This document shows positions 1 to 38,854 of a stretch of 38,854 bases of DNA, in pieces; the stretch's first letter is position 1; every line of letters begins with the position of its first letter. The stretch is from a virus: the IMG/VR virus record IMGVR_UViG_3300035698_007456, positions 1-38,854 of that record; one strand, given 5' to 3'. The notes beneath the pieces are model-generated. The model did not search any database and was not told the DNA's origin. It saw only the letters and a program-made list of their open reading frames with translations. The position numbers and the translations under genes were made by a program.

Positions 1-1
1 A

Positions 2-514
2 AAGAGAGCCGCAATAAAAGATGGACACCTGATAACAGCACCGTTGATACTGGACAACTGCGTGACGGAAGGGAGCTACGGGGCTTCGGAAGGCCCAGGC
101 GGGGTATGCGTCGACAAGAGGATGGGGCTGAAAAAAGATATGTCATTGGCTGAGAAGTGCGTCGGAGTGATGGCTAACTACTGGGGTAGCGGCGGGAACC
201 AAGACCTATGGGACAGCTGCACATTTGAGAAAGCAAAGGCGTTAATGTTCTCCCACATGGTACCAGAACTGAGAAGCCCTCGGTTCAACTTCATGCCGAT
301 ATTCGAGAAAACCATACCTAAGTTCGAATACTTATGGGATCTCTGCGGCCTAAGGATAAGTTTTCATGAATGGAAACTCATCACATCATATCTGTCCAAA
401 GTTAACCCACCCGGGTGGTGGAGATTGCTCACTAAGAATAGTAGCATGAACGGAGACAATGCATTCGAAGACCCGCCTATCGCAGATGATACGGCGAGGA
501 AGGAGGTAGCTTAG
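2..514 (+). CDS. Hypothetical protein, 5' end cut by window edge
   Basis: The frame is open from base 2 to the stop at 514 with no interruption, so the gene probably begins outside the window. A TTG at 44 is the first internal start-like codon and would give 156 residues, but no good ribosome binding site marks it. The sequence is a mixed globular protein with several Trp and Cys residues, and the C-terminal 25 residues look disordered and acidic. I recognise no family. It lies 3 bases upstream of the next gene and ends in a purine-rich run that serves as the next gene's ribosome binding site. It is therefore the visible head of the operon carrying the JAMM, E1 and ubiquitin-like genes. An E2-like fold was looked for and not seen. 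Confidence 0.7.
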   Translation, partial: KRAAIKDGHLITAPLILDNCVTEGSYGASEGPGGVCVDKRMGLKKDMSLAEKCVGVMANYWGSGGNQDLWDSCTFEKAKALMFSHMVPELRSPRFNFMPIFEKTIPKFEYLWDLCGLRISFHEWKLITSYLSKVNPPGWWRLLTKNSSMNGDNAFEDPPIADDTARKEVA

Positions 515-517
515 CCC

Positions 518-898
518 ATGAGTAACAACTTCGACTACCTAAAGGATGCGATGAATAAAGTTTCATCCAAAGAAGAGCAAGGCGAAAAAAGTTCTACATT
601 TTTCCAGCTCCCTGGCGAGGGATGCAAGATGTTATCACTGCAAGGCATGCAACGTGTACTGTATATTATATCTTATCTATCGAAGTCAAAGGCCGGAATG
701 CCAGTGAAAGCGAGCAGGGCCTTGAGTGATTTGTTCGAGGCCTTTAATGATCTATGGGCTGAAGACTCTGGGTGTGCAATACAAAGGGTTAATATGCATA
801 GTGCTGATATCGCATTGTGTATACAGGAAATCGAAGATACGGAACTTAAGTTCCATGCTTTCTTCGAGGCGATACATAACATAGGAAGGAGAACATAG
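518..898 (+). CDS. Hypothetical protein, mostly helical
   Basis: A 126-residue protein. The ATG at 518 is preceded by GGAGGT about 10 bases upstream, inside the end of the previous gene. The sequence is predicted mostly helical by eye (long amphipathic stretches such as LSDLFEAFNDLW). It has three Cys residues but no CxxC pair, and no membrane segment or signal peptide. I do not recognise the family. It is packed between the upstream unknown gene and the JAMM protease gene, whose ATG starts one base after this stop, so it is probably co-translated with the ubiquitin-like pathway genes. An E2 role was considered because the operon lacks an E2, but no HPN-like motif or Cys context supports it. 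Confidence 0.75.
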   Translation: MSNNFDYLKDAMNKVSSKEEQGEKSSTFFQLPGEGCKMLSLQGMQRVLYIISYLSKSKAGMPVKASRALSDLFEAFNDLWAEDSGCAIQRVNMHSADIALCIQEIEDTELKFHAFFEAIHNIGRRT

Positions 899-899
899 C

Positions 900-1898
900 A
901 TGACAGAGAAAAAATCTTGGGGACTCACTGGCGAGGTTGATCTCGAGGTTGTGGTCAACGAGGAAGAATTTAAGGATGTGAGAGAAAGATTGTTCGCAGG
1001 CAAAAGAAAAATGGTGTTCATCCTTACACCGATAGGCTTGTTTATGTATCGTGACAACGGGTTATGGTCTACAGTAACACCGATGATACATAATATACTA
1101 GAGATCAGCGGCAAAGATTCGCAAGCTCTGCTTACTAACGAGACGTATGTGATGCACGACTTACCTATCATACCGAGGGAAACTTACAGTAAGGTGATAA
1201 CATTCTTCGCAGCTGTAAACGACGAACATTCTTCGGAGTGTATGGTTCACCTGTATATTTCGAAGGATAAAAAAACATGGGCTGTTGTACCGCCTAAGCA
1301 GGAAGCAAAGGGAATGTACATAAGCCATTACGATCCTCCAGATTCATATGAGGGATACAATGTTGTTGGGACTATACATTCGCATTGCGACGCGTCTGCG
1401 TTTCAATCAGGTATCGACTCAGCGGATGAGATAAACAGGCCAGGAGTACATATTACCTTCGGCAATGTCTCATCAGAACTGCCGTCTGTCCATGCAAGAA
1501 TATGCGCAGATGGAATAAGTTTCAATCTCGACCCGAAAGATATCTTCCCGTACCTAGAGCATGAGCAGACCGTAAAGACACACCCGTGGATGAGATTTGT
1601 TAAGAAGACATCGTATGCTACCAGTACGTATTACGACAGGAAACACGGCGATGGATTCGGATCTAATTTCAGCGGTACAAGAAATACATATACTGGCGGT
1701 AAGAACGGAGTTGATAGCAGACCGCCAACAACCAGAGAAACTGAGGATACCCTGGCTAAGTGGAGGGAAAAGAATTTGAAAGATAAAGCTTCGTTCGATA
1801 AAGCAATCAAGGATTCATTTAAGAGCCTGCCAGTCCTTACGGTAGACGATGAAATATTCGAAGAGGAAGACGACGCAACCGAGGAGATACTTCTCTAA
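900..1898 (+). CDS. JAMM/JAB (MPN) metalloprotease, putative ubiquitin-like deconjugase
   Basis: A 332-residue protein with a complete JAMM zinc-protease signature: an upstream Glu (E113 in SSECMV) and HSHCDASAFQSGID (H160, H162, S170, D173), which fits H-x-H-x7-S-x2-D exactly. In this family the two His and the Asp bind zinc and the Glu activates water to cleave isopeptide bonds to a ubiquitin-like C-terminus. An N-terminal domain of about 90 residues precedes the MPN fold, somewhat like PRTRC protein A. The C-terminal 100 residues are Gly/Asn/Ser-rich and end in an acidic tail (EIFEEEDDATEE). The ribosome binding site is AGGAAGGAGAA. The gene lies 18 bases before an E1-like gene, in the same operon as a ubiquitin-like protein. 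Lambda gpK also carries a JAB domain, but this gene is far from the tail genes and is not fused to NlpC/P60. The fold assignment is firm; the substrate is inferred. Confidence 0.88.
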   Translation: MTEKKSWGLTGEVDLEVVVNEEEFKDVRERLFAGKRKMVFILTPIGLFMYRDNGLWSTVTPMIHNILEISGKDSQALLTNETYVMHDLPIIPRETYSKVITFFAAVNDEHSSECMVHLYISKDKKTWAVVPPKQEAKGMYISHYDPPDSYEGYNVVGTIHSHCDASAFQSGIDSADEINRPGVHITFGNVSSELPSVHARICADGISFNLDPKDIFPYLEHEQTVKTHPWMRFVKKTSYATSTYYDRKHGDGFGSNFSGTRNTYTGGKNGVDSRPPTTRETEDTLAKWREKNLKDKASFDKAIKDSFKSLPVLTVDDEIFEEEDDATEEILL

Positions 1899-1916
1899 CG
1901 AAAAGGAGGAACGCAG

Positions 1917-2597
1917 ATGGCAACGATACATCTTATAGGTTGCGGCGGAACTGGCTCTCTCTTAGCGAGGGTGTTACATCGCTTCATGGCTTACGACACA
2001 GACACTCCGAACCAGCTTCACTTGGTGGACGGAGACATTGTAGAGGAAGGCAACCTCGAGAGACAAGACTTCACAACAGATCATATCAGCGACGGTAAGG
2101 CTGAGTCGGTAGCGTCTATCCTACCGAAAAGCGATAAGCTGATAGTGAGACACACGGACAAATACGTAAGCGATAAAATCGCAGACGAGATGTTCGAGTC
2201 AGGCGACTGGGTGATAAGCTGCGTTGACAATCATTCAACACGCAGGGTGTTACAGGACTGGGCGTTGGAGGTAGACGACTCGGTACTAATAAGCGCAGGC
2301 AATGAGCTGGTGGATGGGAATTGCCAAACTTTCATAAGGCGTAAGGGAAAGAACATCAGGCCTCCCATATGGGAGAAGCATCCAGAGATACAGGAAGCAA
2401 TCGAAGGCAACCCCGCAGACATGAGCTGCGAAGAGTTGCAAGCAATCGAAGGCGGGGAACAAATAGTATGTATGAACAACATCATGGCTTCCATTATCAT
2501 GATGCATGTGTACGCTGTATCAAGAGGAGATGAGCACGCAATAGCAGAAACATTCGTGAACATCGAATCAGGAAAGATGCGTAGTACAATGCAGTAG
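1917..2597 (+). CDS. E1/ThiF/MoeB-like adenylating enzyme
   Basis: A 226-residue Rossmann-type ThiF/E1 protein. Visible features are the nucleotide-binding loop GCGGTG (residues 8-13), an acidic strand end LVDGD (36-40), the conserved N-x-x-R in GNLERQ (N46, R49), K61 in DGKAE, and the catalytic Asp region SCVDN (D104). A candidate thioester Cys is C171 in DMSCEE, followed by a Gln/Asn segment (EQIVCMNN) placed as in PRTRC ThiF proteins. It lacks the paired CxxC zinc site of MoeB/ThiF and is close to the minimal length for the fold. Enzymes of this type adenylate the C-terminal Gly of a ubiquitin-like protein. The start has a strong AAAGGAGG site. The gene follows the JAMM gene directly, and the ubiquitin-like gene comes after a structured non-coding stretch. 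Family is confident; use in protein conjugation rather than sulfur transfer is inferred from the JAMM neighbour. Confidence 0.9.
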   Translation: MATIHLIGCGGTGSLLARVLHRFMAYDTDTPNQLHLVDGDIVEEGNLERQDFTTDHISDGKAESVASILPKSDKLIVRHTDKYVSDKIADEMFESGDWVISCVDNHSTRRVLQDWALEVDDSVLISAGNELVDGNCQTFIRRKGKNIRPPIWEKHPEIQEAIEGNPADMSCEELQAIEGGEQIVCMNNIMASIIMMHVYAVSRGDEHAIAETFVNIESGKMRSTMQ

Positions 2598-2754
2598 TAA
2601 GGTAGCATATCTTGCGTTTTCGGTGTGAGGACACCCGGCCATTATACGGAGTACGGTCAGTAACAATAAGCTGGGATCTCCTGTAAACAGGAGATCGATA
2701 ACTACGAAGATATGTAACATCTCTTTGCAAACTCAAGGCAAGCGAAAGCTTGCG

Positions 2755-2889
2755 ACACAGGAAGGTATGGAGACAGGTGCGTAGCTATAGGTCGGGGACA
2801 GGGGGAACGTCCTTCTTCAGGCCTCTACGGACATGAGGCCTCCGCTTCGCCCTGAAGAAGACTTACCCCCCTGTCCGTATGACCTCGAA
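2755..2889 (+). repeat. Structured RNA module, copy 1
   Basis: The 41-base head at 2755-2795 matches 3028-3068 without gaps at 32 of 41 positions. It carries ACACAGGA, TATGGAG and GTAGCTATAGGTCGG. The tail GACCTCGAA (2881-2889) is identical to 3156-3164. AGGTC (2789-2793) can pair with GACCT (2881-2885), closing the long hairpin between them. The inner stem sequences differ completely from copy 2, while the spacing is nearly the same. Confidence 0.7.
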
Positions 2890-3027
2890 AGAGATGACTT
2901 GTTCTTAGAATTTCGTTCTTGCAATCCAATAGAGCGGTAAGGCGCTCGATGTATATTCTCGCCCAAAGTAACGTTGACGTATCATTTGCTACGAATAGGT
3001 GGTTCACGAGTGAAACAGAGGGAATAT

Positions 3028-3164
3028 ACACAGGAGATTATGGAGTCGGCTCAGTAGCCATAGGTCGGAGCTGCAGCACCCACGGATAAACGGACTCGAG
3101 ATGGACGCTGCGCTACCATCTCGATCCTCATACCCTTCGGGTGCTGCAGCTTCAAGACCTCGAA
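3028..3164 (+). repeat. Structured RNA module, copy 2
   Basis: Second copy of the module at 2755-2889, offset by 273 bases at the head and 275 at the tail. AGGTC (3062-3066) pairs with GACCT (3156-3160) around the 12-bp GCTGCAGCACCC helix. An alternative short hairpin, ACCC-TTC-GGGT (3132-3142), would compete with the 3' arm of that helix, so two conformations are possible. Like copy 1, it is directly preceded by a helix (here 2950-2960 with 3020-3030). Confidence 0.7.
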
Positions 3165-3305
3165 GAACGAATCCAAAACATTAAAGAAGATGACACGGGT
3201 ATGTTGTACAGTAATACCACAGTAGGTTTATCAAGATACATTCTAACTCTTTGGAGTGTACGCCTGTTGTATCGTGACAACAATCCCAAGTCGAAAGGAG
3301 ATGCC

Positions 3306-3824
3306 ATGAGCATCCAGTTCCAACTCGGTGGACAGCGTATTACCAGAGGAAGCATCTACGTCGGAGCAACCCTGCGTGATGCAATCAGCAGTCTTCGTGA
3401 TGAGGTAGCCTTGGACGGCCTCGCATCGAACCCCGGTATCAAGGTCAACGGTGTTCCTACAACCGCCCTCGATTACTGCATCACAGACGGAGATCGGATT
3501 GCTTTTATCGGTGCATCAGTTCCGACTCCAGCTCCAGCATCATCGTTCGAAGAAGCTGAAGATTATGACGACGAAGAGTACGACGATGGCGAAGAAGCGG
3601 TAGCCGGAGGAAGTACATTCATCTACGGAGTCAACGAGGATGTCAGTGCAGACCTCAACGGTCGTACGATCAGGGACGCGTATCAGGCCATGGCTATGCG
3701 ACTCGGTATGCCGAGAACGATGCCGCGTGAAGTGACCCTCGATGGTCGCCGTGCAACGCTCGAAAGCGTTATCCCCGAGAACGCAGTCGTCGAGTGGAGA
3801 CAGCCAGCGGGCAGCAAGGGCTAA
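3306..3824 (+). CDS. Protein with two tandem ubiquitin-like (beta-grasp) domains
   Basis: A 172-residue protein. The ATG at 3306 is preceded by GAAAGGAG; a longer in-frame extension to 3141 would run through the structured RNA and is rejected. Residues 2-70 and 103-166 each read as a small beta-grasp domain: two beta strands, a helix beginning TLRDAI or TIRDAY, then VNG or LDG turns, and a final DGDRIAF or ENAVVEW strand, as in ThiS/MoaD and PRTRC protein C. An acidic linker (81-98, rich in Glu/Asp/Tyr) joins them. The chain ends ...AGSKG, a single C-terminal Gly rather than GG, with nothing after it to trim. It is the likely substrate of the E1-like enzyme and target of the JAMM protease in the same operon. 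The fold was recognised from pattern, not from a search; the role is inferred from context. Confidence 0.75.
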   Translation: MSIQFQLGGQRITRGSIYVGATLRDAISSLRDEVALDGLASNPGIKVNGVPTTALDYCITDGDRIAFIGASVPTPAPASSFEEAEDYDDEEYDDGEEAVAGGSTFIYGVNEDVSADLNGRTIRDAYQAMAMRLGMPRTMPREVTLDGRRATLESVIPENAVVEWRQPAGSKG

Positions 3825-3845
3825 CAACAATGAAGGGAGAACGCT

Positions 3846-4115
3846 ATGACACTCCCTTCAGAGGATGAAATCCTCAAGCGTCGGGAAAGAGCCTTGGATA
3901 AGTTTAACAACTTATCCTTGGCTCGCCAAGCAGCAGTGAGAGAACTCGTACGCTCAATAGAGCGCAAGACATCAAAAGATGGAGTACGAGCAGCCTGTAA
4001 GGAAATATCTGTAATACTGGGTATCAATTCGCCATGCGAAATTGCAGAAAACAAACTCGAGACACCTTTCGGACTACGTAATTTGGCAAGGTTAATTTAC
4101 AACACAATCTCATAG
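3846..4115 (+). CDS. Hypothetical small helical protein, last gene of the ubiquitin-like operon
   Basis: An 89-residue protein. The ATG at 3846 follows GGGAG, and the gene starts 21 bases after the ubiquitin-like gene. It is rich in charged residues and predicted mostly helical (EDEILKRRERALDKF and similar). Two Cys residues do not form a zinc pair. I do not recognise the family. It is the last gene before the terminator at 4172, so it shares the transcript with the E1 and JAMM genes and could be an accessory factor or target. No E2 or E3 features are visible. Confidence 0.72.
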   Translation: MTLPSEDEILKRRERALDKFNNLSLARQAAVRELVRSIERKTSKDGVRAACKEISVILGINSPCEIAENKLETPFGLRNLARLIYNTIS

Positions 4116-4171
4116 CACAGACAATCCTACAGACCAAGGTGGTGAGACATTCTTCACTGCTACTGTCATCG

Positions 4172-4222
4172 GGGCGGTCGAAGCAGCGCAGACATGCGCA
4201 CGCTTCGACCGCCCATTTTTTT
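4172..4222 (+). terminator. Strong rho-independent terminator
   Basis: A perfect 13-bp stem, GGGCGGTCGAAGC (4172-4184) with GCTTCGACCGCCC (4202-4214), encloses a second hairpin GCGCA-GACA-TGCGC. It is followed by ATTTTTTT (4215-4222). It ends the ubiquitin-like operon. Confidence 0.95.
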
Positions 4223-4324
4223 ATGCCCGCGCCCGCGCACGCGTATCCGCACCAGCACGTACCACCCTGAGAAACCAGGTAATATTCCGCGATAAAATTT
4301 TCATAAAAATATTTTATTTTACGG
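4223..4324 (+). other. GC-rich then AT-rich stretch upstream of promoter
   Basis: No gene. A run of GC-rich repeats (CCCGCG, GCGCACGCG) at about 4226-4250 gives way to an almost pure A/T stretch at about 4293-4320, just upstream of the -35 box. The A/T run could act as an UP element for the promoter, or as an easily melted region. Nothing proves an origin. Confidence 0.4.
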
Positions 4325-4352
4325 TTGACTTTCGGTTGCTGTGCTGTATACT
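4325..4352 (+). promoter_or_regulatory. Sigma70-type promoter for the replication block
   Basis: TTGACT (4325-4330), a 16-base spacer and TATACT (4347-4352), each one base from consensus, with an A/T-rich upstream stretch. Transcription would begin near 4359 and leave a leader of about 75 bases before the first gene at 4434. It sits directly after the terminator at 4172, as expected for a new operon. Confidence 0.8.
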
Positions 4353-4433
4353 TAGCAATGCTTCACGCCTCTGGAAGGCAACTGAATTCTTGCATGCCTA
4401 AGACGAAGCTAAACACTTATAAGGAAACGGTTT

Positions 4434-4703
4434 ATGTTCAAACTTAAGCTGAATAAAATTGTCCCTAAAGCTGAGGAAACTAAGTTCAAGGCCGACATTG
4501 AAAATATCATATGCAGACACTGCGCCAACTTCGGGATCGCGTTGGATTGCATGTGTAATATATGTGAGAAACGATACAAATGCGAGCTCGAACCTGTGGA
4601 AGGTTGCGATGAATTCAAAAAACATGGACCGTGCGATGAATGTACAGACGGTGCAGAGCAGGCTGAGCTGGTATATAAGGCGCTTACAGATGACAAAAGC
4701 TAA
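4434..4703 (+). CDS. Cys-rich small protein, probable zinc binder
   Basis: An 89-residue protein and the first gene after the promoter. The ATG at 4434 follows AAGGAAACGGTTT. It contains ten Cys residues in paired groups: CRHC, CMCNIC, and CDEC near the C-terminus, plus single Cys residues. These could form one or two zinc sites, or less likely an Fe-S cluster. No known family is recognised. The stop overlaps the start of the SNF2-like helicase gene by 14 bases, suggesting translational coupling and perhaps a partner role. An alternative frame starting at 4459 runs into the helicase frame, but it lacks a binding site and is not preferred. Confidence 0.75.
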   Translation: MFKLKLNKIVPKAEETKFKADIENIICRHCANFGIALDCMCNICEKRYKCELEPVEGCDEFKKHGPCDECTDGAEQAELVYKALTDDKS

Positions 4704-6378
4704 GGTATACAGAGTTGATCCGTGCTTTAGTTCGAGCAGATTTGCTGTGCGGATCCATCCAAAAGACAAGAACTTGGTAAAAACAATCAGCGGGTACAAA
4801 TGGGAAAACGATTCGAAGATGTGGTCCCTGCCGATGCGTGCGGATGTAATCGACATGGTCTTGGAGCGATTCGAATTTACTGACCCTGACTGGGAGTGGC
4901 GATTGAGATCGCTATACAGCCAGTACCAGAACTCAATTGAATACACAAACAAAACAATCAAACAGATCATGGAGGCTAAGGAGATCTCATGCCATACATC
5001 CATAGAGCTGAAACCATATGACCATCAGAAGCGTGACATTGCAGTAGGTATCAAGGTTCCATACTTCGCCAACCTAAGTGACCCCGGCACTGGCAAGACG
5101 TACACAATGATAGCTATACTGAACGAGCTGATTGCACGCGGAGAGATAGAAGGTGTGTTGATACTATGCCCCAAATCTATCATCAAAACGGTATGGTACA
5201 ACGAACTCCAGTCGCTAACACCACATCTGAAAGTTGTGATGATACGCGGCTCGAAGCCTCAGAAATTAAAAGCTATTGCAGAAGAAGCGGATGTACATAT
5301 TATTAACTATGAGTCAGCTACAATCTATGAGGATGAGTTGATAAAAAAAGGTTTCGACTATGTAGTAGGTGATGAGAGCGTGAAGATAAAGAACAACAAA
5401 GCTAAGATGTCAATCGCTGCACAAAACATTGGATACTGCGCTAAGCGTAGGGCTATCATGTCTGGAGTGCCAACACCAAACGACATGCTGGACATCTGGT
5501 CGCAGTTCTACTTCCTCGATAACGGACGCAGGTTCGGCGACAACTTCTATCAATTCAGGGAGAGGTACTATCGTAGGTACGGCCCATTCAGATGGATCAC
5601 GCAGCCAGGCGCTAAGGAAGAGATCAGAGATCTGATGTGGGGATGCTCGATAAGGCATAGGAAGAGAGAGTGCCTCGACCTACCACCAGAGCAGCACATA
5701 TATCATTACGTAGAGTTGACACCTGCGCAGAAGAAGCGTCAACAGCAAATCGCAGCTGGGTATCTGGACGTGTGCGGAGATCAGATAGAAATAGACAACA
5801 CACTTGTTGCATTCCAGAAGATGTCTCAAGTCGCAGCTGGGTTCATGTACGGATCGAATGATAGTATAGAAGAGTTGAAGCCGAACCCGAAGATAGAAGC
5901 GTGCTTGGACCTCGTTGATTCCATAGTGCAAGAGGGTCGCAAGGTTGTTATATGGGCTAAGTACAGGGCTGAGATACGTAAACTCATGTCAATATTCAAG
6001 GACTCAGCCGTTGCATTGTATGGAGAAGGATCGAGCAAGCAGAAGGAAGCAGACATCGAACGATTCTTGCACGACGACTCAGTACCGATATGTGTGTGTC
6101 ACCCGCAGTCCGTGAAGTATGGTCACACATGGGTGGTCGCCAACTACTGTATATGGCTGTCATTAGACTGGTCGTACGAGGCAGTGAGCCAATCGAATGC
6201 ACGTATCAATCGTGCGGGACAGACAAGGGACATGACGTACTACTACATCATAGGAGAGGGTTCAATCGATGAAGACGTACTCGAGGCTATCAACCGCAAG
6301 GAAACTCTAAACCGATTCGCTCTGAAGGATAACGCAGACGCAGCTAAGAAAATATTAAAAAGATTGGCAGGTGCATAA
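4690..6378 (+). CDS. SNF2/SF2-family DNA helicase-like ATPase
   Basis: A 562-residue ATPase of the SNF2 group of superfamily 2. Motifs: Walker A DPGTGKT (131-137), motif II GDESV (227-231, a DESx variant of DEAH), motif III SGVPTPN (258-264), and motif VI QSNARINRAGQ (about 501-511) with the arginine fingers. The N-terminal 60 residues (YKWENDSKMWSLP) resemble the HARP-like domain of SMARCAL1-type annealing helicases, a tentative call. Such enzymes translocate on double-stranded DNA; phage versions are usually linked to replication or recombination. ATG 4690 was chosen because a start at 4459 would cover most of the preceding Cys-rich gene. It overlaps that gene by 14 bases, and its TAA shares a base with the next ATG. 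Confidence 0.92.
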   Translation: MTKAKVYRVDPCFSSSRFAVRIHPKDKNLVKTISGYKWENDSKMWSLPMRADVIDMVLERFEFTDPDWEWRLRSLYSQYQNSIEYTNKTIKQIMEAKEISCHTSIELKPYDHQKRDIAVGIKVPYFANLSDPGTGKTYTMIAILNELIARGEIEGVLILCPKSIIKTVWYNELQSLTPHLKVVMIRGSKPQKLKAIAEEADVHIINYESATIYEDELIKKGFDYVVGDESVKIKNNKAKMSIAAQNIGYCAKRRAIMSGVPTPNDMLDIWSQFYFLDNGRRFGDNFYQFRERYYRRYGPFRWITQPGAKEEIRDLMWGCSIRHRKRECLDLPPEQHIYHYVELTPAQKKRQQQIAAGYLDVCGDQIEIDNTLVAFQKMSQVAAGFMYGSNDSIEELKPNPKIEACLDLVDSIVQEGRKVVIWAKYRAEIRKLMSIFKDSAVALYGEGSSKQKEADIERFLHDDSVPICVCHPQSVKYGHTWVVANYCIWLSLDWSYEAVSQSNARINRAGQTRDMTYYYIIGEGSIDEDVLEAINRKETLNRFALKDNADAAKKILKRLAGA

Positions 6379-6779
6379 TGGTAAACACTGTGAAAAGCAT
6401 TGGGCTTGACGTGTTCTTGGATCATGTGATAGAAGCAGACGAAAAAGGTATCGGGATGTATTCGGATACCTTCGTCAGTTTCTTAAGCAGGTCTGAGAAA
6501 TACAAGGATGTGTTCGTCACAATCAACACAGTACGTAACAATATTCACGCTTGGAAACGAACGTGTAAGAACCATCCTCGCATAGGAATCCTTACGGACG
6601 GAGAGAATAGAAAGAAGTGGCAGCATAGCAAGGAACCTAAAGCTGAGGTTGTAATAAAAGCTGGCCTTGTGATGGAGATAATCGAGGAGGAATACCTTGT
6701 GGGGCCTGTTGTTCTTATCGGTACGTCGAAAGACATTAAGATAATGACGGGAAGGATAAAGCTTGAATCACTCCAGTAA
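6378..6779 (+). CDS. Hypothetical protein
   Basis: A 133-residue protein whose ATG overlaps the helicase stop (TAATG), so it is translationally coupled. The C-terminal half is predicted beta-rich (VVIKAGLVMEIIEEEYLVGPVVLIG), the N-terminal half helical. No Cys pairs, membrane segment or recognised motif. It belongs to the replication operon and may work with the helicase, but no function can be assigned. Confidence 0.75.
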   Translation: MVNTVKSIGLDVFLDHVIEADEKGIGMYSDTFVSFLSRSEKYKDVFVTINTVRNNIHAWKRTCKNHPRIGILTDGENRKKWQHSKEPKAEVVIKAGLVMEIIEEEYLVGPVVLIGTSKDIKIMTGRIKLESLQ

Positions 6780-7170
6780 ACAGGACACATATATAGTGAT
6801 CGACGAAGATGGCTCAGTAAAGAAAGTATCCAGAAACTACATACCATCCTCTAAGTTAAAATTCAATCGCAGCAAAGTATTCGGAAGAAATATACATACA
6901 CTGCAACGCACCAAAGGGAAACGTGATGCGGTGTATGTCCCGCTGCGAGTTGTGCGTGTAGCTACAGAGGTGCTTCGTGTGATAGAGGATAGAAAACTGT
7001 CACCGCATGGGTATATAGTATCAGATATAGGGGCACGTCAATTCGTCGCTGACTTAATCGAAAAGATATTCAGGGCATTCGACGATGGGATAATGCTCGA
7101 GTCAGTAGAATCCTTTTTAGAATGGCATGGGTACGATACAGAGGGGGAGTGCGATGAAGATAGCATATAG
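6763..7170 (+). CDS. Hypothetical protein, TTG start
   Basis: A 135-residue protein starting at TTG 6763, which overlaps the previous gene by 17 bases. GGAAGGATAAAGC lies just upstream, giving a usable binding site. It is basic in the first half and acidic in the last 30 residues (EGECDEDSI). No known domain is seen. It overlaps the following P-loop gene by 17 bases, so the three genes form a tightly coupled run. Confidence 0.68.
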   Translation: MNHSSKQDTYIVIDEDGSVKKVSRNYIPSSKLKFNRSKVFGRNIHTLQRTKGKRDAVYVPLRVVRVATEVLRVIEDRKLSPHGYIVSDIGARQFVADLIEKIFRAFDDGIMLESVESFLEWHGYDTEGECDEDSI

Positions 7171-7660
7171 CGGGACGCACGGTACTGGGAAAACGTTCAG
7201 AGTGAAAAAGAAATTCACGGAGTTAAAGAGTGAGAACCCAGGGAAACGTATCATAATGATAAGAGAAGGCGCAAGGGTATGTCCATTCCCGATCAACAAG
7301 GATGCTTCGATAGAGACATACCTATGGCTACTGCAATACCAACTCGCAAGAGAGCTGAAGTATGCTCAGGCACGTAACACAATCACATTATGCGACCGCA
7401 CTATCATGGACGCAGTGGCGTACGCATCGGACAACGATGAGTTCGATAGGCTAGGGATGGGTATGTTTAATATGTTAGCAGAATACATGTTAACATACGA
7501 CAAGATCTATTTTCTAACTACCGCTAACAACCAACACCATGTAGCTGATGGAACACGAGACATGGATCCAGAATACAGGATGCGTGTCGAAGTACGTATG
7601 ACAAAATTTTATGAAGAGTTACACAAAAATGGATTCATTAAACAGATCATCTACCTATAG
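7154..7660 (+). CDS. P-loop ATPase, NadR/thymidylate-kinase-like
   Basis: A 168-residue P-loop NTPase. The Walker A motif GTHGTGKT is at residues 7-14, directly after the first beta strand, as in small nucleoside/nucleotide kinases and the AAA_28/NadR-kinase group. CDRTIMDAVAY matches the DR-type lid and catalytic region of these kinases, and YFLT is a later core strand. The substrate could be a nucleotide, a cofactor or a DNA-end phosphate and cannot be read from sequence. The ATG at 7154 with GAGGGGGAG upstream was preferred to an earlier in-frame start at 7127. It overlaps the previous gene by 17 bases. Confidence 0.8.
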   Translation: MKIAYSGTHGTGKTFRVKKKFTELKSENPGKRIIMIREGARVCPFPINKDASIETYLWLLQYQLARELKYAQARNTITLCDRTIMDAVAYASDNDEFDRLGMGMFNMLAEYMLTYDKIYFLTTANNQHHVADGTRDMDPEYRMRVEVRMTKFYEELHKNGFIKQIIYL

Positions 7661-7670
7661 GAGGTCAGCT

Positions 7671-7871
7671 ATGCCGTCGAAAGTAAACTGGGATGGAATC
7701 CTAAAAAAAGAAAAGCCAACGATTGACGAGTTCTTACTGGACTTGCAGGTGCTTCTGGTGACATACAATGCGAAGTTGATTATGTTCAAGGGAGCCAAAG
7801 AAGCTTCGATGTTTGCAGTTAGTATTTGCGGCAAGGAGTACACTGTAAACGCAGAGCAGTTGAAAGGATAG
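7671..7871 (+). CDS. Hypothetical small protein
   Basis: A 66-residue protein. ATG 7671 follows AGGAGGTCAGCT, a near-ideal ribosome binding site; an upstream in-frame ATG at 7611 lies within the preceding gene and is less likely. The protein has a basic helical start and a beta-rich C-terminal half (SMFAVSICGKEYTVNAEQL). It lies 10 bases after the P-loop gene and 4 before the nuclease gene. No family is recognised. Confidence 0.72.
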   Translation: MPSKVNWDGILKKEKPTIDEFLLDLQVLLVTYNAKLIMFKGAKEASMFAVSICGKEYTVNAEQLKG

Positions 7872-7875
7872 TACA

Positions 7876-8772
7876 ATGCATTGGAAACCAGACAACGACT
7901 ACCATTACTCGATGCTTGACTCTTACCTGCGATGCCCCATGCAGTTCAAGAAACAATACATAGACAAGGTTCCGCGTCGGTTCAAGTCTATCGCAATGTC
8001 AAGAGGTACTACAGTACACGAGGTTGCGAGAGTATTGCACGAAGAGAAAGCATGGAATCATTCCTTGGATGTACTGAAAGTCCAATGGGATCTGCATATG
8101 ATAGAGACAGACGATGAGAAATATTCCAGCTCTGACTTAGCGAAGTACGACAAGGTGCAGATAGAGACAGAGCACATGGTAAGGAACTACGCTATAAGAG
8201 AGAAGAAGGCAGACGTTCCTTTCTGCGAGGTGAAGTTCAGGGTTAAGATAGGAAAGTATTGGTTCCAAGGAACAATCGATCAGGTACGATATATCGATAA
8301 ACAATTCGTGCTGATCGACCTGAAGACAAACGCAGCTGCGCCTGACCCATTCTATCTACAGCATCTCGCATTGCAATTTAGAATATATCTGTACGCCATG
8401 CTGCACGGCACCTTACTATGTAACGGTACAGAGATACATCTCGAGATGGACGATAAGAAGCTGCTCGCATACTGGTATCACCTTAGATACCTAATCCCGT
8501 ATCAGAAAAAAACAAAGGCAAAGGGTGTACAATATCTCAAGGGAGATTTACGAGGCGATCCAATGCTGCCGATAGAACAATCGGGAGCCCAGCTCGACAG
8601 GTTGGTCGATGAGGTGAAAAATATTATATGGCCTATGCGAATGGGATGCTTCTATAAGAGGCCGCAATCTACTGGGTCATGCGTAGGATTCTGCGGATAT
8701 ATTAAGGCCTGCGCTGGAGAAGAAGATTACTACGGTGGCGAGGTTGGATCGGAAGAGATACTGTTACCATGA
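7876..8772 (+). CDS. PD-(D/E)XK nuclease, RecB/Cas4-like, with probable Fe-S cluster
   Basis: A 298-residue nuclease of the RecB/Cas4/AddB group. It has the opening YHYSMLDSYLRCPMQF, H48 in TVHEV, the core motif GTIDQV...VLIDLKT (D135, D148, K150) and a QxxxY-like helix (LQHLALQFRIYLY). C20 and three C-terminal Cys residues (C269, C273, C279 in CVGFCGYIKAC) have the one-plus-three layout that binds a 4Fe-4S cluster in Cas4 and AddB. It probably acts as a single-strand or end-processing DNA exonuclease in recombination or replication, alongside the SNF2-like helicase upstream. The next gene overlaps in an ATGA junction. Confidence 0.92.
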   Translation: MHWKPDNDYHYSMLDSYLRCPMQFKKQYIDKVPRRFKSIAMSRGTTVHEVARVLHEEKAWNHSLDVLKVQWDLHMIETDDEKYSSSDLAKYDKVQIETEHMVRNYAIREKKADVPFCEVKFRVKIGKYWFQGTIDQVRYIDKQFVLIDLKTNAAAPDPFYLQHLALQFRIYLYAMLHGTLLCNGTEIHLEMDDKKLLAYWYHLRYLIPYQKKTKAKGVQYLKGDLRGDPMLPIEQSGAQLDRLVDEVKNIIWPMRMGCFYKRPQSTGSCVGFCGYIKACAGEEDYYGGEVGSEEILLP

Positions 8773-9053
8773 GCGAAGACAACACACTACCGATAGCAAT
8801 AGTGACACACGTCAACATACTGGTGGCTTGTATATGCTGCCACTGCAAAGAAAGGACATATCTTCAGTGCAAAATAGAACACAAAGAATTAACGGCGGGG
8901 AAGGAGGTTGCTTTTTACGCTTCATGTGGAACATGTGAAGGAGACTTATTCTGCGTGATTGAGTTTGCCCAGGAGATTGAGATGGGGAGCAAGATAGTAG
9001 TAAGCGCAGCTGGTGACGAGGAAGTCGACAGCGAAGTTCTGATTCTTACTTAG
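8769..9053 (+). CDS. Zinc-ribbon-like small protein
   Basis: A 94-residue protein starting in an ATGA overlap with the nuclease gene. CICCHC near residues 21-26 and CGTC (about 53-56) make a likely four-Cys zinc ribbon, followed by beta-rich sequence and an acidic tail. Function is unknown; small zinc ribbons in phage replication blocks often bind nucleic acid or a protein partner. Confidence 0.75.
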   Translation: MSEDNTLPIAIVTHVNILVACICCHCKERTYLQCKIEHKELTAGKEVAFYASCGTCEGDLFCVIEFAQEIEMGSKIVVSAAGDEEVDSEVLILT

Positions 9054-9067
9054 ACAAGGAGACAAAG

Positions 9068-9880
9068 ATGGCGAAGAAAAAAGATGATGCAGCACCAGAG
9101 GAAGTCATGCCAGCAGTGCAAGATGGAGACACTGCAGTAGGAGGGGTCGCGCCGAAATCAGGCAATGTATTCGGAGACGGAACAGCTGATCGGCTTATCG
9201 GTACAGAGATCAGCCGATACAAAATCGAATACTGCGCGACGGCGAAGACAAAGGATTTAACAGCAGGACACTTCTCACTGCTTGGGGATCCAGACGGATT
9301 TCAGCAAGAAGGATTCAGGTGCTCTATCATAGACCTGAGATTCGGTAGTGTAATGTTCGAAGAACCTTTTGATCCAGACAACCCCCCAGATATGCCACTG
9401 TGTAAGTCGTCTGATGGGTTCATGTGCGACGCACCGACAGACGGTTGGAACCCAACACACATGGGGCAGGTATGCAGGAAGCGTGTCAATGGGCGCATCG
9501 TAGCCGTATGTCAAGACGCTGAATGGCCGAAGGCAGGTGGCGCGCCGAGATGCGCAGAGACACATCAAGGATTGTTCTGGGATTGGAAGATGCAGGAACC
9601 GTTTATCTTCACATTCAAACGCACAAGTATCAAGGCGTTGAAGAACCTGAAGAAAACAATCGAACGCAACAGAGCATGGCAACATAACGACCTGAGTTAT
9701 TCGTTGTGCATGAGATTCACAATGAAGGCAGCGGCGGTAGCCAGGTACTATATGCCAACGTTCTCTGACTTCGAGCAACTCTCTGAAGACGAGTCGATTG
9801 AAATGATGCAGGAATTGCTGCTGCTCAAGGAGAAATTCGCAGCGATGGATGTATCTGAGGGAGTCGTAAGAGAAAACTAA
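9068..9880 (+). CDS. Conserved-type phage protein, possible ssDNA-binding protein
   Basis: A 270-residue protein with a strong AAGGAG site. The first 35 residues are low-complexity and charged (MAKKKDDAAPEE). The middle is beta-rich with Cys residues spread over 110-185 (LCKSS, FMCDAP, QVCRKR, AVCQDA, PRCAET). The C-terminal third is helical. Position between a recombination nuclease and the primase, absence of enzyme motifs and an abundant-protein-like layout would suit a single-stranded DNA-binding protein, but I see no decisive OB-fold signature or acidic C-terminal tip. The functional guess is weak; the gene itself is clear. A terminator follows at 9895. Confidence 0.72.
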   Translation: MAKKKDDAAPEEVMPAVQDGDTAVGGVAPKSGNVFGDGTADRLIGTEISRYKIEYCATAKTKDLTAGHFSLLGDPDGFQQEGFRCSIIDLRFGSVMFEEPFDPDNPPDMPLCKSSDGFMCDAPTDGWNPTHMGQVCRKRVNGRIVAVCQDAEWPKAGGAPRCAETHQGLFWDWKMQEPFIFTFKRTSIKALKNLKKTIERNRAWQHNDLSYSLCMRFTMKAAAVARYYMPTFSDFEQLSEDESIEMMQELLLLKEKFAAMDVSEGVVREN

Positions 9881-9894
9881 AACGGTTCAACACT

Positions 9895-9975
9895 AGGAGC
9901 ACGGAGACGTACAACGGCACTGCCCTCCAAAACACTTCCAGAGGCAGGTTGCCTACAGACTCCGTGCTCCTTTTT
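9895..9975 (+). terminator. Terminator or attenuator before primase gene
   Basis: A perfect 12-bp stem, AGGAGCACGGAG (9895-9906) with CTCCGTGCTCCT (9960-9971), is followed by TTTTT. The 53-base loop holds a smaller hairpin (CTGCC...GGCAG). It lies between the unknown DNA-metabolism gene and the primase gene on the same strand, so it may stop or attenuate transcription. No clear promoter is seen in the 27 bases before the primase start. Confidence 0.8.
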
Positions 9976-10002
9976 CTCTCAAAAAGACAGGGTGTGGAAC
10001 AG

Positions 10003-13000
10003 ATGAAAATAAAACAAGACATTGAATTATATATGTCCCTTTTCCGTGGGAGGGCTGATGTATATCCGTATTACTGGGAAGGTAAGAATAAAAGAAAAGG
10101 ATACTCGCCAAGATGTAGAAATAGAGGGGTCAAGAAAATATGCACTCCTCCGTGTAAGACATGTTCGTACGCTGAGTACGAACCAATAACGATGAGTACG
10201 ATACAGAAGCATCTTGACGGAGCTCAACATATAGGTGTGTACCCTCTACTGGAAGATGGGTCATGTTACTTCACAGCGATAGATTTCGACGACCACGACG
10301 CAAAGTCTGAGAACATATACGCAGAAGCAGAGAAGCTTGCAAAGGTACTACAGAATGAAGGTATGACGAATTACATAGAGTGCAGTAAGTCAGGCAGCGG
10401 GTATCATATCTGGATGTTCTTTGAGGAAGCCACCCCAGCGTGGAAGCCACGTAATATAATACGGTATCTGCTTGCGAAATTCGGTCTTGGAGATAAGACA
10501 ACATCAGGGTTTGACAGGATATTCCCAACGCAACAGAAAGCGAAGTCGCTAGGAAATCTTATCGCATTACCTCTCAATAAGAAGTACATGGGCCAGCCAA
10601 AAGAAGGCACATCATTCGTCGACGAGGAAGGCATTCCATTGGTAGAGGCAGCGCAGTGGGATCTCTTGATAGAGATGGACTCAGAGCGCATAACCACTGA
10701 GAAGCTTGACGAATTGATAGCGAAGTACAACATAAAAGAATTCGCAGGACACGTCGCACCGCCCGGCACCATCATTCCTGGATACCAAGAGACGCGATCC
10801 ACTAAGCTGTACCAAGGTGTGGAGAAACTGGAAGAAAGATGCGACTTCATTAAGTATTGTTGGGAGAATAGAACAAATTTAAGCGAACCCCTTTGGAAAG
10901 ACATGATAAGCAACATGTGTCGCTTCGAGGGCGGCAGGGAGATGATACATAGGTTCTCTCAGGAGTACAAAGACTACGACTTCACAGCAACAGAGGAAAA
11001 GATAGATCATTTATTCGAAAGCAGCGGCCCAATACACTGCGAGACAATAAAAGATGACGGATTCGAATGCGAGAAGGATTGCACGTGCAAGTACCCAGCT
11101 GGTGTAGCATTTATACAGGACAGGAAGGACGTGGAGAGTATCATCGACGCGTTTCCTGTACCAAAGGATGTAACCAGTGTGAACTTAAAGAAGCTCACCG
11201 AGGTACTTACTGAAGTGTCGAAGATGCCTCCAATCACACAGGATATGTACCTTACCAAGGTGTTCGAGAAGCTGGAAGGTACAGGTATAACGAAGAAAGC
11301 GTTAAGGGAGCAGGTTAAGACGTGTGTAAGGGAGGAGAAGAACGAGACTCGGCGCGGAAAGATGGTGAAGGCAGGGCACAACTATATAGTACCGCTCGAG
11401 GGTAGAGACGAGATAGTATCATCGTTCATTGTTGACTGCAAAGAGATAGTCGAGATGGAAGACTCTGAAGAAATCCTTATATGTGATTTATTGACAGACA
11501 AACCAGCAAAAATCGCTAACGTTACATTTCAAAGAGATGCGTGGAACAATGTATCGAATTTCAAGAAGAGCTTGACCTCTGTGGACCTGCAATGGATGGG
11601 TAATGACAACAATGTCACATATTTACTGCATCTTATCAACACGCAAGAGACAGCGCCAGTAAGAGGTAGAGGAACAGCGGTATATGGGTTCCATGACAAC
11701 GTATTCATCGGGCCGACTGTCTCTATAGGTAGGGAGGGCGTAGTAGAGAGCCCAGGCATACGATTCGTAGACAAATGGAAATTTGACTTCGCAAGAAGGT
11801 TAATGATAGAGCCAAACGATGATAAGATAAGAGATGTACTGAAAATAGTACAAGAAAACATATTGAACGTGAACACGTTGGATACAGTGCTTCCGATCTT
11901 ATCTTGGTTCTTCGCCGCTCCGTTTAGAACGACTATAATGGAGAAAACACAGGAAGGATTCCCTTTTCTATGCGTATGGGGCACACAAGGCAGTGGCAAG
12001 ACGAGCATAATAAGCAACGTGTTCTGGCCGATGCTTGGTATCAAGGAAAGGATGCCATATACCTGCACAGGCACCAAATTCACGCTGCTTAGGACAATGG
12101 GAATAACAAATGCCATACCAGTGTTCCTCGATGAATACAAGCCACAAGAAATGCAACGTGACCTTGCTAATAACCTACATAATAAGCTGAGATCGAACTA
12201 TATGGGTGAGGTAGAGATGAAGGGCAGGGCTTCGTTAGACAGCGTTCAATTCAAGTCGACATCTCCGCTGGTATTAGCTGGAGAAGCATTGCCATCGGAA
12301 GTAATGGACGCATTCTCAGAGAGAATGATAACTGCCAACCCATCTAAGGAAGAAATACATAACACAGTAGCAAAGAAAGCGTTCGGAATACTAAGCAAGA
12401 CACCGTTATATATAATGGCGTTTTATTACTACAAATATGTGTTGAATTGCCCATTCGATATGCTATGGGAAGAGGCGAGAGCTCACTACGTAGCGGTGAT
12501 GGGTGAGTATGCATTGCCGAACAGAATAGAGCACAATTATATAGTAGCAACCTTCGGCGCGCTGTCATTTCAGCACTTCATGGAACAACTCGGGTTTCCA
12601 GTAGAGATACCATCATTCATACCACTGTATGAAGGGATAGAGAGAGACTTGCTAGGCAAGGAGATGCGTGCTCGCACAGCAGCTGACAAATTCATCGACG
12701 CGTTCGCAAATATGGCCTCGATAGGCATACTTGAGGCAAATAAACACTATGCAGTCATAAGAATGGATGGCAACCTTATGGTAGGGTTGAACTTCAAGGC
12801 ATGCTACTTCGAATTCTCATCTTATATGAACAAAACAGGAACAGGCTTCGAGGTTCCGTCGATGATGAACATAAGACGGTCGTTCGAGGAAGTGAAAGTC
12901 AAAACGGGAGGAGAAGGATATGTACATCACACAAGTATGAAACTAAAAATCAAAGGAAGAGTGACAAGTTGTGTTGTGATTGATTGGGATGCGGCGGAGA

Positions 13001-13092
13001 AGATGCTTAACGTGCCGGGGATGCCGGACGATAGATCTAACACGTATTACGAAGAGAATGGATCACAATACACTACTGAAGTAGAGGGATAA
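10003..13092 (+). CDS. TOTE-type archaeo-eukaryotic primase fused to AAA+/SF3-like helicase
   Basis: A 1029-residue primase-helicase. Residues 21-54 begin YPYYWEGK and carry four Cys (C38, C47, C51, C54), probably a zinc site. The primase core shows FTAIDFDD (D94, D96 bind metal), SGSGYHIW (130-137) and FDRIFPTQ (D171), the pattern of TOTE/AEP primases. The middle has further Cys residues in CEKDCTCKYP. The C-terminal helicase has Walker A GTQGSGKT (660-667), Walker B VFLDEY (D710, E711) and a later arginine-containing segment (AFSERMI). Such fusions prime and unwind phage DNA. ATG 10003 was chosen over a TTG at 9949 because the latter lies inside the terminator hairpin. In TOTE conflict systems the primase is joined to transposon-related domains; none is present here. 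Confidence 0.93.
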   Translation: MKIKQDIELYMSLFRGRADVYPYYWEGKNKRKGYSPRCRNRGVKKICTPPCKTCSYAEYEPITMSTIQKHLDGAQHIGVYPLLEDGSCYFTAIDFDDHDAKSENIYAEAEKLAKVLQNEGMTNYIECSKSGSGYHIWMFFEEATPAWKPRNIIRYLLAKFGLGDKTTSGFDRIFPTQQKAKSLGNLIALPLNKKYMGQPKEGTSFVDEEGIPLVEAAQWDLLIEMDSERITTEKLDELIAKYNIKEFAGHVAPPGTIIPGYQETRSTKLYQGVEKLEERCDFIKYCWENRTNLSEPLWKDMISNMCRFEGGREMIHRFSQEYKDYDFTATEEKIDHLFESSGPIHCETIKDDGFECEKDCTCKYPAGVAFIQDRKDVESIIDAFPVPKDVTSVNLKKLTEVLTEVSKMPPITQDMYLTKVFEKLEGTGITKKALREQVKTCVREEKNETRRGKMVKAGHNYIVPLEGRDEIVSSFIVDCKEIVEMEDSEEILICDLLTDKPAKIANVTFQRDAWNNVSNFKKSLTSVDLQWMGNDNNVTYLLHLINTQETAPVRGRGTAVYGFHDNVFIGPTVSIGREGVVESPGIRFVDKWKFDFARRLMIEPNDDKIRDVLKIVQENILNVNTLDTVLPILSWFFAAPFRTTIMEKTQEGFPFLCVWGTQGSGKTSIISNVFWPMLGIKERMPYTCTGTKFTLLRTMGITNAIPVFLDEYKPQEMQRDLANNLHNKLRSNYMGEVEMKGRASLDSVQFKSTSPLVLAGEALPSEVMDAFSERMITANPSKEEIHNTVAKKAFGILSKTPLYIMAFYYYKYVLNCPFDMLWEEARAHYVAVMGEYALPNRIEHNYIVATFGALSFQHFMEQLGFPVEIPSFIPLYEGIERDLLGKEMRARTAADKFIDAFANMASIGILEANKHYAVIRMDGNLMVGLNFKACYFEFSSYMNKTGTGFEVPSMMNIRRSFEEVKVKTGGEGYVHHTSMKLKIKGRVTSCVVIDWDAAEKMLNVPGMPDDRSNTYYEENGSQYTTEVEG

Positions 13093-13096
13093 TAAA

Positions 13097-13432
13097 ATGA
13101 CTATACCAACCGGATTCAAATTCAAAACAGTCGCAAGTATCGTCAACGAAATCATCAGAAATCTAGGCGAATGGGCTGAGATGGACTTCTTGGAGATACA
13201 TCCACTAAATAGTATACTGTGTTTGAGATGCTCAGTATGCGACGAAGCAGTACCACTCACAGAAGTGGAGATGATGTGTGTTTCAATGGAAGATTTAGGC
13301 GTAGTGGAGCACCCTACTACCGTCGGCCTGAACGGAGTCAGAGTCGCAGAGAACACAATCATTATGTGCAAGGAATGCATGAAACTGGAGAAGAATGGCG
13401 ACGATTGGACTGATGTAGAGGAGGTGGAATGA
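13097..13432 (+). CDS. Small zinc-binding protein, unknown function
   Basis: A 111-residue protein four bases after the primase-helicase stop. CLRCSVC (about 42-48) and CKEC (about 90-93) form a probable zinc ribbon with a 40-residue insertion, and the C-terminal end is acidic (DDWTDVEEVE). A GAGGG site precedes the start. The ATGA overlap with the next gene suggests co-translation. It is the third Cys-rich small protein in this operon. Confidence 0.75.
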   Translation: MTIPTGFKFKTVASIVNEIIRNLGEWAEMDFLEIHPLNSILCLRCSVCDEAVPLTEVEMMCVSMEDLGVVEHPTTVGLNGVRVAENTIIMCKECMKLEKNGDDWTDVEEVE

Positions 13433-14556
13433 GCACACCAATACCAGATAGGTTGCCGAACGAGACTTTCGTACGACATTGCGCAGGTATACCATATCAG
13501 CCGTGGGATTCAGCTTATAGCGTATTAGGGGAATATTACAGAGCTATATTAGATAGGGGTAAATCGAATGGGTTACGAGTAAATCCTGATATAATAAAAA
13601 CGCTAAAGAAGCCACAGGATTACGGAAGCCATGCGCTTAGAATGATGGAAGAGATGTCTGGCGGAGCAATACTTATTGACGACGACAGGGTCGATGGCAA
13701 TGATCTAATGAGAGCAATTCAAACTATAACACTGGATTCTGGCATATACAAAAGCGAAGTCGACTATCATATGGCAATGACAGAGATGGTAAACTGCTAC
13801 AATCACTGGAAATGTGGATGGAAAACGTATGTAGTGGAAAGGGATTTAGCTATAATATTAGACGATATGAGGCTATCATCCAACCCACTAGACATCTATA
13901 TACCATTTCACACAATAAATATCATACCGCCTAGGAAAACAATATTTCTACCGGGTGGTAACGAGCCTGTTGTAAGCATACAAGTGTCATATCACAAAAG
14001 ATACAATGAGTCAACTCGTAGAATGGCCATGATATTATACGGAGAGAAGGCAGATGGATATTGGCCTAACGTATGGGGTACGATCCAAGACCCAAAAGCT
14101 TTTAGCAGACCACTATGCACTGATAATGATATTGATATACTTGTAAACTCAGGCGGCGCAGATAAAGCTAGAGACGAGATAATATCATTCATGCGTGACA
14201 GGTTTTTATGGGTTATTAAACTGTTGCTATACACAACATCTCAGAATTCAGATGTGAAAGATGACACTCTTTACAAGAAAAGAAAAGTATCGAAAAAGGT
14301 TAGGGAAGCATTGTCTAAAACAAGTAAGCCTACGAAATATGTGGTAGGAAGCACGATAACACTACCAAGAATCACATCTGCCAAGCCAGTATACAATGGA
14401 TCGAAATGGAAACTGGATCACAAGGTGTATGTATCCGCTCATTTCAGGAGACAGCATACAAAGAAAGGTATTGTTGTTAAATTTATCGATGCGTATTACA
14501 AGGGGCCAAAAGACGGAGCGAAATCAGTTACTAAATTCATAGCACGGCTAAAGTAG
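13429..14556 (+). CDS. Hypothetical protein with RNA/DNA-binding-like basic C-terminus
   Basis: A 375-residue protein starting at an ATGA overlap with AGGAGGTGG upstream. Residues 1-270 give no recognisable motif. Residues 270-300 are strongly basic (KKRKVSKKVREALSK). The end, HKVYVSAHFRRQHTKK...FIDAYYKGP, resembles a C-terminal motif (roughly GHFRxQ...I.PYxxGP) that I recall in other uncharacterised phage and mobile-element proteins. Function is unknown. It is the last gene of the plus-strand replication block and ends at the convergent hairpin at 14562. Confidence 0.75.
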   Translation: MSTPIPDRLPNETFVRHCAGIPYQPWDSAYSVLGEYYRAILDRGKSNGLRVNPDIIKTLKKPQDYGSHALRMMEEMSGGAILIDDDRVDGNDLMRAIQTITLDSGIYKSEVDYHMAMTEMVNCYNHWKCGWKTYVVERDLAIILDDMRLSSNPLDIYIPFHTINIIPPRKTIFLPGGNEPVVSIQVSYHKRYNESTRRMAMILYGEKADGYWPNVWGTIQDPKAFSRPLCTDNDIDILVNSGGADKARDEIISFMRDRFLWVIKLLLYTTSQNSDVKDDTLYKKRKVSKKVREALSKTSKPTKYVVGSTITLPRITSAKPVYNGSKWKLDHKVYVSAHFRRQHTKKGIVVKFIDAYYKGPKDGAKSVTKFIARLK

Positions 14557-14561
14557 TTGAC

Positions 14562-14591
14562 GGGCGGGGACAAATAGCAGCGCCCCCGCCC
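14562..14591. terminator. Convergent hairpin between opposing operons
   Basis: GGGCGGGG (14562-14569) pairs with CCCCGCCC (14584-14591). It sits in the 44-base gap between the last plus-strand gene and the last minus-strand gene, where a bidirectional terminator is expected. Neither side has a clear T run, so the termination call rests on stem strength and position. Confidence 0.65.
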
Positions 14592-14600
14592 TTAATGCTG

Positions 14601-15185
14601 TTAAGTAGACGTTCCGTTCTCTTTGGTTATTCTTTCGTGTACATCACCGATCTTCCTGCGTGTTTCAACGCTGCTACGCCACCTTGAAGCCCAATATGTA
14701 CCGCCGCAACCAGTTACCAAGACCAGCAGACTCTTGAGCCAGTCAATTCCTCGGTCAGGTGCCGCCACTTTCATGTCTTTCCCAGCTTTTCTATCCTCAT
14801 TGAGCAATTTTGCCTGATTAGCTGTTGATTTAAGTATCTCTTTAATCAAGGCAATCGTTACTTCCTCGCCGCTCAACTTTCCATCCTTGTTTTTATCGTT
14901 TAATCTCTCCCATTCCTCTTTCGTGATGTATTCATCGGGCTTTCGGCCTGCATTCAGCGCGACCTCGAACGATTCCTTCGTATTGTCGACAATTTTATCG
15001 ACGAAATCAAGTGGAATCTTCCCGCTAAGTCCGTCGACTTTTTTATCGAGCTTTTTGATTCCTTCGCCCAGCTTTTCGAGCGCCTTGTCGACAACAAAAT
15101 CTGTTGCTTTGCGCTCGAAATAGCTACACCCACTAGCAATCGATATTACCGCCAGCATCAGCACGCTTACACACATCTTCCTCAT
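14601..15185 (-). CDS. Lipoprotein with C-terminal membrane helix, candidate unimolecular spanin
   Basis: A 194-residue protein. The N-terminus is a lipoprotein signal (hydrophobic residues 5-18, then ASGC with Cys20 as lipidation site). Residues 25-75 are helical. A canonical EF-hand loop, DKNKDGKLSGEE, is at 97-108. A hydrophobic segment at about 148-166 (DWLKSLLVLVTGCGGTYWA) could cross the inner membrane, followed by a basic tail. An outer-membrane lipid anchor plus a C-terminal inner-membrane helix is the layout of u-spanins such as T1 gp11, which fuse inner and outer membranes at lysis. The EF-hand is unusual for that class. It is the last gene of the virion operon. Alternatives are a superinfection lipoprotein or a structural protein. 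The lipobox and helix are seen; the spanin role is inferred. Confidence 0.6.
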   Translation of the reverse strand: MRKMCVSVLMLAVISIASGCSYFERKATDFVVDKALEKLGEGIKKLDKKVDGLSGKIPLDFVDKIVDNTKESFEVALNAGRKPDEYITKEEWERLNDKNKDGKLSGEEVTIALIKEILKSTANQAKLLNEDRKAGKDMKVAAPDRGIDWLKSLLVLVTGCGGTYWASRWRSSVETRRKIGDVHERITKENGTST

Positions 15186-15378
15186 TATTCGCCTCGCTTC
15201 CTTGCTTTGTCTTCGCGGTATGCTTGACTTGGCCTTGATGTGACCTTAAGACTCCACTACCACCGCAAATACGGCAATGAATCGCGGTCCCACCTAAAAC
15301 CCTTCCTGTCCCATGACATATGGGGCACTCAGACGCGCTACTTTTTGTCTTTCCCACCATTTTTCGGGCATTTTCCAT
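15133..15378 (-). CDS. Small DnaJ-type zinc-finger protein
   Basis: An 81-residue protein with two CxxCxGxG motifs, CPICHGTG and CRICGGSG, spaced as in one DnaJ-type zinc module. The start at 15378 (ATG, MENARKMVGK) follows AAAGGA by 7 bases. A longer frame to 15465 would overlap the whole preceding small gene. It overlaps the lipoprotein gene by 53 bases. DnaJ-type fingers in phages are found without a J domain; role unknown. It is likely translated, since the Cys/Gly pattern is well preserved. Confidence 0.65.
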   Translation of the reverse strand: MENARKMVGKTKSSASECPICHGTGRVLGGTAIHCRICGGSGVLRSHQGQVKHTAKTKQGSEANNEEDVCKRADAGGNIDC

Positions 15379-15484
15379 TGATCGGTCCTTTGTCTTTGTT
15401 CCTGCGACCACCACCATTTTGACCTTTGTCCTTACCGGACCCATCACGCTTGCCATTCCCGCCATCTTTCCTTTTCTTACCCAT
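15338..15484 (-). CDS. Very short Lys/Gly-rich basic protein
   Basis: A 48-residue reading frame, MGKKRKDGGNGKRDGSGKD and onward, made mostly of Lys, Gly, Asn, Arg and Asp with one Cys. The ATG at 15484 comes 1 base after the stop of the tail fibre gene and has GGAGAGG about 7 bases upstream, a good binding site. It overlaps the start of the zinc-finger gene in a different frame. The composition suggests a disordered nucleic-acid- or protein-binding tail; function is unknown. Confidence 0.5.
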   Translation of the reverse strand: MGKKRKDGGNGKRDGSGKDKGQNGGGRRNKDKGPINGKCPKNGGKDKK

Positions 15485-15485
15485 T

Positions 15486-16688
15486 TTATGCCTCTCCTTC
15501 TATATCTACGTCGAATTCGTAGTAACCATTACTACCTGTCTTCAACGCAGTGACTGTAAACGTTTTCGCATTGGATGAAACACCGAATGTATCAACACCA
15601 GACGATGAATTCTCTGTGATTGAGACCGTCGGGGCAGTAGACTCCTTCGGGGTAGCGTACGGCCTGCATATAGTGACCGTGGCACCCACTATTTGGTACC
15701 CACTAGACGTTATATTCTGCTTCTCGTAGTATCGCTGGCATCTTGTTAGATCATTGGCTGGAGGAATGTCTGAGAATGTAATCCCAGCTGGGTAATTACC
15801 TGTGAGCGCGCTGATATTGTCGAAATAAGCATTGCTGGTAGCACCACTCGGGGTTGCTGTAGCTACGAGCCTGAAATAGATGCTAGTCACGTCGGTAGGT
15901 ACAATCTCAGTCATCAACGCAGACTTTCTTTCCCACGTATTGATGGTAGAAGGTGCGTCGGAGTTATAATATGCAGTCCCGGCAGCGGTAGAGACTACGA
16001 CGATACCGAAATAGTCGTTCACTGAGATGTCATCGGCATAAATATCACCTGACATCGATATATATTTGCCAGCGAACACTTCTGGCTCCTCTATGAGCTG
16101 CTGTATAACAGTGTTTCCGCTACCAGTGGACGCTATCTTCATGGCGTACGCGCTGTTGTTAGTAATCGAAGCTTCTCTCGACACAGTAACTGCGACGGGG
16201 CCTGAAGAAAGAACAGCCCAACGATCTGCGGTAACGGTTGTGGCAACGGCGGCACACGAAGTTGTTTTTTCCCATATGTTTATGCTTCCGTTGTCAACTA
16301 GGTTGACCTTGTTCTGTTCTATCTTCTCGTCGTCGACTCCACCAGCATCAACCCATGCAACGGCTGTCCCACCGAGGAGAAATTCGATGCGACTTTCCGT
16401 GGGATTGTACCTGATGGCAGCTGTCCCGGCCCCGCCGCTAAGGTCTAGCAGGTAATTGCTTTCCAGATTGATGTTCCCACTGCTATACAACACCAGTTCT
16501 TCCCACAAAGACCCTGTGAAGTGGTATATCTTACGCGTGGTAGTGTTGAAGAACAGCACACCCTGCACGGGTGAGGTCGGATAAGTGGTGCCGCTGTTGT
16601 TGGAGAACAGGCTGTTGAAATTATGTCTGATCTCAGCTGACACAGGCTTAGTGTTGTCAGCAGGCTTGGTACTATCGAATAATTGCAT
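15486..16688 (-). CDS. Tail fibre / receptor-binding protein with carbohydrate-binding-like domain
   Basis: A 400-residue protein. Residues 1-130 form a shaft-like region common in fibres (LFFNTTTRKIYHFTGSLWEEL, then short beta repeats). Residues 130-315 fit a jelly-roll domain often seen in phage fibres: NLVDNGSINIWEK, TADRW, a SMSGDIY strand and the ending RCQRYYEKQ. The C-terminal 85 residues form a beta tip ending YYEFDVDIEGEA. It is a paralogue of the 689-residue protein immediately upstream in the operon; both share the same start, jelly-roll and end. Probable role is host-surface binding. Confidence 0.85.
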   Translation of the reverse strand: MQLFDSTKPADNTKPVSAEIRHNFNSLFSNNSGTTYPTSPVQGVLFFNTTTRKIYHFTGSLWEELVLYSSGNINLESNYLLDLSGGAGTAAIRYNPTESRIEFLLGGTAVAWVDAGGVDDEKIEQNKVNLVDNGSINIWEKTTSCAAVATTVTADRWAVLSSGPVAVTVSREASITNNSAYAMKIASTGSGNTVIQQLIEEPEVFAGKYISMSGDIYADDISVNDYFGIVVVSTAAGTAYYNSDAPSTINTWERKSALMTEIVPTDVTSIYFRLVATATPSGATSNAYFDNISALTGNYPAGITFSDIPPANDLTRCQRYYEKQNITSSGYQIVGATVTICRPYATPKESTAPTVSITENSSSGVDTFGVSSNAKTFTVTALKTGSNGYYEFDVDIEGEA

Positions 16689-16691
16689 GGT

Positions 16692-18761
16692 CTATACCTC
16701 TGCTTCTACGTCTATATCAAAACTAAAGAAACCAGTAGTTGAATCTTTAACAGCTGACACCTCATATCCAGAAGCTACCGATGCAAAGGAGAATGGGTCA
16801 GATCTCCACACATCCATTAGCGAAAGAGAGCATGTTCCACCTATTATAAATAAAACATCATTATGCGCTACTAAAGTACCGTCGTATCTTGCATCAAATC
16901 CTGCAGAGCTGGTTAGCTCAGTCCACGCTGTACCGTCTGATGTACGCCATACGTCATTTAGATTATGGCCTGAGCCGTCATAATAGTAGCCTGTAGAAAG
17001 ATACATATATGAATCAATAACACATGTCTTATTCCCTGCTCTTGTGTGCCACCCTGGCGAAGCTGTTTCAAGCACCCATGTTTGCCCGCCTGCCGAAGAG
17101 TTTACAGTGTCGTCCTGCCCCCTAGTGTATCCGCCCATTACCCACATTTTGCCTATGAACGTTTCGGCTGCATGAAATCGTCTTGCTGTAAAACCGTCGG
17201 CAGCTCCGCTTGCTCTGACCTGCGTCCACGTTTGCCCATCTATAGATGAGTAGACATAATTTCTATTAGCAGTATCGTAACCACCTATAACCCACATCTT
17301 GCCATCAAATACAACAGATGCGTGATACTTGCATGCGATAAATCCATCAGCGTCTCCATCTGCCCTGGCCTGCGTCCATGTGTTTCCATCTGTAGAGCTG
17401 TAGACAGAGTTATCTACAGACCCATCATTACCACCTATGACCCACATCTTGCCATCGAACGACAACATAGTGTGCCCTTCTCTGGCTGTCCACGCAGCAG
17501 CCCCTGTAGTCTGTGTCCAGTAAATACCGTCCTCGGAGCTGTATACATCATTTTTCCTTGCACTACTATCGAGTCCGCCTGCGAACCACATCTTATCATC
17601 ATATGACACAGATGTATGACGACGCCTGTCTGGTATAACATCGCTTCTTAGCTCTGTCCACGAATCGCCGAATAGCAACCCATCGACGTTGTTAATCACG
17701 CAGCTCATTCTTGGTCTTGATACTTTGTGTGTTGAAAATGAATTAGATAACGACACAGATGTACCAGCTAACTGATACCCGCTAAACGATATTTGTTGTT
17801 TTTCATAGAATCGCCCTGCTCTAGCAATGTCTATGGCAGGAGGCGTGGAAGAAAAAGACATACCAGAAGTATAGGTAGACGTAAGCGCCATGATATTGTC
17901 AAAGTAAACATGTTTAACTCCGTCGGCTGGCGTAACGCCGCTCACAAGACAGAACGCTACACTTGATATGTCACTCGGTACAATAGCTGTCGTCTTTGCT
18001 GTAATACGTTCCCATGCAGATGCTGCGACTGGTACGCCTGACAGATAATGAGTGGTGCCTGATGGCGTTACAACCTGTATGTCTAATTTATCCCCTGTCG
18101 TTATATCACTTGAGTAGACATCGCCTGACATTGTTAGATTCTTGCCGATCAACCGTTTTGGATCGTCAATAGATTGTCCTACAACAACCTCCCCAGTGCC
18201 TGACAGCTGTACATGCATAGATGTTGAGCTATTGTGTGTAACAGATACTTCCTTGCTTATTGTAGATAGAGCCACCTGAGTAGACTGCACACTCCATCTG
18301 TCAGCGGTCAGTGTTGATGTAGCGACAGGTACGGTAGTAGCTTTCTCCCATATATTCATCCCACCATTATCGATTAGATTCAATCTTCCGTAGACATCAT
18401 TCGAATCATCGACCCCGTTAGTGTTTATTCTTACCTCTCGCGATCCAGCGATCCAAAACTCCAGTGTATTATCTGTTGAATTATGCTTTATCTCAGTGGT
18501 ATCGTCACCATCAACAAGATTTAACGATGAATCGCTTGTGATGTTGATGTCGCCACTCTGTACGCGCACTACCTCAAGCCAATTCGTCCCACCGAAAACA
18601 GATCTTTCATTGGTATCTGCGTCATGGAACCATACGCCAGCTGTAGTGGTAACGATAGTGGTAGACGCAACATTAGATGTATACAGAGCATCGAAGTTAG
18701 TTCTCAGCTCAGCGTCGTCGCCAGTGGGAGTTGGTACAGCAGCATCGTATCCAGTTGACAT
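16692..18761 (-). CDS. Tail fibre paralogue carrying a six-bladed kelch-like propeller
   Basis: A 689-residue protein. The shaft region (1-135) and jelly-roll (135-315, ending FYEKQQ) match the downstream 400-residue fibre. At about 365-655 the tip domain is interrupted by six kelch-type repeats, each with a core such as GKMWVIGGND...VYSSTDGNTWTQ (GG doublet, spaced Tyr/Val, Trp). The tip then resumes and ends FFSFDIDVEAEV, like its paralogue. The propeller is therefore an insertion into a fibre tip. Kelch propellers bind proteins or glycans, which suits receptor recognition. The similar propeller in the tail-tip protein suggests intragenomic copying. It is 3 bases upstream of the other fibre gene. 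Confidence 0.88.
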   Translation of the reverse strand: MSTGYDAAVPTPTGDDAELRTNFDALYTSNVASTTIVTTTAGVWFHDADTNERSVFGGTNWLEVVRVQSGDINITSDSSLNLVDGDDTTEIKHNSTDNTLEFWIAGSREVRINTNGVDDSNDVYGRLNLIDNGGMNIWEKATTVPVATSTLTADRWSVQSTQVALSTISKEVSVTHNSSTSMHVQLSGTGEVVVGQSIDDPKRLIGKNLTMSGDVYSSDITTGDKLDIQVVTPSGTTHYLSGVPVAASAWERITAKTTAIVPSDISSVAFCLVSGVTPADGVKHVYFDNIMALTSTYTSGMSFSSTPPAIDIARAGRFYEKQQISFSGYQLAGTSVSLSNSFSTHKVSRPRMSCVINNVDGLLFGDSWTELRSDVIPDRRRHTSVSYDDKMWFAGGLDSSARKNDVYSSEDGIYWTQTTGAAAWTAREGHTMLSFDGKMWVIGGNDGSVDNSVYSSTDGNTWTQARADGDADGFIACKYHASVVFDGKMWVIGGYDTANRNYVYSSIDGQTWTQVRASGAADGFTARRFHAAETFIGKMWVMGGYTRGQDDTVNSSAGGQTWVLETASPGWHTRAGNKTCVIDSYMYLSTGYYYDGSGHNLNDVWRTSDGTAWTELTSSAGFDARYDGTLVAHNDVLFIIGGTCSLSLMDVWRSDPFSFASVASGYEVSAVKDSTTGFFSFDIDVEAEV

Positions 18762-19298
18762 TTAATCGTCCTCGTTAAATTCATTGAACTCGAATTTTCC
18801 TGGTTCCATTATACGCTGTTTCTCATCTCCGAACAACCACTGAAATTTCCATGCGTATACGCCAGCGTATCCAATTACACGACACCCGAACCCAGCAGTT
18901 ACGTTGGCAAGCCGTATGGCAAGCATCTTTCCTTCTGCATGACTAAATGTATGGCATGACTGAAGGTGTACCTCGCAGCCAGGGGTTGAATGCTCTCGTA
19001 TGAAATTTAGATCTTGACGATATAGCTCGCTAACGCTATTAAAGTCGAGTGACGATCCATTTATCAATACGGAGCCTCTAATACCGTGACCCCAGACCTG
19101 TATAGATTTTATGCTGCATTTATTTTCATCTACGTATTTTTTTATCTTCGCAAACGCGTCTAGCCATGATTCAGAAGGTATTGATACAGACTTAGAGAAT
19201 AAAGACGCAAGCCCCCAGCATAGAGTGTACGGTATAAGCTTCTGCTTCCAGTTAGCAGACTTCGGGTTCAAATCATATATTGTAAATGATTTTTCCAT
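18762..19298 (-). CDS. Caspase-fold-like protein (DUF4347-type), putative Cys peptidase
   Basis: A 178-residue protein with a possible His-Cys dyad: H71 in QVWGHGIRG and C115 in VHLQSCHTF. These sit at ends of predicted beta strands about 44 residues apart, with a helix afterwards (HAEGKMLAIRLANVT) and a further strand (CRVIGYAG). This order is that of clan CD caspase-like folds such as DUF4347 and CHAT domains, which have HG and xxxC motifs. The call is from pattern only. It lies between the tail-tip J gene and the fibre genes, so it could process a fibre or tip protein, or act on the host. No signal peptide. An inactive structural relative is also possible. Confidence 0.55.
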   Translation of the reverse strand: MEKSFTIYDLNPKSANWKQKLIPYTLCWGLASLFSKSVSIPSESWLDAFAKIKKYVDENKCSIKSIQVWGHGIRGSVLINGSSLDFNSVSELYRQDLNFIREHSTPGCEVHLQSCHTFSHAEGKMLAIRLANVTAGFGCRVIGYAGVYAWKFQWLFGDEKQRIMEPGKFEFNEFNEDD

Positions 19299-19300
19299 TC

Positions 19301-22300
19301 CTAATATCCCTTCGCATCATACACTGCAGTGCCGTCAGTCAACTTATTTGCAAACCACATATCGTTTGTATCGTCACCATCTACATTCCTTCCGCCGAAC
19401 CTCCATAGTAGATCTAAAAAAACTTGATATCCTCCATGTGTTCTAATCGGCATTGGTGATGGATCGATTACCTTTAACCATGTAACGCAGTCCTCAGAAT
19501 TCCAAACATCATTTATTGCAGCTCCATTCCAGCCGCCTACAATCCAAATTTTCTCGTCTAACAAAGCTGTTGTTATGTGTCCACGGGCACTCCATTGAGC
19601 ATCCTTTATCTGCGTCCATGAAACTCCGTCATCAGAATGCCAAACTTCATTTAACCAAGTGGTACCCCCTGAAATGCCGCCGAAAAGCCACATCTTCCCG
19701 AGAAAAACAATAACCGAATGGAATCTGCATTTGGTAAAGCCAAAAGCAGCATTGTTTGCCCTTACCTCTGTCCAGGTATCCCCATCTATAGAGGAGAAGA
19801 CCGAGTTCTCGAAACCAGCGCCATCAGCTCTCCACCCACCTATCACCCACATCTTTCCGTTGTACACAACTGAGGCGTGACCTGCTCGAGTTCCGAAGTT
19901 GCAGCTATTGTTTTCTATTGTCCACACATCACCGCTACCAGAATAAGACCAACACTCGTTCTCGTAAGCAGATCCCGTGAAGCCGCCTATTGCATATATT
20001 TTATCGCTGTATGCCAGCATTGTGTGATCGTACACAGCTCTATAGGGGGTAGTTAAGGCTGTTTCGGACCAAGAATTACCGTCAGCAGTGCTCCACAAGT
20101 CCTGCTTAACAGTTAGACCTGACAAACCTCCTGTCAACCACATTTTCTCTTCAAATACACAGGACTTAGGCTGCATGCGCGCATCGAAACTATTGACATC
20201 TCCGTTCTCTATTGTTTCTGTCCATAATTTACCTTTCAACTCTTCTCCATACAATTTTGCCAAGAATTGTGTTGTAGATACACCGCTAACATCTGCAGTT
20301 AACGGTCTATCTGTATCAATCGGCGTTAAAGTAATGTCTGGGTTATCATGATACAAGTTGGTGAACGATACAGTAGTTCCGTACTGCCCTGCAACGATAG
20401 AAACTTCATCTGATTCCCGCTTTAGAGGTGCGTCAGAGAGGATTGTAAAGCTGTACAATTCGGGCCGCACCCTAACATCCGGCGTCGATAGCCCGACTCT
20501 GAACGATACATATCTGCAATTATATGCGTATCCATTCTCGAAATTCTGCCACACAGTTGTTCCGAATACGCCAGTAGTAGACGTAGCGATATGTACATCT
20601 ACGTCGCTACCGAGTTCATCGCCCCAATTCCAGTTTGGTGTGTCCCACCTAATGTCTCCGTCCCAGAAGTAGATTTGACCTGATGTTTTCGACAGTTTTA
20701 ATCCGAACCGATAGTTATCAGCAACAGTGAGGTCAATTGCTTCAGTGGCGTATGTGCCTGACGATGTACCAGCGAGAGTAGTGAGAACCCAGTCTGATGT
20801 AGTTGCATACGCAGGCGAGGCTGAGAATTCCAACCCATCAAGCACCCCGCTGCGTAGTGTCATCTCATCTCTTGTGTCTATAGTTTTCTGGGTCTCTACC
20901 TGCTCTATTGTGATAGATACGCTCTGAGGCGCAGACGACTGATTTCCATTGTTGTCTATAGCAGCAACCCAGTATTTTTTATTACCAGTCCCGCCATACT
21001 TTGCGGCGAATGTATTTCCAACTACCTTGGATCGTACTGTAACCGCACTACTCCAATCATCACCTTCTTTTACATGGTAGTTGTTAACATCGAACGCTAT
21101 GGAATCTTTCCATGAGAAATATATATCGGATCCGTATTGCCCAACGGTAAAGTCTTCCACGTCATCTGGGTTAACACGTTTTCCATACACGTATATTGAA
21201 AACATTTCGAGGTTAGCAAGAGATTCTTCTACACCAATAGATGACACGGATGCAACCCTTACTTGGTACTCAGTTTCAGCTGCGACTACAGGTTCCTTTA
21301 TGCTGAGATACCCATCCGATGAGGAGCCAGCGAAACTCCATGAGGCGCCTGCGTCTGAGCTGATATATACATTTCCTTTGCTCCACCACCCAAGCGACGA
21401 TCCAGTAAACGGAGGAACGAAGGACACGTCGAGCGATACTTTATATTCTCCTGCCTTAGTTGTCAAAAGGTTCTGCGAAAGCTTTACCATTCCAACTGAT
21501 GGCGGCAGCGCGTGAGGGTTCGGTGTTCCGGCTGAGTACGGTTTGGACGGCAGTCGTGTTGCGTCGGTGTAGACGTCTTCGTCGTACTCGACACATCTAA
21601 TAGAGATGTCCTCGACCGAATCCCTGGAGATGAATGCGATTCTGAATAACTTCTTAGTCCATTGTGGTACACTGTGCGTGACTTGGATGACATCGCCTAC
21701 CTCACATGCTATTGCGTTGATGTTTGTTTTGAATTCGCAGATGATTCGCTGGTACTTCATGCTGCGTATCATGTACCGTGCTTCACGCATCGCTTCATTG
21801 TGGCCAGTGATACCAATGATCTGTACTGACTGTTTACGTAGCGGTTCAGGCACACCGTAAGATGGGGTGAGCGAGTCGTCGTCTTGTATGACGTATGTGT
21901 CCATATTATAATTCAATGCTTTGTTATTGAACTGGACGTCGAGCATATTGGGAACGTCTTTTATCGGTGTGTATGAGTAAGATAAACTATCAGCGAGTAT
22001 GTTATCCAACCCGTCTTCTGTATCGTTAAATTCCTGCACAGCTGTAGATGCTTTGTCTACTTTGAGTTTGACGCTTCCACCAGACCACACGACGTAAGAC
22101 CTACATGTGCCAAGGATGGATGCCAATGCATCCGTAGCACTTTGCGCTGCATCCAATACTATGTTAAGAGTATGTCGCCTTTCTTTCCATACAGTTCTAC
22201 CAGTTCCTTCTGTGTACTCTACCTCCTCGTCGTAATACGCAGCGGCGGCGATGAAAGAAGCTTCGTCGATAGAAGCTTTGCCTACGTAATGCCCAACTCC

Positions 22301-24397
22301 ATACCGCTTGTTCGTTAGCAAATCGTAGATGCACCATGCAGGGTTATCACTCCATTCTGTCACGCCAGTGTTTAGATTGAGCACCTTCAGACCACGTATG
22401 GTAGCTGTGATGTTCGGTATCTGTCCATTGAATTGTTTCGTCGGTATCATTCTACAACCAAGTAGGGCTGTGTGCCTATACGCTACATCGTCGAGACGTA
22501 TCTCTTCTATACTCGCAATACGCAATAGATTTCCATAGTCGGAAGAGCTGGAGTTAGAATACGTAGCTCCATGATAGTAGAATACAGGACGTTCGTTATC
22601 GAATGTTATCCTGATATCGTATTGAGCGTTCTCGAGTGACCGAAGGTCGATCTTCCAGAACACAGGCCTGTTGTAGTAGTACCCTTTAACTCTTGTGTCG
22701 ACAGCTGTATCTAGATCAGCCCACGCCGTAGTAACACCTGTCTTGCGATACTTTACAGTAAACTGAATATCGTTAGGCCCAGTGACTTCTTGGCCATGCT
22801 CTCTGCCAGTACGATATATTCCGCTATCAGCCACCATGTTGATGGAGATGGCGTCGACCTTGTCTTTCGTAGTGTAGTCTTGCGTGAGAGCTGATGTGAG
22901 ATCGCCATCGTCATTGTACCTGTCATTGGTGTCTAGCACAACGTCAAGTTGATTGGTTGCGACTACATCGCTGAAGCCGTCTATGGCTGCCTGTGTCGCT
23001 ATTCCTTTATGGATCTTATAATCGATTGTAGATGTCATTGTGTTGCTGAAATTCTCTACTGGTGTATCGTTAAACTGTAGACCTGTGATAGCATCTACTT
23101 CTCCCTCGCCCAAAGCGATCAGCATGTTAGCAGTATTATTGTACGTAGACTCAATATCTATAGCAGATGACGCGCCACGCCAGAGGTTTGCTTTTCCGTA
23201 GTATTGCTGTTTATCTGCGTTGATGTCGAACAATACATAGCTTCCGTCTTGCGCGTGGAACACTCGCTGCACAGGCATCCCATCGTGATTCTCAGCGAGA
23301 AGTTTGATACGCATGAATAGATACGGCTTATTACCTGTACCAGTAAGAGTGATGCGTTGCGTAGTCACACACCCAAACGCATGTCCAGGCTGAGATATAT
23401 TAGAGTTGCTCGGTATCACAATCTGAGTGCCGGAGTAATCTGTCTCAGCGTAGTAGTTGTACGTTACCATGATATTCTCATTCTGCATCACGGTTCGTAT
23501 GTAATATGTGTCTACGCTTACCTTGCCAAGCGTCTCATCTATTATCCACGTATCTCTTGTGCTATTGTCCCAGTATGTATACGTGTCAGGTAGCTCATGG
23601 ATTCCGCCGAATGAATCGGTATAGAATACTTTTGTTTGATCAGCCACCAGTCGTTGATACTCGGTGTAGTACGCTATGTATCTAGCGCCTTCTGAATCCC
23701 ATGATTTTCCTTGGCCTCGTATGTTTTCTTTCTCGATATGCTGTGTTAGTGTCTGACCCCATACAACTCCGTCGCCTATCCCAGGGAACTCGGAACTGTC
23801 TCGGAATACGTGCTTCACTTCATACGGTATGAAGTCTTCCACGGTGTACGCGTACCTGTATCCCCCATCTGGGTTCTTCTCTCTGCGTTTACTTCCCCAG
23901 CAGAATACCGGAAATTCCATATCTAATTCGAACGGTGTATTCGCGCCAGCTATGCCACTCACATCGTCGATCCTTATGTAATTGGTATAGTCAGTCGGAT
24001 ATGATGTGTGTTGCGTGATTCCGTCAGTTACGTCTACCCACTCGCGCCACAGCTGTGCATTGCTGTTATCGATATCCTGCTGTATGATGTTGCCGCCGAC
24101 TCGATGCTCACCGTAGATGATAGGCACCGGAGCATTGGCCTTAGCATAAGACTGGATACCACTGTAACTATACACACCTGACTCGTCAGGCTGGTTGAGA
24201 CGTTTCTCTGCCTGTCGCTGCTCCTTGGCCTGCTTCGCACCCTGTTTGTAGCCGAGGTACGCAAACCCAAGCGCGATAGGAAGTATAAACGGTACACCAG
24301 CTGAAAGAGAAAGCATACCTTTCAATGAGGCGGCCATTGCGTATCCGCCGACAGCGCCTTGTGCGGCTCCGCCAGCTCTTGGATTACTACCTGACAT
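19301..24397 (-). CDS. Tail tip / host specificity protein (lambda J-like) with kelch propeller
   Basis: A 1698-residue protein. The N-terminus has a short hydrophobic Gly/Ala-rich stretch (about 15-50) and the J-family entry PVPIIYGEHRVGG. The central part (about 200-960) holds the baseplate-hub-like region, including GLKVLNL and WSDNPAWCIYDLLTN, typical of J proteins. Fibronectin-III-like domains follow at about 960-1190. Residues 1400-1690 form six kelch-type blades (for example GKMWVIGGW...VFSSIDGDTWTE), like those in the fibre protein. It follows the NlpC gene with a small overlap, the order L, K, J of lambda. It closes the tail tube and contacts the receptor. The C-terminal propeller is not part of lambda J. 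Confidence 0.92.
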   Translation of the reverse strand: MSGSNPRAGGAAQGAVGGYAMAASLKGMLSLSAGVPFILPIALGFAYLGYKQGAKQAKEQRQAEKRLNQPDESGVYSYSGIQSYAKANAPVPIIYGEHRVGGNIIQQDIDNSNAQLWREWVDVTDGITQHTSYPTDYTNYIRIDDVSGIAGANTPFELDMEFPVFCWGSKRREKNPDGGYRYAYTVEDFIPYEVKHVFRDSSEFPGIGDGVVWGQTLTQHIEKENIRGQGKSWDSEGARYIAYYTEYQRLVADQTKVFYTDSFGGIHELPDTYTYWDNSTRDTWIIDETLGKVSVDTYYIRTVMQNENIMVTYNYYAETDYSGTQIVIPSNSNISQPGHAFGCVTTQRITLTGTGNKPYLFMRIKLLAENHDGMPVQRVFHAQDGSYVLFDINADKQQYYGKANLWRGASSAIDIESTYNNTANMLIALGEGEVDAITGLQFNDTPVENFSNTMTSTIDYKIHKGIATQAAIDGFSDVVATNQLDVVLDTNDRYNDDGDLTSALTQDYTTKDKVDAISINMVADSGIYRTGREHGQEVTGPNDIQFTVKYRKTGVTTAWADLDTAVDTRVKGYYYNRPVFWKIDLRSLENAQYDIRITFDNERPVFYYHGATYSNSSSSDYGNLLRIASIEEIRLDDVAYRHTALLGCRMIPTKQFNGQIPNITATIRGLKVLNLNTGVTEWSDNPAWCIYDLLTNKRYGVGHYVGKASIDEASFIAAAAYYDEEVEYTEGTGRTVWKERRHTLNIVLDAAQSATDALASILGTCRSYVVWSGGSVKLKVDKASTAVQEFNDTEDGLDNILADSLSYSYTPIKDVPNMLDVQFNNKALNYNMDTYVIQDDDSLTPSYGVPEPLRKQSVQIIGITGHNEAMREARYMIRSMKYQRIICEFKTNINAIACEVGDVIQVTHSVPQWTKKLFRIAFISRDSVEDISIRCVEYDEDVYTDATRLPSKPYSAGTPNPHALPPSVGMVKLSQNLLTTKAGEYKVSLDVSFVPPFTGSSLGWWSKGNVYISSDAGASWSFAGSSSDGYLSIKEPVVAAETEYQVRVASVSSIGVEESLANLEMFSIYVYGKRVNPDDVEDFTVGQYGSDIYFSWKDSIAFDVNNYHVKEGDDWSSAVTVRSKVVGNTFAAKYGGTGNKKYWVAAIDNNGNQSSAPQSVSITIEQVETQKTIDTRDEMTLRSGVLDGLEFSASPAYATTSDWVLTTLAGTSSGTYATEAIDLTVADNYRFGLKLSKTSGQIYFWDGDIRWDTPNWNWGDELGSDVDVHIATSTTGVFGTTVWQNFENGYAYNCRYVSFRVGLSTPDVRVRPELYSFTILSDAPLKRESDEVSIVAGQYGTTVSFTNLYHDNPDITLTPIDTDRPLTADVSGVSTTQFLAKLYGEELKGKLWTETIENGDVNSFDARMQPKSCVFEEKMWLTGGLSGLTVKQDLWSTADGNSWSETALTTPYRAVYDHTMLAYSDKIYAIGGFTGSAYENECWSYSGSGDVWTIENNSCNFGTRAGHASVVYNGKMWVIGGWRADGAGFENSVFSSIDGDTWTEVRANNAAFGFTKCRFHSVIVFLGKMWLFGGISGGTTWLNEVWHSDDGVSWTQIKDAQWSARGHITTALLDEKIWIVGGWNGAAINDVWNSEDCVTWLKVIDPSPMPIRTHGGYQVFLDLLWRFGGRNVDGDDTNDMWFANKLTDGTAVYDAKGY

Positions 24398-24833
24398 ATC
24401 GTAACTCTCTCACTATTCTTTCATCCCAATAGCCCACGAGAGGCTCAATGATAACGCCAAAAGAACGAGAAGCGTGGATGAATGTCTCACCGCTAAGACG
24501 TATGCCAAGGTGAGTATCGTTATGCTCGTGAATATGGAACACGATAACGTTACCAACCATTTTCGATTCCGTTTTCGCAAAACCCATTTCCTTAGAAGCT
24601 GAATGTACCGTAGGCCTGTTATCTGTGCTGTGTGCGTATTGCACAGGCCATGTGTCTATACCGCAAGCCTCACAAAACATACGTACCAGCCCGAAGCAAT
24701 CTGCTCCATCTCTGGAGCATCCACTAGGCTTGTACGGTATACCTACAAGTGATCCAGCTATCCTATCAAAAACGGATAGTCGTGCTTTTCGGCGGAATCC
24801 CAGGGAAACCTCCGAAGTTAATTGTTCTGCCAT
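24387..24833 (-). CDS. NlpC/P60 tail assembly protein (lambda K-like C-terminal domain)
   Basis: A 148-residue NlpC/P60 protein with catalytic triad candidates C46 (GADCFGLV), H108 (THLGI) and H120 (FIHAS). Lambda gpK has an additional N-terminal JAB domain, which is absent here. It is thought to cleave peptidoglycan or to act in tail-tip assembly. The start is uncertain: ATG 24833 overlaps the L-like gene by 68 bases, while a strong GGAGG within that overlap would suit a non-ATG start at about residue 11. The end overlaps the J gene by 11 bases. Confidence 0.85.
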   Translation of the reverse strand: MAEQLTSEVSLGFRRKARLSVFDRIAGSLVGIPYKPSGCSRDGADCFGLVRMFCEACGIDTWPVQYAHSTDNRPTVHSASKEMGFAKTESKMVGNVIVFHIHEHNDTHLGIRLSGETFIHASRSFGVIIEPLVGYWDERIVRELRYVR

Positions 24834-25428
24834 GTGCTCTGCATCCCATCTCGCCGTCCAATGTCCTGTCGCAGATATCCAGCGGTCCAGTGTACCCACA
24901 GTCTGTGCTTTTATAAACCCACGGGCATACGTTACGGCTGAACCTACGCCCTGGTATCTGCACTTCAAGTATATCCATCTTCGATGTTAAAGTAAACAAT
25001 GCACTTGCCTGTGTGACTGTAATATCGCTGATGTAAAACACTTCGTCGATGAAAGATCCATCTGATAACGCGTCGGCGAATACAATCATAACGTGTACTG
25101 GATTGCCTCGCATGTCATAGTTCGCTATGTATGCGCTCATCTCTCTCGATACGTTAGAGAGCGTAACAGACATGCTGCTTATCGTTCCGTCATTTGACGA
25201 GGATATCTCGCTTCGCATAGCAGGGAACGCAGTGTACGTGGTAGTGCTGCCAGTTGGGAACACTACATCAGCGTCATACTCTGCGAGGTACAATATAATA
25301 TCTGACGCTTCCTCGTTCGAAGCCTCAGTTATAGGATACCCTTCACGCACAGTTACTTGAAACAGAGTGATTGGCCTGTTCTTCGAAGCCTCTGCCTGAG
25401 TTTCAAACGCAGTGTTTAGATCTCGCAT
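24766..25428 (-). CDS. Minor tail protein L-like
   Basis: A 220-residue protein. A beta-rich N-terminal part is followed by a C-terminal four-Cys domain (C168, C177, C186, C196: VCPWVYKSTDCGYTG, ICDRT, GCRAHG) and FGGFPGIP. This matches the C-terminal signature of lambda gpL, whose Cys residues bind an Fe-S cluster in the tail tip. Its position before the NlpC and J genes agrees. The start is directly after the DUF2460-like gene. Confidence 0.9.
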   Translation of the reverse strand: MRDLNTAFETQAEASKNRPITLFQVTVREGYPITEASNEEASDIILYLAEYDADVVFPTGSTTTYTAFPAMRSEISSSNDGTISSMSVTLSNVSREMSAYIANYDMRGNPVHVMIVFADALSDGSFIDEVFYISDITVTQASALFTLTSKMDILEVQIPGRRFSRNVCPWVYKSTDCGYTGPLDICDRTLDGEMGCRAHGRTINFGGFPGIPPKSTTIRF

Positions 25429-26013
25429 CTACTTATCCTCTGTCAATTCTAACGACAAGCTGAAAACTTTGCTGCCTGCTTTAAGGTCCACCGCAGGGAA
25501 TGTATCGCTAGCGAATGTGACTTTGAAATAATATTGATACGTTGCTGTGACAGCGACACCAACGCTCGGTGCTGTAACGAATGTCACTAACCCTGTGTTG
25601 ACATTCAACGAATAGTCTGTAGTTTCTGTCTGTGCTACTGAGTTGAGATAGACGGTGTAGGAACCAGCAACGATATACTTTTTATCTAGGTTAAATGTAA
25701 GAGTAGAATCGTCACCAGTCCCTACTGACTCGTCTGTTATTTGGTAATCTCTGCGAGATAGATAATAGAATGGATCGTAAGAGCCAAGCCTCGCAAGGAA
25801 GAATGTCTGCAACGTAAGAACCTGCGTGTGTAGCAACGTATCCCATGATAACGAAAAGCTGTATCGTGGCGTACTCCACTTTGAACGTCGCTGCGTAGTG
25901 CCGGATTCACCCTCTGAGATTAACGTCTTAAATCCAGGTGTAATATTTTCTACGTCGGCATGCTCCGGCGTAGTAGTTGTACTTGTCGCTGCATATGGAA
26001 ATATTTCTGCCAT
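25429..26013 (-). CDS. DUF2460-like distal tail / minor tail protein
   Basis: A 194-residue beta-rich protein. The opening FPYAATSTTTTPEHADVENITPG..., then RYSFSLSWDTLL and FFLARLGSYDPFYY, resembles DUF2460/minor tail M-like proteins that form the distal tail ring. A Tyr-rich middle (VYLNSVAQTETTDY...VTFVTAPSVG) is typical of an added beta sandwich domain. The ATG overlaps the stop of the tape measure gene by one base. Confidence 0.75.
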   Translation of the reverse strand: MAEIFPYAATSTTTTPEHADVENITPGFKTLISEGESGTTQRRSKWSTPRYSFSLSWDTLLHTQVLTLQTFFLARLGSYDPFYYLSRRDYQITDESVGTGDDSTLTFNLDKKYIVAGSYTVYLNSVAQTETTDYSLNVNTGLVTFVTAPSVGVAVTATYQYYFKVTFASDTFPAVDLKAGSKVFSLSLELTEDK

Positions 26014-29000
26014 TAGAATTTACCTCTCAACGCTGCTCTTGCCGATCCGTTCCTTGTTACGTTTCTGACTAAAGAGTTGACGACAATGGATTCGTCGGCT
26101 GCTATGCCAAGCCTTGTAATCTCTTTCGGGTCCGCCAAATTGATAACTGTTATCTTCGGTTGTCGCATGAGCTCGAGCCCTGAGGTAACGTTCCCACCAG
26201 GTATATCCTGGCCTATCTGAGCTATGTTGCCGATAGATGGCGTAGACCCACCACTTGGTGGGGCGCCGACGAACGTGCTGAACAATGCATTTTGTATGCC
26301 CATCTTCACGAACATTTTCAACGTCTGTTTCGCTAAGTCCATCATCATCTGCTCTATCTCTATCTTCGCGCCGAACATTGCATCGACGAAGCTGTCTCCG
26401 ATTTGTGTGAACGCGCTATCAAACGTTGTTACGATAGCCTCGCCCAATGTCTCGTTCATGTTTCTCATCTTATCCGACGCAGCTTTCCATTGCTCTGTTG
26501 CGGCCCAGAAGATACCACGTTCTGAGCCTGACATTGCTTTGAGCTGGCCGTATAGTATTCTGTTCTGCTCTATAACTACTGTTTGCTGTGTTATCGCATT
26601 CTGTAGGTCAAGCTTACCTTTCCCAGCAGGTGCTTTATCAAGATCGAGGTACATCTTATCGAGATTCAAGAGGTCGGCGTTGACTTCTTTGTCGAGTCCC
26701 TTTAACATCGATCCAGTCTTTCCACCTTTTTGCTTAATTCCAAGAGCTATAAGCCGAGCATCTAGTCTGTCGACAGCCTTGTCTGCTACGCCTGTTGCTC
26801 TGATTGCTGCCTTCGCCGCGAACTCTTCCAGCGCAGCAGCAGCGTTCTTCGCTTTGTTGACCAATTTATCCATCTTGGTACCTATCTTATCCCTGTCTGT
26901 GCCCTCGATGTCAGCGAGTTTACCACCGAGAGTTACGTACAAATCTTTCGTAGCTTTCAATGTGCCTTTCATCTTCTCTATGGCGGTGGCGATGTGAGTT
27001 TTCCCTGCCCCTCGTTCAAAACTTTCCTGCCTCTTCTCCATCTTTGTTATATCTGACATGTATCTACCGATATCGGATAGAACAGCAAGCCGCGCCGAGT
27101 CCGCGCCGATCTTCGTTAGGCTCCTGCTGGCAGTAAGCAGGCGACGTGCAAACTTATCGACGCTTCTATTAGCTATGTTCATCGCCTTCACTGCGTAGTC
27201 GCCTGATATTTTATCCCATACTACAGTTCCAGCTTTGCCAGCTGCGTCTAATTTGACTTTTATCATATCCATGATATCTGCAAAGCCGCTCATCTTTTTG
27301 CCGGATTCGATGATACCCATTTCTTCGGGCAATAGTCTTAGCGCATTCATATATCCAGCTTCAGCTATTTTCATTTCAGCTTTACGCGCTCTTATTATGT
27401 TGTCTAATTTCACAATCAGCGCTGGTTTAGTTGCCCTTCCTACAATTTGGCCAATCTCGTTATCAACCTTCATCATCGTTTTCTTTGTTTTAGCTACCTG
27501 ATATTTTATAAATGCATCCCATTCATCAGTTGCTTTTGCTGTGTCCAGCTCTACTTGGATTTCTAAAGATTTAACCTCACCCGCATGAGGGTCTATTATA
27601 TTGGAATATTTTTTTATTTGGTTTCTTACCTTTATGATAGCTAGCTTTAGCTCTGTATCACCTGTTATGGCTTCAACCCATTGCGATGTTGTATGCTTAC
27701 TACCACCGTAATACGGGCCAGCTGCAATCTCACGCATCTTCTTCATCCTTGCCTCAAGCTCTACTAACTTTTTCTCCCATAGCGCAGACTCTTGTTTCGC
27801 GCGCTGTATGTCAAACCCTTGCTCTCTCTTCTTTGCGTCTAGAAGTAAATTTGAGTTCTTTAGAGCTGTGTCTGTAAATTTCTTTAACCTATCTTGCTGC
27901 TCGTCCCATACTTTGCTATTATACATTTGGCCGACAACTGTTGCATCTTCTATTTTTTCGCGCATCTTATCCCATGCTTCGGTAGTAAGGCCTAAGGCGC
28001 GTCTCATAACAGCTGCCTTGTTGGCTGTTTTTTCGAACTCTGATATAGCTTGAGACATATCAATCTTGCCAAATGTTTCATCTAGCTCACGCCATAGCCC
28101 AAGAACGCTCTTCTCGTCTGAAACTTCATTCTTTGCAAATCCTGATACGATCTTTACCAACTCGTGTCTTGCTTCGTTCTGCTTTTTCATTGAATCTACA
28201 ATTTTTTTCTCAGCTTCTACAACATCAGGCTTCTTCGTTAATCCAATAAAATCAGTGATGTTGAATGCAGAATTTTCTGAAAATCCTAACCCCATCAGCG
28301 CTTGCTTCCACCTCCCACCTTGGCCCTCTTTCCCAGATGTGAGAGCTTCTAGCTCAGTCCCGATCTTAAATCCTGCTACCGCAGAAGCTATAACGGCAAT
28401 AGCCTGCCCAGTTGTTTTTAATGCCATGTTCATAAAACCTAGCCTCACTGTTACAGCAGTAATGGCTCTACCGTAAAACGTCGTAGTCGTAGTTGCGGCT
28501 ACGTTAGCAACAGATGAAGCAGCAGTCGCTGAAGCCAAGGCCTTAAATGCATTAACAGCTAACATGATAGGCACTTTTATGGCAAATATAATAGCTGTTA
28601 ATGAGATAGCTGTAGTTATAAATCTTGCGGCCCACGACGGTATAAGCTTTACAAAGCTCTTAGCTGTGTCAAAGAGTATCTCTATCAACCCAAGTACTGG
28701 CTGTAAAGACTTGAATACTTCTCGACTCATATTTTTTAGTGTCTCACGAAGCCTGCCAATCGTAGCTTCGGCAGACTTTAATCTATTGGCCTCCAAGAAT
28801 CCAGGTAACTCCTTCATACCTTTTATACCTTTCACTTCTTTCATCACTTGCGCCATCTGATTCATTACAGGGAACAGGCCTGCAAGCGATCTAATTGATC
28901 CGAACAACTGAGCTTGCATAGATGCCGGGAGCTTTGACATCTGCTCCATTGCTTTCATTAACCCGTTGTTCTTTATCCATTCCGGTGTAAACTCTAAGGT

Positions 29001-30158
29001 AAACCACGAGAATGAATCTCTCAACTGTTTCGACAGCTTCTTTGTCTCTCCTGAAACCTTCCCAAAGAAGGTGCTAAACATTCGGCGCATCGCCGTCGCT
29101 ACGCGTGTAGCGTTTAGACCCTCGCGAGATATCGCGGCGTAGATAGCAAGAGTATCTGACATCTGGATATTTGCACTATGGGCAAACGATGCGAATGTTC
29201 CAAAAGACTTAGCGAGGTCAGACATTGTCCCTCGCCCAAACCGTACGGTCTTATAAAACTTAGCGATTACCTCCTCAGACTTACCCATCCATTCTGGAAA
29301 CGCTTTCATTGCTGTCAACGTTGCTTTCATTAAATCATTTGACTCAGTAAACGTAGCAAACGCGCCCTTGGTAACATTCTCCATGAGCTTCGGGATTCGC
29401 TCTGGGTTTACTTGCGCAGACAATGCATCGTATGCAGCTTCACCGAGCTTGGGAAGCTCTGCCCCATACGTAGCAGCTAGTTTCATGATTTCTTTTCTAT
29501 ATGCAGGTATCTTATTCTGAGAATTTTCGTCAAGCATCGTACCTATCTTAAGCATCACAGATTCAGCTTCAACGGCTGGAGCTGTGATTCGCTTGAATGT
29601 ACCGACAAGCATAACCATCTGGAATGTCGCATACGCAATCTGTTTCCCAAATTTAACCATTCGCGCTGACGCTGTTGCTGTACGTTCTGACTCTTTGGCT
29701 ATAGCTCTGTTTACTTTCTCCAGCTCAACGTGCATCTTTTCGTAACTGTCTGTAACAGGAACTACTGCGCCCTCACGCATGGCTCTCAGTATCCTATTAA
29801 GATGGTAAGCCTTCTGCTCGAGATCAACCATTGACCCCTTCACACTCTTCGCACCTTTTCCCATTGCCTGAAGGGCTGACGCAGATGCTGTGGCCGCAGT
29901 CTTTAACTGTTTGAGTCGCTTCTCGAACGGGGTAAGAGTTTTCTTTCCACCGTCACCGATAGGACTACTTTTTATCCCTTTGCTTACCTTGGCAAATGCT
30001 GAGTTAATATGCTTGGCGAACGACTCGGCAGTCTTATCTGTGATCAGAAGTTGTGCGTTGAAAGTCTTTAGAACTTCAGTTGCTTTGGTAAGGTTGAGGT
30101 CGAATTTTGTTACATCCAACACCATCATACCATCAAAAGCTTGTCCAGAATCGGCCAT
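26013..30158 (-). CDS. Tail tape measure protein
   Basis: A 1381-residue protein. The segment around 195-370 (MLKIGTMLDENS, LGEAAYDALSAQV, TMSDLAKSFGTFASFAHS, AISREGLNATRVATAMRRMF) is the TIGR01760-type tape measure core. Hydrophobic membrane-like segments lie at about 520-600. The rest is long helical, Lys/Glu/Ala-rich coiled-coil. At about 1.5 angstrom per residue, the tail would be roughly 200 nm. It is the largest helical protein of the operon, downstream of the chaperone genes as expected, and sets tail length. A signature typical of DNA ejection enzymes was not seen. Confidence 0.95.
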   Translation of the reverse strand: MADSGQAFDGMMVLDVTKFDLNLTKATEVLKTFNAQLLITDKTAESFAKHINSAFAKVSKGIKSSPIGDGGKKTLTPFEKRLKQLKTAATASASALQAMGKGAKSVKGSMVDLEQKAYHLNRILRAMREGAVVPVTDSYEKMHVELEKVNRAIAKESERTATASARMVKFGKQIAYATFQMVMLVGTFKRITAPAVEAESVMLKIGTMLDENSQNKIPAYRKEIMKLAATYGAELPKLGEAAYDALSAQVNPERIPKLMENVTKGAFATFTESNDLMKATLTAMKAFPEWMGKSEEVIAKFYKTVRFGRGTMSDLAKSFGTFASFAHSANIQMSDTLAIYAAISREGLNATRVATAMRRMFSTFFGKVSGETKKLSKQLRDSFSWFTLEFTPEWIKNNGLMKAMEQMSKLPASMQAQLFGSIRSLAGLFPVMNQMAQVMKEVKGIKGMKELPGFLEANRLKSAEATIGRLRETLKNMSREVFKSLQPVLGLIEILFDTAKSFVKLIPSWAARFITTAISLTAIIFAIKVPIMLAVNAFKALASATAASSVANVAATTTTTFYGRAITAVTVRLGFMNMALKTTGQAIAVIASAVAGFKIGTELEALTSGKEGQGGRWKQALMGLGFSENSAFNITDFIGLTKKPDVVEAEKKIVDSMKKQNEARHELVKIVSGFAKNEVSDEKSVLGLWRELDETFGKIDMSQAISEFEKTANKAAVMRRALGLTTEAWDKMREKIEDATVVGQMYNSKVWDEQQDRLKKFTDTALKNSNLLLDAKKREQGFDIQRAKQESALWEKKLVELEARMKKMREIAAGPYYGGSKHTTSQWVEAITGDTELKLAIIKVRNQIKKYSNIIDPHAGEVKSLEIQVELDTAKATDEWDAFIKYQVAKTKKTMMKVDNEIGQIVGRATKPALIVKLDNIIRARKAEMKIAEAGYMNALRLLPEEMGIIESGKKMSGFADIMDMIKVKLDAAGKAGTVVWDKISGDYAVKAMNIANRSVDKFARRLLTASRSLTKIGADSARLAVLSDIGRYMSDITKMEKRQESFERGAGKTHIATAIEKMKGTLKATKDLYVTLGGKLADIEGTDRDKIGTKMDKLVNKAKNAAAALEEFAAKAAIRATGVADKAVDRLDARLIALGIKQKGGKTGSMLKGLDKEVNADLLNLDKMYLDLDKAPAGKGKLDLQNAITQQTVVIEQNRILYGQLKAMSGSERGIFWAATEQWKAASDKMRNMNETLGEAIVTTFDSAFTQIGDSFVDAMFGAKIEIEQMMMDLAKQTLKMFVKMGIQNALFSTFVGAPPSGGSTPSIGNIAQIGQDIPGGNVTSGLELMRQPKITVINLADPKEITRLGIAADESIVVNSLVRNVTRNGSARAALRGKF

Positions 30159-30162
30159 CTGA

Positions 30163-30429
30163 TTATTCCTTTATCTCTTTTGCTCCAAAGTTTCTCAAGA
30201 ATCTCTCCGAAGCACGAGCATCAGTTGTCATACTGCCATCTGTACTTGCTTTTTTGTCATCGTCTGGCGTGCCGCCGATTAACGCTCCCCAGCGCATGAA
30301 GTCTTTTATCTTTGATTTCTTTATTCCGGTCCCGATAATAAGAATCTGTTCTCGAGACATCTCTGCCAAGTGTTCGAATCGATAGCTCGAATTTGCTATG
30401 ATCTCACCGACTGCATCGCCGATAAGCAT
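30163..30429 (-). CDS. Tail assembly chaperone, downstream (T-like) part
   Basis: An 88-residue frame read from ATG 30429. It overlaps the end region of the upstream chaperone gene only through a -1 frame that remains open from at least 30576, so it is probably mainly made as the C-terminal part of a frameshift fusion (see 30510). In lambda the G and GT proteins are made this way. The fused product would be 295 residues. It is helical with a charged C-terminus. It lies directly before the tape measure gene, the standard position. Confidence 0.75.
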   Translation of the reverse strand: MLIGDAVGEIIANSSYRFEHLAEMSREQILIIGTGIKKSKIKDFMRWGALIGGTPDDDKKASTDGSMTTDARASERFLRNFGAKEIKE

Positions 30430-30434
30430 AGGCT

Positions 30435-31049
30435 CTACTTCTTCTCCTTGTCCTTGCCGCCCATCGCTCCCGACATCATCCCCATCCATATGTCGAGCTT
30501 GCCGGACATGAAAGGGGCAACCACCTCTTTCATTACTTTCTCGATTATCTCGCTGTTGAGATTCTCGTCTACCCATTCACCGTCTTTGTTTTTGTCTACG
30601 ATGAAAGCTGCGACGACGACGCTTATACTCTCAGGCATGCGAGAGAAAAGCTCCATGATGCCCATGCGAACTTCTTTGTTGATGCTTTCGATCTTCACTC
30701 CTGCTTTCGGAGCCTTCTTGAATACGAGCACACCATCCTTCGCTGTGTACTCCACTCCCTGCGTGCAGATTTGGTTGTCGACGTATAGTACACCGATGAC
30801 TGTATCCTTCTCCGGTAGATTGTAAGCGAGCTCACCTTCCTTCGCCAACGCGATGGTTATACGCATGCCGTCCATCTCGCTTTTGATCTCTTGGTACAGC
30901 GGGCCGATAGCGTGGATGATCTTGCGTTCATCTTTCCATCTCAGGGTACTACGCACTACGAAATCCTTGCCTTCGCAGTCCTTGTAAGTAGTCTCCTTCG
31001 GCAACAGCGCGTCGACCTGTTCTTCGTTCTTCTTCTCAAAGTCTGTCAT
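30435..31049 (-). CDS. Tail assembly chaperone, upstream (G-like) protein
   Basis: A 204-residue acidic protein with AAAGGAGAG upstream of ATG 31049. It lies between the tail tube gene and the T-like frame, and ends GGKDKEKK. Position, size, acidic helical sequence and overlap with a downstream -1 frame identify it as the G-type chaperone that coats the tape measure before tube assembly. A CCCTTTC heptamer covers codons 179-180. Confidence 0.8.
   Translation of the reverse strand: MTDFEKKNEEQVDALLPKETTYKDCEGKDFVVRSTLRWKDERKIIHAIGPLYQEIKSEMDGMRITIALAKEGELAYNLPEKDTVIGVLYVDNQICTQGVEYTAKDGVLVFKKAPKAGVKIESINKEVRMGIMELFSRMPESISVVVAAFIVDKNKDGEWVDENLNSEIIEKVMKEVVAPFMSGKLDIWMGMMSGAMGGKDKEKK
30510..30516 (-). 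promoter_or_regulatory. Candidate -1 ribosomal frameshift site
   Basis: On the minus strand the heptamer is C CCT TTC, fitting X-XXY-YYZ with the zero-frame codons CCT (Pro179) and TTC (Phe180) of the G-like gene. A -1 slip re-pairs to CCC and TTT, then enters the T-like frame as HVRQARHMDG and continues to the stop at 30163. Confidence 0.65.
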
Positions 31050-31167
31050 GTTGCTACTCTCCTTTTACAAAAAACACGTGGGCCTTTAGTATCACAGATT
31101 GATCGGGCGACCAATACTGATTTTAGTTGACATCTCGGCCTCTATGACAAAGCAAGAAATAGAAAAT

Positions 31168-31716
31168 CTATTTCTGGTAACTCATTTTCCACAGTTCCGC
31201 ACCTGATCCAAGTGCTGTGCTCGCCCAGCTGGACGTAGAACGCAGCGCCGAGAACGTGTACGGGAATTTGTGAATGTCGTCACCGAACGCGTACTCCATC
31301 TCACCCGAAGGAGAGACAGTCCAAATGTCGATTGTTACCGTATAGCCTGCCGGGTTTCGGTGGACGATACGAAGTGAGAGGTTCGTCGGAAGCATTTCTC
31401 CGCCGTATGACAAGGTGGTAAGATCCCCGCCTTCATCAGTGACAGTACCAGCACCGAGTGCTTGCTGGAGCGAAGTCAAGTCAAGCTCGAGGCCTGTAAA
31501 CTCAACTTCAGCGGTATCCTGCGTAATGAATTCCGCAATCTTCTGACGCGGACTTCCCTGGAAAACCTCAATCTTCTCACGACCCATTCGAAAGACACCG
31601 CCAGACTCAACGGAACCAACATCTGTAGTCGGTGTAGTACCGACGGTCCCGAGATACAGAATGGCAGGGCCAAAACTGTAGTCACTGGACGAGGTAGTTG
31701 GTACATTATAAGCCAT
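31168..31716 (-). CDS. Major tail tube protein
   Basis: A 182-residue beta-rich protein with AAAGGAAC upstream. SFGPAILYLGTVGTTPTTDVG, a central VEFTGLELDLTSLQQALG helix and YTFSALRSTSSWA are typical of tail tube proteins. It lies upstream of the chaperone and tape measure genes and downstream of the tail terminator, the standard order. It should form stacked rings of the tail. Confidence 0.82.
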   Translation of the reverse strand: MAYNVPTTSSSDYSFGPAILYLGTVGTTPTTDVGSVESGGVFRMGREKIEVFQGSPRQKIAEFITQDTAEVEFTGLELDLTSLQQALGAGTVTDEGGDLTTLSYGGEMLPTNLSLRIVHRNPAGYTVTIDIWTVSPSGEMEYAFGDDIHKFPYTFSALRSTSSWASTALGSGAELWKMSYQK

Positions 31717-31740
31717 TTAAGTTCCTTTCATGTGTAAGAA

Positions 31741-31974
31741 TCAGGATGTGTTCTTAACCAAATTATCCTGACTACACTTGGGACAACAAATTTCTACTGT
31801 CCCCCCTGTTACTTTGATAACGCTTTTTTGCTTGATACGCATGGAAACCCATCGGTCACTTGAAAAGGCTAGTGCTGCACCACAACTAATACATCGCCAA
31901 ATGTCGTTTTTGTTGCGGCCTTGTGTTCCTTTTCTACCACCGACGTGCTTAACCTTGCTACCTTGTTTACTCAT
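31741..31974 (-). CDS. Small zinc-ribbon protein
   Basis: A 77-residue protein. CISC (about 28-31) and CCPKC (about 63-67) form a probable four-Cys zinc ribbon; the first 25 residues are basic and Gly-rich. It overlaps the tail terminator gene by 8 bases. Its location between terminator and tube genes suggests a morphogenesis role, but none is known. Confidence 0.7.
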   Translation of the reverse strand: MSKQGSKVKHVGGRKGTQGRNKNDIWRCISCGAALAFSSDRWVSMRIKQKSVIKVTGGTVEICCPKCSQDNLVKNTS

Positions 31975-32371
31975 ACGTCACCCGTACTCTCCAGAGAGAT
32001 GAGACAGCATACTTGTTATCATGCATCGACTCAATTCCTGGGCCGACTTCGTTGCATACGGCATTGACGCCGCTAGCCTGCAACCTTTGATTCATCAGTA
32101 ATGGATAGATGAGTTTATATATATCGTGCGCTTCATCGTAGTCTGTTTCAGACCACACCCATAACTGAAGTCTCGTTTCATTAAAATTTGGAGCACCTAC
32201 TTTCGTTGTGCCTCCTCCGAGTGCAAAGTTCGCACATGGGTATGCCACGCTTGGTTGATCGTCTAACGTGCTAGGGTAGAACCTCTGGTCTATAACAGCC
32301 ACCACGTCAGAGCTGGCAAGCACTGTATCGTAAATCAATTGTCCTAATGCAACTCGATCTGGTGTCGCCAT
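31967..32371 (-). CDS. Tail terminator / completion protein (DUF3168-like)
   Basis: A 134-residue protein. LGQLIYDTVLASSDVVAVIDQRFYP, then VAYPCANFAL, LQLWVWSETDYDEAHDIYKLI and a C-terminal SLWRVRVTYE follow the pattern of lambda U/DUF3168-type tail terminator proteins that cap the tube. Position just ahead of the tube gene agrees. Confidence 0.78.
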   Translation of the reverse strand: MATPDRVALGQLIYDTVLASSDVVAVIDQRFYPSTLDDQPSVAYPCANFALGGGTTKVGAPNFNETRLQLWVWSETDYDEAHDIYKLIYPLLMNQRLQASGVNAVCNEVGPGIESMHDNKYAVSSLWRVRVTYE

Positions 32372-32372
32372 G

Positions 32373-32960
32373 TTATTTGAATGTCCCTAGACCTGCCTTT
32401 TGTAATGGTACGTTCACTACAATAAGGAATACGTTCCTCACTGCGTCCATCACTGACTTATTTTTTAACACCTCTTTAAGGACTCCGTACCTTGTGTGTA
32501 AATTCTCCGAACCGTACTTACCTATGACTGACAATACCTGAGTAGATGCCTGTTCCAAATCTGGCATCGTTACTTCCATCAACATGCTACCCTCCATTGT
32601 AACATGAGTATCGAAACTTATCAAGGCCATTAACTCACGAAAAACAGGGCGCCGTGAATTGGAGGAACCTTGGTTGTGTATCCTATACGCAGAATGCCCC
32701 AATGCAGACTCAGCATCGCTAGGGAAGTTTTTTCTTTTCTTCGAGTATGGATGATCGAGCTGTCTTAGGGTGGCTTGCGAGTGTCCATCATAAATTCCGA
32801 TCCAGTTTTTTATGATGTTTAACGCGGCCTCACGGAACCATGGATCCTTCGTAGACTTTTTCACTATCGCTGCGACTGTTTTCATAATCGCACCTCTAGA
32901 GATCATCCTTGCAAGGTTGTTTGTCTTTACACGGATTCCGTTTCGGACGTTGGTTCCCAT
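32373..32960 (-). CDS. HK97 gp10-like connector/tail component
   Basis: A 195-residue basic protein between the stopper-like gene and the tail terminator gene, the usual position of HK97 gp10-type proteins. It contains AIVKKSTKDPWFREAALNII near the start and mixed beta/helical sequence. No clear motif is seen beyond position and composition, so the assignment is mainly by order. Confidence 0.55.
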   Translation of the reverse strand: MGTNVRNGIRVKTNNLARMISRGAIMKTVAAIVKKSTKDPWFREAALNIIKNWIGIYDGHSQATLRQLDHPYSKKRKNFPSDAESALGHSAYRIHNQGSSNSRRPVFRELMALISFDTHVTMEGSMLMEVTMPDLEQASTQVLSVIGKYGSENLHTRYGVLKEVLKNKSVMDAVRNVFLIVVNVPLQKAGLGTFK

Positions 32961-35323
32961 TACACTTTCACCTCAACACCGATCAACTCGTTAAGTCTCG
33001 GTATGGTCTGGTCTATACGGTGAGCAGAGAAGTGTGTATCTGGAAGCGACTTTCTTGCAAGGTCAAAGAACGCTCTAGCTCTTTTGAGATGCAGATAAGC
33101 AATATCGTTCTTCGGCTGATAGAAGTCAGGGTCCAGCTCCATGGCTTTCATGAACAACGCTTCAGCCGCGTCGAGCTTATCTTCGTTAACGAATTCCAAT
33201 GCGATGTTGTAGTATGGTATCGCATCTTCTGGGTCGTCTTCTATCGCAAGCCTGTTAAGCTTTCCATACCACCCGATCTTACTGTGATGCCCACCTTCGA
33301 GGAATCCGCTGTGTTGTATATTCAACCCCTTTGGTATACGCACCTTGAAATCTACGTTCTTATCTTTCCGTAGATCGCGCAATGATTTATCGAGAGTCTC
33401 GTGTACTCTTCGGAAGAACTTAACGCCCTCTCGTCTCTGCCACAACCTTACAACCTCAGACTGGGACGCAACCCCACCGTGCTGATAGTTGATTACGTTG
33501 ATTAGATACGCATTGATTTGCAAGTCTTCGATCTTGCGACGTATAAGGTCTGGCCTGTCGAAGTTCTCGTCGAAGTCCATCACAAGAATCCAGCGATTCG
33601 TCGCATGCTTCAACGCATAGTTGCGGGCCTTGGCAAAGTGGTCACACCATTTGAAATGAACTACCTTGCATCCGAGAGACTCAGCTATCTCGACCGTATT
33701 ATCCAGTGACCCTGTATCGCAGTACACGAACTCGCTGAACAGTTGCTGGTTCTGGTCCCAGAACTCATAGAACTTATCGCCGATGTCCCGCCCTATCATT
33801 ACAAGCGAGATCTGATTATCTTCGGTCCACGGAGACATCTTCAATTCAAATTCGTTCACGAGATGGTTGTACGTGGTATCACCAACGAGCAACGGGTTTG
33901 GATTCTCATCCAGCTCGTTATAGAAATCGTACTTAGGTTTACATAGCCCGTCGAAATCCCAGTACCCGTAATGCTTCACACGGTACGGTGTCATACGCAA
34001 ATTGAACGCAGCGAACTCAGGTATGTTACCACAATGCAAACCCTTGTCTGTACCAGCAACGATAGCCTGCATTGGTTCGTTCTTGAACATCCTATATCCG
34101 GCAATGACTCCCCATATGCCGTCTGTGCGTACGTTCTCCATTCCGCGCCAGAACGTGTACCAATGAAAACCGTATGCTTTGATGTGAGGATTGTGTGGCT
34201 TCATCAAGTCTTGCACCACGCTTCTACTGAATGCATCTTCGAATACTTCATCAGCGTCGATGACTATGATCCAGTCTGGGTCGAATTTCTTTGCCTCATC
34301 TATAATCCAGTTCCGATCTCGTCGCTCATCGAACTCTATATCCTGATGTTTGTAAGACAGTACAAAGTCTTTGTACTTCTCCATGGCACACAGCTCTTCT
34401 GTTCCATCTGTGGAGCCGTCGTCGAGGATTACAATACCGTCTGCAAAGTCCATCGTACGGTCAAGCATCATCTCCATCTTGGCGAGTATGCCATCTTTCA
34501 CACGACAACATGCGACAAGCTTCTTGTCTTGCTCGTTTTCCTTATCCCATTTATCGAAGAACATCTGCCGCATACTAAGGCCACGCATACCGTCGCCGAG
34601 ATTGCCTTCGTCGAATGTCCTGCTACCGAAGTGGAAGATGTATACGGATCGGTCTATCAAGCCAGACCATCCTTTAGCCTGCGCACGTAGGAGGAGATCG
34701 TTGTCCTCGAACCCGCCAGGGTGGAATCGTTCGTCGAACAGACCTACATCTTCGAGGCACTCTCTCGTTATCATGAAGCAGAAACCTGAGATGAATCCTG
34801 CAAGCTGTGCAGTGACACCCATGTTAAGCTTTCTATGGTATGCCCATTGCTCGTACTGCTCGAAGTCGAAATCGCCGGGAAGAGGCTCGGCCTGTATGCC
34901 GCCTACGTAGTTGGATACAGGTCCGATGATACCGAATCTGCGATGCTCTTGTTTTTTCTGTATTGCGTTTAGGTCCATCACGAAATACTCAAGCCATCCT
35001 CTGAAAAATTCTACATCGTTGTTTGTCACTACGATGTAATCACCCTTAGCTACCTTCAGCCCGTGATTGCATCCGCCGCCGTATCCTGCGTTCTCTTCGA
35101 GATGGATGGTTGTTAACGGAAAGCCGAGGAAATCTTTGTTGTTGCCGCTCTCGATTGATTCGAGAAACTCCTTTGTCCCATCACTTGACCCGTTGTTCAC
35201 AACGATAACCTCAGTCTCATGCAGTGGAGAGGTATTACGCAGAGACTCTAAGCACATCATTGTATATTTCAACTGGTTAAAGACTGGGATTACTACTGAG
35301 TATTTTATACTATTCTCTGTCAT
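32960..35323 (-). CDS. Triple GT2-family glycosyltransferase with C-terminal TPR-like repeats
   Basis: A 787-residue protein with three GT-A (family 2) domains. Domain 1 (1 to about 235): YSVVIPVFNQ, VVNNGSSDGT, acidic motif NND (101-103). Domain 2 (about 265-480): GIVILDDGSTDGTEEL, with DAD in WIIVIDADEVF. Domain 3 (about 500-690): QISLVMIGRDIG, CDTGSLDNTVEIAES, then DFD in WILVMDFDENF. The last 80 residues (IPYYNIALEFVNEDKLDAAEALFMKAMELDP) look like TPR repeats. GT2 enzymes transfer sugars from nucleotide-sugar donors. It could glycosylate a virion protein or a host surface glycan. It lies between connector genes, an unusual place, and its ATG overlaps no neighbour while its stop overlaps the next start by one base. 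Confidence 0.92.
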   Translation of the reverse strand: MTENSIKYSVVIPVFNQLKYTMMCLESLRNTSPLHETEVIVVNNGSSDGTKEFLESIESGNNKDFLGFPLTTIHLEENAGYGGGCNHGLKVAKGDYIVVTNNDVEFFRGWLEYFVMDLNAIQKKQEHRRFGIIGPVSNYVGGIQAEPLPGDFDFEQYEQWAYHRKLNMGVTAQLAGFISGFCFMITRECLEDVGLFDERFHPGGFEDNDLLLRAQAKGWSGLIDRSVYIFHFGSRTFDEGNLGDGMRGLSMRQMFFDKWDKENEQDKKLVACCRVKDGILAKMEMMLDRTMDFADGIVILDDGSTDGTEELCAMEKYKDFVLSYKHQDIEFDERRDRNWIIDEAKKFDPDWIIVIDADEVFEDAFSRSVVQDLMKPHNPHIKAYGFHWYTFWRGMENVRTDGIWGVIAGYRMFKNEPMQAIVAGTDKGLHCGNIPEFAAFNLRMTPYRVKHYGYWDFDGLCKPKYDFYNELDENPNPLLVGDTTYNHLVNEFELKMSPWTEDNQISLVMIGRDIGDKFYEFWDQNQQLFSEFVYCDTGSLDNTVEIAESLGCKVVHFKWCDHFAKARNYALKHATNRWILVMDFDENFDRPDLIRRKIEDLQINAYLINVINYQHGGVASQSEVVRLWQRREGVKFFRRVHETLDKSLRDLRKDKNVDFKVRIPKGLNIQHSGFLEGGHHSKIGWYGKLNRLAIEDDPEDAIPYYNIALEFVNEDKLDAAEALFMKAMELDPDFYQPKNDIAYLHLKRARAFFDLARKSLPDTHFSAHRIDQTIPRLNELIGVEVKV

Positions 35324-35334
35324 GTGTTTGTATC

Positions 35335-35943
35335 CTAAACTACAAAGTTATCCTCGAGACACTTAAGCTCCTGATGATGCGTGATTCCAGGTCTGCTATA
35401 GTATGTCGATACGCGTTCAACGCGGAACGTGTCACCCCCTGTGACAACATAGTCATCGCGCTGAGGTTCGAAGGTGCGAGTTGTGCGGTTGTCGAAGAAC
35501 AGAAGCATGTCAGCAGTAGGGACTGGCCCTGGTATCCCTGAATAAATACCGCCTTGCATAGGGTTGTCTTCCTTACCACACATCGCAGATCCTCGTAATA
35601 CAGTCCGTAGTTTGCGGCCCCCTTTCCTTAGAATCATTGTTACTGTTCCGTTAAGGTAAGCTCCCGGCCACACCATCTTAGCTTCGAGTGTCGCCGTGAT
35701 TATATTCGACATTGTAGCTAACCCGCTTGAGCTTACCGAGAGTATCTGCGATACGGTAGACCCATCATACGTACCTGATAATTCAACCATGCATGACGTA
35801 GTGGTTAGGTTCTGATATGTAAGGCGAAACGGCTGATCGTCAGAATAAGATATAGACGTAGCCGTTGTACCGACAGCGCCAGTGTACAGCACATCGGTCT
35901 TGTAGTAAAATGCAACTGAAGCGTTTTTGAAAGGCAGCACCAT
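35335..35943 (-). CDS. Head-tail stopper-like protein with beta-rich N-terminal extension
   Basis: A 202-residue protein whose ATG shares a base with the stop of the connector gene. The C-terminal half (TMILRKGGRKLRT...ADMLLFFDNRT...YVVTGGDTFRVERVSTYYSRPGITHHQELKC) has the layout of stopper proteins such as SPP1 gp16. The first 95 residues form a Ser/Thr-rich beta domain that is extra to that family. It is placed between the connector and the glycosyltransferase gene. The stopper role is inferred from order and composition. Confidence 0.6.
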   Translation of the reverse strand: MVLPFKNASVAFYYKTDVLYTGAVGTTATSISYSDDQPFRLTYQNLTTTSCMVELSGTYDGSTVSQILSVSSSGLATMSNIITATLEAKMVWPGAYLNGTVTMILRKGGRKLRTVLRGSAMCGKEDNPMQGGIYSGIPGPVPTADMLLFFDNRTTRTFEPQRDDYVVTGGDTFRVERVSTYYSRPGITHHQELKCLEDNFVV

Positions 35944-36500
35944 TAGATAGCCATTTTATACATGTCGAGCACTTCTCGCTGTTCAGAGCTTATTGCTACG
36001 TCGCCTACTTTATATGTGCGAGCATAGTTGCCCATGCGAATTGATGCGATTGTGGAGTCTGGCAAGCTGTCTAGTTTGTTGAATTTGTCACGTGTCATAC
36101 TCATGCAGACCCACTTGATTGAGTCTGGAACATCTGTGAACCCGTACTGGTATATGATGTTCGAATTCTTGAACAACACACTTGTGTCCCATGTCTTCAT
36201 CATCACTATGCCTGCGCCTGCGTCTGATATGTAGTATTTAGTAGCTGTAAATAAAGTACCCTCGTCAGTGATAGACGCTATGCTTATTATCGGGTACTTG
36301 GTGCAAACCAATTTTGAATTTGGAACGTCGTTTAAGATCCACTCGTTCTTTGTGTGTTCATGGAAATCAGTACGGCAATACCTTGCTATCCAGTCAGACG
36401 TACCACGAATAATGATGTCGTATACATCGTCGTTATCCGTTGACGTGTCCGAGATAAACTCTTTGAATTCCTTTACTGACGCAAGGTATATCCTGCCCAT
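35943..36500 (-). CDS. Head-tail connector (adaptor) protein
   Basis: A 185-residue protein. The helical start, then DDVYDIIIRGTSDWIARYCRTDF and KWVCMSMTRDKFN, fits HK97 gp6 / SPP1 gp15-type adaptors, where helices are followed by a beta hairpin (TKYYISDAGAGIVMMKTW). It lies after the capsid gene. ATG overlaps the upstream 38-residue gene stop by one base (TAATG). Confidence 0.75.
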   Translation of the reverse strand: MGRIYLASVKEFKEFISDTSTDNDDVYDIIIRGTSDWIARYCRTDFHEHTKNEWILNDVPNSKLVCTKYPIISIASITDEGTLFTATKYYISDAGAGIVMMKTWDTSVLFKNSNIIYQYGFTDVPDSIKWVCMSMTRDKFNKLDSLPDSTIASIRMGNYARTYKVGDVAISSEQREVLDMYKMAI

Positions 36501-36616
36501 TACTTTCTCCGAGCTTTACTTGCATGTCCAGGTAGGTAGTTAGCCACGCCGGACTTCTCATGGGATGATTTGATCTTTATCTCGCTGCCGCATCCACAGA
36601 GGCATGTGTACTCCAT
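36500..36616 (-). CDS. 38-residue CxCGCG micro-protein
   Basis: A short frame, METYC-like start (MEYTCLCGCGSEIKIKSSH) and a basic end (HASKARRK). CLCGCG plus two His (SSHEK and PGHAS) could bind zinc. The ATG at 36616 has GAAGAAGG upstream but at short distance. Its TAA overlaps the connector ATG. Position, coupling and conserved-looking Cys/Gly/His support a real gene; function is unknown. Confidence 0.5.
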   Translation of the reverse strand: MEYTCLCGCGSEIKIKSSHEKSGVANYLPGHASKARRK

Positions 36617-36624
36617 GCCTTCTT

Positions 36625-36993
36625 CTAGCTTGCGTTTCCCGTTAGGAAGATATGTGTACGTGATAACAGCTGCTTTCCAGATTCTGATACATCGACAATC
36701 TTAACCTCTTCTATAGGAGGCTCTTTAACGGCGACCGTCTCATTCACTTCGACAACCTCTGTTACTTTTTCAGGCTTCGGAGCCAGTCTCGCTGCCTCAG
36801 CCGCCTTGTATTCTTCTGTGATATCGACGAAGTTGATATTCAAAAGATGCATCCTTGCAAAATCATTATTACACTTGGCAATACCTTTGACTACAGTAAC
36901 ATTTTCGTGATATGTTTTTACACACCAGGCTACATGGTCTTCAGCGTTCTGGTAGTCAGGTTCATACCGTAGGATATATTTGTATTCAGACAT
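36625..36993 (-). CDS. Hypothetical protein following major capsid gene
   Basis: A 122-residue protein starting MSEYKYILRYEP at ATG 36993 (GGAG about 9 bases upstream); a second ATG 15 bases earlier has AAGGA too close to be better. The first 70 residues are globular with YHENVTVVKGIAKCNND. The rest is Pro/Glu/Val-rich (EVVEVNETVAVKEPPIEEVKI) and probably extended. It could be a capsid accessory or connector protein. No family recognised. Confidence 0.7.
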   Translation of the reverse strand: MSEYKYILRYEPDYQNAEDHVAWCVKTYHENVTVVKGIAKCNNDFARMHLLNINFVDITEEYKAAEAARLAPKPEKVTEVVEVNETVAVKEPPIEEVKIVDVSESGKQLLSRTHIFLTGNAS

Positions 36994-37038
36994 CTGTGCT
37001 GTCTCCATTCCTTATGCTTTGTCGTGTTGAAGCGGAGT

Positions 37039-37082
37039 GGAGTAGGGAAGCCATGACGCAAGCGACTCGACTTCCCTACTCC
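37039..37082 (-). terminator. Hairpin downstream of the capsid gene
   Basis: A perfect 12-bp inverted repeat, GGAGTAGGGAAG (37039-37050) with CTTCCCTACTCC (37071-37082), in the 117-base gap after the major capsid gene. There is no T run on the minus-strand side, so a partial terminator, mRNA processing site or 3'-end stabiliser are equally possible. Confidence 0.5.
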
Positions 37083-37110
37083 GGCAACAGAAAAACAATG
37101 TGACCGTAAC

Positions 37111-38034
37111 CTACGAGGTAAGAATACCAGTAAGTTTGGAGCACATGAGCGTGTTTTCCAGTACAAGAACCTGATCGCAATAGATTTCGAACGCGGTGTT
37201 CTGCGTTGTAGTCTTTGCCAGCTCCTCATACGTGAGCTTGGTGAGCTCAGAAATCCACGTATACTTCGTGTCGACAATGAACATCGTACTCGCGTTTCCG
37301 CCAGTGTTCGCTGTCACTGCGCCACTCGTAAACGTTTGTGTGTCAAGACATCTGGTAGATACGAAAATCGGGATGTTGTTGTACGACATCGTGATGAATC
37401 CACCTTTTGTTTCTACAGTACCAACGAAGCGTTGGCTAGCCTGAAGCAATGCGTTAAGCTGTCTACGCACCGCCTTGGACACGATGATCATGTCCGGCAG
37501 TCCTGCAGCCTTATCGATAACTTCATCGATTTTGGCGAGTGTGAGAGCTATACCAGTGCTCCCGGTCGTCATGGCTACGGTCTGAGTTGATGTAATCAGG
37601 ACGTTGAGTCCGTCATACGAGTCTGTGTCGTCGGAATTATCACCCCAGAGTAGGGCCCATTCCTCGAAATCTTTGAAGTCATCTACTCGCCCTTCAATCT
37701 CTTTGGCGAGGATCTGACCGTAAGATTTGCCGACGGCTTCGAGCTTCCTTGTTACTGTACCCTTCGCGATGATCGTGCGGAAGGTATATTTAGTCTGCTC
37801 GTAAGATGATTTTCTGTTGGTGGGCGTGTCCGTATCAGCTACGAACTCCGCAACAGTGGTGTTTGCAGTACGCATGTTGATGTACTCTGCGTCACCACTT
37901 CCTGGTTTACGTGGCAGTTGCTGCCGAATCGGGTTCTTATATTCAACAAGCTGGGCAATGATCTTGTTGATATTCGGCTGCATTAGTTCGCTGCCAGCTG
38001 CGCTTATATCAAGCGCCTTACTAAGTTCTGACAT
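37111..38034 (-). CDS. Major capsid protein, HK97 fold
   Basis: A 307-residue protein with CGGAGGAATTGG before ATG 38034. It starts MSELSKALDISAAGSELMQP. AEFVADTDTPTNRKSSYEQTKYTFRTIIAKGTVTRKLEAVG matches the E-loop and spine region, with DMIIVSKAVRRQLNALL and YNNIPIFVST in the A domain, typical of HK97-fold capsid proteins. The preceding gene encodes protease and scaffold. Capsomer assembly is inferred from family. Confidence 0.92.
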   Translation of the reverse strand: MSELSKALDISAAGSELMQPNINKIIAQLVEYKNPIRQQLPRKPGSGDAEYINMRTANTTVAEFVADTDTPTNRKSSYEQTKYTFRTIIAKGTVTRKLEAVGKSYGQILAKEIEGRVDDFKDFEEWALLWGDNSDDTDSYDGLNVLITSTQTVAMTTGSTGIALTLAKIDEVIDKAAGLPDMIIVSKAVRRQLNALLQASQRFVGTVETKGGFITMSYNNIPIFVSTRCLDTQTFTSGAVTANTGGNASTMFIVDTKYTWISELTKLTYEELAKTTTQNTAFEIYCDQVLVLENTLMCSKLTGILTS

Positions 38035-38102
38035 CCAATTCCTCCGTGAGGTTAACTGGTCCTGCTGTGATACTGCTGGTGCAACAAAGACGATAGCTCG
38101 AC

Positions 38103-38762
38103 TTACTCGCTACGTTCGCGAGCCTCGCAAACCATCGCAAGACGAGTAGAAATATCAGCTTCCTGATACTCTGCTGTCTTTTCCATCTCCGAAAGACCTT
38201 TGTCCGCGTCGGCAACGACTTTTGAATCTTCTTCCTTCTTGTCGTCTGCGGTCTTACGCGCATGTACCTGCGGTGTAGCCTTTCCTTTTCTGTTTGGCAT
38301 AGCTTTCAGAACGAGATTAGTGAGTTTGCTGACAGTTGATTCGAGATCCTTCACGGTCTTACCAAGCACCAGAAGTTCCCCGACTGTCTGTGTCAGTTCA
38401 TTCACTTTCGATATAGCACCCTTGACGGTTTTCGTGATATCACCTGCAAGCACGTTGACTTCACCGACAGAGCTTTCAACCTCTGTGGTGGTATCAGCGT
38501 CAGATGTGGTATCAGCGTCAGGTTCTACGTCAGGTTCGGCATCGGCAACAACATCCGGCTCGTCTGAGTCGTCTGCTGTGTCGGTATCTACTGCATCAGT
38601 AGTTGCGCTATCGTCTACTGGCTTCGTCGCTTCCGCAATATCAGCCAGCAAATCGTCCTTCGTTTCTTCGTCACAATCGAGGGCTGCAATTTTCTCTGAG
38701 AGAGAAAGCTTTACCTCGTTGTCATCAGAAACACTGTCACCAGTGACAACATCATTTGCCAT
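38103..38762 (-). CDS. Nested scaffold protein from internal start
   Basis: ATG 38762 (MANDVVTGDS) lies within the longer frame and is preceded by AAGGAAGGAG five bases upstream, one of the best ribosome binding sites in the window. It would yield a separate 219-residue scaffold without the protease, as Nu3 is made inside C in lambda. The sequence is a helical head (SLSEKIAALDCDEETKDDLLADIAEATK), an acidic Thr/Asp-rich middle and a helical C-terminal half. Confidence 0.65.
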   Translation of the reverse strand: MANDVVTGDSVSDDNEVKLSLSEKIAALDCDEETKDDLLADIAEATKPVDDSATTDAVDTDTADDSDEPDVVADAEPDVEPDADTTSDADTTTEVESSVGEVNVLAGDITKTVKGAISKVNELTQTVGELLVLGKTVKDLESTVSKLTNLVLKAMPNRKGKATPQVHARKTADDKKEEDSKVVADADKGLSEMEKTAEYQEADISTRLAMVCEARERSE

Positions 38763-38854
38763 TCGAACTCCTTCCTTATAACTTTTGGCGATGTAGTAAT
38801 CTAAGACTTCGGCTTCGACATTACCCGGCACGCTTACAATGGATGTCTCTACAA
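38103..38854 (-). CDS. Prohead protease C-terminus fused in frame to scaffold, cut by window edge
   Basis: The frame is open from the window edge to the stop at 38103. The first visible residues, ETSIVSVPGNVEAEVLDYY, match the C-terminal strand of HK97-type prohead proteases (the usual ExSIVxVPANPxA). The frame continues without stop into a scaffold-like protein. The scaffold portion is acidic and low-complexity (DTDTADDSDEPDVVAD and similar at about residues 80-130) with a helical, coiled-coil-like part (VNELTQTVGELLVLG) and a basic stretch. The joint product resembles lambda C/Nu3, where the protease carries the scaffold at its C-terminus. The catalytic region lies outside the window. Confidence 0.7.
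   Translation of the reverse strand, partial: VETSIVSVPGNVEAEVLDYYIAKSYKEGVRMANDVVTGDSVSDDNEVKLSLSEKIAALDCDEETKDDLLADIAEATKPVDDSATTDAVDTDTADDSDEPDVVADAEPDVEPDADTTSDADTTTEVESSVGEVNVLAGDITKTVKGAISKVNELTQTVGELLVLGKTVKDLESTVSKLTNLVLKAMPNRKGKATPQVHARKTADDKKEEDSKVVADADKGLSEMEKTAEYQEADISTRLAMVCEARERSE

Follow-up and report, generated by a model that had tools for sequence, protein, structure and literature searches.

Ubiquitin-type protein tagging is most familiar from the cells of animals and plants. In bacteria, ubiquitin-like conjugation has so far been associated mainly with host defence, in Bil and CBASS (PMC10097602 and, in part, general knowledge). What, then, is a set of ubiquitin-like pathway genes doing in a phage, and does that set lack an E2? 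The window analysed here is the entire IMG/VR record IMGVR_UViG_3300035698_007456 (38,854 nt), in which a preliminary description had seen a JAMM protease, an E1-like enzyme and a double ubiquitin-like (UBL) protein without an E2. Family matches, residue conservation and fold predictions demonstrate that this trio is real and belongs to a plus-strand cassette whose genes and accompanying features are, in order:

2–514, plus strand: 5′-truncated ORF of at least 170 aa, likely the C-terminal half of an E2_D-type conjugating enzyme (by E2_D register and position)
518–898, plus strand: 126-aa protein between the E2 candidate and JAMM, no significant family match
900–1898, plus strand: JAMM metalloprotease, PRTRC_A-like, 332 aa (PRTRC_A match; motif invariant in relatives)
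1917–2597, plus strand: E1-like adenylating enzyme, 226 aa, candidate catalytic Cys171 (ThiF and PRTRC_ThiF matches)
2598–3305, plus strand: strongly folded 708-nt stretch without a credible gene, between E1 and UBL (fold z −5.6)
3306–3824, plus strand: double UBL protein, 172 aa (leave-one-out UBL profile; predicted folds)
3810–3821, plus strand: codons of the GSKG C-terminal tail (GxKG tail common to UBLs of relatives)
3846–4115, plus strand: 89-aa protein, last gene of the operon, no significant family match
4172–4222, plus strand: intrinsic terminator closing the operon (stem-loop of −37.5 kcal/mol, z −7.95, then seven T)

The record starts inside the first of these genes, which is open at its 5′ end. 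Our overall reading, which we hold to be quite probable, is that the locus holds a phage-borne cassette for ubiquitin-like conjugation, of the E2_D kind (PRTRC-like; type 6d of Iyer 2006), cut by the contig start.

JAMM motif residues and the candidate E1 cysteine are invariant in relatives

The JAMM ORF matches PRTRC_A (TIGR03735) at E 2e-8, with a score of 34 bits against a curated cut-off of 101.8 that makes it a relative and not a member of this family by the NCBIfam rule. Its match to Prok-JAB (E 5e-4) is preceded by approximately 100 residues and falls under the Pfam cut-off, and similarity to BilC reaches E 0.01 only. The E/HxH/S/D motif is complete, as the preliminary description had claimed, and all 75 relatives aligned here keep its residues E113, H160, H162, S170 and D173. 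The neighboring E1 ORF consists of one ThiF (adenylation) domain with no rhodanese domain, and matches ThiF (E 6e-24) and PRTRC_ThiF (E 6e-14), the latter at 51.9 bits against a curated cut-off of 144.75 that it does not reach. Alignment of relatives strengthens the earlier suggestion of Cys171 as a plausible catalytic residue: this cysteine is invariant in 100 of 100 sequences, together with D104 and K61 (each 101 of 101).

The modifier is predicted to contain two β-grasp domains

Family-profile searches with the protein at 3306–3824 alone returned no match. A UBL profile built without this protein placed it first among 17,290 sequences (E 5e-4) and matched it in two domains, and structure prediction gives an N-terminal β-grasp at residues 1–74, an acidic linker, and a C-terminal β-grasp at residues 100–172. 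MoaD is the closest resemblance for both predicted domains (Z 8.9 for each), and the C-terminal domain additionally resembles SAMP1 (Z 8.4) and ubiquitin (Z 8.0). The N-terminal domain was poor in a first, full-length model (pLDDT 39–56) because homologues aligned to the C-terminal domain only; predicted alone, from an input alignment consisting of UBLs, it forms a β-grasp with pLDDT 75. The two β-grasp domains proposed earlier for this 172-residue protein are therefore retained as predictions for both halves.

Only the C-terminal domain carries a GxKG tail. The AGSKG terminus of the window protein matches the GxKG tails of relatives, including that of the plasmid PRTRC_C protein of Azospira (GTKG). 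Because trypsin cleaves behind the tail lysine, so that one Gly alone would stay on a target, the previously suggested mass-spectrometric search for GSKG remnants would fail with this protease, and tryptic proteomics could have missed conjugates for the same reason. At a GTKG tail the cut (GTK|G) would add +57.02 to the modified lysine, a mass isobaric with carbamidomethyl.

The same parts recur in related viral loci

Relatives of the cassette were found with alignment queries, and scanning viral contigs with an individual E1, JAMM or UBL sequence recovered none. This E1 occurs in 112 viral loci, accompanied by JAMM in 85 and by E2_D in 92; all three enzymes are present in 71 of the 112 loci, mostly in the order E2–JAMM–E1, and all four parts (E1, JAMM, E2_D and UBL) in 61. 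Most related loci keep JAMM and E1 side by side in one order, more than expected by chance. A search for JAMM–E1–UBL synteny in phages, as had been proposed, found the triplet in 64 of the 85 JAMM-plus-E1 loci, such that most loci with E1 and JAMM do have a UBL. The wider family does not strictly require JAMM, because in 21 phage loci E1 and E2_D occur with no recognised JAMM.

The GxKG tail is present in most of the 65 UBL genes of relatives, some of which encode 2–5 tandem copies (Bacillus phage KLEB27-3 has four Prok_Ub units in a row) and others residues beyond the tail. In a sister clade the UBL gene likewise lies downstream of E1, and its product combines a Rho_N-like N-terminus (a Rho_N/SAP-like domain fusion) with weak ThiS similarity. 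Full E1–E2–JAMM–UBL sets occur in three cultured phages: Salmonella phage Arash, Vibrio phage D69 and Bacillus phage KLEB27-3. In Arash the annotated ORF gp251c is read in a different frame from the UBL gene.

The contig starts inside a candidate E2 gene

The window cannot be said to lack a visible E2, since the start of the record falls within gene 2–514. E2 profiles including PRTRC_B found no match in this record, which opens within a gene at the very position concerned, and searches for direct homology of the ORF (Pfam, NCBIfam, tblastn and phmmer) likewise found none. ORF 2–514 occupies the E2 position of related loci, and a putative catalytic Cys36 (GGVC) aligns with phage E2_D proteins around their catalytic cysteine, without the usual Gly two residues past the Cys. 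This register was given by clade-specific E2 profiles only. Three such profiles rank the ORF at 1, 5 and 17 of 16,248 sequences, and 0, 1 and 11 of 20,000 shuffles score as high; on larger backgrounds, all seven E2 models place it at ranks 5, 49, 1038, 87, 5, 17 and 1. The best database E-value against E2_D is 0.17, which is not significant, for an ORF missing its N-terminal half, and the scores of 6 to 11 bits compare with mostly 26 to 127 bits, and 14 at the lowest, for left-out true E2s. All five of the closest relatives in the E1 tree (L007, L008, L010, L012 and L020; support 98 in a quick tree) have an E2_D protein.

Weak but positionally correct similarity thus suggests that ORF 2–514 is likely a truncated E2_D protein, and the absence of an E2 noted in the preliminary description is probably an artefact of the contig edge. 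We consider it improbable that the system truly dispenses with an E2, with the E1 or an unrelated protein transferring the UBL directly and gene 2–514 unrelated to E2: the lack of a profile match, the weak similarity of the ORF and 14 of 85 JAMM-plus-E1 loci without E2_D in the stretch examined would fit such a system, but the record is cut exactly at the E2 position, the nearest relatives all encode E2_D, and the ORF outscores nearly all shuffles.

Small genes and folded elements accompany the cassette

A small ORF also lies between E2 and JAMM in L007, L008 and L020, and the 126-aa protein of the window has no recognisable sequence similarity to these ORFs or to accessory proteins. Homologues of the 126-aa and 89-aa proteins were not found among the related loci. 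The 708-nt stretch contains two related hairpin modules at 2781–2886 (z −4.2) and 3054–3166 (z −6.4), preceded by a 41-nt direct repeat; it has no Rfam family match and no relative among the related loci examined. A 15-nt motif from this stretch matched 73 contigs, once each, and was taken as chance. The terminator at 4172–4222 escaped the terminator scan because of the loop limit set there.

Comparison with known ubiquitin-like systems

Operon type 6d, comprising a UBL, a JAB protein, an E1, an E2-like protein and an α-helical protein, was predicted in bacteria by Iyer, Burroughs and Aravind in 2006 (PMC1779556). The window shares with type 6d a stand-alone JAMM beside a stand-alone, unfused E1, a small UBL with a C-terminal Gly, a candidate E2 of the D family and an extra small protein. 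The type 6d JAB protein has an N-terminal domain marked by a conserved Arg and Trp. Type 6d was described in bacteria, with phages unlisted for that type (PMC1779556). The window UBL has two domains, and the window E2 candidate is partial and divergent. The same cassette type is found on plasmids as PRTRC (PRTRC A, B, C, E, F, ThiF and ParB), with which the window shares the A–ThiF order, a candidate B protein (E2_D) beside A and, in PRTRC_C, the tail type. The window proteins fall under the PRTRC curated cut-offs, and models of PRTRC B, C, E, F and ParB had no match among the proteins scanned in this fragmentary record, a set that ends before the tail-side genes.

Bil consists of BilA (double UBL), BilB (E2), BilC (JAB) and BilD (E1), and the window follows the same logic of double UBL, JAMM, E1 and candidate E2, with a predicted BilA-like two-domain architecture; architecture alone is shared, as the window UBL has no sequence match to Bil models. 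BilD contains an inactive and an active adenylation domain (PMC11354881), in contrast to the single domain of the window E1, and the E2 proteins of the relatives belong to family D. PMC4443979 describes the archaeal SAMP1/UbaA/HvJAMM1 system, in which a MoaD-like modifier, to which the predicted C-terminal domain of the window UBL aligns, is attached to proteins and a JAMM enzyme takes it off again. The SAMP system is cellular, whereas the cassette of the window and its relatives lies in a phage operon, with a GxKG tail and an E2 family. The lambda tail proteins TAPI and TAPK pair a phage UBL with a JAB/NlpC partner (PMC1779556) but lie within the tail module with no E1 or E2 reported, while the window cassette is separate from the tail genes. 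Our search of the searchable literature found no description of this cassette kind in phages, and new here is the phage version of a cassette already predicted for bacteria in 2006.

Proposed mechanism and targets of conjugation

As judged from sequence, the window cassette likely carries out conjugation. The E1 would adenylate the terminal Gly of the GSKG tail and load the UBL onto Cys171, from which the UBL would move by thioester transfer to the cysteine of the presumed E2_D protein encoded in part at 2–514 and then to a lysine of the target. In relatives, JAMM would trim tandem or extended UBL precursors, since many of these UBLs extend past the GxKG tail and a protease would have to remove the additional residues. 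The window UBL tail is already exposed, and the window JAMM would therefore mainly take the tag off. The preference of the preliminary description for conjugation over sulfur-carrier chemistry gains support from the frequent presence of E2_D (92 of 112 loci) and from the many tandem or extended UBLs. A role of the UBL thiocarboxylate as sulfur donor (for example in nucleoside or cofactor thiolation), with JAMM only maturing the carrier, would suit the MoaD-like domains and the ThiS similarity of sister UBLs but is very unlikely given the same E2_D co-occurrence and tandem UBLs, an E1 without rhodanese and no sulfur-metabolism gene recognised among the window genes tested.

If the cassette does conjugate, what does it tag? 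Within the window it lies next to replication genes, and in sister phages the UBL is fused to a Rho_N/SAP-like domain; on these grounds, factors of replication, or nucleoprotein factors of another kind, from either phage or host, are our tentative choice as the most likely target class. The DNA sliding clamp was considered as a substrate, by analogy with PCNA, because dnaN adjoins some cassettes, and was rejected: only 3 of the 112 viral loci have a recognisable dnaN close by, and no copy was recognised among the window genes.

The bacterial Bil system tags phage tails, and the same machinery might be directed by a phage at its own particles or those of competitors, a proposal that we regard as possible yet doubtful. 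The E1, JAMM, E2 and neighbor gp250 of Salmonella phage Arash were detected in particle preparations (PMC10585845). That preparation, however, contained 116 of 252 proteins, enzymes of replication and nucleotide metabolism among them, and its authors note that abundant enzymes may have been carried over (PMC10585845). The window cassette, moreover, stands away from the tail genes.

Use of the tag to inactivate immune proteins of the host, or a Bil-like system that the host carries, is unlikely in our estimation. Such counter-defence would agree with the probable early position beside replication genes and with the Vibrio phage D69 cassette, which has an annotated inhibitor of host RecBCD some 4 kb away, but the same cassette type exists on plasmids as PRTRC, for which we know of no counter-defence role.

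Implications for phage biology

We found no reported function for the E2_D/PRTRC branch predicted in 2006. With full sets in the cultured phages Arash, D69 and KLEB27-3, this function becomes directly testable in plaque-forming systems. One far-reaching scenario, to which we give little credence, is that many tailed phages possess a full ubiquitin-like system of their own, in which JAMM processes polyubiquitin-like precursors, and that some package E1, E2 and protease in the virion to act on host proteins at entry. The polyubiquitin-like tandem UBL genes of phages bear on the evolution of such modifiers, and given the recurrence of the cassette in dozens of phages, protein tagging looks like a widespread and little-studied phage function.

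Results

We found a single operon on the + strand at the left end of the window, which is the entire 38,854-base virus record and no excerpt. The operon and its 3′ flank comprise:

2-514, +, open reading frame open at its 5′ end, 170 aa
518-898, +, 126-aa gene
900-1898, +, JAMM protein
1917-2597, +, E1-like protein
2598-3305, +, 708 nt without a credible gene between the E1 and ubiquitin-like protein (UBL) genes
3306-3824, +, 172-aa UBL
3846-4115, +, 89-aa protein
4172-4222, 3′ of the operon, strong intrinsic terminator (-37.5 kcal/mol, z -7.95)
4325-4352, beyond the terminator, promoter-like site

Replication genes follow the promoter-like site (SNF2-type helicase, PD-(D/E)XK nuclease, TOTE-type primase), and tail and capsid genes occupy the opposite strand of the right half (PhageMin_Tail, phage tail L, NlpC/P60, SU10-type capsid). 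The interval 2598-3305 folds much more strongly than its shuffles (z -5.6) and contains two related modules, in each of which a 41-nt repeat (78% identical) precedes a long hairpin with a GGTC/GACC closing stem. It matched no Rfam family and no relative was found; it may be a novel structured RNA of the phage or serve as leader to the UBL gene.

The combination of JAMM protease, E1 and UBL noted in the preliminary description is real and no chance motif. The JAMM protein matches PRTRC_A of the plasmid PRTRC cassette (E 2e-8) and, more weakly, Prok-JAB, and the E1 matches ThiF (E 6e-24) and PRTRC_ThiF (E 6e-14), with both PRTRC matches falling short of the curated cut-offs. Alignment of the relatives collected here revealed invariant JAMM residues E113, H160, H162, S170 and D173 (75/75) and invariant E1 residues D38, D40, K61, D104 and R109 (101/101). 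E1 Cys171, judged plausible from the sequence at the outset, is likewise invariant (100/100) and is therefore a good candidate thioester cysteine.

The 172-aa protein by itself has no significant family match. When a UBL profile was made from relatives in the same E1 clade, with the window left out, the protein came first among 17,290 sequences (E 5e-4), with two domain matches at residues 28-68 and 106-172. The C-terminal domain is predicted confidently (pLDDT about 90 over 110-170); its alignments to MoaD, SAMP1 and ubiquitin reach Z 8.9, 8.4 and 8.0, respectively. Modelled alone, the N-terminal domain, which has no GxKG tail, is also beta-grasp (pLDDT 75; MoaD Z 8.9), so that both halves are predicted as first described, with the caveat that UBL alignments fed both predictions. 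The two-domain match, two predicted folds and tail-less N-terminal domain together argue that the protein is a double UBL of the architecture seen in ISG15 and in BilA of the bacterial Bil system, with AGSKG as its predicted single usable tail.

Using tblastn against annotated phages, we identified JAMM-E1 pairs in Vibrio phages D69, D181 and D148, Salmonella phage Arash and one gut scaffold; Bacillus phage KLEB27-3 was added through annotation. One KLEB27-3 gene encodes four tandem Prok_Ub units (E 5e-27), every one ending AGVKG, and D69 encodes three UBL-like units, every one ending TGTKG. With alignment-based scans of viral contigs the total rose to 112 loci, the window among them: JAMM occurs in 85, the E2-like conjugating enzyme E2_D in 92 and all three enzymes in 71, usually in the order E2-JAMM-E1. 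UBL genes were recognised in 65/112 loci (all four parts in 61/112), nearly all with a GxKG tail, some in 2-5 tandem copies and others extended past the tail, where a protease would be needed to expose the Gly.

Loci L011, L016, L013-L015 and related phage loci encode an E1, an E2_D whose start lies about 1.4-1.5 kb past the E1 start and, immediately 5′ of E1, a gene ending KKG or RKG; JAMM was not recognised in them. A quick E1 tree groups the window with L007, L008, L010, L012 and L020 (support 98). The UBL gene likewise lies 3′ of E1 in L010, L012 and a further group, L087-L106, so a UBL gene downstream of E1, as in the window, is usual for this clade; most of these UBLs have an N-terminal extension, matching Rho_N where tested. 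In L010, L012, L087, L091 and L094 a second E1-like gene lies downstream of the UBL gene, and the product of this E1-like gene terminates in TGAA or NGAA. Several of these loci then encode a protein whose HPN...FC(I/L)P motif resembles the active site of a classical E2; these phages possibly carry a second cascade. The sliding-clamp gene dnaN adjoins the cassette in L002, L026 and L028, only 3/112 viral loci, and in plasmids L187 and L188; these neighbours recall PCNA, the sliding clamp targeted by ubiquitin and SUMO.

The cassette had been described as having no visible E2. The record starts inside the gene occupying the E2 position, and absence of E2 therefore does not follow. The 5′-truncated 2-514 product has no family match; its segment around GGVC36 aligns with E2_D profiles at the segment bearing the catalytic cysteine. 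Three clade profiles, run on a background of 16,248 sequences, place it at ranks 1 (E 0.17), 5 and 17, and four other profiles at ranks 5, 49, 1038 and 87. Shuffles, a fairer test because one pre-specified gene is in question, scored as high in 0, 1 and 11 of 20,000 copies with the clade profiles. Real E2s left out and truncated alike mostly score 26-127 bits (one 14) versus 6-11 for this gene, and its Asn-to-Cys spacing is 17 versus 6-15 in relatives. We consider 2-514 a probable E2, and the E2-less reading is most likely a contig-end artefact.

In the cassette region, Arash protein numbers in a published particle proteome equal the GenBank numbers plus one, since reported coverages multiplied by GenBank lengths then give whole residues (267/346, 253/412, 244/320). 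With this shift, the particle preparation contained E1 gp246 (430 spectra), JAMM gp247 (369), E2_D gp248 (226) and gp250 (379) (PMC10585845), which suggests that the cassette proteins are expressed during infection. Detection is no proof of packaging, because the preparation yielded 116/252 proteins and the authors themselves point to carry-over as a possibility (PMC10585845). The Arash UBL gene (L004 107-304, ending GTKG) is unannotated in GenBank and overlapped in another frame by gp251c, so a search of annotated proteins could not identify it. Judging by the tail sequence, trypsin would leave a lone Gly (+57.02) on a target lysine.

Discussion

Type 6d operons predicted in bacteria in 2006 comprise a UBL, JAB, E1, E2-like protein with a conserved Cys and alpha-helical protein, and phages are absent from that listing (PMC1779556). 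Plasmid PRTRC cassettes are the named relatives: Azospira pAZI09 carries the row E, C, two hypothetical genes, B, A, ThiF, and its PRTRC_C ends VGTKG where the window UBL ends AGSKG. In Alicyclobacillus plasmid p1, a JAMM protein (L188 4973-5914) seems to carry a UBL-like segment, with KKGATRG at its end, ahead of the protease domain, and may be a UBL-JAMM fusion. Our open-access literature searches returned no paper linking PRTRC, phage and ubiquitin, nor, among the results examined, one that reports a system of this type in phages; an earlier description may exist elsewhere, for example in subscription papers or most preprints, which lay beyond the search.

Overall, the window cassette represents a variant that recurs among phages and belongs to a known, functionally uncharacterised kind. 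Gene context weakly ranks nucleoprotein factors first as substrate candidates, then virion proteins, then host defence, and several cultured phages carrying the cassette are available for testing.
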